The translations under genes and the position numbers were made by a program. Positions 1 to 64,000 of a DNA stretch of 64,000 nt are shown here, in pieces; position 1 is the first letter of the stretch; each line of letters starts with the position of its first letter. A model generated the notes under the pieces. The model was given only the letters and a program-made list of their open reading frames with translations. It searched no databases and was not told the DNA's origin. The stretch is from positions 32,745-96,744 of IMG/VR virus record IMGVR_UViG_3300030419_008098, one strand, 5' to 3'. Source of the stretch: a virus.

Positions 1-241
1 TTCTATTTTTTAAAGCTTCAATATAAGAGCGTACATTAATTTCCCCTATCTCTCCGAGCTCAATGGGGTCTTCATTGAACCCCACCCGAGTCCCAATTAA
101 ACCTTCCGCTCTAGCAATGGAGCGCTCTAAGATAGATTCATCGTTGGTCGAAAGTAAACTGTTATCTTGCATGTATCGAGCAATAATAACTAAATTCTCA
201 ATAGCTGTTTTATCTTTATTGTCCATGCTTAATAACGCCAT
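1..241 (-). CDS. Unknown phage protein, 3' part off the left edge
   Basis: An open reading frame runs on the minus strand from ATG at 241 to the window edge with no stop, giving the first 80 residues. A strong ribosome binding site (GGAGGA) sits 7 bases before this ATG and decides the start; another ATG at 226 is possible. The visible part is soluble and mixed alpha/beta, with no recognised motif. It overlaps the end of the VWA-domain gene upstream by 26 bases, so the two are probably translated together. Function is unknown. The conserved-looking Gly-Thr-Arg-Val-Gly-Phe segment may help a database search. Confidence 0.7.
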   Translation of the reverse strand, partial: MALLSMDNKDKTAIENLVIIARYMQDNSLLSTNDESILERSIARAEGLIGTRVGFNEDPIELGEIGEINVRSYIEALKNR

Positions 242-1892
242 CAGTTAATCCTCCGGCAGCTTTATTTAAATCTAATCCCACCCTTTTAGAGGCGTTAAAT
301 AATAACTTCAGATAATACAAAGGCTCTCCATGATCGTTAACATGATAAACATCGCTAAATACAATACCATCTTTATTATCGATGTGGTGTTTGTTCTCTT
401 GCCAATAGTATTTTTTTAAATTGTGATTTTCGAGGTAACCTTTTCCCTGCCACGAGTTTTCCACGAACTCTTTAAAAGACTTCGCAAAAGTACGACCCCG
501 GTCAACTTGAAGCATAATACCTCGATAGAGACCCGTATGCTTATCTAGGACGCCTTTCAGTTGATTAAGGTCGGCTAGGTATTCATCTTCGGGAAAGCGG
601 TTGAAATTAGGCAAATGGTATGACGGTTGAGCCTCGTCTTGAAAGACTAAAGCTAGTACATTGTCTTTACTAGCGGCATCTTTAAAAAATTGCAAGGTAC
701 GCTCTCCATTACCGTCAACAATGGTTACTCGTCTCTCATAAAGAGATTCATCATTATTGTAATAAGGAAGAAGCGCATCCTTTAGGAGAGTGTCTTTCAT
801 TACCTCTAGTTGCTTTCGTGTATTAAGAATGCTCCCACTACCGTCCACATGCATCATAATATGCAGGGCTCCATTGGCAGGCAGATGTTTAAAATAATCC
901 CCTCCTTTGCCGGCGTGGCTATAACCCCCTGCGCCTCTGCCGTCTCTCAAGCCTAGCCTATCTTGAGCCAGCGAAGTGGTAATCCCCGCAACTCCCCCCG
1001 CGCCGGCTCCCCCAACTAAACCGCCTACCCCGCCAGACGGAGAAAGAGAATATCCTTTAGTCCCTACACCACCTAAAGCAGGAACCGCCTTCCCGTTTAA
1101 AAGAGCCTCCCCAATTCCAGCTCCCAACCCAGCACTGCCGGCCCCCGCTCCTAAAGCGGGGGAGCCCACACCAGCTCCTATGCCGTGGCTGGGGTAATTA
1201 TAGGCATATAAATCCCCTTTTTTAGTTTTCCCCTCACCTAAAATAGAAGAATCGTCGTCGGGTTTATAATCAAAATCTCCCGCTTTCTCTTTAGCTAAGG
1301 TCAAATTTAACCCATCTTCTTTTTCTAGGCCATAATTTTCATCTTTAAGATCTTCTTCCTGAGCGGCAGTCTTTATAGCAGCTTCCATAGCCGCAATGTC
1401 TACCACCCCCTCAAAGTCTTTTCCAGATTTGTTATGAATAACATCGCTCCCATCGTGGCCGCCATGTAAAGCGACAGTAGGATCACCATGTAAACCATGG
1501 CCACTACGATGCCCAATACTCGTTTTAGTTTCAAAGCCCCCTTTTGTTAAATGATTATTTCCTCTCAATACCACCGCGTCAGAATTGTCTACTACAGCCA
1601 CTCCATGATCGTCTAGTACGAGAACATCGGCGTGGTTATCCAGTACGACACCCACTCCCCGATCTATACCCACCTCCCGCTCCAGTGCTAAAGCGGGTGC
1701 ACGTCTATCAATATAAATAAATTCTTTTTCAGTTGGAGCTATAACCAGCTCTTCCGTGTTATTTGTGTCGCCCTGAGTTATCTGCGTCTCCTCGGCACGG
1801 TTTCCGAGCACCAATAAAATAAACAAAAAGGCGCAGAGATATCCCGCGATAAGATTGAATAACAAAAACCTTTTGAGTTTATTCTTTTTCAT
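216..1892 (-). CDS. Membrane-anchored protein with a VWA (MIDAS) domain
   Basis: 558 residues. There is a single N-terminal membrane segment at about residues 8-30. A low-complexity middle follows: Asp/His-rich repeats at about 80-150 and a Gly/Ala-rich linker at about 236-305. The C-terminal domain starts near 340 and contains the sequence VDGSGSI, in which D350, S352 and S354 form the DxSxS metal-ion-dependent adhesion motif of von Willebrand A domains. VWA domains bind protein partners through a divalent metal; which partner is unknown. The protein probably sits in the inner membrane or is virion associated. It overlaps the next upstream gene by 14 bases. The MIDAS assignment rests on the motif and its hydrophobic beta-strand context only. 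Confidence 0.75.
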   Translation of the reverse strand: MKKNKLKRFLLFNLIAGYLCAFLFILLVLGNRAEETQITQGDTNNTEELVIAPTEKEFIYIDRRAPALALEREVGIDRGVGVVLDNHADVLVLDDHGVAVVDNSDAVVLRGNNHLTKGGFETKTSIGHRSGHGLHGDPTVALHGGHDGSDVIHNKSGKDFEGVVDIAAMEAAIKTAAQEEDLKDENYGLEKEDGLNLTLAKEKAGDFDYKPDDDSSILGEGKTKKGDLYAYNYPSHGIGAGVGSPALGAGAGSAGLGAGIGEALLNGKAVPALGGVGTKGYSLSPSGGVGGLVGGAGAGGVAGITTSLAQDRLGLRDGRGAGGYSHAGKGGDYFKHLPANGALHIMMHVDGSGSILNTRKQLEVMKDTLLKDALLPYYNNDESLYERRVTIVDGNGERTLQFFKDAASKDNVLALVFQDEAQPSYHLPNFNRFPEDEYLADLNQLKGVLDKHTGLYRGIMLQVDRGRTFAKSFKEFVENSWQGKGYLENHNLKKYYWQENKHHIDNKDGIVFSDVYHVNDHGEPLYYLKLLFNASKRVGLDLNKAAGGLTDGVIKHGQ

Positions 1893-2397
1893 TCTTTTTC
1901 TTCTGAGCTTTTTTCCAGGCAGTGGGAGAGGGCCTATCCTTATCTCCCGGCTTCGCTGGTTTGTATTTTTTACCCATCTTCTTTTTCTTTTCTCTGATGT
2001 TATCCCATAGCCCTTTTTCCCCTTCGGATTCGTCCAGCTCGTTCTCTAAACCCTCTTCTCCTTCCGTAATATTAGTAACACTCTTTCCCGACCACATTTT
2101 ACAACTCCAATATCTAGCTTTAGTTTTCGGCCCTGGGTTGTCGCAGTTGTGGCGCGCTCTAAAACTTTTTCGGCGCTGGGGATCATCACGCTTTATTTCC
2201 ATATTAGGGTCACCAAAATTAACCTTCACCACATTTCCTTTTTCGTTTTTTACATAAACAGAGAACTTCTTAGGGCCTTTTGGAGTTCTGAAAGGTTTGT
2301 TTAATTTTTTACCGGCTTGCTCGGCGGCACCCCAGGCTTCATGGGAAACGGGCTCTTCCGTTCCATCATTAATTTTATCTGAAAAATCTAGTTCCAT
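1879..2397 (-). CDS. Conserved phage protein with a Cys-containing basic core
   Basis: 172 residues, highly charged. The central part (about residues 55-110) contains the segment KRDDPQRRKSFRARHNCDNP followed by a second Cys in YWSCKMW. I recognise this pattern from small proteins of marine T4-like phages, but no function is established to my knowledge. The C-terminus is Lys-rich and probably disordered. The two Cys with a nearby His could bind a metal. It is the first gene of a pair with the VWA membrane protein, which it overlaps by 14 bases. It could be a virion core or scaffold-associated protein; that is a guess from neighbours. Confidence 0.65.
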   Translation of the reverse strand: MELDFSDKINDGTEEPVSHEAWGAAEQAGKKLNKPFRTPKGPKKFSVYVKNEKGNVVKVNFGDPNMEIKRDDPQRRKSFRARHNCDNPGPKTKARYWSCKMWSGKSVTNITEGEEGLENELDESEGEKGLWDNIREKKKKMGKKYKPAKPGDKDRPSPTAWKKAQKKKNEKE

Positions 2398-2413
2398 GGT
2401 AATATAATTTTAT

Positions 2414-2572
2414 TTACTTACACTTACAATTTCCCGAAAACGCACAATCTTCCGCAGAACAGTCAGTACAGCGACAAATTTTATCTCCATTACATTTGTG
2501 GGAAGGGTAATTGTGGGGAAGAGGGTAGCACCCTCCAATAAATACAGTTAGTAATAAGACGTATTTTTTCAT
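2414..2572 (-). CDS. Small Cys-rich lipoprotein (52 residues)
   Basis: This is a short gene missed by simple length cut-offs. It has a typical lipoprotein signal: KK followed by a hydrophobic stretch and the lipobox IGGC, so the mature protein starts at Cys15. The mature 38 residues hold seven more Cys (27, 33, 35, 38, 43, 49, 51), suggesting a compact disulfide-bonded or metal-binding knot in the periplasm or on the cell surface. A copy of the GTGTATAAT promoter-like motif lies 5 bases before the ATG. The signal region resembles that of the lipoprotein at 10504-10818 (both have GGCY followed by Pro-rich sequence). Possible roles are an outer spanin subunit or a superinfection-exclusion lipoprotein; neither is shown. 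Confidence 0.7.
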   Translation of the reverse strand: MKKYVLLLTVFIGGCYPLPHNYPSHKCNGDKICRCTDCSAEDCAFSGNCKCK

Positions 2573-2577
2573 AATTT

Positions 2578-2587
2578 ATTATACACG
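2578..2587 (-). promoter_or_regulatory. Promoter-like motif CGTGTATAAT
   Basis: A copy of the recurring (A)GTGTATAAT motif, ending 5 bases before the lipoprotein start. No -35 box is evident. It implies a leaderless or very short-leader transcript. Confidence 0.45.
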
Positions 2588-2589
2588 AG

Positions 2590-2901
2590 TTAATTCTTAA
2601 TATTATATATTACACTTAGTATAAAATCCAGATTAAAAGAATTAATAGAATCAATGTTTAAGTTGCCGCCTCGTGATGCAACCTTGAATCCTCTTTCATG
2701 TTCGGTAGGTTTGAGTAAGTAAGAAATGAAATCATGAGCCCCACGAGACTTTAACCACTTCCAGTAGAAACTCCGCGTGCCTAATTCACATTCTAATAAA
2801 ATATCCTCACAAACAAAAGTTTTAGCATATAAAGTCACATCTCTGAAACACGTGCTCTCACTGGGGGGAGCACAAAGAGGTGCCTCTATAATAAGGTTCA
2901 C
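2590..2901 (-). CDS. Hypothetical protein
   Basis: 103 residues, soluble, with four Cys (10, 18, 31, 38) in the first 40 residues. Nothing in it is recognised. Its start overlaps the stop of the upstream membrane/coiled-coil gene by four bases (ATGA), so the two are translationally coupled and may act together. The length and clean coupling argue that it is a real gene. Function is unknown. Confidence 0.65.
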   Translation of the reverse strand: MNLIIEAPLCAPPSESTCFRDVTLYAKTFVCEDILLECELGTRSFYWKWLKSRGAHDFISYLLKPTEHERGFKVASRGGNLNIDSINSFNLDFILSVIYNIKN

Positions 2902-3149
2902 CGCTTTTTAGATTTAACTGACTGAACTAAATCGTAAAGCTTACGAATATCGTTTCGCCGGTCTTCGAGACGTTTGTCCGTGGAAGCCCACCGTTCTCGA
3001 TCCCGCACCTCATTTTTTGCTAAAGTTACATTGATTTCATTAAGTAAACCATCCATTTCCGTTAAACGCCTATTTTCTCGTTTAAGAAAATAACCAATTA
3101 CCGAGATCGCTGTCCCGATTCCCATGAGCCAAAATTCACCATACTCCAT
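2898..3149 (-). CDS. Small inner-membrane protein with a coiled coil
   Basis: 83 residues: one N-terminal membrane segment (about residues 7-22, GIGTAISVIGYF) followed by a charged helical region predicted to coil (about 24-75). With an N-in topology this is the general layout of inner-membrane spanins or small phage tether proteins. It is coupled by ATGA to the following 103-residue gene. A related motif, TGTGTATATT, precedes the start. The spanin idea is weak, because the candidate outer partner (the Cys-rich lipoprotein) is two genes downstream and no endolysin is nearby. Confidence 0.65.
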   Translation of the reverse strand: MEYGEFWLMGIGTAISVIGYFLKRENRRLTEMDGLLNEINVTLAKNEVRDRERWASTDKRLEDRRNDIRKLYDLVQSVKSKKR

Positions 3150-3154
3150 ATTGG

Positions 3155-3164
3155 AATATACACA
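3155..3164 (-). promoter_or_regulatory. Degenerate promoter-like motif TGTGTATATT
   Basis: A weaker relative of the AGTGTATAAT motif, 5 bases upstream of the membrane/coiled-coil gene start. It follows directly on the Hsp20 terminator, so a fresh promoter is needed here. Confidence 0.3.
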
Positions 3165-3193
3165 AAAAAGGGCGCCAACCGAAGCTGGCGCCC
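3164..3193 (-). terminator. Rho-independent terminator after hsp20
   Basis: A perfect 8-bp GC-rich stem (GGGCGCCA / TGGCGCCC, at 3186-3193 and 3170-3177) with an 8-base loop is followed on the minus strand by a run of six T. It lies 27 bases downstream of the Hsp20 stop and separates the chaperone/replication operon from the membrane-protein genes. Confidence 0.85.
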
Positions 3194-3219
3194 TGCGTTC
3201 AGGAGGAGTGGGCGTAAAT

Positions 3220-3708
3220 TTATAAAATTTTAACCTTTTTAGGTGCCGTCGCTTCCTTTTTGGGAACGGAAATCAATAATATTCCATTATTAAATGAGGC
3301 TTCAATTTTTTTATAGTTAATATTTTTACCAAGTTTAAAAGAACGCTTAAAGGAAGAACGCTTTAATTCTTTACGGATATAGCGAGCATTTCTCTGCGTA
3401 TCATGACCTGTTTTAGCTGCACACGATCCGGAAATAGTAAGAACATTCTCTTCGAGGTCGACGGAAACATCTTCTTTTCCTAAACCCGGAATTTCCGCTT
3501 CAATGGTAATCTTATCCTCGTGATCAATTACATCCACCTTGGGGTAAGAGTTGTTCCCGAAAAACTCCACGCCAAATTCTTGGCTAAAGGTGGGGTACGC
3601 CTTACTTATGATATTATCGAATAAAGAGTCGAAGGGCGTAAGAAACTCTTCTCGATTATTGAATAGTTCGCGATTGAACTTTGATATTTGCTGTTTTGAT
3701 TGTGTCAT
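3220..3708 (-). CDS. Small heat-shock protein (Hsp20/alpha-crystallin family)
   Basis: 162 residues. The alpha-crystallin domain spans about residues 50-150: PKVDVIDHEDKITIEAEIPG opens it, with IPGLGKEDVSVDLEENVLTI in the core and a Phe-Asn-Asn-Gly-Ile-Leu strand near the end. An IxI-type tail (VKIL) is present in reduced form. Small Hsps are ATP-independent holdases that keep unfolded proteins soluble. Homologues are a hallmark of T4-like cyanophages and some pelagiphages, where they are thought to aid virion assembly. The gene has its own sigma-70-like promoter, an AAGGAG ribosome binding site 8 bases before the ATG and a strong terminator, so it can be expressed alone. Confidence 0.93.
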   Translation of the reverse strand: MTQSKQQISKFNRELFNNREEFLTPFDSLFDNIISKAYPTFSQEFGVEFFGNNSYPKVDVIDHEDKITIEAEIPGLGKEDVSVDLEENVLTISGSCAAKTGHDTQRNARYIRKELKRSSFKRSFKLGKNINYKKIEASFNNGILLISVPKKEATAPKKVKIL

Positions 3709-3774
3709 AATAACTCCTTTTAGATGTTAGTGAGCCTTTTAAGTGCTCAGGAAGCCTCTGTGAGTACTTCTGCT

Positions 3775-3805
3775 TATATAGTAACATAAAATCTATAAAA
3801 GTCAA
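3775..3805 (-). promoter_or_regulatory. Sigma-70-like promoter of hsp20
   Basis: The minus strand reads TTGACT, 16 bases, then TACTAT (overlapping TATATA). The -35 box overlaps the stop codon of the Nudix gene. The leader to the ATG is about 60 bases and carries AAGGAG. Confidence 0.55.
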
Positions 3806-4257
3806 GAATTTTTAATACGTAAAGTATCGCAATAAAAATTAATAACCTCTAAAATACCCGCATCCAGCGGCGAAAGAGAGGGAAGGGTCGAAATTTTAAA
3901 ATAATCTGCGGTAGTATGCTCTTCATCTAAGGTTGGTTTAAATAAAAAATTTAATTCATGGGCATACAAAATTAAACTGCGGTTAGGGCCGCTTACCTCT
4001 TTTATGTATTTTAAAGAATGAAGTGGAACTTCCAGACCAGTCTCCTCTCGTAGCTCACGCTGGCCGCATACCAAGGGGTTTTCCCCTTCTTCTATCGCCC
4101 CTGTAAAAGGAGACCAATAACCCCCAAAAACAACAGGATGGCCGCGATATTCTACACAACGTTTCCCTAAAAGAACAGCGTCTTTATAAAAAAGTAACAC
4201 TCCTGCCGCTCTAGATGTTGAAGGGGTCGGGTCGGTTCCAGTGGGGGCAACCTTCAT
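3802..4257 (-). CDS. Nudix hydrolase
   Basis: 151 residues. A complete Nudix box is present: G(x5)E(x7)REL(x)EE(x)G, running from GAIEEGE to RELREETGLEV. Nudix enzymes cleave nucleoside diphosphates linked to another group (dNTPs, ADP-ribose, NADH, Ap4A, capped RNA) using a divalent metal held by the box glutamates. The substrate cannot be told from sequence. The phage context (nucleotide metabolism, NAD synthetase elsewhere) allows house-cleaning or NAD-related roles. Its start lies 47 bases inside the end of the upstream nuclease gene, and the fold begins right after the start, so a shorter form is unlikely. Confidence 0.9.
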   Translation of the reverse strand: MKVAPTGTDPTPSTSRAAGVLLFYKDAVLLGKRCVEYRGHPVVFGGYWSPFTGAIEEGENPLVCGQRELREETGLEVPLHSLKYIKEVSGPNRSLILYAHELNFLFKPTLDEEHTTADYFKISTLPSLSPLDAGILEVINFYCDTLRIKNS

Positions 4258-5293
4258 AATATCTTTCCTCTATTGTCTCACCCTTCTCTGCGTTGGGGTG
4301 AAGTTCCTCTTTGTCTTCTGTAAAAACACTCCGTTTCACTTTACCGTCTTTGTTTAGTAATACATAATAGGTGGAAGGTTTGCGATAAGCGCAAATATAG
4401 GCAGGGATAGGGTTCCCCTCTTTATCTAGGACAGGTTTTCCTCTATACATTTTATGGCCATCCTTTCCGCACATCAAAGGACCCCCAAAGGTTCCGTCAG
4501 CAGGGTACTTTCCTCTAGCGGCTAAGTTAAGAACAGCCTCTTTTTCGGAAAAGGAATCTATAAATACTTGGACTTCGGTTAAATAGTGCTCGAAGCCTTC
4601 TAGTTCGGCCTCGGAAACCGCTTCCATGCGGACAATACCGGAACCAGGCTTACCAAAAAGGTCTTCAGTTAAGTCAAATTTAAGGAAAACAAATTCAGAT
4701 TGACGCTTGAGATATTCCGGGTAAAGATGTTTGACAGCTAAAGAATACATTAAGTTTTGTAAATTATCCGTTAATTCATTTCCTTTAAAAACCCGCTTAC
4801 TGCTTTTGAAATCTCGAATTATAGCTTTCTTTTTGCGGGAATACAGAAAAAGTTTATCAATGAAGCCTCGAATAGAATATTTTTTACCATCTTCGTCTAT
4901 TACAATATTGAACTCTTCTTCCGAAATTCCTTGGGCCGGCTTCTCTTTTGTGTCTCCGTAAAAATCATAATGCAAACCATTGACAATCATCTTGTCAATA
5001 AGAGCCAAGTTCTCTTTGTCATCCACTTCTAGCTTGCGAGAATAGATGTCCACTAATCTCCCTACAGCCTTACTAGCCCACACTGTACCCCCTTTAAGAA
5101 TCTTTTTATAATGATGGTGGTGGCGAGGGTTACCCAAGCATTCAAAAACCAAATGACATACGCTCCCCCTCGAAGCCCCATCATTGGAGCGATCTGGCAT
5201 TTTAAGCTTATACTTGCACCAATAGATCCAAGAGCAATCTTTAGCCGTTTTTATCCGGCTCGCGGAAAGCGGAGTGAGGTTACTCATCTCCAA
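4211..5293 (-). CDS. RecB/Cas4-like PD-(D/E)XK nuclease with probable Fe-S cluster
   Basis: 360 residues. The N-terminus has the entry motif SASRIKTAKDCSWIYWCKYK. The nuclease core is at about residues 135-165, with Gly-Phe-Ile-Asp and then IIRDFKSSKR (D...DxK). Three further Cys contexts near the C-terminus (MCGKDG, ICAYRK, GCPHW) together with the N-terminal Cys fit the four-Cys iron-sulfur staple of Cas4/AddB-type exonucleases. The role is probably DNA end processing in recombination-dependent replication. It sits directly after primase with a 14-base overlap and ahead of Nudix. There are no CRISPR genes nearby, so a phage recombination role is preferred over CRISPR adaptation. Confidence 0.85.
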   Translation of the reverse strand: MEMSNLTPLSASRIKTAKDCSWIYWCKYKLKMPDRSNDGASRGSVCHLVFECLGNPRHHHHYKKILKGGTVWASKAVGRLVDIYSRKLEVDDKENLALIDKMIVNGLHYDFYGDTKEKPAQGISEEEFNIVIDEDGKKYSIRGFIDKLFLYSRKKKAIIRDFKSSKRVFKGNELTDNLQNLMYSLAVKHLYPEYLKRQSEFVFLKFDLTEDLFGKPGSGIVRMEAVSEAELEGFEHYLTEVQVFIDSFSEKEAVLNLAARGKYPADGTFGGPLMCGKDGHKMYRGKPVLDKEGNPIPAYICAYRKPSTYYVLLNKDGKVKRSVFTEDKEELHPNAEKGETIEERYYEGCPHWNRPDPFNI

Positions 5294-6329
5294 AGGCCGC
5301 TAATAATTTACGGTTTTTAATAAGCTTTTTTGAGAGTTGGCGGTTCTGGACAAGGGATTTAGAGTGCTCTAAAACCTTTTTGTAATGAGTTGAAGGATCT
5401 AGATCCTCTACCTTAGTTATCCATTTTTCAAAATTTTTTGAATCCATGTCCCCAAAATCATTACACATTGGCAGGCAAATAAACAATTTCTGATAATCAA
5501 AAAAGGATAATAATTTAAGATAACTTTTAAGAGAGCCAGTTAATCCCCTGTTTTCATTACTCTCAGAGTCATTATTGAAAGATAAAATGATTTTAGAAGG
5601 ATTAAACTGCACTAAGACCGAAATAAGGGCTGGACTTATATCCAAACCAAAACTAACCAGGACATTATAATGCCCTTGTTGATGAAAAGCCAAGAGGTCT
5701 CCAATGCTCTCCACCAAAATAACATAATCCGCCTCCTCTAAGGAGGATAGAAAAAAGGGATTTACATACGCAGGATAGACCCAGTGAGACTTACGACCCA
5801 CATGCTTCCATTTGGGGCGATTGGGTTTATTGAGCATGTCTCTCCCCGAGTACCCATGAATCTGCTCAAATTCATTATAAATAGGAAACACTAACCGTTG
5901 ATACATTCGACCTTGCGTGGCTAGACCGCACTTTAACTTTTTTAACACGGGATCATCTATCCCTCTGTCATTATAAAACCGATAATGAGGTAAAAGTTTT
6001 TTTAAAGAATCCTCGGGGTATATTTCTTCCATTTGTAGTTTCTTGGGAGGGGGAGCTGTCTGCTTGGTCAAGTTTAGAAACTTTTTAGTGTCAACTAATT
6101 TTTTAAATTCGTCGCTATCCTTCCCTAGGGATTTTTCCACTAACCTCTCAAACTTAAGGGGAGGAGTGTTGCTTACAAAATCCCGCCACACCCCAGTATC
6201 TTTATAAATTTGAAGAGCCGTCTGGTTGTCCCCGTTCCTAAAAACAGCACTCGTCTGCCAATAGGAACCTCGATCATGTAATTTATACCCCAAAGAAGTT
6301 AAAACGTCATATATTTCCTGCGTGTTCAC
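5280..6329 (-). CDS. DNA primase, TOPRIM type (T4 gp61/DnaG-like)
   Basis: 349 residues. The TOPRIM core begins around residue 190 (VILVESIGDLLAF, catalytic Glu) and continues through KIILSFNND (variant of the DxD strand) to NDFGDMD. Primases make RNA primers for lagging-strand synthesis and work with the replicative helicase. Here the start overlaps the helicase stop by four bases (ATGA), as expected for a primosome pair. The N-terminal region lacks the Cys/His zinc ribbon usual in DnaG and gp61, so template recognition may differ. An RNA-ligating or nuclease TOPRIM protein is possible, but the neighbourhood makes primase much more likely. Confidence 0.85.
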   Translation of the reverse strand: MNTQEIYDVLTSLGYKLHDRGSYWQTSAVFRNGDNQTALQIYKDTGVWRDFVSNTPPLKFERLVEKSLGKDSDEFKKLVDTKKFLNLTKQTAPPPKKLQMEEIYPEDSLKKLLPHYRFYNDRGIDDPVLKKLKCGLATQGRMYQRLVFPIYNEFEQIHGYSGRDMLNKPNRPKWKHVGRKSHWVYPAYVNPFFLSSLEEADYVILVESIGDLLAFHQQGHYNVLVSFGLDISPALISVLVQFNPSKIILSFNNDSESNENRGLTGSLKSYLKLLSFFDYQKLFICLPMCNDFGDMDSKNFEKWITKVEDLDPSTHYKKVLEHSKSLVQNRQLSKKLIKNRKLLAAFGDE

Positions 6330-7852
6330 AAATCTACCCCTTCATCTTCACCATCTTCCTCGGCCTGACCCCCAAGGCTCATAGCCTCCACTTGATCCTG
6401 AAGGTCACCGACTTCTACAATGCTGAAATTATCCATTTCAAGATTGATGTGGTTCATCACTTTAGAGCCATCATCCTTTTCGACATAACCTAAAGCCCTC
6501 TGCACATTAGTCCCTAAATGGCGGCATTTAAATTTTTCTAAAACACAATTCCCAAATTGAGCATTCTCTTCTTGGATTTCTTCGGCAACCTTAACGCGCA
6601 AATGAAACATGTGGGAACAGTATTGAATAATTCTATCTGAAAGGGAAACAATGCTTTCATCGTTAAGGATGTTTTCCGGTCTACGATTAGTGACCACGCC
6701 AGACCTATTGCTTTGCACACTCGTAATCATAGAAATAACTGGAGTAGGTTTTCCGTTCTCATCTTCCCCTTGTATTTCTTTGGTGATTAGGTTTTTAAAA
6801 GAAGTAACTAAATCCCCCACTACCTCCCACTCGTTACTGTTTTTCCCTCGCATCGAACTGGTCGTCTTAATGTAATCAAAGCTAAAAATCATAGGATTGT
6901 TGCGTTTAACTTTAGAATAATAAAAACGCCTTAGAATATTAAGCATAGAGGGTACATCCATCCCCGCCACACTATAATAATAGAGCTTCATCTTTTTGAT
7001 TTTAGGCCAAAGATTACGAATTTTATCGACGCAGTCTTGGTTTTGTCGCCACGTTCCATGTTGGATCATGGTAAGAGGCACTCCAGTTAAAGCCGCACAC
7101 TGACGCCATACAAGTTCTTCTTGACTCATTTCTCCATTATCAAAATGAAGAATGGGGATATTGTCATATTTAAGTGCAGCCTTACTGACGAAATCCAGGC
7201 AAAAAGTGGTTTTACCGACACCAGAACGAGCCACTATCACACTTATATTGCCGGGCAAAAGCAAAGAACCGTAAAGTTCATTGATGCGAGGGTGGGGCCC
7301 CATGATGCCAAATTCCTCAACCGGGTTATTCCCTCGGTCTTCCACCAGAAACTCCATGTCTTCATAAATATTCTCGGGGGAACTGCTATCGACAGAGTAG
7401 CTTTCTAAAGAGTCATGAAAAATAGAATCCGCCGCTCCAATAATCTCATCATGAGTAGAAGAAGAGTCCAAGGAGAGCATTTTCTTGCAGACTCCTTGGC
7501 CAGCAGCCCAAACCTTGCGTAGCAAAGTAACTCTACCAAGAGATTTAACGGCAGTTATAACTCCGGATTTATTAATTTTTCGCATTCCCAACTTCTGTAT
7601 AAAATTGGTAATGTCTAATTGATCCTCAAAGGTAATATTTAAATCAATTATTCTTTGGGCTAAAATAATTTCATCAATTTCCTCGCCTCTGTCCAACGCC
7701 ATCTTTAAAACTTTAAAAATGGTTTGGTTAACCTGACTACTCTCAGTATAAAAATCTTTTTCAGAAATATACGGAGCCACCTCAGCATAAACAGAGGGGA
7801 TTTTAATTAAGCCAGCGAGCACATGTTGCTCTAGTTCATATGAGTATATCAT
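6326..7852 (-). CDS. Replicative DNA helicase (DnaB/T4 gp41-like)
   Basis: 508 residues. The N-terminal DnaB helical domain (LEQHVLAGLIKIPSVYAEVA, about 6-110) is followed by a linker and the RecA-type motor. Walker A is VARSGVGKTTF (about 210-220), the Walker B-like strand is MIFSFDYIK, and motif H4 is MITSVQSNRSG. It unwinds the fork as a hexamer and recruits primase, the next gene. The C-terminus is acidic. Nothing suggests truncation. The 42-base gap to the upstream 88-residue gene holds no clear promoter. Confidence 0.93.
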   Translation of the reverse strand: MIYSYELEQHVLAGLIKIPSVYAEVAPYISEKDFYTESSQVNQTIFKVLKMALDRGEEIDEIILAQRIIDLNITFEDQLDITNFIQKLGMRKINKSGVITAVKSLGRVTLLRKVWAAGQGVCKKMLSLDSSSTHDEIIGAADSIFHDSLESYSVDSSSPENIYEDMEFLVEDRGNNPVEEFGIMGPHPRINELYGSLLLPGNISVIVARSGVGKTTFCLDFVSKAALKYDNIPILHFDNGEMSQEELVWRQCAALTGVPLTMIQHGTWRQNQDCVDKIRNLWPKIKKMKLYYYSVAGMDVPSMLNILRRFYYSKVKRNNPMIFSFDYIKTTSSMRGKNSNEWEVVGDLVTSFKNLITKEIQGEDENGKPTPVISMITSVQSNRSGVVTNRRPENILNDESIVSLSDRIIQYCSHMFHLRVKVAEEIQEENAQFGNCVLEKFKCRHLGTNVQRALGYVEKDDGSKVMNHINLEMDNFSIVEVGDLQDQVEAMSLGGQAEEDGEDEGVDL

Positions 7853-7893
7853 CGTCTAATTCTACCACAGACGACGGGGATTGTCAATAACTT

Positions 7894-8160
7894 TTATTCG
7901 TCTACTTGACCGAAGCTTGTATCAATATCGGTTTGGGTCGCTTGCTTTAAATATTCCTCCATAGCTTTGCGTAATCCCATCTCGATAAGTTGGCTTTCGG
8001 TCTTAGAATAAATCATCGGAGTACCATCCTGCCCCGCAAAAATCAACAGAAACCCCTTCCCTGCGTCACCGTTGCCGGAAAAATTATAGAGTTGCTCTAG
8101 TGTATTCTCCGGAAGATGAAAATTAGGAATATTTTCTGGGTCTAAATTGAAGTCGTCCAT
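7894..8160 (-). CDS. Small hypothetical protein of the replication operon
   Basis: 88 residues, acidic and soluble, with no recognised domain. It lies between the endonuclease and helicase genes and is preceded by the best copy of the AGTGTATAAT motif plus a TGGACA box 17 bases further up, so it probably heads a transcript covering helicase, primase and nuclease. A helicase loader or accessory role is conceivable from position alone. Confidence 0.65.
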   Translation of the reverse strand: MDDFNLDPENIPNFHLPENTLEQLYNFSGNGDAGKGFLLIFAGQDGTPMIYSKTESQLIEMGLRKAMEEYLKQATQTDIDTSFGQVDE

Positions 8161-8165
8161 GTTTT

Positions 8166-8175
8166 ATTATACACT
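8166..8175 (-). promoter_or_regulatory. Promoter with motif AGTGTATAAT
   Basis: An exact copy of the recurring motif, 5 bases before the start of the 88-residue gene. Here a -35-like TGGACA is present at a 17-base spacing from TATAAT, so host sigma-70 could also use it. Confidence 0.55.
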
Positions 8176-8195
8176 TTATATATCGGTTTGTCCAC

Positions 8196-8603
8196 TTATA
8201 AATATACCCCTTGAGACTCAAAAAGAGTTTTGGTAAGGTCATCCTCGGGGTAAATTTCCACTAACTTAATGGCATTTAATTTGCAGAAATCCAGTTTTTG
8301 TTGATCGCGCCTTAATTGTTTTACAAATTCGCCTCGCCGTTGATGAAAAAACGGTACATACTTAGTGTGTTGCCTGCCTTGAACTTCTACGGCAATTTTT
8401 TTAGTGGCATTATAAAAGTCTAAAGTCATGCGCGTTCCCACAATAGGAAATTCCTCGAAAACCACATAATTCTCCCAATATTTTTTAAGAAATTGTTTGG
8501 CGGCAAACTGGCATTTACTGCGACTTTGTTGCGGCCAGTTTATTAAATAGTTTTTAGGTTTAGGGAGGCGCTTCAGGGAACCCGTTAAGGTTTTGAACTT
8601 CAT
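8196..8603 (-). CDS. Small PD-(D/E)XK endonuclease (DUF559/Vsr-like)
   Basis: 135 residues. The core reads LDFYNATKKIAVEVQGRQH, matching the D...ExxG..H arrangement of DUF559/Vsr-type nucleases (catalytic Asp on one strand, Glu-Val-Gln on the next, followed by GRQH). A helix with RRDQQKLDFC and a final strand IKLVEIYPED complete the fold. Enzymes of this type nick or cut DNA in repair or recombination. It overlaps UvsX by four bases (ATGA), which supports a recombination role such as branched DNA processing. The exact activity is unknown. Confidence 0.75.
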   Translation of the reverse strand: MKFKTLTGSLKRLPKPKNYLINWPQQSRSKCQFAAKQFLKKYWENYVVFEEFPIVGTRMTLDFYNATKKIAVEVQGRQHTKYVPFFHQRRGEFVKQLRRDQQKLDFCKLNAIKLVEIYPEDDLTKTLFESQGVYL

Positions 8604-9715
8604 GTGTTATCTTTAGAAAAGGTAGAGAGCATATCTTGAAAATATTTAATTAAAAATTTTCGCAACTCTTCGTTTTCCTCTAAAAGGGTATTTAGCTTGG
8701 GTTCCCCTTGTATTTTATCCGGAATTTCTATCCCTTCTTCTTTTAAAAGGTTGGTGAGTTCTATGTCGAGGGTTATCCACGCCCCTTTGCGGTGAATAAA
8801 CTCCCACCCGTACAACATATCGATTACTTCTCGTTCCACCCAAATAGAATTACCGCCTTTTCTCCCATAACAAATAGGATATTCTAATACATAGTTAGTT
8901 TTTTCATTAGGAGATTTCTTGACCGTCACCTTAACGTTATGTCCTAAAATTTTATTTTTTATTTTATCTATGGGTTGGGTTTGGTTTTCAAGAATTAAGT
9001 CTTTTTTAAACCTTGGTTCAAATTCCAGTATATAATTAGCAAAATGAAGGAGGGCATTCCCTCCGGTGGCGGTTGTTTGTCGAATTGGAGCTTTGCTATA
9101 CGGATCTAATTTAATATCAGCCCGCACTTGCGAAATAAAAATAGCCATGTGGCCTCTTTTCGCTAAAGCAATACTCATTTTTTGCATAAATTTAGCACCT
9201 AAAAGAGCGCCCCCGGCCACCTTGTGGGCATCACTAAAGCTTTTATTTAAATCCTCTTTCATTATAAGGCCATCCAGAGAATCTAAAACAAAACAATATT
9301 TTATTTTTTCTTTATTATTCATTATGAGAGCTTGGATTAATTCCACCACGGTCTCATAAATATTACTTTCAAATACAAAACAACTCCCGTCTTCCCAGTC
9401 TTCCTCGCTGAAGGCAAATTTCACACCACTGCGATCCCTCATTTCTTTAGGTAGCCGCCCTTCTGCTTTAATGTAGATACCTCTAGAGTCCGGCATCCCG
9501 AGAAAGTTTTTCATAACTTCCAGGGCTTCAGATGTTTTTCCCCCTTCGTTCATCCCAGTAAAGCGGTGGAGGCCTGGACCAAATCCTCCGTTTAACTCAA
9601 AATCAAATTTTAAACTACCGCTAGAAACTCTGTAGGTAACTTCTTCTTCGAAATTATAGTGATGGTCTTTATTTTCTTTTAAGAAAGACTCTAAAGTTTC
9701 GTTGGCTGTACCCAT
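8600..9715 (-). CDS. uvsX: UvsX/RecA-like recombinase
   Basis: 371 residues. Walker A is GMNEGGKTSEAL (about 53-64) and the Walker B strand is YCFVLDSLDGL (about 140-150). The segment IFISQVRADIKLDPYS followed by TTATGGNALLHFAN corresponds to the L1/L2 DNA-binding region and polymerisation core of RecA-family proteins. It forms filaments on single-stranded DNA and drives strand exchange, which in T4-like phages starts recombination-dependent replication. The C-terminus ends in a charged coil. It overlaps the endonuclease downstream (ATGA) and is contiguous with the 110-residue gene upstream. Confidence 0.9.
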   Translation of the reverse strand: MGTANETLESFLKENKDHHYNFEEEVTYRVSSGSLKFDFELNGGFGPGLHRFTGMNEGGKTSEALEVMKNFLGMPDSRGIYIKAEGRLPKEMRDRSGVKFAFSEEDWEDGSCFVFESNIYETVVELIQALIMNNKEKIKYCFVLDSLDGLIMKEDLNKSFSDAHKVAGGALLGAKFMQKMSIALAKRGHMAIFISQVRADIKLDPYSKAPIRQTTATGGNALLHFANYILEFEPRFKKDLILENQTQPIDKIKNKILGHNVKVTVKKSPNEKTNYVLEYPICYGRKGGNSIWVEREVIDMLYGWEFIHRKGAWITLDIELTNLLKEEGIEIPDKIQGEPKLNTLLEENEELRKFLIKYFQDMLSTFSKDNT

Positions 9716-10047
9716 TATTCGTTTAAAAATGCTCTAATGCTTTTAGGTATGGAAAGACGACGATCTTCGCCAATCTTTTCTCCTAAATTATATGATACTG
9801 GAGAGGGAATCTCAAAAGTAAATTCATTATATTTTCGCTTTACCTGATATTTACCAATAGCCGTCAATAAATAAGCCAAACTCGGAACCCTCTCTCCAAA
9901 ATTAACCTTGCTCCAAAAATCCAGATCAGGGTAGTCAGCTAACAATCGCTTTAATAGGGTCATTTCCCTTGCCCAAAAAGGTCTTTTGTTTTTAAGAGGA
10001 ACCTCTACTAATCTTTCTATAATCCTTTTCTTGTCCGTTTGTTTCAT
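9715..10047 (-). CDS. Hypothetical protein upstream of uvsX
   Basis: 110 residues, basic, with no recognised domain. Its stop touches the start of uvsX, so it is part of the recombination operon and may be a DNA-binding accessory protein (the N-terminal 40 residues are rich in Lys and Arg). An AT-rich TATATAAA stretch directly precedes the ATG. Confidence 0.65.
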   Translation of the reverse strand: MKQTDKKRIIERLVEVPLKNKRPFWAREMTLLKRLLADYPDLDFWSKVNFGERVPSLAYLLTAIGKYQVKRKYNEFTFEIPSPVSYNLGEKIGEDRRLSIPKSIRAFLNE

Positions 10048-10100
10048 TTTATATAGTCCACTATAGCCGCTGAGCTATTTTAATTTTTTTTCTTTTATTA

Positions 10101-10469
<369 letters not shown>

Positions 10470-10503
10470 AAAATTTACAAAGAACAAGTATACTACTATA
10501 CAG

Positions 10504-10818
10504 TTATTTTAAACTTTTGTCAAGCTTTTGATCTATTTTTTTCTTGATATAACGAAAAAACTTAGGCGGATAAGGAGAGAGAGCACGATATAAAAAAGGT
10601 ACAATGCAAATTGTTACAATAATCACCACAATGGTTACAAAAGGGAAGATGTGAGTAACTTCCTCGGGTGCAAATGTAGGGGCAACGGAGCCATCTTCCG
10701 TTTTGCCTTCTCCTTGACGAGACAGAGCGCTCTTTCTGAAAGGATTTTTACTTGGACCAGGCCCCGGGGTGTAGCACCCTCCAAGCAGAAAAAATAAATA
10801 TATAATTAAATTTTTCAT
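10504..10818 (-). CDS. Lipoprotein with a second membrane segment (unimolecular spanin-like)
   Basis: 104 residues from the ATG at 10818, which overlaps the upstream stop (ATGA); a longer in-frame start exists but is less likely. The N-terminal signal has lipobox LGGC (Cys15). There follows a Pro/Gly/Ser-rich linker, a strong membrane segment at about 58-77 (FPFVTIVVIIVTICIVPFLY) and a basic tail. A lipidated N-terminus plus a C-terminal membrane helix is the layout of unimolecular spanins, which join inner and outer membranes at lysis, but the linker of about 40 residues is short for that. Alternatively it is a partner of the membrane protein encoded upstream. Confidence 0.7.
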   Translation of the reverse strand: MKNLIIYLFFLLGGCYTPGPGPSKNPFRKSALSRQGEGKTEDGSVAPTFAPEEVTHIFPFVTIVVIIVTICIVPFLYRALSPYPPKFFRYIKKKIDQKLDKSLK

Positions 10819-12074
10819 TTGCCTGTTACCATCCAACCATTACTGTCTGCATCCTTATTGTCACGGGGAGAAGTAGATCTTTCTATTTTTTTTTCTACCA
10901 CCCCGGCAGGCGGCGGGAGGTTGGGGGATTCAGGAGTCGTTTTCTCTGCCTCTTTAGGGTTGGGAGGTTTGTGTTCAGCTTTAATGTGATCCGATAATTT
11001 ATCGTAAGGGCGCCCAAAAGCCTTAGTAAGGGACATATGGGCAGCGATTACCAAAAGTATGGCTAGGGGATCAAAGACAAGCATTAAGACCAATATAATG
11101 GCTCTAACAGCCTTGTCGGCAGCTAATTCAGACCCGCCCATATCCTGAATGGCCTCCGCTACATATTTCAAAGGCCCAATTTCCGCTTCTAGGGCACGAA
11201 TTTTTTCACCATAACTAAGTTTTTCTTTTTCAAATTCGGTTACTCGGTCCATCGCATCACGAATTAAACCATTAGTTTTTTCCACTTCAGCTTGTAGGTC
11301 TTTGACATTGGTACCCCCTTGAGTCCGGAAAGCTTTAATATTGTCACGGAGAGTCGCAATTTCTAAGTTAACGGCTTCCCTGAATTTTTCAATATTATCA
11401 TTATAGGTTTTAATGCTGGCAGACAGTTCGAGGCGCTCTGGCCCTTGTTGGGCTTTTAGTTCTTCGATTTTTTTCTTTTTATTAGAAAATAAACCACCAC
11501 TGGAAGCCTGTAAGGTGGTAAGGGCATCATCTAATTCTTTTCTGCGAGATGTTAATTTATTAATTCTTTCTTGTTCTATTGCAACATCTTTGTCGAGGCT
11601 ACTTAATAATTGGGCGATGCGCTTCTCCTCGCGTTCTATTTCTATGTTAGATTGATTACCTGTATTATTTAAACGATCCTGCGAGGCAGAAACATAATTT
11701 TCGTATTGAGTTATTAAACCCTTCTCTTTAGAGATTTTAGTTTCCAGGGTTTGTATTAAGGTTATTTCATGGGTGGTTTGAGCTTGGTGTTCAATATGTG
11801 ATTTACTTAAAAAACCAAAAATTCCCAAACTCGTAATCCCCATTAAAACTAAAACAGCAAAACATAAATAACCCTTAACTACCCAGGGCGCAATCTTCCA
11901 ATTACGGTGCAACCATACCGCTGCAATAACTTTCCCCAGTTCCAACACTATCCCCATTATCACCACAGAGACTTGCGATCCTGGGAAAATAGTCGCTAAA
12001 CCTAAAATACTAAAATAAGCCCCCACGCAAGAAATGCTGAGGGCGGATAACAGGGTTGTGATTGCAAAAATCAC
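10815..12074 (-). CDS. Polytopic membrane protein with a long coiled coil
   Basis: 419 residues. The N-terminal third has about three membrane helices (roughly 2-27, 34-52 and 65-88). Then comes a long heptad-rich coiled coil (about 95-310) broken by a Lys-rich segment. Another hydrophobic stretch (about 322-347, ending VIAAHMSLTKAFGRPY) is followed by a Pro-rich, probably disordered tail. I recognise the general layout from large marine phages but know no function. The coiled coil could reach about 20-30 nm if continuous. It is coupled by ATGA to the lipoprotein gene. Possible roles include lysis, superinfection exclusion or a receptor/envelope tether. Confidence 0.75.
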   Translation of the reverse strand: MIFAITTLLSALSISCVGAYFSILGLATIFPGSQVSVVIMGIVLELGKVIAAVWLHRNWKIAPWVVKGYLCFAVLVLMGITSLGIFGFLSKSHIEHQAQTTHEITLIQTLETKISKEKGLITQYENYVSASQDRLNNTGNQSNIEIEREEKRIAQLLSSLDKDVAIEQERINKLTSRRKELDDALTTLQASSGGLFSNKKKKIEELKAQQGPERLELSASIKTYNDNIEKFREAVNLEIATLRDNIKAFRTQGGTNVKDLQAEVEKTNGLIRDAMDRVTEFEKEKLSYGEKIRALEAEIGPLKYVAEAIQDMGGSELAADKAVRAIILVLMLVFDPLAILLVIAAHMSLTKAFGRPYDKLSDHIKAEHKPPNPKEAEKTTPESPNLPPPAGVVEKKIERSTSPRDNKDADSNGWMVTGK

Positions 12075-12079
12075 GAAAT

Positions 12080-12310
12080 TTAACTCAAAGGAAAACTATC
12101 GGGGTTTTCTATTTTTTTACGATCCGAATCGCTTAAAGGGCGCGGACTGGTACGTGCCCCCGGCATTCCAGAATGCCCCCCCATTACAATACCTACATTA
12201 GCAGGACACTGAGCCCCAACGGACTTCAGAAGAGCTGCTTTAGCTAATAAGGAACCGCCCTTAGTAACTCCGCTCCGGAATAAGTCGCAAAATCGACGTA
12301 ATTGAGTCAT
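12080..12310 (-). CDS. Hypothetical protein
   Basis: 76 residues. The N-terminus is basic (RRFCDLFR) and the middle Gly/Pro-rich. No domain is recognised. It lies in tight series with virion-like and membrane-protein genes on the same strand, with only 5 bases to the next start. Its function is not known. Confidence 0.6.
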   Translation of the reverse strand: MTQLRRFCDLFRSGVTKGGSLLAKAALLKSVGAQCPANVGIVMGGHSGMPGARTSPRPLSDSDRKKIENPDSFPLS

Positions 12311-12324
12311 TCAGGCGCCCAACC

Positions 12325-12963
12325 TTAATAATCATGGCGCTCTGAGACATTAAAGGCGCCAATAACATTAGTCGTATCGGTCACACTCGGGTCAGGAGAC
12401 ATGATACGGACCCGCCCCTGCTGAAAATTCCAAGTATCATAGATCGCAACACCAGTTTCCCATGCGTCGGCGGAATACCCTGTGTGAACCCCTGACTCAA
12501 TAACCGCCCAGTTTGTTCCATCATTAGAAACTTCAATAACAAAAGCTCCGCTGATACACTCCCCCCCGGCGGCTTGAATCCAACCAGCATCTGGTATAAC
12601 CGACGAAGCTGTTAATTGATAGGAGTGTTTGGACAGCGCACCTAATTCGTCAGTCGCTAAACTAAGGACGGTGGAAGTTTTTGTGGCATTAACCGCAGTG
12701 GTATCTTGTGATTGAGGGACGCGCCCAAGCCTGCCAGTAACGTTAATGTCACCACTGACGGGAACATCGTGGGTATTCAGCCCCCCCACTGCAACCGAAT
12801 CACTCGGCCACTCTAGGTCCACTGCTACAGAAAGATTTTCAACATTAACATCAATTCCGGTTTGAGGCTCCCATTGAGCCGTAGTGGGATTGTAGTTATA
12901 CGCCAAAGACATGGTGGGGCCATGCCCCAAATTGGAAATATCCGTTATATTATTAACTCCCAT
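12325..12963 (-). CDS. Probable virion structural protein (beta-sandwich)
   Basis: 212 residues, Ser/Thr/Asn/Val-rich with little Lys, as is usual for virion decoration or fibre proteins. The C-terminal half (about 95-205) contains FVIEVSNDGTNWAVIESGVH and a closing GRVRIMSP strand, the pattern of galactose-binding-like or F5/8 C-type jelly rolls that bind sugars or other virion proteins. A copy of the promoter-like motif (AGTGTATAAG) lies 7 bases before the start, so it may head a late transcript. The sugar-binding role is inferred from the fold pattern only. Confidence 0.65.
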   Translation of the reverse strand: MGVNNITDISNLGHGPTMSLAYNYNPTTAQWEPQTGIDVNVENLSVAVDLEWPSDSVAVGGLNTHDVPVSGDINVTGRLGRVPQSQDTTAVNATKTSTVLSLATDELGALSKHSYQLTASSVIPDAGWIQAAGGECISGAFVIEVSNDGTNWAVIESGVHTGYSADAWETGVAIYDTWNFQQGRVRIMSPDPSVTDTTNVIGAFNVSERHDY

Positions 12964-12970
12964 AATAAAT

Positions 12971-12980
12971 CTTATACACT
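12971..12980 (-). promoter_or_regulatory. Promoter-like motif AGTGTATAAG
   Basis: A nine-of-ten match to the recurring motif, 7 bases upstream of the 212-residue virion protein gene. No -35 box is seen. Confidence 0.45.
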
Positions 12981-13185
12981 AAATTAAACCCAAAGCATCC
13001 CCTTTTCTTATTGAATCCCATTTTACTGCGGCATTGCTGGTTTTTTTTCGTTTTTTATATTGACTCAAACACACGGCAACCCGCTGCTTTGAATCCGAAA
13101 ACTCTTGCTTCATGATGTCATCGCTCATACAGCGTTGAACAAAGGAGTTTTTTTCTTCGCCAGAATTTTTAGTAGGGAGAGGCAT
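12979..13185 (-). CDS. Small conserved phage protein (Cys-containing)
   Basis: 68 residues. The pattern FVQRCMSDDIMKQEFSD then QRVAVCLSQYKK (F..RCM....M..EF....QR.AVC.SQ) is common in small proteins found next to capsid and prohead protease genes of many phages. Its role is not established to my knowledge. A weaker promoter-like motif (AGTGTAATAC) precedes it. Confidence 0.7.
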   Translation of the reverse strand: MPLPTKNSGEEKNSFVQRCMSDDIMKQEFSDSKQRVAVCLSQYKKRKKTSNAAVKWDSIRKGDALGLI

Positions 13186-13191
13186 TTTACA

Positions 13192-13201
13192 GTATTACAC
13201 T
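13192..13201 (-). promoter_or_regulatory. Degenerate promoter-like motif AGTGTAATAC
   Basis: A relative of the AGTGTATAAT motif missing one base (GTGTAATA), 6 bases upstream of the 68-residue gene. Confidence 0.3.
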
Positions 13202-13227
13202 TAAAACCGCGAAGATTTACCTGTTAT

Positions 13228-14241
13228 TTAAAAATCATCCTCTAAAGCGCCGCTTTGCTGGTATTCCCTTACACGCCTTTCAAAGAAATTTCCCATAGCC
13301 TGCACATCCACCACTTCACCTAACCATGGAAAGGGGTTTTTGTCGCTAGGAAAAGAGTAATCTAACCCAATACCTTCCAACCGACGATTCCCGATGTAGT
13401 GCATGTAATCCACGAACATCTCGGCATTTAAACCTAAAATTCCCGTCGGTAACACGTCGTGGGCATAAGCTATTTCAAGCTCCACGGCTTTACGAATGTG
13501 TTCAATGAATTCACCTTGGATAGTTTTAGTCCAGATGGAAGGGTTTTGCTCGATAATAGTATTAATTAAATAAGTCCCGAAGGCAATATGACTGCTTTCA
13601 TCTCGTAAAGTGTATTTAATCTGGTCCGATACCCCTTGCAGTTTGTTTTGTCTACCAAGAGCTAAGAGCATAGCGAAACCACTAAAGAAAAAAGTTCCCT
13701 CACAGACTATATAATAAGTGAGAAGATTTCTTAGGATTTCTTGTTTCCCTGCTTTCGTGTTGGGGTTAAAATCTTGACGACTGATATCCGTCGTGATTTC
13801 CATAAGGAAGTCGTCTTTGGCTTTAATGCTGGGAATAGTTTCGTAAGCATTAAACACTTCTTCAATATCCAATTCCAGGCTATCGCAAATATAAACCACG
13901 GTAAGGTTATGCAAACTTTCTTCAAAAGCTTGACGCAAAATGTACTGGCGACATTCAGCATCCGTAATAAATCTAAAAGCAGAAAGAAGAAGGTTATTGC
14001 CCACCAAAGACTCGCTTCCCGCAAAAAATCCCAAACATCTCTTGACGAGGAGTTTTTCATCATGTGTGATTTCATTATTCTTCCATTGTTTAATGTCATC
14101 TTGCATGGAGATTTCTGTGGGCATCCAATTGTTGGCGCAACTTTTAATAAATAAATCCCACGCAAATTTATGTTTATGCGGTAAGATTCGATTTACCCCC
14201 GCAAGATCAGGGGTGAGTAATTCTCCAGTTTTATCATCCAT
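13228..14241 (-). CDS. nrdB: Ribonucleotide reductase small subunit, R2c-like (Val at radical site)
   Basis: 337 residues, ferritin-like fold. The six metal ligands of class I R2 proteins can be placed: E77, E108, H111, E181, E215 and H218. The residue four after the first ligand His, where classical R2 has the radical Tyr, is Val115 (HNLTVVYICDSL). The first ligand is Glu rather than Asp. Both features match the Chlamydia-type R2c group, which stores its oxidising equivalent on a Mn/Fe centre instead of a Tyr radical (established for Chlamydia; inferred here). It works with NrdA, encoded two genes upstream, to make deoxynucleotides for phage replication. It ends in an acidic tail. Confidence 0.93.
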   Translation of the reverse strand: MDDKTGELLTPDLAGVNRILPHKHKFAWDLFIKSCANNWMPTEISMQDDIKQWKNNEITHDEKLLVKRCLGFFAGSESLVGNNLLLSAFRFITDAECRQYILRQAFEESLHNLTVVYICDSLELDIEEVFNAYETIPSIKAKDDFLMEITTDISRQDFNPNTKAGKQEILRNLLTYYIVCEGTFFFSGFAMLLALGRQNKLQGVSDQIKYTLRDESSHIAFGTYLINTIIEQNPSIWTKTIQGEFIEHIRKAVELEIAYAHDVLPTGILGLNAEMFVDYMHYIGNRRLEGIGLDYSFPSDKNPFPWLGEVVDVQAMGNFFERRVREYQQSGALEDDF

Positions 14242-14286
14242 AACAAGAGCCTATATAATAACAAAAACAGGCAGACTTGTCAAGAG

Positions 14287-14721
14287 TTATCTTTTTTTTC
14301 CAGGGACAGCGTAAAAACCCACAACCATAAAGCATAAATCCATAAAAGAGCTTAACAATAGCCCCCCCGTTAAAGTTACCACCTTCCAGTCTTCACCCCC
14401 AAATACCCAACTAAAAAAGCCCCATTTGGCGGAGTCCCCTTTAGGTACAATAATATCATAAGTAATAGAGGGGTTATGGGCATAATAAACCATTAAATAA
14501 CACATAGTAAAAGTAATCGACATAAATAAAATACGTCGGGTTACTTTTACAAACGGATCATGCGCCTGCTTAAGCTGGTTCTCCAGCATAGCTTCAACAA
14601 TTTTTTGATCCCGTGCAGCCAACATCATTTGATCTTGGCGTTTTTGCTCTAGCCATGAGTTGATCATGTTGCAGGCAAGTTTAATGCCCGCTCCAATAAT
14701 AGTATTTAGTATAGGTCCCAC
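14287..14721 (-). CDS. Holin-like membrane protein (3-TM type)
   Basis: 144 residues from a GTG start. An amphipathic N-terminal helix and a charged coil (about 20-60) are followed by membrane segments at about 64-82 (ILFMSITFTMCYLMVYY) and 113-138, ending in a short basic tail. The layout resembles the family of three-helix holins known from gene-transfer agents and marine phages. A holin would form lesions in the inner membrane at lysis. No endolysin is adjacent; the neighbours are the two ribonucleotide reductase genes, so the assignment is tentative. Confidence 0.6.
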   Translation of the reverse strand: MGPILNTIIGAGIKLACNMINSWLEQKRQDQMMLAARDQKIVEAMLENQLKQAHDPFVKVTRRILFMSITFTMCYLMVYYAHNPSITYDIIVPKGDSAKWGFFSWVFGGEDWKVVTLTGGLLLSSFMDLCFMVVGFYAVPGKKR

Positions 14722-14726
14722 ATGGG

Positions 14727-14736
14727 ATTATACACT
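14727..14736 (-). promoter_or_regulatory. Promoter-like motif AGTGTATAAT
   Basis: An exact copy of the recurring motif, 5 bases upstream of the GTG start of the holin-like gene and inside the short gap after nrdA. No -35 box is seen. Confidence 0.5.
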
Positions 14737-14738
14737 TT

Positions 14739-17183
14739 TTATTGGCAAGATTCGCAAACTTCTCCGTTAGAAAGCGCTTCTAAACTGCAAGCCTCCGATT
14801 CTGTTTGGGGTGTTTCGATGGTAGATTTTTCTACTTTAGTTGCCGCTCTGTTGCGTAAATAATAAGTAGTTTTTAAGCCGGCTTCCCACGCTTTCATGTA
14901 TAAATCATTGAGATGCTTTAAGGAAGTAGATTTGTTATATAAATTAAAACTGATAGATTGATCTATCCATTTTTGCCTGACAGCATTGATTTCAATTAAT
15001 TTAAACATATCTCGATCAAAAGCGGTTTTATACTTTTCCTTAAGATGGAGAGGGATATCACCGTTAAGAGAGTAAACGTCACCATCCACACTCTTAATTA
15101 AGCGGGCTAATTCCGGAGACCAAAGATTGTGTTTTTTTGCATCGCGAACAAAATGTTCGTTGGTTATATAAAAATTCCCACTCTTACACTCATAAACAAA
15201 AAGAACAGAAAAATTTGGTTCAATACTCTGTTCCACCCCATTGATGTATCCAATGGTGGCCGTTGGCGCAATAGCCATCACATTAGAATTACGCATTCCA
15301 TGTTCTTTGATAGAGTCTCTTACCTCCTGCCAATTAAAAGTAGTTTTATGAGTTTTTTTCTGCCCCCTATAAGACATTAAATTATTCCAACTATCAAGAG
15401 GAAGAATGTTTTGATCCCACAACGACCCAATAAATGATTCGTAAGACCCTCTTTCGGCGGCGAGTTGACTACTTGCTAGAATCGCGTGTCTGCTATAAAA
15501 TTCAAAAAGTTTATCGTTAAACTTAAGAGACTCCGGCGAGTCAATTTGAATATCTAAACGATGTAAAACATCATGAACCCCCATTAAACCCAAACCAATA
15601 GGTCTATGTCGTAGATTAGAGTTAGATGCTTCAGGGGTAGGATAAAAGTTGAGGTCTATTACATTGTCCAACATGCGAATAGCTAAATGAATAGTCTCCT
15701 CAAGTTTAGTCCAGTCCATATCTTGATGGGAAAGCTGACCCTCCTTGCTGTAGGATTCTCTTAAATGATTAAACACATTAACTGAACCCAGATTACACAC
15801 TGCTGTTTCGCCTGTCTCTACTTTTTCCCCTTGTTTATATTGAGAGGCTTTGGTATGTAAAGTTATCTCTGTACAAAGATTAGAGCTATGAACCACGCCC
15901 TCATGTTGGTTGGTGTAGCGAATATTGCATGGGTCTTTGAAAGTATTCCACGGATGCGAGGTCTCAAACAATACTTTTAACATTTTTTTCCATAACTCTT
16001 TCGCTGGAAGCTTATGAAAACTTTTAATTTCCCCACTCTCCGCTTTCTTACAATAAAATTTATATTTTTTATCAAAAGCCTCCCCATACAAATCATGCAG
16101 TTCAGAACATTCTCTCGGATCAAATAGATACCAGTCCTTTTCTTGCTGCACCCGCCTCATAAAGATATCAGGTATCCACGAAGCAGTATTCATGTCGTGA
16201 CAACGAAGTCTGTCATCCCCAGTGTTTTTACGTAGACTCAGAAAAGCTTCATAATCAAGATGCCACGGCTCTAAATATGCACAGCCCGCACCGGGACGCT
16301 TACCCCCTTGATTTACCGCAACTAAAAGATCATTATAAATCTTAAGCCACGGAACCAACCCGCTGGAAATTCCATTAGTTCCTTTAATGTAAGAGCCAGT
16401 AGACCTAAAAGGCGTAACATCCAATCCAAGACCCCCCGCATATTTCGACTTGCGAGCCTCTTGCCATGCTCCATCAAAAATTCCATCTATACTATCGTCA
16501 AAAGTATTTAAATAACAAGAGCTAAGTTGAGAATGACTCGTGCCACTATTAAAAAGAGTGGGGGTGGAGGTTGTATATCTAAATTGGCTCAAAAGATCAT
16601 AAAATTTAATAGCCCATTCTTCTTTATCCTTTTCGTTAATTGCCAACCCCATGGCCACACGCATCCAAAAGCATTGAGGAGCCTCCATAATTTTATTATC
16701 TTGACGAATAAAATAACGATCATAAAGAATTTGGATGCCTAAATATTTAAAGCGCTGATCTCTACTTAACTCTAGAGAATCACTTAATTTCTTAAGATCA
16801 AAATCCAATAATCTTTTATCTAACCTTCCTTCCTTTACAAGACCTTTAATGTTTTGAATAAAAGACTTGCGGTACTGTAAGTTAAAAGTGTCAGAATCCA
16901 CACCTTCTTTAAAAACTTCTTTGTAAAGACAGTTAAGAAGGAGGCCGGCGGCAGCATAAGAATACTGTGGCTCCTTCTCTATTTTTTCTCGGGCCGATAA
17001 AATAAGAGCTTGGTCAATCTCCGCTGTAGTAATCTTGTCATAGAGTTGAAGTTGGGCATCTAGAACTATCTCGCTAGCTGAAACTTCTTTTATGTTTTCA
17101 CAGACTCTCTGAGCGCTAGCATTAATCTTATCGACTTCAAAATCTTCCAAACGGCCATTGCGTTTTTTAACTTTTATATCCAT
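14739..17183 (-). CDS. nrdA: Ribonucleotide reductase large subunit (class I NrdA)
   Basis: 814 residues. The N-terminal ATP-cone (KKRNGRLEDFEVDKI onward, about 1-90) is an allosteric on/off domain. The catalytic barrel holds TPTLFNSGT then LSSCYL (C223, the first redox Cys), NLCTEI (thiyl-radical Cys region), AVCNLGSVN (second redox Cys) and the APTATIGYING loop. The C-terminus ends in GEVCESCQ, a CxxC pair that re-reduces the active site. It reduces ribonucleoside diphosphates using the radical supplied by NrdB. A good sigma-70-like promoter and a 130-base leader precede it. It is full length with no sign of an intron or intein. Confidence 0.96.
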   Translation of the reverse strand: MDIKVKKRNGRLEDFEVDKINASAQRVCENIKEVSASEIVLDAQLQLYDKITTAEIDQALILSAREKIEKEPQYSYAAAGLLLNCLYKEVFKEGVDSDTFNLQYRKSFIQNIKGLVKEGRLDKRLLDFDLKKLSDSLELSRDQRFKYLGIQILYDRYFIRQDNKIMEAPQCFWMRVAMGLAINEKDKEEWAIKFYDLLSQFRYTTSTPTLFNSGTSHSQLSSCYLNTFDDSIDGIFDGAWQEARKSKYAGGLGLDVTPFRSTGSYIKGTNGISSGLVPWLKIYNDLLVAVNQGGKRPGAGCAYLEPWHLDYEAFLSLRKNTGDDRLRCHDMNTASWIPDIFMRRVQQEKDWYLFDPRECSELHDLYGEAFDKKYKFYCKKAESGEIKSFHKLPAKELWKKMLKVLFETSHPWNTFKDPCNIRYTNQHEGVVHSSNLCTEITLHTKASQYKQGEKVETGETAVCNLGSVNVFNHLRESYSKEGQLSHQDMDWTKLEETIHLAIRMLDNVIDLNFYPTPEASNSNLRHRPIGLGLMGVHDVLHRLDIQIDSPESLKFNDKLFEFYSRHAILASSQLAAERGSYESFIGSLWDQNILPLDSWNNLMSYRGQKKTHKTTFNWQEVRDSIKEHGMRNSNVMAIAPTATIGYINGVEQSIEPNFSVLFVYECKSGNFYITNEHFVRDAKKHNLWSPELARLIKSVDGDVYSLNGDIPLHLKEKYKTAFDRDMFKLIEINAVRQKWIDQSISFNLYNKSTSLKHLNDLYMKAWEAGLKTTYYLRNRAATKVEKSTIETPQTESEACSLEALSNGEVCESCQ

Positions 17184-17280
17184 GATACGGGTATTACTAC
17201 ACAGGAAAATAGTCCCCTGTTTTTTCTTCAGTTATATTGTGAGTTTTTCTTGTTTAACCCCAAAAAAAGTGTACGGGTCT

Positions 17281-17302
17281 GGCTAAAATAATTATTCCAG
17301 CC
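17281..17302. promoter_or_regulatory. 22-bp dyad in the nrdA leader (possible operator)
   Basis: The sequence is a near-perfect inverted repeat with outer arms GGCT/AGCC and a self-complementary centre AATAATTATT. It falls at about +12 to +33 relative to the predicted nrdA start site, so it could bind a repressor or form an RNA hairpin. It does not resemble the NrdR box. Confidence 0.35.
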
Positions 17303-17320
17303 TAGGGTTTTAAAAACACT

Positions 17321-17349
17321 ATCATACCAGAAAACCTCATCACTGGCAA
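17321..17349 (-). promoter_or_regulatory. Sigma-70-like promoter of nrdA
   Basis: The minus strand reads TTGCCA, 17 bases, then TATGAT, which is five of six in each box with the ideal spacing. The predicted start is near 17314. It would drive nrdA, the holin-like gene and nrdB. Confidence 0.65.
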
Positions 17350-17378
17350 GTATAAAAAGAAAAAGTTATTCACAGTCT

Positions 17379-18410
17379 CTACGAGAGAAGCGAGTAATCG
17401 TGCTGGTACATTTTTTTTACCAACCCTTTAAAGTCTGTATGACGCTCCCAACCAAGTTCTTTTTCCGCTAAAGAAGGATCCCCGCAAAGCTCATGCACCT
17501 CGGCGGGTCGATAGAATTTAGGGTTTATTTTAAAGATAAGTTGGCCTGACGGGGAGTGATAAAAACATTCATGCTCCTTATTTCCCCGGGAATAATATTC
17601 GATACCGGCTACAGCTAAAGATTCTTCGAGAAATTCTCTTACACTATGCATTTCCCCACTTGCTAAAACATAATTTTTAGGTTGATCTTGATTTAACATC
17701 AACCATACGCCACCCATAAAGTCTTCTGCGTCACTCCAATCACGTTGAGCCTCTAAATTTCCTAGTGACAAAACTGGGATTTCGGTAGAATTATTTAACG
17801 CAATCTTGATTTTAGCCACTCCATCACTAATCTTGCGGGTAACAAAATCTAAACCGCGCCGAGTACCTTCATGATTGAAAAGCCATCCCTGTACCGCATA
17901 AAGACCATAGGACTCCCTATAAACTCTAACTAAATGTCTAGCGGCACATTTCGCCGCACCATAAGGAGACTGGGGCAACAAGGGGTGCTCTTCGGATTGG
18001 GGCGAATGAATTACATCACCAAACTCCTCCGAAGACCCCGCATTATAAAAACGACAATCTGGAACAAAACGGCGTACAGATTCCAGAATATGTAAGACCG
18101 CATCAGCATCAGTGCCCCAGGTTTGAATGGGATATTTCCAGCTCCCCGCCACAAAAGACTGAGCTGCAAAGTTTATAAAGTAATCAGGCTCAATGTCAAT
18201 GATAACATCTCTGATGCTGTGAGCATCCATAAGATCCATATCAATCAATTCAAAACGTTCTTCATTTTCTAAGTGAAGGATGTTTTCATGGTTTTTAACG
18301 CTAAGCCTACGAATGGCTCCATAAATTTTATGAGAAGTCTTTTTGAGTAGGTAATCCACCATGTGGCTCCCATCCTGGCCGGTAACCCCGGTAATGATTA
18401 TTTTTTTCAT
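17379..18410 (-). CDS. gmd: GDP-mannose 4,6-dehydratase
   Basis: 343 residues of the extended short-chain dehydrogenase fold. It has a Gly-rich NADP motif (ITGVTGQDGSHM, about 5-16), the catalytic region SSEEFG, the YGAAK pair (Tyr and Lys), and the GMD signatures FNHEGTRRGLDFVTRKI and GNLEAQRDW. It converts GDP-mannose to GDP-4-keto-6-deoxymannose, precursor of GDP-fucose, rhamnose, perosamine, colitose and branched deoxysugars. No Fcl/WcaG-type epimerase-reductase is seen; the SDR-cupin-methyltransferase fusion at 39409-42003 is the best candidate for the next step. It opens the glycan island on this strand. Confidence 0.95.
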   Translation of the reverse strand: MKKIIITGVTGQDGSHMVDYLLKKTSHKIYGAIRRLSVKNHENILHLENEERFELIDMDLMDAHSIRDVIIDIEPDYFINFAAQSFVAGSWKYPIQTWGTDADAVLHILESVRRFVPDCRFYNAGSSEEFGDVIHSPQSEEHPLLPQSPYGAAKCAARHLVRVYRESYGLYAVQGWLFNHEGTRRGLDFVTRKISDGVAKIKIALNNSTEIPVLSLGNLEAQRDWSDAEDFMGGVWLMLNQDQPKNYVLASGEMHSVREFLEESLAVAGIEYYSRGNKEHECFYHSPSGQLIFKINPKFYRPAEVHELCGDPSLAEKELGWERHTDFKGLVKKMYQHDYSLLS

Positions 18411-18429
18411 ATTAAGATTCCTTATTTAT

Positions 18430-19407
18430 TTAAGCCTGCATTAGTATATCTAATGTAGACGAAATATCCACAATATAATTTTGGTCAAAAAGCGGATTCT
18501 CTTGAGCACGGCCACTTTTTCCTCCGGGATTAGGGTTATGCACTAAAGAAAAAGAAGGAAAGAAGTATTTAGAAAACAGTCTGTCGGTCCCCATTAAGCG
18601 AGGCCAAGAATTACGATAATCTACTTCGAGAATACAAATATTTTTATTCATTAATAAAAGATTGGTCATATTAGCCCCCGTGGGGGAGATGAAAATTTTA
18701 CAACTGTTCAGAAGTAGGGCTTGATCACGGAAACTTAAATTGGCTAAAGTGTCTACAATTTTTACGGAAAAGCCAATCTTTTTAATTTCCTCTGCGAGCT
18801 GCGCGGCATTTAAGATTATGCGAGAGCCCGCCTCTTCTCGGGTGTAGATAATTACATCTTCAGCCGGAGGGGGTGGTAGCTTTAGGGTTGTAGAAATTAA
18901 CTTATATAACAGATGCGCATCCCCGGGATATCGCAACAATCTATCTTCCCCTAAAATAATAAGTTCTTCAAAGAAATAAACTTTTTCGGTTTGATAAACC
19001 ACCTTAATGTTAAACTGAGACAGCGCGCATAAAAATAAAGAATTACACCAATAGTTGGAGCCAGTTTTAAATGTACCCACAGCATCCATATCGCTTAATT
19101 GAGGAAAGGCTGGGGTCTCCAGGGAGTCGCTTTTTACATTAATTAATAAAGTGTCAATCCCCGCACTATTCTCTCTCAAAAAATGAAAAAAATTCAAGAA
19201 AGTATCGTAAGTAAAATGAGCTATATTGTGAACATGTAGTTCATAGCGAAGAGTAGTTCCCTTAAGATGTATAAAGTTCTCAAAAGAAAGGGGTTTATGA
19301 AAATTATATAAGCGATTTTCAATGGAAGTAAAGTTTCCAAACAAATCAGTACCATTATATATTCCTTTATGGGAATTTTTTAAAAATACATTCCTAAAAG
19401 ATTTCAT
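18430..19407 (-). CDS. Glycosyltransferase family 61-like (DUF563)
   Basis: 325 residues. The C-terminal half has the family signature: NSCKIFISPTGANMTNLLLM, then Ile-Leu-Glu-Val (usually phGAgl.Nllf...viEl). DUF563/GT61 enzymes are inverting sugar transferases known in capsule synthesis and in xylosyl or GlcNAc transfer. Donor and acceptor cannot be read from sequence. It overlaps the upstream gene by one base. A second GT61-like copy lies at 43571-44620, only distantly similar. Confidence 0.75.
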   Translation of the reverse strand: MKSFRNVFLKNSHKGIYNGTDLFGNFTSIENRLYNFHKPLSFENFIHLKGTTLRYELHVHNIAHFTYDTFLNFFHFLRENSAGIDTLLINVKSDSLETPAFPQLSDMDAVGTFKTGSNYWCNSLFLCALSQFNIKVVYQTEKVYFFEELIILGEDRLLRYPGDAHLLYKLISTTLKLPPPPAEDVIIYTREEAGSRIILNAAQLAEEIKKIGFSVKIVDTLANLSFRDQALLLNSCKIFISPTGANMTNLLLMNKNICILEVDYRNSWPRLMGTDRLFSKYFFPSFSLVHNPNPGGKSGRAQENPLFDQNYIVDISSTLDILMQA

Positions 19408-20498
19408 TACTTGTGAAGGGTTTGGTAAATTTTAAGAAGGAAGTACCGCGCCAAAGACGTACTGCTAAAATACTTGAGGGCTCGCTCACTCATTTTTTTA
19501 ATCCGAGTTTCAAATTCGGAAGGGTGGGAATATAAATACAAAGCTTTTTCTACGAGTTCTCTATAATCAGTGCACTCCGCAAAAGAGTCGCATTCTGATA
19601 AAGGATATTCAGAAATGTCTATAGGAGGCTTCGTGAATAAAAAATAACTACCACTTGATAGGGCCTCCCAGGGGCGCTTGGAATCCCAAAAAGGCCAATG
19701 GTCAATGCCCCCATATAAAATACATTTACAGTTTCCCAGGGCGCTTACATACGCGGGATTGGAGGCCCAGCGGTGGTAGGAATGTATGTTCTGATCTTTG
19801 GAGGCCATAGCTGAAATGGGAGAAGGGAACTTCGGGTCACCATAAACTTTACCATAAAAAGTATTTCCGGGAATCAACCCCCTCGCTACTAAAGCGTCCA
19901 CCTCATTCCGTTTTTGGCCGGGACCAGAAATGTGGGCAAAATCTATCTCTCTATCCTTAAAGGAGCGCGACTTGGGATTTTTATAAAAATCCGTAATTCC
20001 AAAAGGTAAATAAAAATTGGCCTCGTGGGAGGAGGTAAATTGCTTCTGAGAGGTGAAGAGAATATCAGGGGTATAGTTTCCTAAGGGAAGGGCCCACCGC
20101 TCTAAAAATACATCCTGGGTTAAGTCCGAGGGCACACATTTACCATGGTCATCTACAAAAGAGTTGGCTTTCTTAATCCATGTGTCGTTACCATTTACCA
20201 CATCACTTCCATCCACCATTATTTTAATAAGGTTAGAGGGAATTAAATCCCATCGGGTGCCCCACTGCTGCCCGCTTAAGCAAAAATCATAACCTTCACT
20301 AGCGGCAGAAATGAGGTTTTCACAAAACCAGGAATTTATGTTTGATTTGAAAACGTCAATTTGAAACCCTAACTTATATAAACCCTCTAAAATTGTAATG
20401 ACGGGAGCCTCGTAACTTTCGGAACCAACGAAAAGAATTTTTTTATTAAAGTTTTTTTCAATTCCCCGAGCTTCTTGAAAATATTTTTTAATAATCAT
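19407..20498 (-). CDS. CgeB-like glycosyltransferase (GT-B fold)
   Basis: 363 residues. The N-terminal Rossmann domain begins KKILFVGSESYEAPVITILE, and the C-terminal domain contains HWPFWDSKRPWEALSSGSYF with a following DYRELVEKALYLYSHP. These are the donor-binding Glu region and terminal helices of CgeB/DUF3880-type GT-B transferases. The substrate is unknown. A TATAAT box lies 15 bases before the ATG on the minus strand, back to back with the plus-strand gene at 20552, so this short gap probably holds two diverging promoters. Confidence 0.75.
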   Translation of the reverse strand: MIIKKYFQEARGIEKNFNKKILFVGSESYEAPVITILEGLYKLGFQIDVFKSNINSWFCENLISAASEGYDFCLSGQQWGTRWDLIPSNLIKIMVDGSDVVNGNDTWIKKANSFVDDHGKCVPSDLTQDVFLERWALPLGNYTPDILFTSQKQFTSSHEANFYLPFGITDFYKNPKSRSFKDREIDFAHISGPGQKRNEVDALVARGLIPGNTFYGKVYGDPKFPSPISAMASKDQNIHSYHRWASNPAYVSALGNCKCILYGGIDHWPFWDSKRPWEALSSGSYFLFTKPPIDISEYPLSECDSFAECTDYRELVEKALYLYSHPSEFETRIKKMSERALKYFSSTSLARYFLLKIYQTLHK

Positions 20499-20551
20499 GG
20501 AACTTTTGTATTATAAAGGGAGGTTATTAATATTCTAATAAAAGAACTGTA

Positions 20552-21586
20552 ATGAAAGTGGTGATTGTCAAAGAGGCGTTAGATGAATTAGGGCCGTATT
20601 CATCTTTTGAATACAGGGGCATGTCATTTAAAAAATTATTAAATCAGTTTAAAACTAAAGCTAATGGGGTGCATACATTTTTAGCTTTTCAAGCCGATAG
20701 CATTATTCTTAACCAACCGCCTTCTCAAGGATATAAACAAAATATACCTCTAGAGCGTCAACAGAGGATTCTTTCCGCCACCACCAACACATACAATTTA
20801 AAAGACATATCGTGGGGAAGTTATGATGTGGTGTGGTGTCGCGATGCTATACTGGGGGAAATTGATACACTCAGAAAAAACTACCCTCAAACCTTATTTA
20901 TTTATGAAAATGTCGAACACGCGTTTGCGATAATGGATCCTCGGTATGACATAATTTTAAATCATGTGGATTTTTCATTTACCGGAAAACCCAACAAACA
21001 AGGTTTAACGCCCTTTCCTTATGTAATAAATCCTGCAATTTTAAGAAAAAATATAAACTGCAGCAAAAAAAGGGGGGTTTATCTAGATAGTAGAGACATC
21101 TACGAGTACGCCGAAGAAAAAAACATTAAAGATAAATACAAAAATCTCCAACAAAAATTTAAAACTTTTAATATAAACCTAAACTCTCTTATTCCAAGGC
21201 CAGAATTCTGTTATAGGGAGGTAAATGATATACAGTCCAATACCTATAATTATCTGAAGCGCGTAGGAGAAGCCGAATATTTTGCTTTATTAGCTGACCG
21301 AGAGGGGCAAGCATTGGTAGAAGCCGCCGCTCTAGGATGTATTGTAATTGGTAACGGGACGACGACACAATCGAAATTAATTTGCCATCCAGTATGTAGG
21401 GTGGAAAAATTTTTAGATGGGGGTCTTTTAAGGAATAAAATACTAGCCTTGCAAGAAAACGCCCCTCTTAAAAAAGAAATTTTAGAATACCAAAATACCG
21501 TTTTAGATAATTACTATTATAAATATCAAGAGCGCCTCATTCGCACCGCCCTTTATAATAAAAGAGGGTTAAGGGTTGCGTTTTAA
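20552..21586 (+). CDS. Glycosyltransferase-like protein, paralogue A
   Basis: 344 residues. It starts MKVVIVKEALDELGP and has the internal motifs YDVVWCRDAIL, LFIYENVEHAF and DREGQALVEAAALGCIVIGN; the last resembles the donor-binding end of GT-B glycosyltransferases (Glu-Ala-Ala-x-x-Gly). Its closest visible relative is the next gene on the opposite strand, with matching residues along the whole length. The two 3' ends overlap by 18 bases in convergent orientation. This is the only stretch of plus-strand coding in the left half apart from 22705-23805. Function within glycan assembly is inferred. Confidence 0.7.
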   Translation: MKVVIVKEALDELGPYSSFEYRGMSFKKLLNQFKTKANGVHTFLAFQADSIILNQPPSQGYKQNIPLERQQRILSATTNTYNLKDISWGSYDVVWCRDAILGEIDTLRKNYPQTLFIYENVEHAFAIMDPRYDIILNHVDFSFTGKPNKQGLTPFPYVINPAILRKNINCSKKRGVYLDSRDIYEYAEEKNIKDKYKNLQQKFKTFNINLNSLIPRPEFCYREVNDIQSNTYNYLKRVGEAEYFALLADREGQALVEAAALGCIVIGNGTTTQSKLICHPVCRVEKFLDGGLLRNKILALQENAPLKKEILEYQNTVLDNYYYKYQERLIRTALYNKRGLRVAF

Positions 21587-22654
21587 CTGAAGTGCTGTAG
21601 ATAAAATATTTTGTTGGTATTCTACAAAATAGGTTTGGAGTCTTTGATTTTGATAGAGTAGTATTTCTTCTTGAAGTTGGGGGTTTGATTCGAGCTTAAG
21701 TATGCGCTCTTCGACCTCCGAGTAGGGTTGAAAAGAAGAAAAAAGAGTAAAAGGATGGCATAGGAGATTGTGGTTGGGTGAACGAGTGGTACCAAAGCAA
21801 ATACAATTTAACCCTGCGGCATCCACTAAAGATTGACCTAACCTACCGCTAGTTGAGGAAAAATATTTACTTTCCGCCAGTAAAGATAAATATTGAAAGC
21901 TGTCGGACTCACCACTCGGAGATACGCATAATCCGTTAAGGGAATTCTTGAGATTACAGACTTTCTTAATGTTTCGATCCGCCTGGATGTGGTTTAATTT
22001 AGCCACCACCTTTATTTTGTCGGAGGAATAGCTAGGCGAAGAGGCACTCAACTCTGCCCCCAAAGCATAGTGCATCAGATCCCTATAGTCTATGTATAGC
22101 TGTATTTTTTTATCGCAAGAAAACTGCTTTCTCATTTTAGCTGGAGAACGCGGATAGGGAAATGGGATTTCCTTGTTTAATTCTTGGAGTAATATATCCC
22201 GGGGTGGGTGGTCGTGGCGCAAAATCAAATCATAAAAACGTGAATTGGTGGGACAGAACCCACGACTATGCTCAACTTCCTCATAAACAAAAAGAGTAGT
22301 GGGGTATTTAACCTTATGGGATTGAATGTTTTTTAAAATAGGGTCACGACACCATACTACATCATAATTTTCAAATGGAATCTCTTGCTCGGATTTTACA
22401 GTCCCTAAGGTGGCGTGATAAGTATTGGTATAATTATCTTCTAAAGTGTTGGCTTCAATAATGTCGCATTCATGCCGGGCAAAGTTGTAGCTGTCTAAAA
22501 TGTAATGGTCGGCTTCGAATAACAAAAAGGATTCTAAGCCATTAGTTTTGGTGTTATGGAGCTTTAGTAAATCTTGAAATTTTAAATCCCTATAGTTGAA
22601 AGAGGTGGTGGGACCCAGGACGTCATAATATTGTTTGATTATACAGACTTTCAT
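21569..22654 (-). CDS. Glycosyltransferase-like protein, paralogue B
   Basis: 361 residues. It starts MKVCIIKQYYDVLGP and shares with paralogue A the motifs NYDVVWCRDPIL, LFVYEEVEH and GRLGQSLVDAAGLNCICFG, and a similar C-terminal helix ending in Tyr-Gln-x-x-x. Both are full length, so neither looks decayed. The likely fold is GT-B. The pair probably arose by an inverted duplication or by two insertions at the same place. The donor sugar is unknown. Confidence 0.7.
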   Translation of the reverse strand: MKVCIIKQYYDVLGPTTSFNYRDLKFQDLLKLHNTKTNGLESFLLFEADHYILDSYNFARHECDIIEANTLEDNYTNTYHATLGTVKSEQEIPFENYDVVWCRDPILKNIQSHKVKYPTTLFVYEEVEHSRGFCPTNSRFYDLILRHDHPPRDILLQELNKEIPFPYPRSPAKMRKQFSCDKKIQLYIDYRDLMHYALGAELSASSPSYSSDKIKVVAKLNHIQADRNIKKVCNLKNSLNGLCVSPSGESDSFQYLSLLAESKYFSSTSGRLGQSLVDAAGLNCICFGTTRSPNHNLLCHPFTLFSSFQPYSEVEERILKLESNPQLQEEILLYQNQRLQTYFVEYQQNILSTALQLKRNP

Positions 22655-22704
22655 TTTTTTTTAGATTTATGTGAAAATTAATTGAATATAAAGCAAGAAA
22701 TATT

Positions 22705-23805
22705 ATGGCGTGCAACAAGATTATTATAAATAACATGGCGGAGATTGATGCCTATTTGCAATCTCAAGACACTGAAAACTGTAATATCGCTAACTATGTA
22801 TGGTTGGAGTATGGTTTTTATCCTATATTCTTTAATGAATTGTTTTATGAATTTTTTAATAATTTGAAGGGGAAATATATTGGGTTATGTTTTGAGGGAC
22901 AAGAAATCTTATACGAAGACAAAGTAGATGACTTGTTGATTTTGAAAGATTTTATAGATACTCGCAAAACCTACCTAGATAATAAAGAAACTCCGCTACT
23001 AATTCAAAACTTTAATTCTATAAGCGATAGGGGTATTGCTTTTTGGTATACGTTGCGTAATTTCGATGAAAATGAATATGCTAATGTTGTATACAAATAT
23101 AAATATAAAAACATCCTACACCCTTTAGGTAAAGATGATCCCTGGAGGCTCGGGTTGTTTTCGTGTTTAAAATTTTGCTATGCCACCGGAGAGAAAGAGT
23201 TTTGGACAACTGAAGATACATTGTGGAAAACTTCGGGAACCCTGGGGTGGCGACTCGATAGATGGAGGCAAGATTATAAATTCCCAAATATTCTACCCTT
23301 TGACACCAACGAGTACTATGCCATTTTCGTAAAAAATACCTGGAAAACGCGCAACTTTAGATCGAACAATATTCAAGACATCCTCGTGGGAGACAGTGGG
23401 GCTGAGGGGCAAAGAGGGTTTGGTTTTGTGGATACGGGGTTTTATAAAAACCTAATAGAATATATTTTAAAAAACAATAAAAAATTAGTTATTATTAGCG
23501 ACCTAGTAAAATACCCCATACCCGTTCACCCTAATATAGAAGTTTTTGAGATGAAGGGCTTTTTTGATATAAAAAAATATTGCGCCGTGGTCCATAATAG
23601 TAAAGCGTTTCTAACCTCTTCTACCTCGCCATTAGATTTAGCGTCTTATTATTGTGATACTAATATAGTCTGCCTCGACGACCAGCAAAATAAATTTTCC
23701 TGGGTAGAGCAAATATTAAAAATCAAAAATAAAAAGGGGCTGGCCTTTGATATGCAGCATGATAGCTTCGGGAAACTCAAATCTTTCCTCGAAGAGTTAG
23801 GATAA
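22705..23805 (+). CDS. Probable glycosyltransferase, family not recognised
   Basis: 366 residues. The C-terminal part reads KKLVIISDLVKYPIPVHPNIEV, then SKAFLTSSTSPLDLASYYC and NIVCLDDQQNKFSW, the pattern of a GT-B acceptor/donor domain in which Ser-Thr-Ser-Pro-Leu-Asp-Leu-Ala sits at the sugar-nucleotide site. Very high Tyr/Asn content and low GC set it off from its neighbours. It ends 2 bases before the convergent FkbM-like gene. It is not a confident family member; position and fold pattern point to sugar transfer. Confidence 0.55.
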   Translation: MACNKIIINNMAEIDAYLQSQDTENCNIANYVWLEYGFYPIFFNELFYEFFNNLKGKYIGLCFEGQEILYEDKVDDLLILKDFIDTRKTYLDNKETPLLIQNFNSISDRGIAFWYTLRNFDENEYANVVYKYKYKNILHPLGKDDPWRLGLFSCLKFCYATGEKEFWTTEDTLWKTSGTLGWRLDRWRQDYKFPNILPFDTNEYYAIFVKNTWKTRNFRSNNIQDILVGDSGAEGQRGFGFVDTGFYKNLIEYILKNNKKLVIISDLVKYPIPVHPNIEVFEMKGFFDIKKYCAVVHNSKAFLTSSTSPLDLASYYCDTNIVCLDDQQNKFSWVEQILKIKNKKGLAFDMQHDSFGKLKSFLEELG

Positions 23806-23806
23806 C

Positions 23807-24508
23807 TTAGAGCTCAGATATTACTCTCCCCTCTAAGGGCATCATAGGTATATCGGTAGGCTGACCCCAAAGCTGATGGTAGGGATAGGAAAATAAATCG
23901 GTAGAAGGTATCTTGTTTATATCGCAGCGCACAAAAGCCATGTTGACGTGATTTAGCCAGACTAAATCATAGCCTTTCAATGCTCCCAGCTCCAAGAAGG
24001 CTGGCGCAGAGGCGCCATAATAACGGATATTGTTGAGGTGGCGATAACCTGGCTCATATCGCATAACACAACTTTCGGAATGATTGGAATTGTATTCCAC
24101 TAAAACCACCTGTGGTTGATAGTTTAAATTTTTCCAAACCCACCAATCAATACTGTCGATGTCAATGGTGAAGAATTCAAAATCTTCTTTAATGTTATGA
24201 GCTTTTAGGTGAAAATTTACATTTGTAGAATCGTCCTCGCAGGTAACAAAAGAGTTAATGCAAATGGCATCGTGTCCAGCCAAATTTTGTTGGGACTCTT
24301 GAGATTTTTGAGAGTCTCCTTCTATGCAGAGGCCTCGCCAGCCTTTTTCTAGGAGCAATTTAGTATTACTAAGATAAACGCCATCCCACGCCCCCACATC
24401 AACAAAAACTCCTTTTTCTATCCCTTGACGCTCAAAAATCTCTTGTAATACTCCATCTTCATTATTTTGGCTATATTTAGACCAGGGATATTTTGTTAAA
24501 GAACTCAT
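23807..24508 (-). CDS. FkbM-like SAM-dependent methyltransferase
   Basis: 233 residues. It opens YSQNNEDGVLQEIFERQG, a signature of a methyltransferase group common in polysaccharide clusters, followed by the SAM-binding strand FVDVGAWDGVYLSNTKLLLE and GLCIEGD. An acidic strand FFTIDIDSIDWW corresponds to the FkbM LxIDIEG segment. It probably O-methylates a sugar or other glycan precursor. It is coupled by ATGA to the upstream methyltransferase gene. A second FkbM member is at 29772-30407. Confidence 0.8.
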   Translation of the reverse strand: MSSLTKYPWSKYSQNNEDGVLQEIFERQGIEKGVFVDVGAWDGVYLSNTKLLLEKGWRGLCIEGDSQKSQESQQNLAGHDAICINSFVTCEDDSTNVNFHLKAHNIKEDFEFFTIDIDSIDWWVWKNLNYQPQVVLVEYNSNHSESCVMRYEPGYRHLNNIRYYGASAPAFLELGALKGYDLVWLNHVNMAFVRCDINKIPSTDLFSYPYHQLWGQPTDIPMMPLEGRVISEL

Positions 24509-25194
24509 TGTAATATATTGGCATAGGGAATATTATTCTCTAAATGAAAGAGGTCAGAGGGTTTTACCTTAAATTGGTTCATTAGAGCGGTGGGAACAAC
24601 GTATAGTTTTCCTACGCCTATACAATGAGGCCTAAGAGAAGGATGATAATTTTCGGCTGTATTTGAATAATAATAAACATAATCCCCCAGATTTTTCAGT
24701 GCATCCTTTACAAAACTTAGGTCACACGCTTGATCTTTGTATTTATCATATTGAAGGGGGCGGTGGGGGACATAAAAATCGTCAATTACAATAATCGCTT
24801 TATTTTTATAAACTTTTCCAATTTCCTGGAGTTCGGCATTAAGGGGCCAGTCATTTTCCCAATGGGCATCTAAAAAACATAAAATAAAATCGTGTTGTTC
24901 TTGGAGTAGGGGTAGTTGTTTGGATAAAAATTCTACCGAGTGGGATTTGGTAATTGAAATGTTAGCGGCACCAGCTTCTTTGAATTTCGCGGAGGAATAA
25001 GAAAACCATTCATCGGTGATTTCTACGGTGTGTACATTGGACGCGAAGGCAGAAAGCCATAAAGAAGTGTTTCCTGTATAAGTCCCGGTTTCAATACAAC
25101 AAGATACTTTAAATTTCTCTAATAAAAGTTTTACTTGTTTTTCTACCTGAAGGTCACAATTAAATGCTCCTCCCTGATCATTTGCGTGAAACAT
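24505..25194 (-). CDS. Class I SAM methyltransferase (Methyltransf_24-like)
   Basis: 229 residues. Motif I is CCIETGTYTGNTSLWLSAFA (Glu-x-Gly-x-x-x-Gly), motif II VHTVEITDEW, and a later strand FILCFLDAHWEND precedes the AIIVIDDF strand. This order is typical of the Methyltransf_24 family seen in glycan and antibiotic clusters. The acceptor is unknown; hydroxyls on sugars are the most likely. It sits between nadE (5 bases away) and the FkbM-like gene. Confidence 0.8.
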   Translation of the reverse strand: MFHANDQGGAFNCDLQVEKQVKLLLEKFKVSCCIETGTYTGNTSLWLSAFASNVHTVEITDEWFSYSSAKFKEAGAANISITKSHSVEFLSKQLPLLQEQHDFILCFLDAHWENDWPLNAELQEIGKVYKNKAIIVIDDFYVPHRPLQYDKYKDQACDLSFVKDALKNLGDYVYYYSNTAENYHPSLRPHCIGVGKLYVVPTALMNQFKVKPSDLFHLENNIPYANILQ

Positions 25195-25199
25195 GGAGT

Positions 25200-25973
25200 T
25201 TAGGAATTAGGGATTAAGCAAGTAGGTGGCGGAAGTAATTTATGTTTAGTATTAAGATGGCGAGCCGTATAAAGATCTAGGACTTCTTTTTGGCGTAGAG
25301 AGAGATTGGAGTAGTCTCCCTTGTGGATATCATAATAATTCAATGCCCACTCTAGTTCATCGTAAGAAGCGCCTATTTGGTCTTCGTCGGTCCTATTATC
25401 ATCCCATAGGCCATCAGTGGGGGGAGCAGCAAGAATATCTTCCAAAATATCCAATTCTTTTGCCAGCGAGTAAACTTGGTTTTTGGTTAAATCCGCAATA
25501 GGACTTAAGTCCACCCCCCCATCCCCATACTTGGTAAAAAAACCAATTCCATAATCTTCAACTTTATTTCCCGTACCTAAAACTAAATAGTTGTGGGTGT
25601 TGGCTATACTATAAATAGCGGTCATCCTTAAGCGCGAGGCGGTATTAGCTAAAGCTAATTTATTTACACAAGAAGGGAAGGCCTCCACTAACGAATTAAA
25701 AGAGTCTGTCAGATCAATCGTGTAAGGTTTAATGTTGTTGAATTTCTCTTCGAGCCAATCAATATGATCCAGGGATCGGCTGTGCTGCGAAGCCTCTTGA
25801 TTGATGGGTAAACTTAAGGGGATAACAGGTAGGTTGGTAAGAGCGCCTAAGGTGGAAGTTAGGGCAGAATCCACGCCTCCAGAAACCCCCACTACAAAGC
25901 CCTTGGAGCCGCTTTTATTAGCGTAATTAATTAGCCAGTCCGTAATATGTTTGGTGATTTCAGAATGATTCAT
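25200..25973 (-). CDS. nadE: Ammonia-dependent NAD synthetase
   Basis: 257 residues of the PP-loop ATP pyrophosphatase fold. It has GVSGGVDSAL (about 29-38), the NaAD-binding segment GTGNKVEDYGIGFFTKYGDG, and DLSPIADLTK with the following PPTDGLWDDNRTDEDQIG. All are NadE hallmarks. It amidates nicotinic acid adenine dinucleotide to NAD using ammonia; there is no glutaminase domain. It lies inside the sugar island, next to NAD-using dehydrogenases. Two roles are possible: supplying NAD for those enzymes, or refilling NAD after host NAD-depleting defences. A sugar amidotransferase role (as for WbpG-type PP-loop proteins) fits less well because the NaAD motifs are intact. Confidence 0.92.
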   Translation of the reverse strand: MNHSEITKHITDWLINYANKSGSKGFVVGVSGGVDSALTSTLGALTNLPVIPLSLPINQEASQHSRSLDHIDWLEEKFNNIKPYTIDLTDSFNSLVEAFPSCVNKLALANTASRLRMTAIYSIANTHNYLVLGTGNKVEDYGIGFFTKYGDGGVDLSPIADLTKNQVYSLAKELDILEDILAAPPTDGLWDDNRTDEDQIGASYDELEWALNYYDIHKGDYSNLSLRQKEVLDLYTARHLNTKHKLLPPPTCLIPNS

Positions 25974-25977
25974 GAAT

Positions 25978-27087
25978 TTAATCCGTTTGTTTGTAAATAA
26001 AAAGATCTCCGAATTGTGCCTTAAGTACTTTAAGGACTGGAGCTCTTTCGTTAATATGAACTATATAGCCGGCAAGCGCAAGAGCTTCCGCGAATTTAAG
26101 TTGTTGGGATTCCGTGAGAATCGTTGACTCCGGTTTATAAGTTATGGGGCCTAGCTCAATAGGTTTAGTTTTATCGGGAAACTTTTTGATATAATCATCG
26201 AATTGATAAGTGAGATGAAGATCGTTCATTTCATCGGCGGCCTTACAAAGAGGAGCCTCTCTTCCACGGGATAACGCATAACGCCTTAAAGCTTTATTGT
26301 CTCGGGGAAAACACGGTCCTCCGTAGCCATAACCAAACCCCAAATATTTTGAAGAAATACGGGAATCTTTGCCTATTGCCCCCAAAACCTTATCGGGGCT
26401 TGCTCCGCTGGCTACACAAATATCCCCAATCATATTTGCATAAGAAATTTTTGTTGTAAGAAAGCAGTTGAGAGATAGTTTACAAATCTCCGCCTCAAGA
26501 CAGCTGACGCGACAAAAAGTTGGGGTGTTGTTGGTCATTTTTTTGTAATGAGCCTCTATTTCATCCCCCCCCTCTACCGTTGATTCTCCAATTAACACCA
26601 TGTCAGGAGAAAGTTGATCGCGTAAAATTGTGCCTTGGGCAATGAATTCAGGGTTATAAAAAACATTGTAATTATAAGCACTTAAAAGAGACTGAATTTT
26701 GTCACAGTACCCCGGGAAGGTAGTTGAGCAAATGATTAAATTACGCGAGGAATCCTGTTTGCCTAAAGAGATTAATTCTGTAATTAAGTTATCAATGCGA
26801 CTGTGGTCATATTCTCCATTCGGTAAAGAAGGGGTATCTATGACCACATACAAAAACCTACTAAAAGAGACGGCCTCTTCTAGGTTTGTGGTGGCTATAA
26901 AATTATTGCTTTCCTTAAGGTATTTATTAACCCCAGGTTCATCCGAAGAAAAACTCTTTGAGTTTATAGCCTCCACGTAAGCGGTATTAATATCTACCCC
27001 TCTCACACAATACCCAGCCTTCTCTAGGGTGAGAGAAAAGCATAACCCTAATTTTCCTATTCCTATGACGCTGATGTTTTGTTTCAT
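25978..27087 (-). CDS. UDP-glucose/GDP-mannose 6-dehydrogenase family
   Basis: 369 residues from the ATG at 27087, which overlaps the upstream stop (ATGA). The NAD-binding N-terminus is ISVIGIGKLGLCFSLTLEKAG; the central helix has EICKLSLNCFLTTKISYANM; the active-site loop is GYGYGGPCFPRDNKAL with the catalytic Cys. The family oxidises a nucleotide-hexose twice to the uronic acid, using two NAD. Sequence does not decide between UDP-glucose, GDP-mannose and UDP-N-acetyl sugars. The C-terminal domain is shorter than usual, so oligomer packing may differ. Confidence 0.9.
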   Translation of the reverse strand: MKQNISVIGIGKLGLCFSLTLEKAGYCVRGVDINTAYVEAINSKSFSSDEPGVNKYLKESNNFIATTNLEEAVSFSRFLYVVIDTPSLPNGEYDHSRIDNLITELISLGKQDSSRNLIICSTTFPGYCDKIQSLLSAYNYNVFYNPEFIAQGTILRDQLSPDMVLIGESTVEGGDEIEAHYKKMTNNTPTFCRVSCLEAEICKLSLNCFLTTKISYANMIGDICVASGASPDKVLGAIGKDSRISSKYLGFGYGYGGPCFPRDNKALRRYALSRGREAPLCKAADEMNDLHLTYQFDDYIKKFPDKTKPIELGPITYKPESTILTESQQLKFAEALALAGYIVHINERAPVLKVLKAQFGDLFIYKQTD

Positions 27088-27875
27088 GATAGAGTTTTCC
27101 GGGACAAGCATATTTGTTGATCGGCATTATAGGAAGTAATAAAGTCTGCATCAACGATAGAGCAAAATCCTTTGGGCGCGGGCTTCCAGGTATCCGCTTT
27201 AAAAAATAGTTGGTCGTTATAAAGTTCATCGCTGTCGGGGCGAACATGGCGACTAATGGGGTCAGAGTGAATTGCTTGAACCGTAGCGGTGGCATCAATT
27301 AGCGGGATTCGACCAACTTTCGAAAGACCAATAAACCATTGGTCCCAGCGGAATTTAGGGACAATAAAAGGTGGAATGGTAACCCCACGTAAGAAATCGG
27401 TTTTAAAGAGAAAATAATCTATGCCACAGGGATCATGAATGGCCCCGTTCTCGGAGACGACCTTTTGTATGTCTTTTTGGGTCCAGGAGTCCGAAATTAA
27501 ATGAGGAGAAAACCAGTCATAACGTTGACCCACCATAAAAAAATCCTTTACATTTTCTTGCAAAAAAGATGCAGACGCCAGAAAGTCAGGAAAAATCATT
27601 ATGTCCGCATTAATATAACACATGTAGTCGGTAGAGACCACAGAAAGCATTGAGTCGAGAAGTGAATCTAAAAAAGGAAGGCCGCTTTCACTTAGAGACC
27701 CTTCGGGGTGGAGGGTTATATTGTAAGATGAAAGGAGCTCTTTAAACTCATCATTATCGGGACCCCATAAATGGACATCTACCCCTAAGCGGGCCCATGT
27801 TTTAAAGGCGTTAATTACGAGATAGTCGTCTGGAGAAACTACCCCTGAGGTGCAGCAAAAAGTTAGATTATTCAT
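27084..27875 (-). CDS. GT-A-like glycosyltransferase
   Basis: 263 residues. The N-terminal nucleotide-binding half includes NAFKTWARLGVDVHLWGPD and the divalent-metal strand YMCYINADIMIFPDF, in which Asn-Ala-Asp takes the place of the usual DxD. Later VPKFRWDQWFIGLSK and HSDPISRH fit acceptor and metal-binding positions. The general plan is seen in uncharacterised transferases of large phages. It starts 8 bases inside the end of the previous gene. A longer relative may be the 477-residue protein at 48532-49965. Confidence 0.7.
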   Translation of the reverse strand: MNNLTFCCTSGVVSPDDYLVINAFKTWARLGVDVHLWGPDNDEFKELLSSYNITLHPEGSLSESGLPFLDSLLDSMLSVVSTDYMCYINADIMIFPDFLASASFLQENVKDFFMVGQRYDWFSPHLISDSWTQKDIQKVVSENGAIHDPCGIDYFLFKTDFLRGVTIPPFIVPKFRWDQWFIGLSKVGRIPLIDATATVQAIHSDPISRHVRPDSDELYNDQLFFKADTWKPAPKGFCSIVDADFITSYNADQQICLSRKTLS

Positions 27876-28704
27876 CGCGAATACAAATATTGTTAAGCGA
27901 GTGGGACCTCATTAGCTCGCGCTGCTCGGTTGTATTGCTCCAATCGCTGAAATTGATATAATTATAATGCTCTACCGGAATAACTTCACAATCGTATTTA
28001 AAATGAGATATAAAAGATTGAGGCGTATTTTCATATACAGGGAAATAGATTTTTTTTAACCCCGGAGCCATTTGAGAAAAAACCCTACTAAAGCTTCCGG
28101 CCCCACCACAAATAAAAATGCTAGCATTAAGTATAGTATTTATGTCTGTCCATAAGTCTTCGGTCTGAAGCGTGCAGTCCCACTTGGAAGATAAAAGATT
28201 TTCAATGACGGGGTTGGATTTATCTTCTGATACTAAAAGGATTTTTTTGGGATTTTCTTTTTCGAAAATCTTTAAAAAATAAGAAGCAGGAGATTGGAGA
28301 ATGTGTCCGGGAGAAGAGGAAAAAATATCACCACCTCTAAGGTGAACCACGATATCATGAGTGTTGCTGGTTTTTTTATAATGAAAAAACGAGAAACAAT
28401 ATTTTTTAAGGACCTCCAAACGCTGGGACTCCACTTCACTTTGTGAAATGTCGAAGTGCTCCCAAATATTCCAAAAATCAGAGGAATATAAACTTTGGTT
28501 AACCAAACTATTCTCCGAATCTCCTCGGAAATCAAAATGGGTTGGGGATAAAATGGGATGATCTAGAACTCGCAAGGGAGATTTTATTTTTTTTGCTAAA
28601 ACTATAGCATTAGATAATTGTAAAACATTATTACCCAAACGCCCAAACCAGGAGTCTAGGAAAAGTGGTTGACCTGTATCAGGGAGAGGAGGTGATTTGA
28701 TCAT
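27868..28704 (-). CDS. Fucosyltransferase-like protein (GT11-type motifs)
   Basis: About 278 residues from ATG at 28704; an in-frame TTG at 28728 is possible. The motifs WFGRLGNNVLQLSNAI near the N-terminus and IVVHLRGGDIF in the middle match the G.GNQ/LFQ and HxRRGD regions of GT11 alpha-1,2-fucosyltransferases, with Gly replacing one Arg. The C-terminal FICGGAGSFSRVFSQM is the usual donor-site strand. With GDP-mannose-derived sugars made next door, a GDP-deoxyhexose or GDP-galactose donor is a reasonable inference. Confidence 0.65.
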   Translation of the reverse strand: MIKSPPLPDTGQPLFLDSWFGRLGNNVLQLSNAIVLAKKIKSPLRVLDHPILSPTHFDFRGDSENSLVNQSLYSSDFWNIWEHFDISQSEVESQRLEVLKKYCFSFFHYKKTSNTHDIVVHLRGGDIFSSSPGHILQSPASYFLKIFEKENPKKILLVSEDKSNPVIENLLSSKWDCTLQTEDLWTDINTILNASIFICGGAGSFSRVFSQMAPGLKKIYFPVYENTPQSFISHFKYDCEVIPVEHYNYINFSDWSNTTEQRELMRSHSLNNICIRDE

Positions 28705-29653
28705 ATATCCATTTATAGGTTTTTTCAAGACCTGTTTCCAAGAAAACAGAAGGAGCCCACCCTAGAACCTCCTTGATCATCGTGTTGTCGCTATTTCTGC
28801 CCCTTACTCCTTGAGGAGCATTAAGGTTATAATTTCGCTTTAATTTAACGCCGGCAAATTTTTCCGCTAAATCTACCAGTTCATTTATAGAAACCATTTC
28901 GTCGCTCCCTAAATTAATGGGACGACTATCGCCTTGCTCCCAAAGTAAATTCATTCCTAAAATGCAGTCATCTATATACATAAAAGAGCGCGTTTGTTCA
29001 CCGTCTCCCCAAATTTCAATTTCATGATTACCACTTAACTTTGCTTCTATAACCTTTCTGCAAATTGCGGCGGGAGCCTTTTCTCTTCCTCCTCTCCACG
29101 TTCCCAGCGGTCCATATACATTGTGATAACGGCAGACGCGGGATTCGATTCCAAAATCTTTTCCAAAATAATGAGTAATTATCTCGCTAAAGAGCTTCTC
29201 CCACCCATAACCGTCTTCAGGATTGGCTGGATAGGCGTCTGATTCTTTTAGGCCTTGTGATTGCGCATCTTTAACGGAAGATTGTATTTCCGCAGGATAA
29301 ATACACGCGGAGGAACTATATAAAATTTCTGAAACACTATTATCTCGCGCCGCCATAAGGGCGTGAACTTGAGTTAATACGCTTTCCATGCAGAGGGCAT
29401 GGTTATTTTGAATAAAGCCCATTCCTCCCATATTGCACGCTAAATTGTAAATGCGATCAATTCCTTCGGAAAGCCTATAGGCGTTTTCCTTTAGTCCCAT
29501 ATCCGCCTCTACATTTGTAGCTTCTGGTGAAAGTTGGTACCAGGCGTTTACTGGTTTGATATCGCTTGCTACCACCTCGTGACCTTTACTGAGAAGGTCC
29601 TTAACTAAATACCCCCCAATAAATCCACCTGCGCCAGCTACTAATGTTTTCAT
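28679..29653 (-). CDS. GDP-mannose 3,5-epimerase-like SDR (GME)
   Basis: 324 residues. The NAD motif is VAGAGGFIGGYL (about 5-16). The GME-specific segments are intact: NLACNMGGMGFIQNNHA (about 70-86), SSSACIYP (Cys117), GYGWEK (Tyr149, Lys153) and GTWRGGREKAPAAICRK (Lys192). In plant GME the equivalent Cys, Tyr/Lys and Lys are catalytic; the enzyme makes GDP-L-galactose and GDP-L-gulose from GDP-mannose. Other NAD epimerases lack the CNMGGMGF and GGREKAP stretches, so the call is specific. It shares its substrate with Gmd, making GDP-mannose the central precursor of this island. Confidence 0.9.
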   Translation of the reverse strand: MKTLVAGAGGFIGGYLVKDLLSKGHEVVASDIKPVNAWYQLSPEATNVEADMGLKENAYRLSEGIDRIYNLACNMGGMGFIQNNHALCMESVLTQVHALMAARDNSVSEILYSSSACIYPAEIQSSVKDAQSQGLKESDAYPANPEDGYGWEKLFSEIITHYFGKDFGIESRVCRYHNVYGPLGTWRGGREKAPAAICRKVIEAKLSGNHEIEIWGDGEQTRSFMYIDDCILGMNLLWEQGDSRPINLGSDEMVSINELVDLAEKFAGVKLKRNYNLNAPQGVRGRNSDNTMIKEVLGWAPSVFLETGLEKTYKWIYDQITSSP

Positions 29654-29771
29654 ATCTTATATATTATTTAATGCTTTAGAAATTTCTAATTAAAATTACC
29701 GACACATCTTTGATTAGTGCATAGTAAGACTCTAGGGATAAAATTACCATTTTATTTGAGATGAAGAGGGG

Positions 29772-30407
29772 TTAAGTTATTCTTTGGAGAGCTGATTCAT
29801 GTATTAAGGTATATTCCTTGTTATTGGAAGTGTATTGTGTCGTATAACCGTCGGCCCACAGGGACGCTAAAGCAGCTCGTGTGTCTTGAGGAGAAAAATC
29901 CGTGCAAAAATGATGGAACTCTATACAAACTTGAGGGATGCCGCTGTTTCCAATTTCTTCTATCATTTCGTACTCCGCTCCTTCTATATCTAATTTTAGA
30001 ACCGCAATAGAAGAATTCTGGCTTATTATAGAAGTTAAGTTGAAAGCTGGTGCTAGGTGGTAATCATCACTACAATTCTTATTAGACTCAATAATAGACT
30101 CCGAAACATAATCAGGGTTCTTTTGCTTGAAAATTTTAACAGTAGACTCTCCCCCTCCCACAAGAGCCCCTTTAAGAAGGGTAAAATTGGGGGGATTCAA
30201 AGTTTCAATATACTGGTGGGATTTGGGGGTGGGGTCAATACCTAAAATTTTACATTTCTTTAAGGTAATTAAAGCCTCATCAAAGCTAATGTCTTCCCCT
30301 ACACCCGCTGAAATAATAAGAGACTCCGACGGAACTAAATCCAAGCAGATGGCCCAGCCGCCATAGTCAGTGCCTAAGTAATTTAGTTGGATTTGTTTAG
30401 CGGTCAT
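29772..30407 (-). CDS. FkbM family methyltransferase
   Basis: 211 residues. Motif I is weak (LIISAGVGEDISFDEAL), but the family-defining strand VLKLDIEGAEYEMIEEI is exact, followed by VCIEFHHF. FkbM proteins O-methylate sugars or polyketides. It overlaps the preceding glycosyltransferase gene by 11 bases. 118 bases separate it from the epimerase gene downstream; nothing was found there beyond an AT-rich TATATAAGAT box just before the epimerase start. Confidence 0.85.
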   Translation of the reverse strand: MTAKQIQLNYLGTDYGGWAICLDLVPSESLIISAGVGEDISFDEALITLKKCKILGIDPTPKSHQYIETLNPPNFTLLKGALVGGGESTVKIFKQKNPDYVSESIIESNKNCSDDYHLAPAFNLTSIISQNSSIAVLKLDIEGAEYEMIEEIGNSGIPQVCIEFHHFCTDFSPQDTRAALASLWADGYTTQYTSNNKEYTLIHESALQRIT

Positions 30408-31317
30408 TAGAAAAAAGATAAGTTAAGATATTATTCCATAAGGAAGGGGGAACATTACTCATGTTTAAGGAATTCGCTTTAATTAAATTTGGGTGATCTA
30501 GGTGTTTAAGATAAATTGCACCTTCGCGGAAATAAAGTTTCTTTACCCCATTCTCCATCTCGTACCCTTTATCTGGCGCAGCTCCTACCATAAGGTTTTT
30601 GCCGGTTTGAACCAGGCATTGGTCAAAAGTTTCCTCAGCTATAATATCCTGTAGTAGCGTGGAGTTAAAATTAGTAGGCGGGTATATCCTTAGGGACCCA
30701 TTGGTAGTGCATCCTGGTTTTTTGTATTCCCCATAAGCGCGCATCTCTGTAAATGAATAGTCCGGATGGGTGGTGCAGAACTCTTTTTTTTGAGTGTTTA
30801 AGTATTTTTCATTCTGAAAAAGATTATTAATGGTCTCTAGGTAGTTTTTTACAACGTTTAAGTTGTTTATAAACCCATTCATGCAAGCGCCATTACATTG
30901 CTCCGTGCAATCATAGGAGGTGAATTTAGATTGTTGCGAACTTAGGTCCGTGAGAATTAAAGTGTCTGAGTCAAAGGTCCAGAAACTCGTGTGTTGAGTG
31001 GTTTGGATAAAATTATACATGTAGAACCACCGTTTGAAGACGAACTTTATCCATTCAGCTGATTGGCCGCAACGCGGCCCTTTTATGAGTTGAAATACCC
31101 TATCAAAAAGTTTTGTAGCTTCACTGTTGTCATACTCCTTGAATGGGAAGAAAGAAACTTTCGCCTCCTCTGCATAAGGCTCGGTCCCCTCGTCTCCTAA
31201 GAGGTATATATCCAAGTCTGGATTAAAGCGCCGTGCTACTCCTAAGGTCGCCCTAAGGTAATTAGGGGGGTCTTTAATGTTGGTTTTATGTATGAAAACT
31301 AGGGGGGAATTAGGCAT
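30397..31317 (-). CDS. Probable GT-A glycosyltransferase
   Basis: 306 residues. The strand SFWTFDSDTLILTDL carries an Asp-Ser-Asp metal motif after a nucleotide-binding N-terminus (LDIYLLGDEGTEPYAEEA). Two pairs of Cys (CTEQCNGACMNG) follow the metal strand and could bind zinc or form disulfides. The C-terminal half ends with AIYLKHLDHPN, resembling the terminal His of retaining GT-A enzymes. The family is not identified. It overlaps both neighbours by a few bases, so expression is coupled. Confidence 0.6.
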   Translation of the reverse strand: MPNSPLVFIHKTNIKDPPNYLRATLGVARRFNPDLDIYLLGDEGTEPYAEEAKVSFFPFKEYDNSEATKLFDRVFQLIKGPRCGQSAEWIKFVFKRWFYMYNFIQTTQHTSFWTFDSDTLILTDLSSQQSKFTSYDCTEQCNGACMNGFINNLNVVKNYLETINNLFQNEKYLNTQKKEFCTTHPDYSFTEMRAYGEYKKPGCTTNGSLRIYPPTNFNSTLLQDIIAEETFDQCLVQTGKNLMVGAAPDKGYEMENGVKKLYFREGAIYLKHLDHPNLIKANSLNMSNVPPSLWNNILTYLFSNDR

Positions 31318-31969
31318 GATTCAGAGAGTTCTGGCGCTCTTTAATTAAGTTGAGTAGTTTTATTTTATTTTCCACCCCTTTTGTATAATTAGCGTGAAAA
31401 GCTCGGATATTTACCTCTCCAATGTGATGCAATAAGTCCGCATCTGAATAGGGTCCCGGATAAGGACGCCCTCCCGTAGCTAAACCTATACTATAAAATT
31501 CGTGTGATAGCACCCGGGCAGTAACTGTAGGTAGATAATAATTTAAAGCGACTTGATCATCCTCAAAAGCGTCCAGGTTTTCTAGGACAGTCTTAAAAAG
31601 CTTTAATGTTTTGTCGTTAGAACGGGCAACAAAAAAACCAGCACAGCATACGGTAAGATCATTTTGTAGAGCAATGTCCGCGTCAACCAGTTCTTCTATA
31701 AGTTTTTCTTTAAATCTTTGAAGAAAAATTACATCGCAGTCCGCATGAATAAAACAATCTCCCCATGTCTCTTCTATGCCTGTGATGATGAGTTGAACTT
31801 TTTTTCTCATGGTTTTGCTCCATCCTTCCGCATGATACTCTCCTGTAGGACATTCTTGTTCAAACTCTTTAGCGATCAACTTTACTCCAGGATCAACTGA
31901 TAAACTTTTTTTAAAATAATCATGGAAGAGAGTAGAGTGTGTTGGGGTAAAAAAGGTATATAAATTCAT
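31310..31969 (-). CDS. Nucleotide-diphospho-sugar transferase (GT77-like)
   Basis: 219 residues. The order is VQLIITGIEETWGD, then the metal strand CFIHADCDVIFL (Asp-Cys-Asp), then CCAGFFVARSND and a final AFHANYTKG with a His likely to ligate the metal. This is the plan of the Nucleotid_trans/GT77 family. A second member sits at 59122-60015 with the matching metal strand FCDVDIKFF. The substrate is unknown. It overlaps the exostosin-like gene by four bases. Confidence 0.75.
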   Translation of the reverse strand: MNLYTFFTPTHSTLFHDYFKKSLSVDPGVKLIAKEFEQECPTGEYHAEGWSKTMRKKVQLIITGIEETWGDCFIHADCDVIFLQRFKEKLIEELVDADIALQNDLTVCCAGFFVARSNDKTLKLFKTVLENLDAFEDDQVALNYYLPTVTARVLSHEFYSIGLATGGRPYPGPYSDADLLHHIGEVNIRAFHANYTKGVENKIKLLNLIKERQNSLNHA

Positions 31970-32817
31970 GATAGTTGAGTGGGGATGGTTATACTCTGGT
32001 GTAAATTACAATTATTAAAATATCTTGAATAAATAGACCTTCCGTAATCCTGCATTTTCTTTAATGTATCAGGATCTTGAGGAATAGAATCTTTGATGGC
32101 GTGGAGATTGGATTCACTAATAAAGAGAGCACAGTTTTCCCATTCCACAAGCTCGGGTAAAGGAAGCTTTAATCCATCAGAAATTATAATGGGAATCGAC
32201 CCGTAGGAAAGTGCTTCCCAAATACGTATTGTGCTGGGGCCGGTCCCCCTTGGGCAAAGTGAAAAACTACTATCCTTTAATAGATTAATGTAGGACTCTT
32301 TGCTTTCTATCTGTGCTTGTGGGTCTTGTTCAAAATGCCATAAGCCCGTGTCTTGGATAAAAAACTCGGGATCCTTTCCCCATAGAGAATAAATGGTCCG
32401 GCGAGAAACATGAGTGGAAAATGATCCTTGGAAGCTAAGCTTTACGGGTCGCGAATCAGTTGTTTTGAGAGGTGGAGGTGGTAGAGGGGAGTAATGGGGC
32501 AAGGGGAAGAAGTCGTCGGAAGTCGTCGCATGAGGGGTGAAAACCAGAGAGGCTGCAGGGAAGCTTAATAGCTTTACTTGAATATGTTGGCAAATGAAAA
32601 CTAATTTCTCATTGGGGTATTGAGAATTAACTGAATTAATGAAGTGTTGAGCTGCGGGTAAACCATGGGAGTTTATAGTAAATGCGAGAGGTATTTTTAC
32701 AAATACATATTCATCCGAGATTAGCTCATGGTCTTTTTCGAGATTTTCCCAAATGGTTTCTTCTGTTTTGACGGCGTCTGTTACGCCTTCGAAATCTTTA
32801 ACAACAATAAGTCTCAT
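31966..32817 (-). CDS. Exostosin-like glycosyltransferase (GT47)
   Basis: 283 residues from ATG at 32817 (TAATG overlap with the upstream gene; a longer in-frame start exists but would overlap it by 70 bases). The donor-site signature SLCPRGTGPSTIRIWEALSY continuing to PIIISDGLKLPL is characteristic of exostosin-type GT47 enzymes, which transfer uronic acid, galactose, xylose or arabinose. Given the nucleotide-sugar dehydrogenase nearby, a uronic acid donor is possible. A second GT47 is at 47093-48067. Confidence 0.85.
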   Translation of the reverse strand: MRLIVVKDFEGVTDAVKTEETIWENLEKDHELISDEYVFVKIPLAFTINSHGLPAAQHFINSVNSQYPNEKLVFICQHIQVKLLSFPAASLVFTPHATTSDDFFPLPHYSPLPPPPLKTTDSRPVKLSFQGSFSTHVSRRTIYSLWGKDPEFFIQDTGLWHFEQDPQAQIESKESYINLLKDSSFSLCPRGTGPSTIRIWEALSYGSIPIIISDGLKLPLPELVEWENCALFISESNLHAIKDSIPQDPDTLKKMQDYGRSIYSRYFNNCNLHQSITIPTQLS

Positions 32818-33653
32818 TACCAATAACACCCTCCTTCGACAATGGCAGCTTGAGGAGGAATCTCTTGCGGCAAGGGACGTATCCAATGACCGTTGTAGAA
32901 TCCAGAAATAACATTATGGTTGTCCCACCGTTTCCCTTTAATACCGAATAAGATTTGAGTAGCTCCCCCTAAGTGGACACCACTCTTACCTAAACTTTTA
33001 CAAAAAGAAATTAAAGGTAGAGACCAGGCGCCAGCTCCTACGATAGCTATATCAAAATCTATAGTCTTGACAGCGTCCTGGAGTTTTAGTAACCCGTCTT
33101 CCCATGAAGAAAAGGGGGAGGGGGTCGTCGCAGCGGAAAAAGGAATTTTTAAAGTGGCGACTTTTACATTAGGAAACAGAGGTTTATCTCTCCAAACATC
33201 AGTAATTTTAGGAAGTTGGGTAGATATACTTTCTATAAAAGGAGAAATAACTAATAAAGTTTTACCTTCTAGGTATCTAGTCCAGGGATCCTCGTGGTAG
33301 TACGGCTCTAATCCTCTAGCATTACAGAAAGAAGACTGGGGAGAGGCATACTGTAAGATGAATTCTTCCAGTTCGTTTTGCCAAACTCCTGCAATATCTA
33401 AGGTTTTGAGGGACTCTAAAAAAATACCACAAAATTGAGTAAAGGTTTCGGGGGATGGAGGGAATACTCCAGCACCGTGAAAAAGTTCGATATGAGGGTA
33501 ACTGGGCCACTGAATAGGGTTGATGCCGTGTATTTTGTGATGAAGGTAGTTACTAAGAGCTCTGCATTCCCCCGCACCCAGTTTGCCCGCAGAGAAAGGG
33601 TTGCCTTGAATTAAAGCATCTCGTATGAGATTATTTCCTTCTACTTCACTCAT
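32817..33653 (-). CDS. GT-D-like putative glycosyltransferase (DUF1792-type)
   Basis: 278 residues. The N-terminal FSAGKLGAGECRAL resembles the RxGDGE donor motif of GT-D enzymes. The later strand DIAIVGAGAWSLPLISFCKS and GGATQILFGIKGKRWD correspond to their second nucleotide-binding half, where the Asp-x-Gly after the helix is usual. The GT-D fold was first described in streptococcal adhesin glycosylation, where it acts on protein-linked glycans, which would suit virion protein decoration. The assignment comes from motif order only. Confidence 0.6.
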   Translation of the reverse strand: MSEVEGNNLIRDALIQGNPFSAGKLGAGECRALSNYLHHKIHGINPIQWPSYPHIELFHGAGVFPPSPETFTQFCGIFLESLKTLDIAGVWQNELEEFILQYASPQSSFCNARGLEPYYHEDPWTRYLEGKTLLVISPFIESISTQLPKITDVWRDKPLFPNVKVATLKIPFSAATTPSPFSSWEDGLLKLQDAVKTIDFDIAIVGAGAWSLPLISFCKSLGKSGVHLGGATQILFGIKGKRWDNHNVISGFYNGHWIRPLPQEIPPQAAIVEGGCYW

Positions 33654-34425
33654 GTGGAACTATAATGTCTTCAAGTTTTCCGTAAAGAGGGCCGGTATAT
33701 TTGTGGGTTTTGGCATATTTTTCTTTAATTGTACGTTCTTCATATTGCCTTCTGTATTGCACATCACTACCTGTGGAGACTCCGTCTGGATTGAAATAAT
33801 ATAAACCTAAAATCTGATTTACTTTTGCCATTATAGCACCTTTTGTGGCACAACGCAACCAAAATTCTCCATCGGCAGCAGATTTATAATCTTCCTGAAA
33901 GAAGCCAAACCTATCGTGAAGGGTTTTTTTGTAGACTGGAGATTGATGCGGCATGTTGTAAATAATTAAATCTTCTATCGAGAAGGAAGGGAAGTTGTAG
34001 CGCTCCCGCGAAAAGCATGTTTCGAAAAGTTGGTTCTCGGTTCGGGTTATGAGGCTATCCGAATACACAAGGTCAACGTCAGAATTATCTTCAAGGAAAT
34101 TGACCTGTTCTTCTAGCGCCGAAGGGTGTTTGCCGTCATCAAGATTGGCGTTATTTAGATATTTTCCTCGAGCTTCCTTTACGGCGATATTCCAACAGGC
34201 ATATAACCCCGGATCTTCCGTGAGTTTGATGTAACGGATGTTCGAGTATCTTTTCTGGAAATCTCTTATGTAAGCTTCTTCGTTTTCCGGCGAGTTGCCA
34301 TCCACTAAAATTAACTCACATTTGTCAAAGATGCTTTGGCGCGTAATATCGTGGAGGTAATGCTGAATATATTTTTCACCCTTAAAAATAGAGCAAAAAA
34401 TCGAAACTAAAGGAGGCTCGTTCAT
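33646..34425 (-). CDS. Glycosyltransferase family 2
   Basis: 259 residues of the GT-A fold: VSIFCSIFKGEKYIQHYLHD, ELILVDGNSPENEE, GLYACWNIAVKEARGKYLN, and the metal strand NNANLDDGKHP where NxDD replaces the common DxD, then DLVYSDSLI. The C-terminal ADGEFWLRCA holds the catalytic acidic residue (the ED/ADG motif). An inverting transferase of unknown substrate. It is the first gene of the long minus-strand glycan operon. The AT-rich 87-base gap upstream also holds the promoters of the plus-strand operon. Confidence 0.85.
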   Translation of the reverse strand: MNEPPLVSIFCSIFKGEKYIQHYLHDITRQSIFDKCELILVDGNSPENEEAYIRDFQKRYSNIRYIKLTEDPGLYACWNIAVKEARGKYLNNANLDDGKHPSALEEQVNFLEDNSDVDLVYSDSLITRTENQLFETCFSRERYNFPSFSIEDLIIYNMPHQSPVYKKTLHDRFGFFQEDYKSAADGEFWLRCATKGAIMAKVNQILGLYYFNPDGVSTGSDVQYRRQYEERTIKEKYAKTHKYTGPLYGKLEDIIVPHE

Positions 34426-34501
34426 TTGGTTTTCGGCGTAATATATTATATATTATAAAATTTATATATTATAGGAGTATAAATAATTGTTTCCAAAATT
34501 C

Positions 34502-34530
34502 TTGACATCCCTTTGCACTTTTGCTATTAT
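34502..34530 (+). promoter_or_regulatory. Strong sigma-70 promoter for the nucleotide/sigma operon
   Basis: TTGACA (six of six), 17 bases, TATTAT (five of six). The predicted start site is 34537, which is an in-frame ATG, so the first transcript is probably leaderless. A TATAAATA box lies 24 bases further upstream (34478-34485) and could be a second, T4-late-like promoter. Confidence 0.75.
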
Positions 34531-34536
34531 ATGTGG

Positions 34537-34869
34537 ATGCTCATAGAGGAAAGAGAAAAAAACGAAAGCACGTTCTATGTAGAATGCGCCAACTGGAAAT
34601 CGATAGTCAATGCCACTGACGAGACAGAAGCGGCTACTAAAGCATTTGAAGTGTGCCTGGACAAATACCGAGAAAAGACGGAAATAAGCCCTGTAGCAAT
34701 CGTTTTAAACATATCTTCTGTCATGAAGACAATGAGTATAGAAGAAAATATTGACTATGTTTATGCTCCTACCTTCTTATCTAACGCAGGACTCCATAAA
34801 ACTTCACAGGATTTTAAATTCATAATAGAAAACCTCAAACAAAATATAGATGAAACTCCTAGTCGTTGA
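34537..34869 (+). CDS. Hypothetical protein, first gene of the plus-strand operon
   Basis: 110 residues from ATG at 34537; reading frames further up would start inside the promoter. Mixed alpha/beta with a repeated helix pattern (TDETEAATKAFEVCLDKYRE resembles small phage proteins that follow a WxxIVxAxDxxEA plan). It has no catalytic motif. Its stop lies 20 bases inside the dUTPase gene. It has no clear ribosome binding site, which fits leaderless initiation. Function is unknown. Confidence 0.65.
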   Translation: MLIEEREKNESTFYVECANWKSIVNATDETEAATKAFEVCLDKYREKTEISPVAIVLNISSVMKTMSIEENIDYVYAPTFLSNAGLHKTSQDFKFIIENLKQNIDETPSR

Positions 34870-35359
34870 TCCCGATTCAAACCTCTGCCACGAAGCCTAC
34901 GAAGGTGATGCTGGAATTGATATTAAAGCGGCTACAGAACCCACCATCCTAGGATACCGCCTGAACGACCATTACTGGAAATATATAGATTACATCGAAT
35001 ACGATACCAATATAAAGATCCAGCCGGAAGATCAAAACTCCCGCGCCGTAACTTTCTTATTCCCTCGTTCTAGTGTTAGTCGCCATCATTTGATTCTAGC
35101 TAATTCAGTGGGAATAATAGACAGTGGTTATACTGACACCATAAAAGTAAGATTCAAATATGTACCCCAACCCGACGACTACCGCATCCATGAAGGAAAA
35201 TGGCTTTTATTGGATCCAAACATCGACAGAATGTACAGAAAAGGAGACAAAATAGCCCAATTAGTTTTCAGTAATTATTTGCGTCCTGAAATAAAAATGG
35301 TAGAAGAATTAAATAAAACAGAGCGAGGAACCGGAGGTTTTGGGAGTAGTGGAGACTAA
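34850..35359 (+). CDS. dut: dUTPase (trimeric family)
   Basis: 169 residues with all five family motifs: GDAGIDIKAA, PRSSVSRHH, NSVGIIDSGYTD, KGDKIAQLVF and ERGTGGFGSSG. It hydrolyses dUTP to dUMP and pyrophosphate, keeping uracil out of phage DNA and supplying dTMP synthesis. An insertion of about 25 residues after motif I (from about 33) is longer than in bacterial enzymes. It overlaps the dNMP kinase gene by a few bases, and a GGAGG inside its end serves that gene. Confidence 0.95.
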   Translation: MKLLVVDPDSNLCHEAYEGDAGIDIKAATEPTILGYRLNDHYWKYIDYIEYDTNIKIQPEDQNSRAVTFLFPRSSVSRHHLILANSVGIIDSGYTDTIKVRFKYVPQPDDYRIHEGKWLLLDPNIDRMYRKGDKIAQLVFSNYLRPEIKMVEELNKTERGTGGFGSSGD

Positions 35360-35957
35360 AGTTATAGGTATAGCAGGGGTTGCTCGCGTAGGAAAAGATA
35401 CTTTTGCTGCGCACATGGGTAAAGTTTTAAAAAAACAAGGGTTAGTTTCTCAACGCGTGGCGTTTGCCGACGTTCTCAAAAAAGACATAAATTCTTTTTT
35501 ACTTGCTAAATCAGGCGTAAATGCGTATACTATAGATGAAAAAGAAAAACATTTACTCCGCCCCTTAATGGTAGAGTATGGTCGCCTTATGCGAACCTTA
35601 TCTGACGGGGAATATTGGATTAAACAAATAGCAGAAAGAGTAGAAAAAAACATAGAAAACAATATCATCTCTCTCATTACTGATGTCCGTTATCAGAACG
35701 AAGCATCATGGATTAACTCTCTAGATGGAGGCATCAGCCTCCATCTTTTTAGAGAGGGCATTAATCCTGCTAATGAAGAAGAAGCCTTAAATGACCCACT
35801 TACACAGAAAGAATGCTCCTACTCCATTAATTGGGAAACAGTCTCAAGCCAAAAGGATATAGGAAAACAAGCAGCAAACTACATACATGGACTCGAACTA
35901 CTTACAGAACCTCTCCGACCAGGAACTAGTTTCTCTTATTCAAACACAAAGCAATAG
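35349..35957 (+). CDS. Deoxynucleoside monophosphate kinase (T4 gp1-like)
   Basis: About 202 residues. The P-loop IGIAGVARVGKDTFAAHM is a variant with GKD, typical of phage dNMP kinases. The LID and acceptor regions include LRPLMVEYGRLMRTL and ISLITDVRYQNEA. It phosphorylates dNMPs to dNDPs for DNA synthesis. The start is taken as GTG at 35349, 11 bases after GGAGG; a TTG at 35340 is too close to that site. The last 70 bases overlap the sigma factor gene in another frame. Confidence 0.8.
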   Translation: METKVIGIAGVARVGKDTFAAHMGKVLKKQGLVSQRVAFADVLKKDINSFLLAKSGVNAYTIDEKEKHLLRPLMVEYGRLMRTLSDGEYWIKQIAERVEKNIENNIISLITDVRYQNEASWINSLDGGISLHLFREGINPANEEEALNDPLTQKECSYSINWETVSSQKDIGKQAANYIHGLELLTEPLRPGTSFSYSNTKQ

Positions 35958-36489
35958 CAATGACTGCCTTAAAGAACTAGTTTCGCGCCATAGTGGAATA
36001 TATATTGACATGATTAATAATTATGTACCGGGAAACACCATATTCACGAATAAAGACGAATTAATAGCAGACAAAGAATACAATATTTATCAAGCCGCTT
36101 TAAAATATGACCCAACACGAAAGACTAAATTCAGTACTTACCTAGGCAATGAGACAAAATGGATGTGTTTGAATATTTATAACAAAAATAAAAGACACCC
36201 CGAAATTGCCACAGAGAACGAGTTACTAGAGTCGAATAGCCATATAAATACCCACGAACACGAAAAAAATATAGAAAAAGAACTATTTAAAAAAGTTATG
36301 TCAATCATAGAAGAATATCCTGATGACAGAATTTCACAAATTTTCGATATGCGTTATATCGAAGGATCCAAAAATAAAGTTATGCCATGGAAAAACATTA
36401 GCGACAAGCTAGACATGAGCATACAAGGATGCATTAATATCCACAATTCAACCATCGCAAAGTTAAAAATAAAACTCAAAGAAATATGA
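35887..36489 (+). CDS. RNA polymerase sigma factor (T4 gp55-like)
   Basis: 200 residues. The region 2 core is visible at about 60-105: ELIADKEYNIYQAALKYDPT then TKFSTYLGNETKWMCLNIY, matching the sigma-70 region 2.1-2.3 pattern (yDPsrG.kFstY). A C-terminal helix-turn-helix (WKNISDKLDMSIQGCINIHN) resembles region 4. The size is near T4 gp55, the late sigma factor. It probably redirects host polymerase to phage promoters; the AGTGTATAAT motif found upstream of many minus-strand genes is a candidate target. It starts 71 bases inside the kinase gene. Confidence 0.8.
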   Translation: MDSNYLQNLSDQELVSLIQTQSNSNDCLKELVSRHSGIYIDMINNYVPGNTIFTNKDELIADKEYNIYQAALKYDPTRKTKFSTYLGNETKWMCLNIYNKNKRHPEIATENELLESNSHINTHEHEKNIEKELFKKVMSIIEEYPDDRISQIFDMRYIEGSKNKVMPWKNISDKLDMSIQGCINIHNSTIAKLKIKLKEI

Positions 36490-36890
36490 ACCAGCTATCA
36501 GGTACGATTAAAGTAATTGGTGAAACCACTCAATATGGACCTACTTTCCAAAAAAGAGAGTTCGTGGTAACCACCCAAGATAAATTCCCGCAAGATATCA
36601 AACTAGAACTATATCAGGATGATTGCGGCATTCTTGATGATTACTCCGTGGGGAATGTTATTACTGCCTCTTACAACCTTAAAGGTAATGAATATAAAGG
36701 TAAATACTATGTAAATCTTCAGGCATGGAAGCTAGAAGAGCCTCAAGGAGAAAGCGAAAGCGCTGCCCCTGCAGCGGAAAAACCCGCTCCCAAAAAGCGT
36801 GGACGCCCTCGCAAAAACCCCGAACCTCAAATCGAAACCACCGAAGATTTGGCGGAAGATGTAGAAGAATTAGCTGACGCTCCATTTTAA
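36486..36890 (+). CDS. DUF3127-type OB-fold protein with AT-hook tail
   Basis: 134 residues. The N-terminal domain (about 1-80) reads GTIKVIGETTQYGPTFQKRE, then DIKLELYQDDCGILDDYSVG and GKYYVNLQAWKLEEP, which I recognise as DUF3127, a small OB-like family found in Bacteroidota and phages. An Ala/Pro linker then carries KKRGRPRKNP, an AT-hook. The end is acidic and finishes ADAPF, similar to the tip of single-strand-binding proteins. A DNA-binding role in replication or transcription is likely but unproven. It overlaps the sigma gene stop by four bases. Confidence 0.8.
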   Translation: MNQLSGTIKVIGETTQYGPTFQKREFVVTTQDKFPQDIKLELYQDDCGILDDYSVGNVITASYNLKGNEYKGKYYVNLQAWKLEEPQGESESAAPAAEKPAPKKRGRPRKNPEPQIETTEDLAEDVEELADAPF

Positions 36891-36924
36891 TTAGAAAAAG
36901 CCAACCTATTTCCTAAAATAGGGC

Positions 36925-38010
36925 GTGAGAAAATTAATATTTGAAGCCCCTTGTAATTCCCTTAGCTTTGGGAATGTCAGTGTGAATCTCCTTCGGGAGA
37001 TGCACAAGCAAAAAATTAACGTTGCCTTCTTTCCTATAGGAGGCAATCTAGACTACGCTGCATTTGATAGTCTTACTGACGATTTCAAGGAGTGGCTTCA
37101 AGCATCCTTCGAGAACAGACTTAACTTCCTGGACAGGGACACTCCAACCCTAAAGCTGTGGCACTTAAGCGGCTCCGAAGTTAGGGTCGGGAGAAGACAA
37201 GTGCTATACACGTTTTACGAGCTAGATTCGCCCACTGTTCAAGAAAAAAACATAGCCAATCTTCAAGACGAAATAGTGTTTAGTAGTTCTTACTCTCAAG
37301 AGAAGTTCGAACTCTTGGGGTTAGATAACGTTTCCAGTATTCCTGTAGGCTTTGATCCTGATTTTGGTCCCACCAATAAGGAGTACCTAAAAGACAAGAC
37401 CCACTTCGGATTAATGGGGAAATGGGAGAAACGGAAACACACTTGCGAAATAATCAGGGCATGGGCCAAAAAATACGGAAACAATTACTCCTATCAATTA
37501 ACATGCTGCATTACGAACCCCTTCTTTAAGCCTGAGCAGATGAATCAAGTAATTTCGCAATGCCTAGAAGGACGGCGTTACGGAAATATTAATTTTCTCC
37601 CATATTTAAAGACTAATAGTGAGGTTAATGACTTCCTTAATGCAATTGATATAGATCTATCGGGCTTAAGCGGCGCAGAGGGTTGGAATCTTCCCGCATT
37701 TAATGCCACTGCTTTAGGTAAATGGAGCATAGTTCTAAACGCCACTTCCCATAAAGATTGGGCAACCGATAAAAACTCTATCCTTATCGAACCCGAAGGA
37801 AAAGTAGACGCCGAAGATGGAATATTTTTCAAAAGTGGCCAGCCCTTCAACCAAGGTAAAATCTACAATATTAGCGAAGAAAAGATAATTGAAGCCCTCG
37901 AAAAAGCCGAAAGTTATTCTCAAAAAGAAAACGTCGAAGGTTTAAAATTACAAGAAAAATTCACCTACGAGAAAACTTTAAACGGACTTTTGTCCAAATT
38001 AACTGTATAA
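36925..38010 (+). CDS. GT-B glycosyltransferase (group 1/GT4-like)
   Basis: 361 residues from a GTG start. The N-terminal part begins LIFEAPCNSLSFGNVSVNLL, with a Gly-Asn acceptor loop. The middle linker YTFYELDSPTVQEKNIAN and VFSSSYSQEKF leads into the donor domain FGLMGKWEKRKHTCEIIRAW. The donor site SGAEGWNLPAFNATALG contains the expected EGW(x)LP arrangement in place of EGFGLP. The donor is unknown. It stands alone among nucleotide-metabolism and small-protein genes, so it may have been added separately from the large islands. Confidence 0.82.
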   Translation: MRKLIFEAPCNSLSFGNVSVNLLREMHKQKINVAFFPIGGNLDYAAFDSLTDDFKEWLQASFENRLNFLDRDTPTLKLWHLSGSEVRVGRRQVLYTFYELDSPTVQEKNIANLQDEIVFSSSYSQEKFELLGLDNVSSIPVGFDPDFGPTNKEYLKDKTHFGLMGKWEKRKHTCEIIRAWAKKYGNNYSYQLTCCITNPFFKPEQMNQVISQCLEGRRYGNINFLPYLKTNSEVNDFLNAIDIDLSGLSGAEGWNLPAFNATALGKWSIVLNATSHKDWATDKNSILIEPEGKVDAEDGIFFKSGQPFNQGKIYNISEEKIIEALEKAESYSQKENVEGLKLQEKFTYEKTLNGLLSKLTV

Positions 38011-38020
38011 TATAATAGTC

Positions 38021-38203
38021 ATGACAAACCTAAAACAAGTTCAAGGAGAAGTTATCTTATGCTGCGGTAAGGGCGGTTGTCCCCGCATAAAGAAGTTTGG
38101 TTCGGACAAAGTAAAAATCACTGACGATTTCGGGAGCACCGTGGTCCTAGACAAAGAACAAGCTTTACTTATTCAGCAGGCTATTAAGCAACTAGATGAC
38201 TGA
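38021..38203 (+). CDS. Small Cys-containing protein
   Basis: 60 residues. A Cys cluster, ILCCGKGGCPRI (about 12-23), is followed by a small beta fold and a helix ending in LDD. The three Cys could hold a metal. A TATAATATAATA stretch lies directly upstream. It overlaps the next membrane-protein gene by 8 bases. Nothing here allows me to assign a function. Confidence 0.6.
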   Translation: MTNLKQVQGEVILCCGKGGCPRIKKFGSDKVKITDDFGSTVVLDKEQALLIQQAIKQLDD

Positions 38204-38510
38204 ATTCATACAATACACCTTAGCCTCAATAGGGTTGATGTGTATTTTAAAATATGGAAGTATATTAAGTCTTCCAAGGAATTTTTTGTCGGCTCAATCC
38301 GAGTTCTTCGACGAATTATTCAAGTGTAGCCTTTGCTTGGGATTCTGGAGCGGGTTACTTATTTCTCTGTTTATATATTATACGGTGGCTCCATGGGATA
38401 CATTTTACTGTTTATTCCCACTGACCTCCGCTCTGTTTTGCTGGATAGGAGATTCTATTATTGGTGTAATTAAATATTCTGAACTGTATTTAAAGAAAAA
38501 ATCTAAATAA
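38196..38510 (+). CDS. DUF1360-like membrane protein, paralogue 1
   Basis: 104 residues with three hydrophobic segments (about 6-20, 47-65 and 70-93). The motif FKCSLCLGFWSG is the CxxCxGFW signature of DUF1360-type small membrane proteins. The N-terminal half, SIGLMCILKYGSILSLPRNF, is nearly identical in pattern to the protein at 57138-57455, so the phage carries two copies. Function is unknown; the CxxC could be redox active or bind metal in the membrane. Confidence 0.75.
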   Translation: MTEFIQYTLASIGLMCILKYGSILSLPRNFLSAQSEFFDELFKCSLCLGFWSGLLISLFIYYTVAPWDTFYCLFPLTSALFCWIGDSIIGVIKYSELYLKKKSK

Positions 38511-38511
38511 A

Positions 38512-39009
38512 ATGCCTTTATACGATTTCCAGCACCCCGTCACCCATGAAGTGAAAGAACTTTTTTTTCACATGGACGATGATAATAAAACCTATACCGA
38601 CGAAGATGGGGTCAAATGGAATCGAGTCTTCAATCCTATTAATCTCAATGCAACCTACCGCACCTTTGATGAAAAGCGCTTAGTCGATGAAAAAGGAAAC
38701 CCCCTCAAGGTTCAACACTTAAGCGAAGAGTTTGTACGGAGCCAAGGGTTCAAAAACGCTACAGACTACATAGATTATAATAACTCAGTGATGGTAGATA
38801 GAGAAAAAACCCCTGAAGCAAACACCCAAAAGATGCACGATCAAGCGGCAGATAAAGATTTGCAACAAAAAATAAAAGAAAACCAACGCAAACTTGAAAA
38901 AAACAACGAAATAGCGCGTAGAAAAAAAGAGCAAACTAAATCCAACCGTGTGCAAGTCAAGGCCACAATGGATAAAAAAGGCCGCGCTACTAAAGTGAAA
39001 GTTAAATAA
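38512..39009 (+). CDS. FmdB-like protein without the zinc ribbon, copy 1
   Basis: 165 residues. It begins MPLYDFQHPVTHEVKELFFH. The strand pattern is that of FmdB-type zinc ribbons (normally MPIYEYRC..CG), but both Cys pairs are gone and replaced by His-Pro and other residues. The sequence VKWNRVFNPI follows where FmdB has its hydrophobic end. The C-terminal third is a Lys/Gln-rich coil. Similar proteins occur in marine T4-like phages. It is followed directly (TAATG) by a second, shorter copy. Confidence 0.65.
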   Translation: MPLYDFQHPVTHEVKELFFHMDDDNKTYTDEDGVKWNRVFNPINLNATYRTFDEKRLVDEKGNPLKVQHLSEEFVRSQGFKNATDYIDYNNSVMVDREKTPEANTQKMHDQAADKDLQQKIKENQRKLEKNNEIARRKKEQTKSNRVQVKATMDKKGRATKVKVK

Positions 39010-39383
39010 TGCCCATATACGTTTACGAACATCCCGAAACCCAAGAATCCATTGAAATAATTCAAGGAATGAATGATGCGCATGAATACATTGATGATGA
39101 AGGAGTAGAATGGCGCCGGGTATTCCATGTTCCGCAAATGTCCATGGATACCCAAGTAGATCCTTATAGTGAAAGCGATTACCTTAAGGCTACAGCTAAC
39201 AAAGGTGGGACCATTGGCGACATGATGGATTACAGTAAGGAATTAAGTCAAAAACGCGCAGAAAAAGACGGTACAGACCCTATTCAAGAAAAACACTTCA
39301 AAGACTACGAAAAAAAGAACAAGCGCAAACACCCCTCAAAGGCTAAAGTTTACGAAAGCAAGAACGTAAGAGTAGAGTATTAA
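39009..39383 (+). CDS. FmdB-like protein without the zinc ribbon, copy 2
   Basis: 124 residues. It begins MPIYVYEHPETQESIEIIQG, with EWRRVFHVPQMS matching the RVF(N/H)xP segment of copy 1; again no Cys pairs. The C-terminal half is charged and probably flexible. The pair is a tandem duplication that has diverged to roughly one third identity over the first 45 residues by eye. The role is unknown. Loss of metal ligands in both copies suggests a structural rather than zinc-dependent function. Confidence 0.65.
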   Translation: MPIYVYEHPETQESIEIIQGMNDAHEYIDDEGVEWRRVFHVPQMSMDTQVDPYSESDYLKATANKGGTIGDMMDYSKELSQKRAEKDGTDPIQEKHFKDYEKKNKRKHPSKAKVYESKNVRVEY

Positions 39384-39399
39384 GTATAGATAGTGACTA

Positions 39400-39421
39400 A
39401 CCCCTTTTTTATTTAAGGGGT
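39400..39421. terminator. Hairpin between convergent operons
   Basis: A 7-bp stem, ACCCCTT/AAGGGGT, with an AT loop lies in the gap between two converging genes and overlaps the stop codon of the minus-strand gene. No T-run follows on either strand, so termination would be weak or factor dependent. Confidence 0.4.
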
Positions 39422-42003
39422 AAACAATCGTTATTGGCCAAATCCTTTATGGAAATGAATTTTATCCCCTTGTTCAGGAGATCTTGGTTATTTTCTTTGA
39501 TGACCTCAAAAAAGTTCCACGCCATAACGATAATAACGTCGGGGGGCTCTTTAGAAACCATATCCTTGGAATAAATGGGGATTTTGACGCCGGGGATATA
39601 TTTGTTATGTTTCAAAGGGTTATCTTCAATAATGTAAGAGATCTCCTCTGAAGTGATGCCGTAATAATTTAAAGCGGTGGTCGCTTTGGCCGGCGCTCCA
39701 TAACCCGCTAGGACGAGATTTTGGTTTTTTAGTTTTTTTAAGTTCAATAAAACATTCTCCTTACACCGTTTCACCCGTTCTGCAAAATCCCGGTAGGTGG
39801 AGTAATTCTTTATCCCAAACTTGTCTTCCTCTGATAAAAACTCTTCTACCGCAGCAGAAATCTCCCTCTCACCTCGTTTCACGTATAGACGGAGTGACCC
39901 CCCGTGAGTGTCAATATGCTCCACATTAATAATAGTAGAAGAAAGATTATTAAAAAAATTATTTAAAGAAGTTACCGTCCAGTAATTTACGTGCTCATGA
40001 TATATATTATCAAAGGTGAGATCTTTTATTGTATCAACAAGGTATTGAACTTCTATAATAAAAACCCCATCATCTTTTAAAACATCAAAAGCCGCACAGG
40101 CTATCTCCGTTAGATTATCTGCATGGGCAAAAACATTGGAAGCCGTTATGAGATCCGCGTGGCCGTACTGAGCTGTGATGCGTCCACTAAGGTCTTTTGT
40201 AAAATATTCATTAATGGTATTTACCCCGGCCTCATTAGCTATTTGAGCTACATTAGTAGCCGGCTCTATACCCAGAGTTCTTATCCCTTTCTTTTGTAAG
40301 GGTTTTAAGGCAATACCATCATTAGAACCAATGTCCACCACAAAGGAGTTGTGATTTAAAGTGAATTTTTTTATGTAGTATTCGGAGGCTCTTTCAAAAT
40401 GTTCCCTAAAGCTTTGAGTTGTAGAGGAAACATAGAGATAGTGATCGAACATTTTAGAAGAAGGAACCGAATAAGATAATTGACAATTGTGACTCTCGGG
40501 ACAATATACTAACTCCAGAGGGAATAACTCCTCGGGTTCTGAAGGGGAATCGAGTAGGTTGTTAGCTAAAGGAGAAAACCCTAAAGATAGAACAGGTTTA
40601 AGGTGTGCGCTTCCGCTCACACGACAAAAGCGGGAGTAATTAGCCAATAAAGAATCTTTTAAAACTTCATCGACAAGGGGGTACGCTAAGGTATGGGTGA
40701 CCCCATAATTATCATGCTCCCTCTCCCCTCTCACTAAATTTAAAAACACTGAATCTTCCAAAAAAATCATGGTGTGGGCCACATGAGGTTTGATGATAGC
40801 TATATCTCCGGGGTTGATTATTTGAGTATGTAAAGATGAACGGGGGTTGAGTAAGTCCTTTACAACGCTAATGTATCTCCCTTTTAACAAAAGGCATTTT
40901 TGTTCTTGGATGGGGTGAAAGTGATTAGCTCTTATCGTCCCTCTTTTAGACTCTATATATCCAATTAAATTAATTGGTTCTGTGAGCTCGTAGTTAGTGA
41001 TAAACCCTCGTTCATCTACGTAGGTATTGGCGCCTTGCTGAGTATACTCTAGGGCCGGAGGTATAGGGTGAGGGCTCCAGTTGGTAACCATCTCTTCAAT
41101 GCATCCCTGGATACTGTAAAGAAACTCAAAACCGGTCTTAAGTAGTTTCTTGTTAGAGATAGTGTAACCTAGATTAGGAATCTCATCTTCTGTTTCTGTT
41201 AGAGTAACGGAGGGAGCAAACTCCTGGCACATTAAGGCTACCTCCTTTACTGTCATAGATTCCAGTGCACAATGAAAAATCTCTTGTCTAATTTCATCAT
41301 GTTGCTCCATAAATTGAAAACATCTCGCAACATCAATAAGAGGAACTAAACTTTTTAACTGCACCCCGCCTGAAAAAAGCTTTATTTGCCCTCCTTGCGA
41401 TGCAATTTTAGCAAAAAGGTTGGGCATTATATTAATCCGCATATTATCTCCTGAATAGCCGCACACGGAAGCCAATCGTACTATTACATAGTTTTTGCCC
41501 GAGTTCTTTAAATCTTCTTCAGACTGAACCTTACCAGCACTATAGGTTAAGACAGGAGTAGGCTGGATCTCCTCGGAGATATTCTCCATAGTGTCCTCAA
41601 ACCCCTCATAAACAACATGGGTGGATGGAAAAATAATCTTACAATCCGCTGAAGTAAGCTCTATTATATTCCTGGTTCCATCAACTCCCGTTTCTCGAAT
41701 AGAGGAATCTAGTTCTTCATTGGATTCGGTGGCGGTATAAGCCACATCGGTAACCCCCGCCAAATGTATGACTACATCGGCATTTTGGAGGGGACCTCTT
41801 ATTGTGGATACATCTAAAATTCCCGCCTGGATATATTTAAAACCCCACTTCCTGAGTTGCGTAACTAAGGCAGAGGAAAACCTGCGGTCTATAACTGTTA
41901 TATCGTACTTCCACGAAAGACCTGAATACAACTTGCACAGTTCAGATCCTATATACCCCAATCCTCCGGTTATTACTATTTTCTTTTTAGGTTTTAAATT
42001 CAT
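39409..42003 (-). CDS. Trifunctional fusion: SDR epimerase/reductase, cupin, C-methyltransferase
   Basis: 864 residues, three sugar-modifying enzymes in one chain. Residues 1-310 are a short-chain dehydrogenase: ITGGLGYIGSEL, then FPSTHVVYEG and YSAGK (Tyr and Lys). About 318-440 is a cupin with the metal motif RANHFHPIQEQKCLLLKG, as in sugar epimerases and isomerases. About 455-864 is a sugar C-methyltransferase: an N-terminal zinc-type segment (here with fewer Cys than usual), SAM motif VVDIGSNDGIALKPL, EVQYLVDTIKD, NIYHEHVNYW, and the C-terminal GYGAPAKATTALNYYG domain. It could turn a 4-keto-6-deoxy sugar from Gmd into a branched C-methyl sugar; this is inference. It is coupled by ATGA to the upstream gene. 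Confidence 0.88.
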   Translation of the reverse strand: MNLKPKKKIVITGGLGYIGSELCKLYSGLSWKYDITVIDRRFSSALVTQLRKWGFKYIQAGILDVSTIRGPLQNADVVIHLAGVTDVAYTATESNEELDSSIRETGVDGTRNIIELTSADCKIIFPSTHVVYEGFEDTMENISEEIQPTPVLTYSAGKVQSEEDLKNSGKNYVIVRLASVCGYSGDNMRINIMPNLFAKIASQGGQIKLFSGGVQLKSLVPLIDVARCFQFMEQHDEIRQEIFHCALESMTVKEVALMCQEFAPSVTLTETEDEIPNLGYTISNKKLLKTGFEFLYSIQGCIEEMVTNWSPHPIPPALEYTQQGANTYVDERGFITNYELTEPINLIGYIESKRGTIRANHFHPIQEQKCLLLKGRYISVVKDLLNPRSSLHTQIINPGDIAIIKPHVAHTMIFLEDSVFLNLVRGEREHDNYGVTHTLAYPLVDEVLKDSLLANYSRFCRVSGSAHLKPVLSLGFSPLANNLLDSPSEPEELFPLELVYCPESHNCQLSYSVPSSKMFDHYLYVSSTTQSFREHFERASEYYIKKFTLNHNSFVVDIGSNDGIALKPLQKKGIRTLGIEPATNVAQIANEAGVNTINEYFTKDLSGRITAQYGHADLITASNVFAHADNLTEIACAAFDVLKDDGVFIIEVQYLVDTIKDLTFDNIYHEHVNYWTVTSLNNFFNNLSSTIINVEHIDTHGGSLRLYVKRGEREISAAVEEFLSEEDKFGIKNYSTYRDFAERVKRCKENVLLNLKKLKNQNLVLAGYGAPAKATTALNYYGITSEEISYIIEDNPLKHNKYIPGVKIPIYSKDMVSKEPPDVIIVMAWNFFEVIKENNQDLLNKGIKFISIKDLANNDCLPLK

Positions 42004-42839
42004 GATGTAAGTTCAGGGCCGCTAAAATAATCAAAACGTTCCGGATCACCGTACTCGGCTACCTTATGGTCTCCGGGGAAAATAATAGACCCATGGGTTT
42101 TATATAAACCAATGATTTGAGAGAAGCCCGAAATACTGGCTATGCATATATCGCTCTCAATGCAGTTTTGTAATTGCGTTAAAGTTCTTTCTGCATTCTT
42201 TTTGCTTGGGAAATAATTAAAACGATTTTTATATTTAGAAAAAAGCCGGTTTATATTCACCTTCTCTCCCTTGTCGTTGATATAGCCATCAGCCCAATCC
42301 CCATCGGAATAAATATTAATGAAGAAATCTTTTAAGTTTTGTTTTTGAATTATGTAATCCAGTACTCTTAAATAATACTCATCAGGGCGCAATCTAGTTT
42401 TAAAGGCACTCCCCTCATAATGAGGCTCCATCGCTACATCTCCGCGCCGAATCGTTACAGTGATATTAGTTACTTGCGGTTTTAAATGATTTTCAAGGAT
42501 CAACCTGCGATATTTATAATGATCCATAAAGTAATTTCTTGTCTTTTCAAAAGATTCCAAAGTGGGTTTTCCCCCTTTTAATTGGTTATAGGAATGTTCA
42601 TCGCATAAAGAGGGAAAATTAGAACGTGCATGATTGCGTGCAGTAGAAAAGTCGTTCAAGCCCAAAAAGTTTTCCACCATCCCATTGTTGCCCAAACCAT
42701 GGCCCAAGGACATTAAGGGAGGTAAAAAAACAAGATTCTGGGATAAGGCAATATTAAGGCCGTAATTATAAGAAACCAAGGTATGCCCTAGGCCCGCGCC
42801 GCGTATTATATTGTCATAGATTAGATACTTGGTATTCAT
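42000..42839 (-). CDS. Fucosyltransferase-like protein (IRRGD motif)
   Basis: 279 residues. GLGHTLVSYNYGLNIALSQN near the N-terminus and VTIRRGDVAMEPH in the middle fit the G.GN...A and HxRRGD motifs of fucosyltransferase-like GT-B enzymes (GT11/GT23/GT65 superfamily). IASISGFSQIIGLYKTHGS is the later donor-site strand. A GDP-sugar donor is likely. It is only distantly similar to the protein at 27868-28704. It overlaps the sulfotransferase gene by 26 bases. Confidence 0.68.
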   Translation of the reverse strand: MNTKYLIYDNIIRGAGLGHTLVSYNYGLNIALSQNLVFLPPLMSLGHGLGNNGMVENFLGLNDFSTARNHARSNFPSLCDEHSYNQLKGGKPTLESFEKTRNYFMDHYKYRRLILENHLKPQVTNITVTIRRGDVAMEPHYEGSAFKTRLRPDEYYLRVLDYIIQKQNLKDFFINIYSDGDWADGYINDKGEKVNINRLFSKYKNRFNYFPSKKNAERTLTQLQNCIESDICIASISGFSQIIGLYKTHGSIIFPGDHKVAEYGDPERFDYFSGPELTS

Positions 42840-43578
42840 TTTTTTTCACAAAATACTCGTATACCTTAATATCCTTCTCATAAAGAGGGAGCAGGGCTTC
42901 CCAATATTTTTCCTTCAGTTTTTGCTTCTCGTCTTCTGGGGAAGTATTAAAAGCCTCCTGATACGCCTCCTCGGAGCTCCCACCGTAGCGCTTGTTATCT
43001 ATCTTGATCCCCCATTTATCACGGAGGATAGATAGCCCAGTTGTAAGGTCCTCCTGCACCATCACCAAGTCCATTCCCTTAAGTAACTCCAAATAATTCG
43101 AATAGCCGCCGGGGTTACACGAAGATAATTCATATACTTTCGAGGGGAATTTATTCTTTTTTAAAAAATATATAATTTTTGATTCAATGTCTAGTTCGTC
43201 GAAACTATTCTTAAAACTGTCCGTGTCGTGCCCCCGACTTAAGTAGACTGCATGCGAAAAATATAACGCAGAAAATAGACGATCAATTGGATGCCTAATA
43301 CACGAAAGATAGAGCCAGTTAGATGAAGCATAGGGGGGCGGGAGCGGTAAATTTAACTTATCAGGGTAAACCATACCCCTAAAAACAAGTAAATTGTACC
43401 AAAACGCTTCTCGCTTTAATTGCTGAGTAGACCCATCTACACCACTATTATATTGGGCTTCAGCGTAGCCTAAAATCTCGTGTCTATCTTTTAAATTCTT
43501 CCGGAAGAACGAAGACGCGCATTTTGGAAACCGAACCAGAAAAATATTATCATAACATTTCACTATCCTTTCACTCAT
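42814..43578 (-). CDS. Carbohydrate sulfotransferase-like protein 1
   Basis: 254 residues. The 5' PAPS-binding loop is FLVRFPKCASSFFRKNL (about 13-29) and the 3' phosphate motif is SCIRHPIDRLFSALYF (about 91-106). Together these define PAPS-dependent sulfotransferases, which place sulfate on sugar hydroxyls or amines. PAPS must come from the host. The order within the operon (two genes from a GT61-like transferase and a fucosyltransferase-like gene) points to sulfation of a glycan. It is one of three sulfotransferases in this window. Confidence 0.85.
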   Translation of the reverse strand: MSERIVKCYDNIFLVRFPKCASSFFRKNLKDRHEILGYAEAQYNSGVDGSTQQLKREAFWYNLLVFRGMVYPDKLNLPLPPPYASSNWLYLSCIRHPIDRLFSALYFSHAVYLSRGHDTDSFKNSFDELDIESKIIYFLKKNKFPSKVYELSSCNPGGYSNYLELLKGMDLVMVQEDLTTGLSILRDKWGIKIDNKRYGGSSEEAYQEAFNTSPEDEKQKLKEKYWEALLPLYEKDIKVYEYFVKKNEYQVSNL

Positions 43579-44620
43579 TTAAAATATCCTTTAAAAAATT
43601 TAGATCTATTTTTATATTAAAATCTTCATCCGCCTTAGTTTCTATCCATTTATACTCGAGCCCCAAAGTTTTTCCAATTTTTGTAAAATTGAGACAAGCT
43701 CTATTCTTAGGGCAGAACTCAAAAACCTTGGGGTTATAATCAGAAAAAATAATATTACGAAAGAGAGAACCATGCGCCCCTATTATAATACTTGCCTTAT
43801 TGAAGAGATTTATATGTTTTTCGATGCCCTCATTCCCTTCAACTACCGTGAAGCCTTGCGACCTTAAATAATTTATAACCTCCGCATTGTTCAATACTCT
43901 CCGCTGCGAAATCCCCGCGACTTTTTCAGGACGAGATAAGTAGAGTTTAGTTGTATTATCTGATTCATTAAGTAATGCATTGTATTTACTCCGCAAGTAT
44001 TTTAATCCATTAATAGAAATCTGACTAGGAGATGCCGTAGGGGAAGGATAATACAACGAAGGAACCTTATAAAGAGTTTGCCCACCCAATGGGAAACTTA
44101 AAGAAAGCCGATCTTTTTCAGGGTAACCAAAGAGAGACAAATGAAAGTCTACATCCGTCACATGAGTCGATAGTGGGGGCGTTATAAGTTTTGTATTCTT
44201 TAAGTGGAGAGATTCTATTTTTTGTAAATCCTGTAACGTATCCCAAAAATGACCAAAAACATAAATGTTAAAATAATGATGTCCATAAACGTAAGAAAAA
44301 CTATCGTCCAACTCAATCACTTCCTTAAAATGCGCCTTCTTCGCAAATTCCGGAGCCAGAGCGTCGCAGGGATTATAAGGGGGGATTGGATTTTTCGGCC
44401 CCCCCCACCCCTTAGCAGCACGATCATGCCAAAAAAGATAATTAAAATTAGCTTCTAAAATTAAATTGAAATCACTATCATATATAGTTCCCTTTTCCCC
44501 AAGATAACAATCTTCCAGATGCAATACATACTGAGGCCAGCTTTCGCTATACTCCTCTGGAGCAAGGGGGCCAAAAAAGTCCCCTTTCTGTATGGGGTAA
44601 TCGATGCGCTCTATTGACAT
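43571..44620 (-). CDS. Glycosyltransferase family 61-like (DUF563)
   Basis: 349 residues. The C-terminal signature KASIIIGAHGSLFRNIIFSD, then KVFEFCPKN, matches the GAHG...N and ExxP motifs of GT61. The preceding RPEKVAGISQRRVLNNAEVI is the conserved R...R..N segment. The N-terminal third contains an aromatic-rich domain typical of the family. The substrate is unknown. It overlaps both neighbours by about 8-10 bases. Confidence 0.82.
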   Translation of the reverse strand: MSIERIDYPIQKGDFFGPLAPEEYSESWPQYVLHLEDCYLGEKGTIYDSDFNLILEANFNYLFWHDRAAKGWGGPKNPIPPYNPCDALAPEFAKKAHFKEVIELDDSFSYVYGHHYFNIYVFGHFWDTLQDLQKIESLHLKNTKLITPPLSTHVTDVDFHLSLFGYPEKDRLSLSFPLGGQTLYKVPSLYYPSPTASPSQISINGLKYLRSKYNALLNESDNTTKLYLSRPEKVAGISQRRVLNNAEVINYLRSQGFTVVEGNEGIEKHINLFNKASIIIGAHGSLFRNIIFSDYNPKVFEFCPKNRACLNFTKIGKTLGLEYKWIETKADEDFNIKIDLNFLKDILNE

Positions 44621-45483
44621 GGGCGATCAATAATTCTAAAATCTTTCAACAGGCCCCTATCCTCCGTGGAGAGTTCCTCTTTTAAAATGGCACATACTAC
44701 TAAATTGTACGGCCTCTGGTTGCTATCTCCTAATTTATCTAGATTGGCGCAGCGCTGAAGATATGATTCATAACGCAAGGGGGATGAGACATCACTTTTA
44801 TCATCATAAAGATCTCCCGTTGGATCATTAAAGCCTCGCACAATCACATGGGGATAGAATAAGGCCCACGCAGCTTTACAGACCTCTCTCACGTTAAGAT
44901 CATATTTATAATTTCCCACCACTTCATAGTTGTCGCATGGATCAACCTCGTCCACAAGAAAACTATCTTCCACAAATTGCCAGACACCATGAGAATAATA
45001 ACGAGTCTCATGAGGCTCAATCAAAACTATTCCAAATCGAGCATGGTCTAGCATTTCATATAGGCCTTTAAGGGGCCTGTGAAAATGATGAAAGGCTTCT
45101 TTACAGAGAATAAAGTCCGCGTCTATTTCTTCCATTTTTTCTGCATTTAATTCCCTGCAATCATCCACGTGCTCCTTGATTAATTGTTTTTTTTCTGGAG
45201 AAATACGTAGACCCGAACAGGTTACATGAGGGACGCCCTGTTTTTTTAAAAAAATAGCTTCTCTAGCTAGAGCATCACCTATGGTAAGCCACCGCGAGGC
45301 TCTCCCGGCGAAAAGACCCAAAATAGGGGTCATGAAATTCAACATGCGATAGTGTCGATTAGTGTCGATATGCTCTCCTGAGTCGTCGTGATGAGAAAGA
45401 GTAAAATGGCTATAATCTCTCTCGCTATAAGCCTCCCCTTTAGGTCGGTAAATTTCGTCCAGCGTTTTGGTTTCTTTATTCAT
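44611..45483 (-). CDS. SAM-dependent methyltransferase
   Basis: 290 residues. The SAM fold reads WLTIGDALAREAIFLKKQG (motif I with Gly-Asp), VTCSGLRISPEK, ADFILCKEAFHHFHRPLKGL (motif IV with the HHFHRP signature of Methyltransf_11) and GIVLIEPHET. A long C-terminal extension with several His and Tyr probably holds the acceptor site. It is likely to methylate a sugar. Coupled by ATGA to the upstream sulfotransferase gene. Confidence 0.8.
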   Translation of the reverse strand: MNKETKTLDEIYRPKGEAYSERDYSHFTLSHHDDSGEHIDTNRHYRMLNFMTPILGLFAGRASRWLTIGDALAREAIFLKKQGVPHVTCSGLRISPEKKQLIKEHVDDCRELNAEKMEEIDADFILCKEAFHHFHRPLKGLYEMLDHARFGIVLIEPHETRYYSHGVWQFVEDSFLVDEVDPCDNYEVVGNYKYDLNVREVCKAAWALFYPHVIVRGFNDPTGDLYDDKSDVSSPLRYESYLQRCANLDKLGDSNQRPYNLVVCAILKEELSTEDRGLLKDFRIIDRPCQ

Positions 45484-46103
45484 TCTTCGAATTTATAGTT
45501 AAAATATTTAATATCAATGTCATATATACGCCCTACTATATCTCGCGTTTCCTGATCGTAGAACTTTTGATAGGGAATCTTTTTGCGAACCTCTTTAGAG
45601 TGATATTTAACAGGCAATTCTGTATCCTTAATCCCAAAGTGGTTGCACACTAAGGTAAAATCTTCTTGAAGTTTTTCAAATCTCATAATATGGTTTATGT
45701 TTTTTTCCACATAATCTACAATATCTTGATATTCTACACAGTTCGGCTCTGAAAGATACCATAATTGAGGGCGCAGCGGAAACCCTAAAGGTTGTCCATA
45801 TTTAACAAATTCCTTAAATTCCTTCTGATACCCACGCCCACGTAACTCAGGATGACCATCAGGTAGGGTGTTTCCCCACCACTTTTTGTCTATAGCCCAC
45901 TGAGAGAGAACTTTGTCCCACGGATTGCGCACTGTAGTGAATTTAAAATAAGTTTTCCATTCCTCTGGAAAACCTTCCTTCCATTGCAGAGGAAACCAGT
46001 GTTTGTGAGCCGTTTCGGTTTCTTTGGTGAAAAAATATTCTACGCTAGTTCCGCCAGTACGGTTACAATGAATGAAAATAAATTTATGTGCGTGGTTAAT
46101 CAT
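45480..46103 (-). CDS. Sulfotransferase 2
   Basis: 207 residues. IFIHCNRTGGTSVEYFF (5' PAPS loop) and KFTTVRNPWDKVLSQWA (3' phosphate motif) are typical of the Sulfotransfer_2 group, with YVEKNINHIMRFEKLQEDF near the end as in heparan/chondroitin-type enzymes. It is shorter than the other two and lacks extra domains. Sulfate acceptor not known, presumably a sugar. A 49-base gap separates it from the GT9-like gene upstream. Confidence 0.85.
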   Translation of the reverse strand: MINHAHKFIFIHCNRTGGTSVEYFFTKETETAHKHWFPLQWKEGFPEEWKTYFKFTTVRNPWDKVLSQWAIDKKWWGNTLPDGHPELRGRGYQKEFKEFVKYGQPLGFPLRPQLWYLSEPNCVEYQDIVDYVEKNINHIMRFEKLQEDFTLVCNHFGIKDTELPVKYHSKEVRKKIPYQKFYDQETRDIVGRIYDIDIKYFNYKFEE

Positions 46104-46152
46104 TTTTTATTAATAAGGTTTGGTTGCCAATCCATAAGTCTGTTTCATCGTA

Positions 46153-47100
46153 TTAGATATATTTGATTATCTCCTCAACGCTAATGTCATTAACATTTTT
46201 TACTATATGCTTTACATTGAAATCATCTTCCACCTCCACGCCTAGTAGTTTATAATTATCGTTATAAACCATTTCCTTTAAGAAACAATCCCTTAACATC
46301 CGAGAAGGGGAGATGTAATCGAGTTCACAGCATAAGATAATAGCCGGAACTCTACTGCACAGAGCCACATACTTAGAAAAACTATCAGGACTGATTAATA
46401 AATCCATTTGAGATATCAAAGATATAGACTCACTTAAAGATGAGCCGGCGGTATTAAATACCCGAGACTTTTCATCCATAAAAAAATCTTCAATTTTACG
46501 GTGGTTAGAGGGGGCATCAATTAAATAAATATTAGTGTGTTGGTATTTTTTTAAAATTGCATTTATTAGCCTTTTCCACGTAGACCACTTTAATTTCTTA
46601 ACGCCTTCATTGGAGTCTAGCTGAATCGCAATATTCCTGTCTTTAGGGGAAACAACAAAGCGGCTCTTAATGGAGCTATCCAGGGGAAGGAAAGGGGTCA
46701 AAAAGCGGTCCACCTCCACCCCATAAGTATCGAAAAACTCATTTACAGTTTGATGGTTTAATGCATTAAATGTTGGGATATCGACAGGTATAATAAAATC
46801 AGAGGGATGGAAAATGTGTTTATGAATTATATCCCCCCAAGGTGAGGTCGTTTCGCGTAAGGACTTAAGCTTCTGGCGATCAATCGCCGCCTCTTCGCGA
46901 TCAGAATTAACCCCCCAACCTTCATAGGTCATAAAAACTTGCGTCCCATATTCTTTATATAAACTAGGGAGGGGGAAATTGCAGCTTATATGCTTAAGAC
47001 AATCTCCAATACCCCCGCGAAGGCTTGTTTTGAGATAACGCGGGATCTCAAATTCCGGCCTCGGCGTTATGGGACCCGCTGTATTTGGGAACCTATTCAT
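46153..47100 (-). CDS. Glycosyltransferase family 9-like (heptosyltransferase fold)
   Basis: 315 residues. The N-terminal loop TSLRGGIGDCLKHISC matches the GxGD motif of GT9 enzymes. The second half has IAIQLDSNEGVKKLKWSTWKR, NIYLIDAPSNH and LISQMDLLISPDSFSKYVAL, in which SPDS(F) stands for the usual S/NDSG(P)xH donor motif. The missing Gly-Pro may reflect another sugar donor. GT9 members add heptose or related sugars. It overlaps the exostosin-like gene by 8 bases. Confidence 0.75.
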   Translation of the reverse strand: MNRFPNTAGPITPRPEFEIPRYLKTSLRGGIGDCLKHISCNFPLPSLYKEYGTQVFMTYEGWGVNSDREEAAIDRQKLKSLRETTSPWGDIIHKHIFHPSDFIIPVDIPTFNALNHQTVNEFFDTYGVEVDRFLTPFLPLDSSIKSRFVVSPKDRNIAIQLDSNEGVKKLKWSTWKRLINAILKKYQHTNIYLIDAPSNHRKIEDFFMDEKSRVFNTAGSSLSESISLISQMDLLISPDSFSKYVALCSRVPAIILCCELDYISPSRMLRDCFLKEMVYNDNYKLLGVEVEDDFNVKHIVKNVNDISVEEIIKYI

Positions 47101-48067
47101 AATACTCCCTTATGTTTCTTACATAATTATCTCCACTACTAAGCCGGTAAGCCTCTAAGCCTTTTTCTCTCATGGCATTTTCTTCCTCTCGGCTTATATT
47201 ACTTAATACATCACGTAAGGTATTATAATCTTTTTCGCGTATTTTTATACAACAGTTTTCCCATTTAACACCTTTTATAGTGGGAAACATCATATTATCG
47301 GACAACACCACAGGAATCGCACCCGAACCCAACGCCTCCAAAAAACGAATTATAGCGGGCCCCGTACCGCTGGGACAGAGTGCAAAACGAGAGCGAGACA
47401 GAGTGTTTTTATAAAACTCCGCCTTCTGCCGGTTGACATAACGCTGAAAACCTGAAACATTTTGACCTAAAATTTGCTCTTGATAGACATCAATATCAAA
47501 CTGCCACCCACCTCGACTCACACAAACACAATTGGCCGGATGTTTATCTTCCATAATATCAGCCCGCACCGGGGAAATATGTTTCTCTCCATAAGATCCT
47601 ATATAAGAATACCAGACATCTTTGGTTTTTATATTTTCCCCCACATTTACCGGCCACAAGAATATGGTTTCAATTCTTATGCCATCTATATAAAAGGGAT
47701 AGGAATTATTACCTTTAAATTCGTAGTCTCTGGTCGTCACGCCTCTCCCATTTACCATATGAGAGGCAAACAGTGTTTTAACTCCCATTTTTTTCAATGT
47801 GGGAAGAATTAAATGAAAGCGATCATGTTGACAAACCGTGAAGGCTGTTTCGAGGGATTCCTGCTCTAATTCCCTTAGTCTTTTTCCGGCACGTTCCTTT
47901 ACAGCATCGGTTCCGTGATCCATTTGATCAATCAGGGTGGCCCAGGGAACCGATAAAAAGGCAACCCCCGTATCCCTTAATGGCTCTTCTTTGAATAACT
48001 CAAAGGCTTTTTTTTCCGTAAGGACCGGCTCTTGCCAGTTCGCTATATTTTTATAGATTAGATTCAT
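47093..48067 (-). CDS. Exostosin-like glycosyltransferase (GT47), copy 2
   Basis: 324 residues. The C-terminal signature FALCPSGTGPAIIRFLEALG, then AIPVVLSDNMMFP and KWENCCIKI, is close in pattern to the GT47 at 31966-32817 (SLCPRGTGPSTIRIWEAL). The N-terminal half contains VCQHDRFHLILPTLKKMGV. Such enzymes act on glucuronic acid, xylose, galactose or arabinose donors. Its start overlaps the next upstream gene slightly. The two copies lie in the two separate minus-strand islands. Confidence 0.85.
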   Translation of the reverse strand: MNLIYKNIANWQEPVLTEKKAFELFKEEPLRDTGVAFLSVPWATLIDQMDHGTDAVKERAGKRLRELEQESLETAFTVCQHDRFHLILPTLKKMGVKTLFASHMVNGRGVTTRDYEFKGNNSYPFYIDGIRIETIFLWPVNVGENIKTKDVWYSYIGSYGEKHISPVRADIMEDKHPANCVCVSRGGWQFDIDVYQEQILGQNVSGFQRYVNRQKAEFYKNTLSRSRFALCPSGTGPAIIRFLEALGSGAIPVVLSDNMMFPTIKGVKWENCCIKIREKDYNTLRDVLSNISREEENAMREKGLEAYRLSSGDNYVRNIREYYE

Positions 48068-48542
48068 CGGACAACATCACTTCCGATATATAAAATGAAG
48101 CTTCGTTATAACCTACTATTTTAAGGAGCCTCGCTTTATCCTCAGTAAAACCTTCCTGCTGAAATTTATGCAACGGAATAGACAAGGCACACTCCTCTCC
48201 TTCGGTGGAACCGGGAATCTTAAAAACCTCCACTTCCGCAGAGTCATTTTCGTCCTCATCCTTAAAACCTATTCTACAGCACAAATGGTCTTCTGAATAA
48301 AAATTAAAATTAAGAAAAAGATAATCGTCCAAACTTAAAACTTCCCACGCAGAATTAAAAGGAAGAACCCCGCAGAACCAGTCTTCTCTAGAGGCCGGAT
48401 CTTGAGTAAATTTCAACCGAGGCACCCCATTAGCTACCTCCAAAGGAAGCTTTTCGTTAAAGGATCCAGCCACCCCCTCGCACCAACTATTTTTTAGATG
48501 GTTAGCTAAACAAAATTTAGGATTAAATATATTAAGTTTCAT
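48051..48542 (-). CDS. Hypothetical beta-sandwich protein in the glycan operon
   Basis: 163 residues from ATG at 48542, which overlaps the upstream stop region; a longer start is possible. Alternating strands such as YLFLNFNFYSEDHLCCRIGF and RLLKIVGYNEASFYISEV suggest a jelly-roll domain like carbohydrate-binding modules. It has no catalytic motif. It may bind the glycan being made or act as an acceptor protein; no more can be said from sequence. Confidence 0.6.
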   Translation of the reverse strand: MKLNIFNPKFCLANHLKNSWCEGVAGSFNEKLPLEVANGVPRLKFTQDPASREDWFCGVLPFNSAWEVLSLDDYLFLNFNFYSEDHLCCRIGFKDEDENDSAEVEVFKIPGSTEGEECALSIPLHKFQQEGFTEDKARLLKIVGYNEASFYISEVMLSDESNL

Positions 48543-49965
48543 AATTATGAAGTAATTCCAATAAACCATTATCGTTAATGAAAGAAATCTTTCTTATATC
48601 ACCGCTCACAATATTAATATTTTGTTCATAAAAATCTAGTTCATTTTGCCGTGCCTCCGAACTTTTGAGCGCTACCACATTTTTTTGTTTACAAATCTTA
48701 TTATTTTGAAGCTCCAGCTGGATCGATTTCAAGTGGTTTATATTAATGCTCTCTATCCCTTCTTGAAGAATAATAATGTTTTTGAAATTACTAAAGTAAT
48801 GCAGTAAACAGTTAATTATAGCATTTGTTTGGTTTAATTTTTTGGTATATTCATTGGTGTTAAAAATGGGAAAATATTTTGTTTTGTTAATGTAAGGAGT
48901 TAAAGGAGAATTACCTTCAGTAAATTCACAAAAAACTGTTTCAAAACGATTAGCGAAGAGCCCCAGTTGCTTAATAAGTTGACCCCATTTATCATTATCT
49001 TCGTTGCTTAAACTGGATTTGAAGAGAATAACTACAGTTTGAGCTTTTACTGAAATTAAGGCGTCTTCCATAAGCCCGTAATTCAACGCATCCTCATAAA
49101 GGGTTTTGTTATGGTCGCCGGCTTTACTGAGATTAGCGTCATCCCACTGCTGCTCGTGTTTTATGTGATATAAGTCATGTGTGTTTTGGGTAACCTCATA
49201 TCTTTTATTAAGTATCCCCGAATATACTGTGTCCCAATGAGGCTCTCCAATTACACAATCGGGCAAAATTTCCCGACTCTCCAAATAAACCGACTTTCTT
49301 ATGCAGAAAGCATCCACTCCTATTTCATAAACACTAAAAGGAGCGGTCCAGGTTTCTTCCAGCCCATCAGGAGTATCAATATCCTTCCGCAGGAATTCGG
49401 TTACATCTGCATTTTCTTGAAGCAGCTTCTGGTAAGTATCGGGGGCGATAGCACAATCTAGGTTAGAATAAAAAATTAAATCATCAGCGCCGATACTCTT
49501 GGCCGCCTCATCCAACAAATCTTTTAAAAAGGCAAAATCCTTAGGGGATTTAAAAACGGAGGCGGCGCTCCTTTTGAGACGAACAGGCTGCCAGTTGGGT
49601 AATTTTATTCCCCCCGTCGATGCCCCTAATCGCTTCACCCCTTCAGCTTTCGCGCTTCCCATTGAATCCAAAGCCCACATGATTCTGTTGCTTAGACTCT
49701 TGTTTTTAAGCCTACTGGGATCAACCAAATTTACTACATGAACCAGGTTTTTAGCCCGGGTGTTTGCCGTTTTTTTCTTCCGAGCCGATATAGGCTCAAA
49801 AGATAGGCGGTTGTCTTCTTTAAAAAGCGTCTTCCAAATAAATCTATGGGAAGGGTTTTTGGAATACTTTAAATAATAAGAGTCACGCCGCAGGGCATCC
49901 AGCTTTGTGTCTAATTTTTTATTTAAATTTTCCAGGAATGTATTTATTTTATTCAAGAGCGACAC
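48532..49965 (-). CDS. Large GT-A-like glycosyltransferase candidate
   Basis: 477 residues from GTG at 49965, 7 bases after a TATAAT box. Residues 1-60 form a basic coil. The middle domain has the strand DDLIFYSNLDCAIAPDTYQ (Asn-Leu-Asp at the metal site), EIGVDAFCIRKSVYLES and GEPHWDTVYSGI, then HDLYHIKHEQQW with His for the metal. This order resembles the protein at 27084-27875. The last 150 residues form a second alpha/beta domain (VVILFKSSLSNEDNDKW) of unknown role. It is the first gene of the second minus-strand island. Confidence 0.6.
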   Translation of the reverse strand: MSLLNKINTFLENLNKKLDTKLDALRRDSYYLKYSKNPSHRFIWKTLFKEDNRLSFEPISARKKKTANTRAKNLVHVVNLVDPSRLKNKSLSNRIMWALDSMGSAKAEGVKRLGASTGGIKLPNWQPVRLKRSAASVFKSPKDFAFLKDLLDEAAKSIGADDLIFYSNLDCAIAPDTYQKLLQENADVTEFLRKDIDTPDGLEETWTAPFSVYEIGVDAFCIRKSVYLESREILPDCVIGEPHWDTVYSGILNKRYEVTQNTHDLYHIKHEQQWDDANLSKAGDHNKTLYEDALNYGLMEDALISVKAQTVVILFKSSLSNEDNDKWGQLIKQLGLFANRFETVFCEFTEGNSPLTPYINKTKYFPIFNTNEYTKKLNQTNAIINCLLHYFSNFKNIIILQEGIESININHLKSIQLELQNNKICKQKNVVALKSSEARQNELDFYEQNINIVSGDIRKISFINDNGLLELLHNYET

Positions 49966-49999
49966 TTTAATTATAAAAGCATCCCTTAAAAAATCTACC

Positions 50000-50098
50000 T
50001 TAAGTACCGTGGGCCGGAGGCTTCACCAAGAATAAGGCTCCAGCTCTTATAACTGTTTTGCCAAATTTTTTTAAAATTAATGTAGTCTTTTTAGCCAT
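50000..50098 (-). CDS. Possible small basic protein (32 residues)
   Basis: An open frame in the 183-base gap between the glycan operon and the virion genes: ATG at 50098, product MAKKTTLILKKFGKTVIRAG and 12 more residues. A GTGTATATAGAAT stretch lies 17 bases upstream, similar to the recurring promoter motif. The ribosome binding site is poor. It is basic and could be membrane-active or nucleic-acid binding. It may be chance; I keep it because of the promoter-like motif. Confidence 0.35.
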   Translation of the reverse strand: MAKKTTLILKKFGKTVIRAGALFLVKPPAHGT

Positions 50099-50148
50099 GA
50101 GTCCAGCTCTCTATTCTATATACACCGGAGCTCACCGTAAATATGGAC

Positions 50149-50478
50149 TTAAGTTATTTCCAGAATATTTACCGTAGCATCGAGAAGACCTGATACATCT
50201 TTAGCTTGCAGGTAATCATTCGCCTCCAGCACTACCGGAGCCGACAAAGGCTGAAGGGTAGACTGATTAGGTACCATTACCCCGCTCATTAAGTAAGTAG
50301 TGCGCCCATTCGAATTATCGTAGAAACGCATAGTTGCCAGAGTTTCCACGCCTGTGTTTCGGTTAGCTAAATAAATGCTATTTATCATCGCTGTAGTGCC
50401 AGCGGGGCAACTATAAATACCGCTCCAGGTGTCAGCGGTTTCCATATTGGTGCCAGATACTTTATAAGTTTGAGCCAT
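50149..50478 (-). CDS. Probable small virion protein
   Basis: 109 residues, Ser/Thr/Asn-rich and almost Lys-free, with the pattern TWSGIYSCPAGTTAMINSIYLANR and a closing ATVNILEIT strand. This resembles small beta-sandwich head-decoration or tail proteins of marine phages. A copy of the promoter-like motif (AGTGTATATAAT) lies 6 bases before the start, so it can be transcribed alone as a late gene. Confidence 0.65.
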   Translation of the reverse strand: MAQTYKVSGTNMETADTWSGIYSCPAGTTAMINSIYLANRNTGVETLATMRFYDNSNGRTTYLMSGVMVPNQSTLQPLSAPVVLEANDYLQAKDVSGLLDATVNILEIT

Positions 50479-50484
50479 TGTTAT

Positions 50485-50496
50485 ATTATATACACT
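50485..50496 (-). promoter_or_regulatory. Promoter-like motif AGTGTATATAAT
   Basis: The recurring motif with a two-base insertion, 6 bases upstream of the 109-residue virion gene. No -35 box is seen. Confidence 0.45.
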
Positions 50497-50524
50497 TGTT
50501 AAGGAGAATTAAATAAAAATATTA

Positions 50525-50758
50525 TTAAGGCCCTACGCCATTTGACCACTCAGCGGTTTGGAGAATTTCCATAATTTCGGAATGAGTATAGAGAGTTTTT
50601 CCTTCTAAGAACGAGGGAGGGGTTCCTCGGTATTTTACTAAAAACAAAGTATTATCCACAGAATACCGCAACGTACCAGGGGCACTCTCCATTATTTCAC
50701 TGAAATTAACCGTAGAAATATCGGCGGCCTCCAGAATTATGTAGTTAGTTGGATTCAT
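50525..50758 (-). CDS. Hypothetical protein after the LamG-like gene
   Basis: 77 residues from ATG at 50758, one base after the stop of the LamG-like gene; an in-frame ATG at 50773 preceded by AAGAAG is an alternative. It reads as a small alpha/beta domain (NYIILEAADISTVNFSEIME, TLFLVKYRG). No family is recognised. Its place in the virion gene series suggests an accessory or chaperone role for the fibre. Confidence 0.6.
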   Translation of the reverse strand: MNPTNYIILEAADISTVNFSEIMESAPGTLRYSVDNTLFLVKYRGTPPSFLEGKTLYTHSEIMEILQTAEWSNGVGP

Positions 50759-50759
50759 T

Positions 50760-51581
50760 CTAAGATGGAACATCTTCTTTATACAGAGGGCCGTTGTTTA
50801 AGGCCGCTGTTGCCCCAGAAACGGAACCGTTATTATTAACCGATGTTGGTGTGGAAGTATCTACAGTTGGACTCTGGGTATCTCCCATCCTCCACCAATA
50901 CAGCGGAGAATAAGGAGCTAAATCTGTAGGTGTGCCCGAGTTATATATTTCCCCCACATCCGAAGCAGAAAGCACAGATCTCCACACGCCCACTTCATCT
51001 ATATTGCCCGCAAATTCATAGTTACTGTCTTCCCGCCGACCTATGAAAAACGTAGAATCATGAGAAGAAACTGTCATCGTACCCAACGTTTCAGCCGAAC
51101 CATTAATATACAGTTTAACTCCATTAGTAGCCCCGCTTTCAATAGTAACGGCTACATGGCTCCATACGTCAGCTTCCACCGTGCCTACACTATTAAGTTG
51201 TATTCCTCCCCCATAAACAGATAAATTGCAAGGATAGGCACCGTTACGGATATACAGAGAGTACTGGCGATTCCCTGCACTTTCTCCTGAGTCTACCTTG
51301 GTCCATATGAATTTAAAATTAGTAGAAGAGGAGTCTGGCTTTATCCATGCCGAAATAGTTATGTCGCCAGCGCTATTTAAGTCTGCGCTAGACGCTACTT
51401 CCAAATAATCATCGGCGCCATCAAAGAGTAAAGACCATTTATTATCAAAAGAGGACGAGGGGGCCTTAAGAAGAAAATTTCCCCCTAGTCTCTCTAAGTA
51501 GTGTTTTTTTAGGCCATAAACACCAGCCTTCGCAGTGCGTTTGTCTTTACCTATATAGCCACTGTTTCCGTGTCTACTCAT
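50760..51581 (-). CDS. Virion protein with a LamG/concanavalin-like domain
   Basis: 273 residues from ATG at 51581 (ATGA overlap with the fibre gene). The domain at about 45-235 shows the LamG-3 order: WSLLFDGADDYLEVASSADL, DITISAWIKPDSSS, WSHVAVTIES, GVKLYINGS, FFIGRREDSNYEFAGNIDEV, GVWRSVLSASDV. This fold binds sugars or proteins and is common in phage fibres and capsid decorations. The C-terminal part includes LYWWRMGD, which often follows such domains. It is likely to be on the virion surface and could bind host glycans or the phage-made glycan. Confidence 0.82.
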   Translation of the reverse strand: MSRHGNSGYIGKDKRTAKAGVYGLKKHYLERLGGNFLLKAPSSSFDNKWSLLFDGADDYLEVASSADLNSAGDITISAWIKPDSSSTNFKFIWTKVDSGESAGNRQYSLYIRNGAYPCNLSVYGGGIQLNSVGTVEADVWSHVAVTIESGATNGVKLYINGSAETLGTMTVSSHDSTFFIGRREDSNYEFAGNIDEVGVWRSVLSASDVGEIYNSGTPTDLAPYSPLYWWRMGDTQSPTVDTSTPTSVNNNGSVSGATAALNNGPLYKEDVPS

Positions 51582-52669
51582 CGCATAAACATTACAAAAG
51601 CTTCCGTTGCACCTGCCGTAGAAGTTCCACCACCACAATCTACTTGGCAATAAGCGCCATCCGAACCGGTAATATAAACCTGCCCACTTACCCACAATTC
51701 TCCAGAGACCTCTACTTTATTTCCACTTACAGACAATAAGGTGTCCCCGGTTCCCACGCTCAATTCATCCTTAAAATATCCTGTATTTCCACTGACTGCC
51801 AGAAAAACCCCAGTGCCAGTAGTATTAAACTGTGTCCCTATTAAGACCAAGCCGGTCCCCGCCGTATAAGCAGTTCCTGCGTTGGTACCGGTAGCTACAG
51901 AAACCCCACTAATCGTCAATTCATCCGTGAACACTCCTTGAGTTCCTGTAATATTTTCAAAAAACGCCGAGCCCGAAGTATTAAACTCCGTTCCCACTAA
52001 AGCTAAACCAGTGCCCGCCGTATACGTGGTGCCGCCACCCCCACCTCCTCCTGCTCCTCCCGTAAGCTGCATAAAAGCGCCGTCATTTCCCGTAACAAAA
52101 GCCCTACGAAAATAAGCATCGCTCTGTCCCGACACGATACCGCTGGCATGAATGGTTTCTAAAACTTGAACACCCCCACTAACATTTAATTTTGCTTCGC
52201 TAAAATGATCAACATGCCCGGTTTTATTAAACCCTAAATTAACATTACCGTTATTACCTCCCGCAAGCCCGCTATAGTAGAGTGTGCCATTGCGAGCAAT
52301 CCAATAAGGAATAATTTGAGTAAGCGTCCCATCTTCCCCTGTACCATATATTCCCCCATCTACCCGTAAGTTTCCTCCGCTAATATGAACCATCGCTTGT
52401 GGGAAGCGGCCTGTAAAACCAGCCCCGGTTTCGAGAGGCAACCCAACCCCTAAGCTATTAAAATTACCTTTATTATATACCTGTAGCGGCCCTTCTATAT
52501 CTACCCCTGTTTTGAAAGTAGCCTTCCCTGTAAAGGTTTTTTCTCCGCTAAAAGTGGCATCCCCACTGATAAAATAATTAATATATTGCCCAGTGGCTAT
52601 AATTTGAGATTGTAAATTACTCAGATCCCCATCAAGGCCGTCAATCTGCTTTGTTTTAATTAAATTCAT
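51578..52669 (-). CDS. Fibre-like virion protein with internal repeats
   Basis: 363 residues, Gly/Thr/Ser-rich. Repeated units read TYTAGTGLALVGTEFNTSG and AYTAGTGLVLIGTQFNTTG, each followed by a short SGxTGxFxDELxxSG segment; other SGxV/ASG triplets occur from about residue 35. This is the style of trimeric beta-helical fibres. A Gly-only run (about 10 residues) acts as a hinge. The gene has AGGAG before its ATG and an exact AGTGTATAAT motif, so it should head a late transcript with the LamG-like gene. Confidence 0.75.
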   Translation of the reverse strand: MNLIKTKQIDGLDGDLSNLQSQIIATGQYINYFISGDATFSGEKTFTGKATFKTGVDIEGPLQVYNKGNFNSLGVGLPLETGAGFTGRFPQAMVHISGGNLRVDGGIYGTGEDGTLTQIIPYWIARNGTLYYSGLAGGNNGNVNLGFNKTGHVDHFSEAKLNVSGGVQVLETIHASGIVSGQSDAYFRRAFVTGNDGAFMQLTGGAGGGGGGGTTYTAGTGLALVGTEFNTSGSAFFENITGTQGVFTDELTISGVSVATGTNAGTAYTAGTGLVLIGTQFNTTGTGVFLAVSGNTGYFKDELSVGTGDTLLSVSGNKVEVSGELWVSGQVYITGSDGAYCQVDCGGGTSTAGATEAFVMFMR

Positions 52670-52680
52670 ATCTCCTACAC

Positions 52681-52690
52681 ATTATACACT
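52681..52690 (-). promoter_or_regulatory. Promoter-like motif AGTGTATAAT
   Basis: An exact copy of the recurring motif, 11 bases upstream of the fibre gene start; here a proper AGGAG ribosome binding site follows, so this transcript has a short leader. Confidence 0.55.
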
Positions 52691-52704
52691 TTCTTTAGAC
52701 TTTT

Positions 52705-53301
52705 TTGTTATTCTATTTAATATCTGGCACTATGAGTTTGTCTTTATATAAGCCTAATGCCAAAAACACGGGAGCGGGATTCAGTTTTCAGATTGGATTG
52801 AACCACAAAACCGGAGAAAGCGTCTTGTATGTCAAGGCCATTAAACAACACAGTTGGGATTCCACTAAAAAACAAGGTTATTTCCAAAAAAATATTGGCA
52901 ATCCCGACAAAAACATCACGATTAAGTTCAATGAGTACGAAATTGGTAATTTAATTTATTCTTTACGGTCTCGGGTGGAATATACAACCTTCCACACCTT
53001 CAATGACGACAAAACTATAATTAAACTCGCCCCCTGGGACAGAAAAGCTAAAAAATCCGTAAAAAACGAAGAAACTGGGGCCTGGGAAGACGAATGGATC
53101 ACGGTTCCCTCCCATGCCCTCTCCTTTAACAGAAACGGTAATCAACTTTTCGGTATAACTATTGATCCCGGAGAAGCCGCAACCATTACAGAGTACCTTA
53201 AGGTGGTTTTAAAGCGTATTTTTCACGAAAGAGCTGACAAACAAATACGTGACATAAAAAAAGGCCAAAATTCCACTAATAGCGAAGATGTACCCTTTTA
53301 A
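52705..53301 (+). CDS. Probable single-stranded DNA-binding protein
   Basis: 198 residues. A beta-rich core (LYVKAIKQHSWDSTKKQGYF, ITIKFNEYEIGNLIYSLRSR) with a long C-terminal helix (EYLKVVLKRIFHERADKQ) is followed by a polar linker ending SEDVPF. The tip matches the acidic Asp-Asp-x-Pro-Phe tail through which bacterial SSBs recruit partners. The core resembles whirly-like ssDNA-binding folds more than the OB fold, but this is judged by eye. Its end overlaps the next start by one base (TAATG). Confidence 0.6.
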   Translation: MLFYLISGTMSLSLYKPNAKNTGAGFSFQIGLNHKTGESVLYVKAIKQHSWDSTKKQGYFQKNIGNPDKNITIKFNEYEIGNLIYSLRSRVEYTTFHTFNDDKTIIKLAPWDRKAKKSVKNEETGAWEDEWITVPSHALSFNRNGNQLFGITIDPGEAATITEYLKVVLKRIFHERADKQIRDIKKGQNSTNSEDVPF

Positions 53302-55220
53302 TGAAAAAGAAAAAACTACTTTACCACAGTAATCACTGCAAAGCTTTTACCGGCTTTGGCAAAAACGCCAAAAATATTCTCAAATACCTCCATAAAACCG
53401 GAAAATATGAAATTGTAGAGGCTTCGAATGGTATAGTTTTTGGTGATCCTAAATTAGAGAAAATGCCATGGAAAACCATTGGCACGATTCCTAAAGACCC
53501 CCAAGTCCAGCAAGAATGGAACCGGGATCCCGGCAAGGGAAGGCTTATGGCATACGGTGGGGCGCTCATTGACCAAATAATTAAGGAAGAAAAACCAGAT
53601 ATTTATCTCGGGGTAGAGGATATCTGGGCTTTTAACACTTTCTGGGATAAAAAGTGGTGGAATAAAGTTAACTGCATGGTGTGGACAACCCTGGACAGTT
53701 TACCCATCCTCCCCGAAGCCGTGGCCGCCGCTCCTAAAATTAAAAATTACTATGTTTGGGCGTCGTTTGCCGAGACCGCTTTAAATAAACTAGGTCACGA
53801 TCACGTAAAAACGCTGCGAGGGTCACTAGATACCGATATATTCAAACGTCTCCCCGACGAACATAGAAATCAATTACGCACTAATTACAATTTATCTAAA
53901 GATGATTTTATTATCGGGTTTGTGTTTCGAAATCAATTACGAAAAAGCGTTCCTAATATCTTAGATGGCTTCAAACTCTTTTTAGAAAAAGAACCCAACT
54001 CTAACGCAAAACTACTTCTCCATACTCATTGGGGAGAAGGGTGGGATATCCCGCGCTTGCTCAATGAGAAAGATATAGCCCCCGAAAACATCCTCACTAC
54101 TTACTTCTGTCAAAAATGTCAATCTTATGAAATCAAACCCTTTATGGGTCAAGGTCAAAACTGCCGTTTTTGCGGAGGCGAAAAAACCCAAAACACTACT
54201 AATGTAGGAAGCGGGGTAAGTGATGAGCAATTAAATGAAGTTTATAACCTTATGGATGTTTATTGCCACCCCTTCACTAGTGGTGGCCAAGAAATTCCAG
54301 TTCAAGAAGCTAAATTAACAGAACTTATCACACTAGTCACCAATTACAGCTGCGGAGAAGATAGTTGTTCGCCGGAAAGCGGTGGACTTCCCTTAGATTG
54401 GGCCGAATATCGCGAGCCAGGGACTCAATTTATTAAAGCGAGCACCTCAGCTACGAGTATTTTACGACAGTTGAGCAAAGTCTACAAAATGAAAGACGCA
54501 AAAAAGCGTAGTCTAGAAAAGAAATCTAGAAAATGGGTTCTAGATAACTTCTCTATTCCTGTCATCGGCAGTAAATTAGAAGAAATTTTGGATAAAATGC
54601 CCGCCATAGACTGGGATTTCGACTTTAAAGAACCCCTCCGAGACACAAAATACACACCCCCGCCAATTGAAAGCGACAGTGAGTGGATTATAGATATTTA
54701 TGCCAATGTTTTACGCATGACGGTGGATGAAAACGACCAGGGACACAAACACTGGATGGCAGCCTTAGCTCAAGGCAAAACTCGAGACACTATTTTAGAC
54801 TTTTTTCACCAAACTGCAGCCAAGGAAAATGAAGAAATAGATAAAGAAAGCAAACAAAAAGATCTTCAAGAACTCATTGATGACGATAAAGAAAAACGTC
54901 TTATTGTAGTAATGCCGGGAACCATCGGAGATGTCTACATGTCCACCTCCATTCTTCCTTCCCTGGCCAAACTATATCCAGAATATGCAATCTATTATTC
55001 CACCAAGCCAGAATACTTTGATATCTTAAACGGCAATCCCTATATCCATAAAGTCCTGCCTTTTCATGAACAATTTAATGATTTGCTTTATCTGGAAGGC
55101 CGGGGAGACCATCCAGGCTTTTTTGATATTGCCTTTTTACCCACTATAGGAACTCAGCGAATGTTTAACTATCAACATAACGCGCAAGATAGAATAGAAT
55201 TTGATTTATGCACCTCGTAG
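53301..55220 (+). CDS. Multidomain glycosyltransferase: GT-B with zinc ribbon, DUF4214, N-half of GT9
   Basis: 639 residues. About 1-435 is a group 1 GT-B enzyme (LLYHSNHCKAFTGFGKNAKN at the start, FRNQLRKSVPNILDGFKLFL, and HPFTSGGQEIPVQEAKL as donor site). A zinc ribbon (C270, C273, C288, C291) is inserted between two strands of its donor domain. About 460-508 matches DUF4214 (IDIYANVLRM...GHKHWMAALAQG...FF). From about 533 a GT9-type N-terminal domain begins (LIVVMPGTIGDVYMSTSIL), but the frame ends at 639 just where the second GT9 half should follow; that half is encoded in the next, overlapping frame. Confidence 0.8.
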   Translation: MKKKKLLYHSNHCKAFTGFGKNAKNILKYLHKTGKYEIVEASNGIVFGDPKLEKMPWKTIGTIPKDPQVQQEWNRDPGKGRLMAYGGALIDQIIKEEKPDIYLGVEDIWAFNTFWDKKWWNKVNCMVWTTLDSLPILPEAVAAAPKIKNYYVWASFAETALNKLGHDHVKTLRGSLDTDIFKRLPDEHRNQLRTNYNLSKDDFIIGFVFRNQLRKSVPNILDGFKLFLEKEPNSNAKLLLHTHWGEGWDIPRLLNEKDIAPENILTTYFCQKCQSYEIKPFMGQGQNCRFCGGEKTQNTTNVGSGVSDEQLNEVYNLMDVYCHPFTSGGQEIPVQEAKLTELITLVTNYSCGEDSCSPESGGLPLDWAEYREPGTQFIKASTSATSILRQLSKVYKMKDAKKRSLEKKSRKWVLDNFSIPVIGSKLEEILDKMPAIDWDFDFKEPLRDTKYTPPPIESDSEWIIDIYANVLRMTVDENDQGHKHWMAALAQGKTRDTILDFFHQTAAKENEEIDKESKQKDLQELIDDDKEKRLIVVMPGTIGDVYMSTSILPSLAKLYPEYAIYYSTKPEYFDILNGNPYIHKVLPFHEQFNDLLYLEGRGDHPGFFDIAFLPTIGTQRMFNYQHNAQDRIEFDLCTS

Positions 55221-56371
55221 AACAATATGCCTTAAGTTGTGGAGTGAAAATTGACACTCCTTTTGTAGAAACTAGTTATTTTCCTCTTCCTTTTGAAAAA
55301 TATGTAGTAGTTCACCCGAGCAGTGGAATGGGGGCTAAAAACTACGACTACTATAAAGATGTTATTGAATTATGCCTCCCGAGTTTTGCAGAAAATAATA
55401 TAAAAATAGTTCAAATAGGCGGTCCCAAGGACGACCCTTTACCCTTTTGCTACCACACCCAAGGAAGCACTACCTTAAATCAGGTTTTTTATTTAATTAA
55501 GAATTCTCTTCTTTTATTTGGAAACGATTCCTTTAGTGCCCATGTTGCCGGAGGATTTAATAAAAAAAGTGTCTCTCTTTATAGTAACTTATTTCACGAA
55601 TGCTGTAAACCTTATTGGGGAAACCCCAAGGATCAAGTATTTATCCAGGCGGATCGCAAAGGCCTTAAGCCCTCCTTCTCGGCTGAAGAATCTACAAAAA
55701 CTGTTAACAATATTTATCCCGAAGAAGTAGCTAGAAATATTTTAAAACTTTTAAATTTAAAAAACAATTTAAAGGCTTACTCCACTTTACATATAGGCTC
55801 CACTTATAGTCAACCGATCCTAGAAGTAATTCCGGACTTTGCTCCTGTCGGAGGGTTGGTTCCTGCCGATACAGGGATTAATGTACGCCTTGATTATTTA
55901 CACAACCCTGAAATTGCGGCGCAATGGTGTTTTAATTATAAAACCCATCTAGTAATTAAAGAACCCATAGAAATTAAGTTTCTAGAGGCAGTAAAACAGA
56001 ACATTGTTAAAATAACTGTTGAACTTAATGATTCCTTTTCCGAGAATTACATTCGCAAACTGCGCAATTTAGGGATTGCAGTGGAATTGTTTGCTCCCGA
56101 CAATAACCAATTAATGGAAACGAGAGTTGAGTTCATTGATTGGGATGTAGAGAAATTAGACTTTCCTGAGAAAAAAGACCTTGACTTTATAGATGATATA
56201 TGCGATAATACGTATTATAAAAGCTCGAAAACCCTTCTGTCTCACGGCAAACAATACTCCAGTAAGGCTGCATGGGAAGCTAGAGAATCCAAAAGTAAAT
56301 ACGAACCAATCATAGATAGTGAATCCTTCTGGAAAGAATCGCAATATTTTAGAATCTATAATCAGGAATAA
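55208..56371 (+). CDS. C-terminal half of the GT9 domain plus an unknown domain
   Basis: 387 residues starting at ATG 55208, 13 bases inside the previous gene and in the -1 frame relative to it. Residues 1-190 read as the missing second half of a GT9 enzyme: EKYVVVHPSSGMGAKNYDYY, IKIVQIGGPKD, the donor strand LLLFGNDSFSAHVAGGFNKK and KPYWGNP. About 195-387 is a further alpha/beta domain I do not recognise. Either two subunits are made by coupled translation, or a -1 frameshift yields one chain of about 1020 residues, or an indel split an original single gene. Confidence 0.72.
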   Translation: MHLVEQYALSCGVKIDTPFVETSYFPLPFEKYVVVHPSSGMGAKNYDYYKDVIELCLPSFAENNIKIVQIGGPKDDPLPFCYHTQGSTTLNQVFYLIKNSLLLFGNDSFSAHVAGGFNKKSVSLYSNLFHECCKPYWGNPKDQVFIQADRKGLKPSFSAEESTKTVNNIYPEEVARNILKLLNLKNNLKAYSTLHIGSTYSQPILEVIPDFAPVGGLVPADTGINVRLDYLHNPEIAAQWCFNYKTHLVIKEPIEIKFLEAVKQNIVKITVELNDSFSENYIRKLRNLGIAVELFAPDNNQLMETRVEFIDWDVEKLDFPEKKDLDFIDDICDNTYYKSSKTLLSHGKQYSSKAAWEARESKSKYEPIIDSESFWKESQYFRIYNQE

Positions 56372-56373
56372 CG

Positions 56374-57135
56374 ATGCCGCGTCCTAAAAAAAATCCTACC
56401 GTTGAGATTAATAACTCAACGGGACCTTCAACCTTTCTCCGTGACGAGCATGGGTTGCTTCAAAACGTCCAATACACTTTTAATGAGGATGGCTCTGTTA
56501 ATTGGAGAGCTATGATTAAAAACGAACACCTCTTCCCTAACAGGGCTTGGTTTGAATCGCGAGGAAAGGACGTCCCTCACAGCACAGAAGGCCTTAAAGA
56601 CCACCAGCTTCTCATTAAATTAAGCGGAATCAAAGAATTGGCTCGTTTGCGTGGGTTTTCCTCTGTTTCTTTTAAGTCCGAGAAATGCGAAGAGCATCAC
56701 GTTGCCGTAAATTGCACCATGAATTTTATCCCTAATTATGAAACTTGTGGGGAAGAGGTTAGCTTTCAAGACATGGCAAACGCCACCTTGGAAAATACTA
56801 GTAGTTTCGCGACTAAGTTTTTAGAAACCATTGCTTGCAACCGCGCTTTTGTGCGTTGTGTTCGCAATTTCCTCAATGTCCACATTGTTGGTGATGACGA
56901 AATAGATAAATCCGACAAACCTCCAGCAGTGGGAAAAAAGCAAAACCTTAATTCTCTTTCTCCTTATGGTGTTTTGGAAAAACAATTCGGAACCTTTGAT
57001 GACTTCAAGGTTAAACTTCGCGAACTCTGGTCTACAAAACAATATAAAAACGATGCCGTTAAGCAATGGTCTGACTTTTCGGATATACCGGCTAAAGAAG
57101 CTCGTATCTTAATTGGGTTAATTAATTCAGAATAG
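56374..57135 (+). CDS. Conserved phage protein, possible DNA-binding
   Basis: 253 residues. The N-terminus MPRPKKNPTVEIN is basic and AT-hook-like. The central domain (about 70-165) contains KLSGIKELARLRGFSSVSFK and TSSFATKFLETIACNRAFVR. It is rich in Cys (7), which is unusual for a cytosolic enzyme. I believe similar proteins occur in marine T4-like phages, and single-strand annealing or recombination mediation is a loose guess. It starts two bases after the split glycosyltransferase ends. Confidence 0.55.
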   Translation: MPRPKKNPTVEINNSTGPSTFLRDEHGLLQNVQYTFNEDGSVNWRAMIKNEHLFPNRAWFESRGKDVPHSTEGLKDHQLLIKLSGIKELARLRGFSSVSFKSEKCEEHHVAVNCTMNFIPNYETCGEEVSFQDMANATLENTSSFATKFLETIACNRAFVRCVRNFLNVHIVGDDEIDKSDKPPAVGKKQNLNSLSPYGVLEKQFGTFDDFKVKLRELWSTKQYKNDAVKQWSDFSDIPAKEARILIGLINSE

Positions 57136-57137
57136 TG

Positions 57138-57455
57138 ATGGCCTACGTCCTCCTGTCCTGCATAGGCCTGATGTGCATATTGCGCTATGGCTCCATTTTT
57201 AATTGGCCTCGAGATCTTCTGTCGTCCCGTAGTGAAATTTTTGAGGGTTTATTTGATTGTAGTTTATGCCTTGGGTTTTGGTGTGGAATTATAGTGGCGG
57301 GGATTATGTATTTTATAAAGTGGGACCTAAATTATTGTCTTTTACCTTTTGCCTCCGCAGCTATATGTTGGCTTTTCGATGCAATAATTAGAATTTTGCA
57401 GTTGGCCGAAACCTTTTTAAATAATAAAAAAATCCCCCCGAGACCTAGAAAATAA
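57138..57455 (+). CDS. DUF1360-like membrane protein, paralogue 2
   Basis: 105 residues from ATG at 57138 (a GTG at 57135 is possible). CIGLMCILRYGSIFNWPRDL and FDCSLCLGFWCG match the protein at 38196-38510 over the whole length, including the CxxCxGFW motif. An extra Cys is present after the motif and a Pro/Arg-rich tail at the end. Its function is not known. The two copies are 19 kb apart in different operons, so they may serve different partners. Confidence 0.75.
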   Translation: MAYVLLSCIGLMCILRYGSIFNWPRDLLSSRSEIFEGLFDCSLCLGFWCGIIVAGIMYFIKWDLNYCLLPFASAAICWLFDAIIRILQLAETFLNNKKIPPRPRK

Positions 57456-57521
57456 TAAACTAGTTTAAATAGAAAACAAACCCCTGATTCCTTATTATAG
57501 AGGGAACACTACCATTAAGTT

Positions 57522-58361
57522 ATGTCCTTTCCCTCTTCGCCTTCCGAATGTTGCCCTACAGGGTCGGGGTGTATTACAGATTTTCTTTCTGGGGCTGGGG
57601 GAGTTAGTGGATTTAATTTTATTGTTCAAAATAGCCCCTTTCGCACCGGAACAACAGGGAGTGACAGTTGTTGCGACGTTTTATGTTCTGGATTTGAAAG
57701 AATAGATTACGTTAAAGACGGGAGTATTGCTTACGTTAGCATTTATGACGGGGCTGGAGGATATATAGAAAACGCTAGCGGCTCAAGTGGCATTACGTAC
57801 ACCCCTACCACCATGCGAGCTGCCCCCAATACCTGTTGCGAACAACCCCCTACCTTCAACCCGCTCCCTTGTGTCTGCACGGAAATGTATACTTGGTCCC
57901 TTACTTGTACCTATGAGGGAACCACCACACCCTCCCCCATGACTTATACGGCTACTTGCGCATGTTGTATTTCCGGATACAACAATAATTGCGCACCCTT
58001 CCTTTGGAATACTGATACTTGTAAGTTTACCGGACTTTTGTATGACAATGACGGTTATTCTATCTCCACTCTAGCAGGGAGTGGGGAAATATATTTTGAT
58101 CCCTGCAAAAACAAATGGGTGCTGTCTACCTCATGGCCAGGTAGTGCCAATCAATGGCCCGGCGGTGTTTCACTTTTTGCGGATGTTTTAACATGCACCG
58201 GTTTGGGGGAAGGGAGTTTTGAACAACCAGGAAACTTGCCTTACGGTGTTTTTCATGGGGAAGGGGGAGGACTTCCTAGCGGCACAATCTGCTACGAGAG
58301 AGCGGATTGCGGCGCCCCCCGTCCCCCAGATTTTCCAAGCACTTCCAAGGACTGTAGATAA
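57522..58361 (+). CDS. Cys-rich probable virion protein
   Basis: 279 residues with 21 Cys, including CC pairs at SECCPTG, DSCCDVL, NTCCEQ and CACC. Gly/Ser/Thr/Pro-rich with no charge clusters and no signal peptide. The style is that of the 1131-residue protein at 59999-63394, which also uses GSGC units, so the two may be parts of one structure. If assembled in the reducing cytoplasm, the Cys might bind metal or form disulfides after release. It is transcribed with the following sulfotransferase, with no gap. Confidence 0.65.
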   Translation: MSFPSSPSECCPTGSGCITDFLSGAGGVSGFNFIVQNSPFRTGTTGSDSCCDVLCSGFERIDYVKDGSIAYVSIYDGAGGYIENASGSSGITYTPTTMRAAPNTCCEQPPTFNPLPCVCTEMYTWSLTCTYEGTTTPSPMTYTATCACCISGYNNNCAPFLWNTDTCKFTGLLYDNDGYSISTLAGSGEIYFDPCKNKWVLSTSWPGSANQWPGGVSLFADVLTCTGLGEGSFEQPGNLPYGVFHGEGGGLPSGTICYERADCGAPRPPDFPSTSKDCR

Positions 58362-59144
58362 ATGTTAATCTACACTCCTATTGAGAAATGCAAAACCGTT
58401 ATTTGTAGTTCTCCCAAATGCGCTTGCCAAACTATTTCTCGGTTAACTTTAAGACTTTTTACCCACCCCTTTTTTAATACCTACCACTTGGGAGCGCCTT
58501 CCGCAAACCCCGACCACCTAAAAGCTCAACAAAAACAATTTACTACCGTCGTCGACCCCTCTTTTAAGAAAATTATTACAACCCGCCACCCCTTAAAACG
58601 GATTTTGAGTTGTTATAATTACATGATCTTAGGATTGCATTCTTATACGCAAGCGAAAAGTGGAGAAAAATGGTTTAAATCTCCTCTGGAAAAATTTACG
58701 GGGAGACCGTTATGTAGCACGACTTTTACGGAATTTATAGATTATATATTAAAAACCCCTGACAACTTACGAGATATTCATTTTTCTACTCAATCGTTTT
58801 TAGCAGAAGATATAAATTTCGATAAAATAATTAGGCTAGAAAACTTTATTGAAGACTTTGAAAATGCCATAACCGATTTAAAACTCCCAGTTGTTCTCCC
58901 AAAACAAATCCAAAGAAATAAAACTAATTACGCCCACTTTAATACCAGCGAACTTACTGAAGAAATTTTAGAAAAAATATATACTATTTACGAGCAAGAT
59001 TTTAAAAAATTCAACTATGCACCCATTAGCCTCCTAGAAATTAAAGAGTATATAAATTCTAAATCCATAGCGGGGCCCGTTCACCAAGGACGCTTAACCC
59101 ATAAATCCCGAGAGTTTAAAAATGAAGGTGTATTGTTTTTATAA
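58362..59144 (+). CDS. Sulfotransferase 3
   Basis: 260 residues. VICSSPKCACQTISRLTLRL is the 5' PAPS loop and IITTRHPLKRILSCYNYM the 3' phosphate motif. DKIIRLENFIEDFENAI near the end is typical of Sulfotransfer_2. It starts at the stop of the Cys-rich virion gene and its end overlaps the GT77-like gene by 23 bases. That order (virion protein, sulfotransferase, glycosyltransferase) hints that the neighbouring virion protein carries a sulfated glycan; this is inference. Confidence 0.85.
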   Translation: MLIYTPIEKCKTVICSSPKCACQTISRLTLRLFTHPFFNTYHLGAPSANPDHLKAQQKQFTTVVDPSFKKIITTRHPLKRILSCYNYMILGLHSYTQAKSGEKWFKSPLEKFTGRPLCSTTFTEFIDYILKTPDNLRDIHFSTQSFLAEDINFDKIIRLENFIEDFENAITDLKLPVVLPKQIQRNKTNYAHFNTSELTEEILEKIYTIYEQDFKKFNYAPISLLEIKEYINSKSIAGPVHQGRLTHKSREFKNEGVLFL

Positions 59145-60015
59145 TTCTCACTATGAAAAACTTTACCATCTCTTTAGGGATTCTTTATTAAGTTTAAAAG
59201 AGGGATTTGAGTTAAAGTCTCTCAAAACAGAAGAAGACTTTCCCTATTTAGACACGGGATATACCATGCAGCATGGTAAGTATAAAATCCAATTTATAAT
59301 TAACGCAATCAAGGAGAACCTAGGAGAGTCGATTGTATTTTGCGATGTAGATATTAAATTTTTTAACCCCTTTAAACTTTCACTTCAAAAAGTTTTAAAA
59401 AGGGTCGACGTAGCTTTTCAGGCCCAATATTCAGAACGACGCCCTAGGCGCCCCGGCTTGCCCCCTTTTGATCTTAACGGCGGTTTTATGGCTATTAACT
59501 GCAACCCCACCACTTTGGAGTTTTTTAAAAATGTACTTAAAGTAAATGACGCTAAAACCATTATAGAAAAAGCGTTATTTGTGAATTTACATTTAGTTAA
59601 ACACGAACTTCTCAGTATTAAATTTGCCAGCCTAACTAACGGAGGGGTAGGAGAGTACCACGATCAAATTTATCTCCTTCATGCCAATGTTCACGATGCC
59701 AGCCCTCGGTTAATTAAAAAAATGAATCGAGTAATGAAACGCACTAAAGAAAGCTTAAATGGCAATCGACCTCTCAGCGACAAACGAACTCAACGCCAAA
59801 TAGAACTACAAGGAAACAAAAAGGTGATTGAACAATTTGTAAAAAATGATTGTAAAAATTACAAAAACCAAGAGATAGGGGTGGATTGCGATGACTTCTG
59901 GGTAAAATACAACCAAGAACTCAACGGCCCCGGATGCCGAGGGTGCTTTCAGCGTAAAGTTATAAAAAAATATGCGGATTTAGCTCGCGCTTATTTACTT
60001 ACTCAAAAGGCTTAA
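59122..60015 (+). CDS. GT77-like nucleotide-sugar transferase with a C-terminal Cys motif
   Basis: 297 residues. IQFIINAIKENLGESIVFCD leads to the metal strand FCDVDIKFFNPF (Asp-Val-Asp), then FDLNGGFMAINCNP and LLHANVHDASP (metal His), as in the GT77-like protein at 31310-31969. A basic linker is followed by a separate C-terminal unit from about 235 with four Cys: one in VKNDCK, one 13 residues later, and CRGC (CxxC) followed by KKYADLARAYLL. The same unit forms a free-standing 72-residue protein at 63438-63656. It overlaps the convergent giant fibre gene by 17 bases. Confidence 0.75.
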   Translation: MKVYCFYNSHYEKLYHLFRDSLLSLKEGFELKSLKTEEDFPYLDTGYTMQHGKYKIQFIINAIKENLGESIVFCDVDIKFFNPFKLSLQKVLKRVDVAFQAQYSERRPRRPGLPPFDLNGGFMAINCNPTTLEFFKNVLKVNDAKTIIEKALFVNLHLVKHELLSIKFASLTNGGVGEYHDQIYLLHANVHDASPRLIKKMNRVMKRTKESLNGNRPLSDKRTQRQIELQGNKKVIEQFVKNDCKNYKNQEIGVDCDDFWVKYNQELNGPGCRGCFQRKVIKKYADLARAYLLTQKA

Positions 60016-63000
60016 ATAGTACCCACCCCGAGCTAAGGACTCCGTCTTCGCATAAGGTAATTAATTTTTTCTCATACCCCTGTAATCCCGTATATTTTAC
60101 ATGCAAAATACTGGGGCCATCTGGATTGGATAGAGCGTCGTAAGGGGTATCGTCGGCCACAATTTCAATTCCTCCAGACCCCTTAATAACAACTTCGTCA
60201 CCACATCCCGTGGCATCTAAAGAGGGAATACTCAAACGGTGTTCGGCCCAAATTTTATTCCACGATTCCCGGCAAACCGACCCTGTCGCCACATCTTGCC
60301 CGCTAATCTTTAAACTGGTTCCGAAACTTGCTTCGTCTCCATAAATCGTACCCCCACTTATAGTTAACCCAGTTATATCTGTAGCCCGAACATTAGTTGC
60401 ATTTAAAGTGGCCGTGCTATGGGTCCACGTAAAGGTAGAGGATCCCCCAAAACTGCCGTTATCATTATATTGTACATAAGTATTGGATCCCCCAGGACTG
60501 GCTCCACCCCCTCCGCCACCAGTTTCTCCGGTATACCCCACCCAGAGAGCACCACCTTCAACTTTAGTTTGAATACCACTAATCCCCGAAATTCCCAAAG
60601 AATCACAACCGCTGGCTTCCAAGGTTCCATCATCTGAGGTGATTTCTGAAAAAGCATTTTCACAACCACTCCCGCTTCCACCCACACTGCCAGTAAAACT
60701 AATGCGGATATCAGGGCCCGAAGGAGTTCCGGAAACTATGGTCTCAATACCCTCCCCTCCATACACATGTAAAGTAGTGCATCCAGTGGGAAACCCCATA
60801 CCTTTATCCGCGAGAAGAGCCACAAAAGTATCCTTGGCACAACCCGTGTACCCTATCCGCAATGCGTCATCTACAATGGAAACATTTATTCCAGAATGCC
60901 CCGTAACAGTTAATGTATCGCACCCGGAAGCACTCAATAGCTCGCCACCAGCACTTACTTTCGAAAAGGCAGTCTCACAACCAGTGGCGGAACAGGTTCC
61001 TTTGCAAATTTCTAAAGACGACGCACTAACTCCAGTATAATCAGGTACCGTAGAACCCGCATTAAAGAATTGATCCCATTCACTGATGCCGGCGTCCTGG
61101 TCGGAATTGTTACCGGAAAAAAAGTAAATTTCGGTCCCTGCCCCAAAAGGCCAAAGTGCAGTATTGTCCGTATCCCAAGTCGTAATATCGGATAAAGTAG
61201 CGTCAATTGATACCGTTTCCCCGTTTTTATTTATCATTGAGATGCAAGCCAAATCCCCGCTACCCCAAGTTCCCTCTACCGCGTTACCAGACAAAGTTAT
61301 TTTAGCATTTCCCTCTATAAAACCTATATTGGAACCGGGGTACGCATCCGGATCGGACCCGGTATAAGTAAGATAGCTATTGCAGTCTTGGGCGTCATCG
61401 GTGTACGAAAAGACAACTTGTCCATTATCGTCAACTGTAATATTCAGCCCTCCGGATCCTGATAAAATTAAATGATCGTCACACCCCTGAGCTTCTATTG
61501 AATGCGTATTGGTGGTAATTCTTCCCCATGCAGCCCCACAACCACTTCCATCGGCCCCACCCCCGGTGGTGCCCGTATAGGCTATCCATAAAGCCCCACC
61601 TGAAACCATGGTGTGAATACCACTAATCCCCGAAATTCCCAAAGAATCACACCCTATAGCTACCAACTCTCCGTCATCCGAGGTGATTCCTGAAAAAGCG
61701 TTTTCGCAACCTCCTCCCCCGCCAGGATGAGAAATAACCAAATCATCTCCGACCCAGGCAGTAGTAACACTTCCCGCTCCTATAATATTAAAACTATCAT
61801 CGCAGCCATAAGCCGTATGCGGAGTGTTGCTCTGGTCATAAACCGTTCTAAATACATTCTCACAACCACTAGTCGTGATTGAGCCTGTAATCCCGGTATA
61901 ACAAATTTCTACTACGGGAGTCGCCCCGGCGGTGTTTAAACTTACATCAATTCCACTACAACCAGTAAAAAGCAACGTATTAGAACACCCCGACGCAGCC
62001 ACCGTGTTGCCCGAAACACCAAATTTATTAAAAACATCCGAACAGCCAGACCCAGTGGCTGCACCCCCCGTAAGACCAGTATAGCAAATTTCTATCACCG
62101 GATACGGCACGCCGTTGGACTCTTCTCGTAAATTTACATCAATTCCGCTACACCCACTAAAAAACAACGCACCCGAACACCCCGACGCAGCCACCCAATG
62201 GGATGTACCTTCGCCTGTAACACCAAATTTATTAAATACATCCGGGCAACCTCCGGATTCGGATCCTGAAACGGTTTCCGAACCACAAGTAGCATTCAAG
62301 GGTAATACGCCCTCCTCCCCAATCCATTGCATAGTCTCCCCATCTGCACCAATGCTGTCATTAAAATATAAAACAGGATCAGTGGCTAAAGTATAGAAGT
62401 ACCCCGAAATCGACCTATCTTTTCCTGTGTTAGATTCATGATCTTGGCTAGCGGACTCACAAATGCAATTAAATAAAGGATGTTTGGAATCAATACAAAG
62501 GGGGATTTTCTGCAGTCGGAGGGGCGCCCCTTTTATAGGTCTTACAGCTTCAGCTAAAGGAATGCCTCTTGATCCTTGCGCTTCACCCGGAGCCTCGTCG
62601 CCGTAATCTTCTGCATTTTCTTTACCCCAATAAGTATAATCACGATCCGTTTGGGGGTAGCCTCCTAAAAACTTTATTTTTTTAGACCCATCGCATCCCG
62701 AAAATCCGGACCAATGCTCTTTTAAATCTATATCTTTTTCGGCTCCGTTAAAGGTGGCTGCAGCACGATAATTGGCGTTTTGATCCATTTGCACTCCCCC
62801 TAATGGCATCGGATCTCCAAATGGCTTAACAGGCGCCCCTGCAATTAACCATTTTCCTGCTCCCCTTTCCCATCCTGAAATCCCTGTCCCCCACTGCGAA
62901 TTAAAGTCCTCAACAGCCCCGGACCCTACATAATTTTCGGCAAATTTCCACACCTTATCGACAGTATCCCATTCGAGAGGAACTGTTCTATTATATGTAT

Positions 63001-63394
63001 ATAAATCTAAACTATTAAAATCCAGCAACAAAGGAGTTTCCGGATTAGGTTCGGCAGGAGCTTGAGTGGGAATACCTTGACCACCCCACCCTTTCACGGG
63101 AGACACCCGCACCTGATAATGTTTTAGGGGAACTGGCATAGGAGAGCCAGTGGTGTCATATATATCGGGCCAGGGTGCGCCTAACGAAAGACTGGGGGTT
63201 AAGGCATCTACGCCAAAGGCGGACCACTCCTTCCAGCCTGCCCTACCCACGCTGCCCCCCGCACTATACTGATAGGCGGCCATGTCCGAATTATTTAATG
63301 AAGGATTTCCATACAAGCCATAAGATTCACTTTGTGACTTGCACTGAAACCAGTCAAGGTAAGCATAATCATTTGGACCGCTAAGAAAACTCAT
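59999..63394 (-). CDS. Giant repetitive Cys-containing fibre-like protein
   Basis: 1131 residues. The N-terminal 350 residues form a Trp/Tyr/Pro-rich domain of its own (YAYLDWFQCKSQSESYG). From about 380 to 1000 there are about nine repeats of 50-90 residues built on the plan GC-x-x-x-F...G-x-L-x-A-x-GC-D-x-L...SGI...V...L-x-I-x-YTG-x-TGG, each with two conserved Cys. The final 130 residues carry SGGTIYGDEASFGTSLKISG-type fibre sequence and a compact end. It is very likely a long virion fibre or spike. Two repeats are nearly identical at the DNA level. Its gene starts after an AT-rich 43-base gap. Confidence 0.78.
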   Translation of the reverse strand: MSFLSGPNDYAYLDWFQCKSQSESYGLYGNPSLNNSDMAAYQYSAGGSVGRAGWKEWSAFGVDALTPSLSLGAPWPDIYDTTGSPMPVPLKHYQVRVSPVKGWGGQGIPTQAPAEPNPETPLLLDFNSLDLYTYNRTVPLEWDTVDKVWKFAENYVGSGAVEDFNSQWGTGISGWERGAGKWLIAGAPVKPFGDPMPLGGVQMDQNANYRAAATFNGAEKDIDLKEHWSGFSGCDGSKKIKFLGGYPQTDRDYTYWGKENAEDYGDEAPGEAQGSRGIPLAEAVRPIKGAPLRLQKIPLCIDSKHPLFNCICESASQDHESNTGKDRSISGYFYTLATDPVLYFNDSIGADGETMQWIGEEGVLPLNATCGSETVSGSESGGCPDVFNKFGVTGEGTSHWVAASGCSGALFFSGCSGIDVNLREESNGVPYPVIEICYTGLTGGAATGSGCSDVFNKFGVSGNTVAASGCSNTLLFTGCSGIDVSLNTAGATPVVEICYTGITGSITTSGCENVFRTVYDQSNTPHTAYGCDDSFNIIGAGSVTTAWVGDDLVISHPGGGGGCENAFSGITSDDGELVAIGCDSLGISGISGIHTMVSGGALWIAYTGTTGGGADGSGCGAAWGRITTNTHSIEAQGCDDHLILSGSGGLNITVDDNGQVVFSYTDDAQDCNSYLTYTGSDPDAYPGSNIGFIEGNAKITLSGNAVEGTWGSGDLACISMINKNGETVSIDATLSDITTWDTDNTALWPFGAGTEIYFFSGNNSDQDAGISEWDQFFNAGSTVPDYTGVSASSLEICKGTCSATGCETAFSKVSAGGELLSASGCDTLTVTGHSGINVSIVDDALRIGYTGCAKDTFVALLADKGMGFPTGCTTLHVYGGEGIETIVSGTPSGPDIRISFTGSVGGSGSGCENAFSEITSDDGTLEASGCDSLGISGISGIQTKVEGGALWVGYTGETGGGGGGASPGGSNTYVQYNDNGSFGGSSTFTWTHSTATLNATNVRATDITGLTISGGTIYGDEASFGTSLKISGQDVATGSVCRESWNKIWAEHRLSIPSLDATGCGDEVVIKGSGGIEIVADDTPYDALSNPDGPSILHVKYTGLQGYEKKLITLCEDGVLSSGWVLFKPFE
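60559..60668 (-). repeat. Long direct DNA repeat, copy A, in the fibre gene
   Basis: About 110 bases that recur with few changes at 61607-61716, including an identical stretch of about 36 bases around 60577-60607. It encodes the module GCENAFSEITSDDG...GCDSLGISGISGI in both copies. Recent duplication or recombination is likely. Confidence 0.75.
61607..61716 (-). repeat. Long direct DNA repeat, copy B, in the fibre gene
   Basis: The partner of the repeat at 60559-60668. It differs mainly at third codon positions outside the identical core, and both copies keep the two Cys codons. Confidence 0.75.
61934..62250 (-). repeat. Tandem duplicated module in the fibre gene
   Basis: Two adjacent units of about 140-190 bases (61934-62045 and 62115-62250 carry the best-matching parts) encode GCPDVFNKFGV or GCSDVFNKFGV, ASGCS and FSGCSGIDVNL or FTGCSGIDVSL. 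The second contains a short insertion. Confidence 0.7.
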
Positions 63395-63437
63395 GAGTAG
63401 AAAAATTTAAAATTTACATTATAATAATTACACTATT

Positions 63438-63656
63438 ATGGACGATGATTTTTTAATAGATATGTTTTTTCGCCACGGCTGTACTGGTCCTGACGGCAGC
63501 AAGCTCCCATTGAGAAATTGTGAAAAAATTCATAAATTATATAGAGATGAAGTGGATGGAACATTTTGTAGTGGTTGCGCCATTAGAGCTATTAAAAAAA
63601 AATATGCCCAGCGTTTGAGGATTTTCCTGCAAAAAGACCGAGAGCTTAAATCGTGA
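63438..63656 (+). CDS. Small four-Cys protein, stand-alone copy of the GT77-like C-terminal unit
   Basis: 72 residues. Cys spacing is C-x13-C-x16-C-x2-C (CTGPDGSKLPLRNC, then GTFCSGCAIRAIKKKYAQRL). The C-terminal unit of the transferase at 59122-60015 has C-x12-C-x16-C-x2-C with the same KKYA helix, so the two are homologous. Four Cys in this order probably bind one zinc. It may be a protein-protein docking module. It lies between two virion genes and its end overlaps the next gene on the opposite strand by 11 bases. Confidence 0.7.
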   Translation: MDDDFLIDMFFRHGCTGPDGSKLPLRNCEKIHKLYRDEVDGTFCSGCAIRAIKKKYAQRLRIFLQKDRELKS

Positions 63657-64000
63657 CCTCCCCGGTTTTTCCATAAAAAGTGGCAGTAACGCTTCGCAAA
63701 GGCAACCCCTCTAGCAAAAAAGAATTTATGGCACCAGTAGTTCGGGTGCAATTCGTATTAGTAAGGACACCATTAACAAAATACGTATGATAATCCGGGA
63801 AAACAGTACCGCTTATCTCCACGGCGGAATTTTTATAACTAAAAAAATAATTATTTTCTTCACCCTCTGAAAAATACTGTAATCTTAGTGGGGTTATGCC
63901 GGTTTCATAATCGGCATTAATAATATTATCATATGCATTCTGCGAGAATGTTGTCGTACCGGCACGGATCATGCCAGTTTCTTCGTCATAGTCTTCTTCT
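63646..64000 (-). CDS. Probable virion protein, 5' part off the right edge
   Basis: The frame is open to the window edge (118 residues visible), so the N-terminus lies outside; an internal ATG at 63972 is probably not the start because acidic coding sequence continues upstream (DYDEETGMIRAGTTTFSQNA). Thr/Asn/Tyr-rich with short strands and TTGAINSFLLEGLPL, typical of fibre or baseplate wedge proteins. It ends 11 bases inside the small four-Cys gene on the other strand. The exact role is unknown. Confidence 0.6.
   Translation of the reverse strand, partial: EEDYDEETGMIRAGTTTFSQNAYDNIINADYETGITPLRLQYFSEGEENNYFFSYKNSAVEISGTVFPDYHTYFVNGVLTNTNCTRTTGAINSFLLEGLPLRSVTATFYGKTGEVTI

Follow-up and report, generated by a model that had tools for sequence, protein, structure and literature searches.

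A phage-encoded protein combining SDR, cupin and sugar C-methyltransferase domains, proposed to build a C-methyl-branched sugar nucleotide

A single open reading frame in a stretch of viral DNA of 64,000 nucleotides (the window, positions 32745-96744 of a 96,744-base (96.7-kb) IMG/VR virus record) appeared in a first-pass annotation to encode an SDR, a cupin and a C-methyltransferase in one protein of 864 residues, raising the questions of whether such a chain is genuine and what sugar it would make. The identification of the record as a phage is supported by its phage-type genes, which include ribonucleotide reductase subunits, a UvsX-like recombinase, a DnaB-like helicase, a sigma factor, a clamp loader, a DNA polymerase, an exonuclease and a tail-terminator match. 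The fusion gene (39409..42003, minus strand) runs uninterrupted from an ATG at 42003 to a stop at 39409-39411, and its product consists of an SDR domain (residues 1-310; 41074..42003), a cupin domain (residues 311-457; 40633..41073) and a sugar C-methyltransferase (residues 458-864; 39412..40632), all three encoded on the minus strand. Structure prediction of the full chain gave a pTM of 0.63.

The gene lies in a large glycan island, which also holds GT61, GT47-like and GT9-like glycosyltransferases and two sulfotransferase-like genes. On the same record is a Gmd (GDP-mannose 4,6-dehydratase)-like gene (17379..18410, minus strand), a possible source of a 4-keto-6-deoxy substrate. Directly upstream of the fusion, with a 4-base overlap, is a gene for a 279-aa protein (42000..42839, minus strand) for which a Pfam search returned no match; an IRRGD stretch in its product, noticed by eye only, presumably resembles stretches known from fucosyltransferase-like enzymes. 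Elsewhere in the island, an NAD-synthase-like or ATP-pyrophosphatase-like protein (25200-25973; function assigned by eye) has relatives in loci L011, L016 and L022, and outside the window on the same record (L039:1824-2572) nucleotidyltransferase-like and mannose-6-phosphate-isomerase-like cupin genes adjoin, again as judged by eye.

Relatives were collected by pattern scans and tblastn, yielding 27 viral and 10 genome contigs. All three domains occur in one ORF in 19 other IMG/VR viral contigs (among them two nearly identical pairs and one contig cut at its start) and in seven bacterial contigs, and for 22 of these the alignment with the 864-residue protein spans the full length, at 48-65% identity. 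A sequencing error joining separate frames, or an assembly artefact, is thereby excluded. The 642-kb phage LR756502 also has a triple-domain protein in one ORF, and the bacterial carriers include single-cell or metagenome assemblies of SAR86 and Candidatus Actinomarina. The triple fusion is thus common to many aquatic viruses and a few marine bacteria. Our literature search found no paper describing an SDR-cupin-methyltransferase triple fusion, in agreement with the first-pass annotation; a search on noviose genes returned no hits.

The SDR domain is recognised by Pfam as Epimerase (PF01370; residues 9-242, E 1e-22). In an alignment of 23 full-length copies, every domain keeps its likely catalytic residues without variation; in the SDR these are probably T128, Y154 and K158, and the nucleotide-binding glycines G13, G16 and G19 are invariant as well. 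So is D39 at the end of beta-2, which suggests the use of NAD(H). The nearest solved relative, both by sequence (E 2e-19, ~25% identity) and by fold (TM 0.83-0.89 over the target), is Cj1427, the GDP-D-glycero-D-manno-heptose C4-dehydrogenase of Campylobacter jejuni, with NAD-epimerases next; NADPH ketoreductases are more distant. Cj1427 is an NAD-dependent enzyme with tightly bound NADH that is recycled by alpha-ketoglutarate (PMC10680097). From these similarities, the phage SDR may act last, as a C4 reductase, or may oxidise C4 at the outset and reduce it later. A 4,6-dehydratase role is unlikely, as the STHVVYEG stretch, inspected by eye with knowledge of the family, has none of the acidic residues expected in a dehydratase motif.

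The middle domain is less obvious, reaching only sub-threshold matches in Pfam when searched alone (Cupin_2, E 0.015; Polysacc_synt_C, E 0.016), and a narrow family profile reached CapF at no better than E 0.07. A broadened profile, built from the family plus nine stand-alone bacterial relatives and run against the PDB, matched QdtA (E 3.6e-6 over positions 15-121), the RmlC-like 2b9u (E 8e-6) and Cap5F (CapF; E 1.8e-4), along with oxalate decarboxylase cupins. The AlphaFold model is rich in beta-strands (mean pLDDT 88), and a Foldseek search with it retrieved QdtA, RmlC and ChmJ at E about 1e-6 to 1e-7. Residues R358, H361, H363, G375, H410, R428 and Y433 are invariant even when the stand-alone bacterial relatives are included. 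The broadened profile, predicted structure and fold search together confirm that the domain is a cupin. At ~20% identity, it does not reach the curated family-level cut-off for either the QdtA/FdtA ketoisomerases or the RmlC epimerases, and its profile and fold similarities place it between 3,4-ketoisomerases and 3(,5)-epimerases, so that it may catalyse either reaction. The original proposal is supported as to a sugar-acting cupin, but epimerisation is less secure than first stated.

The C-terminal module is clear in Pfam, with Methyltransf_13 (residues 460-519, E 3e-14), the SAM domain Methyltransf_23 (549-685) and Methyltransf_14 (699-850, E 8e-47) in order and all above curated cut-offs, as in the TylC3/TcaB9 family. 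The best solved relatives, MtmC, KijD1 and TcaB9 (TM 0.90-0.94 over the target, about 31% identity), are all sugar C3-methyltransferases acting beside a C4 ketone; the wider family, whose members add methyl groups adjacent to a ketone, also includes C5-enzymes such as NovU. Alignment maps the TcaB9 active-site residues Y76, H181, Y222, E224 and H225 to Y522, H627, Y668, E670 and H671, given a two-residue offset between chain index and TcaB9 numbering that was deduced from motif spacing. The last three belong to the catalytic motif YHEH (residues 668-671; 39991..40002, minus strand), and all five are kept in 42 of 42 methyltransferase sequences compared, which supports the assignment as a C-methyltransferase. 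By analogy with the solved relatives, C3 would be the carbon methylated. A putative four-cysteine zinc site, a common structural feature of the family that is not needed for the Pfam domain match, is incomplete in the window copy (C460, S463, C501, S504), whereas all four cysteines are kept in 36 of the 42 sequences. Cysteines 463 and 504 are lost together in six copies (the window, L002, L003, L004, L015 and L030), three of which have additionally lost C460. Membership in the TylC3/TcaB9 family holds, zinc site excepted, and the exception lies within a clade of otherwise typical members.

The fusion is not the only arrangement in which these domains occur in viruses and marine bacteria. SDR-cupin and methyltransferase are two genes with a 4-base overlap in L021; SDR and cupin-methyltransferase lie in different frames in L018, of which L017 has an intact near-copy; cupin-methyltransferase is found without the SDR in Pelagibacteraceae (L036 and L037); and the methyltransferase stands alone in L023, L024 and L027. 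A quick methyltransferase tree, with SH-aLRT support only, many weak forks and midpoint rooting only, separates all fusions from the stand-alone bacterial genes at a fully supported split, and nests the viral methyltransferase-only copies among the fusions. This topology suggests that the fusion arose once, long ago, and that loss or swapping followed. One Flammeovirgaceae MAG contig (L033) may be misbinned, as its neighbouring GT2-like gene is common to the Actinomarina loci L032 and L034.

Several of these loci have features of their own. An 1124-aa version (L016:9995-13369) carries a fourth, C-terminal domain, an FkbM-type methyltransferase (PF05050). In the Pelagibacteraceae loci (L036:9983-15754 and L037:9977-15785), the cupin-methyltransferase is clustered with a DegT aminotransferase, a formyltransferase-like protein and an ArnA/UXS-like SDR, which suggests a formamido C-methyl sugar. 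A fusion of an RmlD-like SDR with a GT2 glycosyltransferase (L018:5411-6781, with relatives in L011, L017 and L022) adjoins an RfbH-like PLP enzyme in which histidine replaces the usual lysine. RfbH-like proteins of this kind, with the motif FYPAHH, are found close to the SDR-cupin-methyltransferase fusion in six viral loci.

In bacteria, the unfused parts are found close together. The cupin is present in ten of 399 Pseudomonadota genomes, one of which carries the SAR86 fusion; in the remaining genomes it is a separate gene adjoining a methyltransferase of the same family (9/9), with the gene order SDR-cupin-methyltransferase seen once (L055). In an Alphaproteobacteria sample the methyltransferase again adjoins most cupin matches, and in an Actinomycetota sample the cupin was found in the starting Actinomarina genome only. 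This linkage of separate copies is evidence for a common pathway of cupin and methyltransferase. Other neighbours are aminotransferases or a UDP-xylose-synthase/LegB-type SDR, and weaker cupin relatives (L072-L074) adjoin Gmd-like genes, a hint of a GDP-linked substrate. An analogous row on a Desulfolutivibrio plasmid comprises rfbF, rfbG, an RmlC-type cupin, a methyltransferase, an acyltransferase and an SDR, its cupin being an ordinary RmlC-like protein outside the subfamily of the fusion.

The likely sugar nucleotide was addressed through the genes that accompany the fusion. Gmd-like genes (scoring above 180 bits) are present on 9 of 19 fusion-bearing viral records, a set that includes the split copies L018 and L021. 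They were not found on seven of the twelve such records of at least 50 kb, nor on the four longest (128-194 kb). Gmd is above its curated cut-off in 6/6 SAG or MAG genomes tested, as against 6/14 control genomes. Genes of the GT11 fucosyltransferase family, whose characterised members use GDP-fucose, occur on 10 of the 19 viral records and in 0/14 control genomes, and fifteen of the 19 records have Gmd or GT11. For RfbG (CDP-glucose dehydratase), no record has a match above cut-off, on which ground a CDP-glucose route in the phage was rejected, despite the RfbH-like proteins near the fusion. These counts weakly favour a donor that is probably GDP-activated. The first-pass annotation had relied on Gmd in the same region as a source of substrate; it is indeed on the same record, but its distribution among the relatives shows that it is not an obligate partner, and where it is missing from the longest contigs the substrate may come from the host, or the ketone may be made by the SDR itself.

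From the observed domain content, conservation of catalytic residues, recurrence and linkage of separate genes in bacteria, we infer a pathway in which the nucleotide, the methylated carbon, the direction of the SDR, the order of steps and the biological use are all provisional. The reading that we lean towards, with modest confidence, is a single-chain phage enzyme by which an NDP-4-keto-6-deoxyhexose is converted to a C-methyl-branched sugar nucleotide, with the SDR reducing C4. The substrate, most likely GDP-4-keto-6-deoxymannose, would be supplied by the phage Gmd-like protein or by the host; the cupin would epimerise or isomerise the ketosugar next to the ketone; the methyltransferase would methylate, with SAM as donor, a carbon adjacent to the ketone, most likely C3; and the SDR would then reduce C4 to give a branched 6-deoxyhexose donor, from which an island glycosyltransferase would transfer the branched sugar to a glycan on the surface of host or virion. 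The branched product first proposed is retained, with its 3-C position a matter of analogy, and so is the SDR activity, whereas reduction is less secure given a nearest relative that oxidises C4. That relative, D39, the missing Gmd genes and the two replaced zinc cysteines are the points that count against the favoured pathway, the last of them despite an intact methyltransferase catalytic site in the window copy.

The first three of these points also support a rival reading, a redox-neutral cycle, in which an SDR with bound NAD+ would oxidise C4 of a plain NDP-hexose or NDP-heptose, the cupin and methyltransferase would act, and the same SDR would re-reduce the ketone, all on one polypeptide and with no need for a 4,6-dehydratase. 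Cj1427 with its tightly bound cofactor, the NAD-epimerases that oxidise C4 transiently and the four longest contigs, which have neither Gmd nor CDP-glucose dehydratase above cut-off, all speak for such a cycle. An identity of about 25%, however, does not fix the direction of an SDR, the contigs may be incomplete or their ketosugar supplied by the host, and Gmd accompanies half of the viral records and every SAG or MAG genome tested. Since a separate-gene cluster has a dedicated dehydratase and so supplies its own ketosugar, we favour C4 reduction and consider the redox-neutral cycle unlikely. Somewhat less probable again is a cupin with 3,4-ketoisomerase activity like that of QdtA/FdtA, which would put the methyl group on another carbon (e.g. 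C4 or C2) and have the SDR act on C3. QdtA is the best sugar-isomerase profile match, many of the top Foldseek ranks are QdtA and other 3,4-ketoisomerases, and the invariant H361 and H363 resemble the HxH pair mutated in structures 2pae/2pak/2pam; yet RmlC-like and 3'-epimerase structures score about equally, and the solved methyltransferase relatives are uniformly C3-enzymes. The correlated cysteine losses in the window copy and five relatives might also be read as a sign that one or more domains are inactive scaffolds in a partly degenerate chain, which is very improbable in view of the invariance of the likely catalytic residues in the three domains and a methyltransferase site intact in 42 of 42 sequences. 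Returning to the favoured C4-reducing enzyme, we regard the fusion protein as genuine, conserved and plausible, its parts ordinary and their combination new.

Several known systems resemble the fusion in part. The TylC3/TcaB9/KijD1/MtmC C3-methyltransferases (PF08421-PF13489-PF08484) are alike in the whole C-terminal module, its fold and five active-site residues; the phage module differs in being fused behind SDR and cupin and, in the window copy, in having lost two of four putative zinc cysteines. CapF (Cap5F) of Staphylococcus aureus, cited at the outset as a known SDR-cupin fusion, likewise has an N-terminal SDR followed by a sugar cupin in one chain and carries out two successive reactions on a 4-keto sugar nucleotide, as predicted for the phage protein. 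The phage protein differs in its weak cupin similarity, an SDR nearer to Cj1427 and the extra methyltransferase, and lies outside the CapF family: against the NCBIfam equivalog NF047837 (CapF/WbcJ, cut-off 500) the cupin scores 11 bits, and the whole protein is not listed. CapF/WbcJ also has zinc in its cupin and an NADPH-dependent reduction, whereas D39 of the phage SDR suggests NAD(H) instead. CapF is thus an architectural parallel. Cj1427, the best SDR match, differs in standing alone and in being recycled by alpha-ketoglutarate, and the QdtA/FdtA and RmlC/ChmJ enzymes share the cupin fold and a conserved histidine region with a phage cupin that is below Pfam cut-offs. A parallel in logic is the proposed route to virenose (6-deoxy-3-C-methylhexose) in Coxiella burnetii LPS, itself an in silico prediction, with Gmd, a 3-C-methyltransferase and a 4-ketoreductase/epimerase as separate genes (PMC3539893).

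The branched sugar is probably destined for surface polysaccharides, where it may change the host surface or decorate the virion; a review of jumbo phages proposes that such clusters alter the glycans of the host surface as a defence against rival phages (PMC7824862). If active, the protein would combine in one chain the work of three enzymes of deoxysugar pathways, making it a compact biocatalyst for branched sugars, and would show that phages make C-methyl sugars. As it is encoded by a single gene, this is directly testable. That aquatic phages, SAR86 and Actinomarina have the same architecture suggests that viruses and hosts exchange genes for surface glycans, a matter relevant to the ways in which phages modify the host surface.
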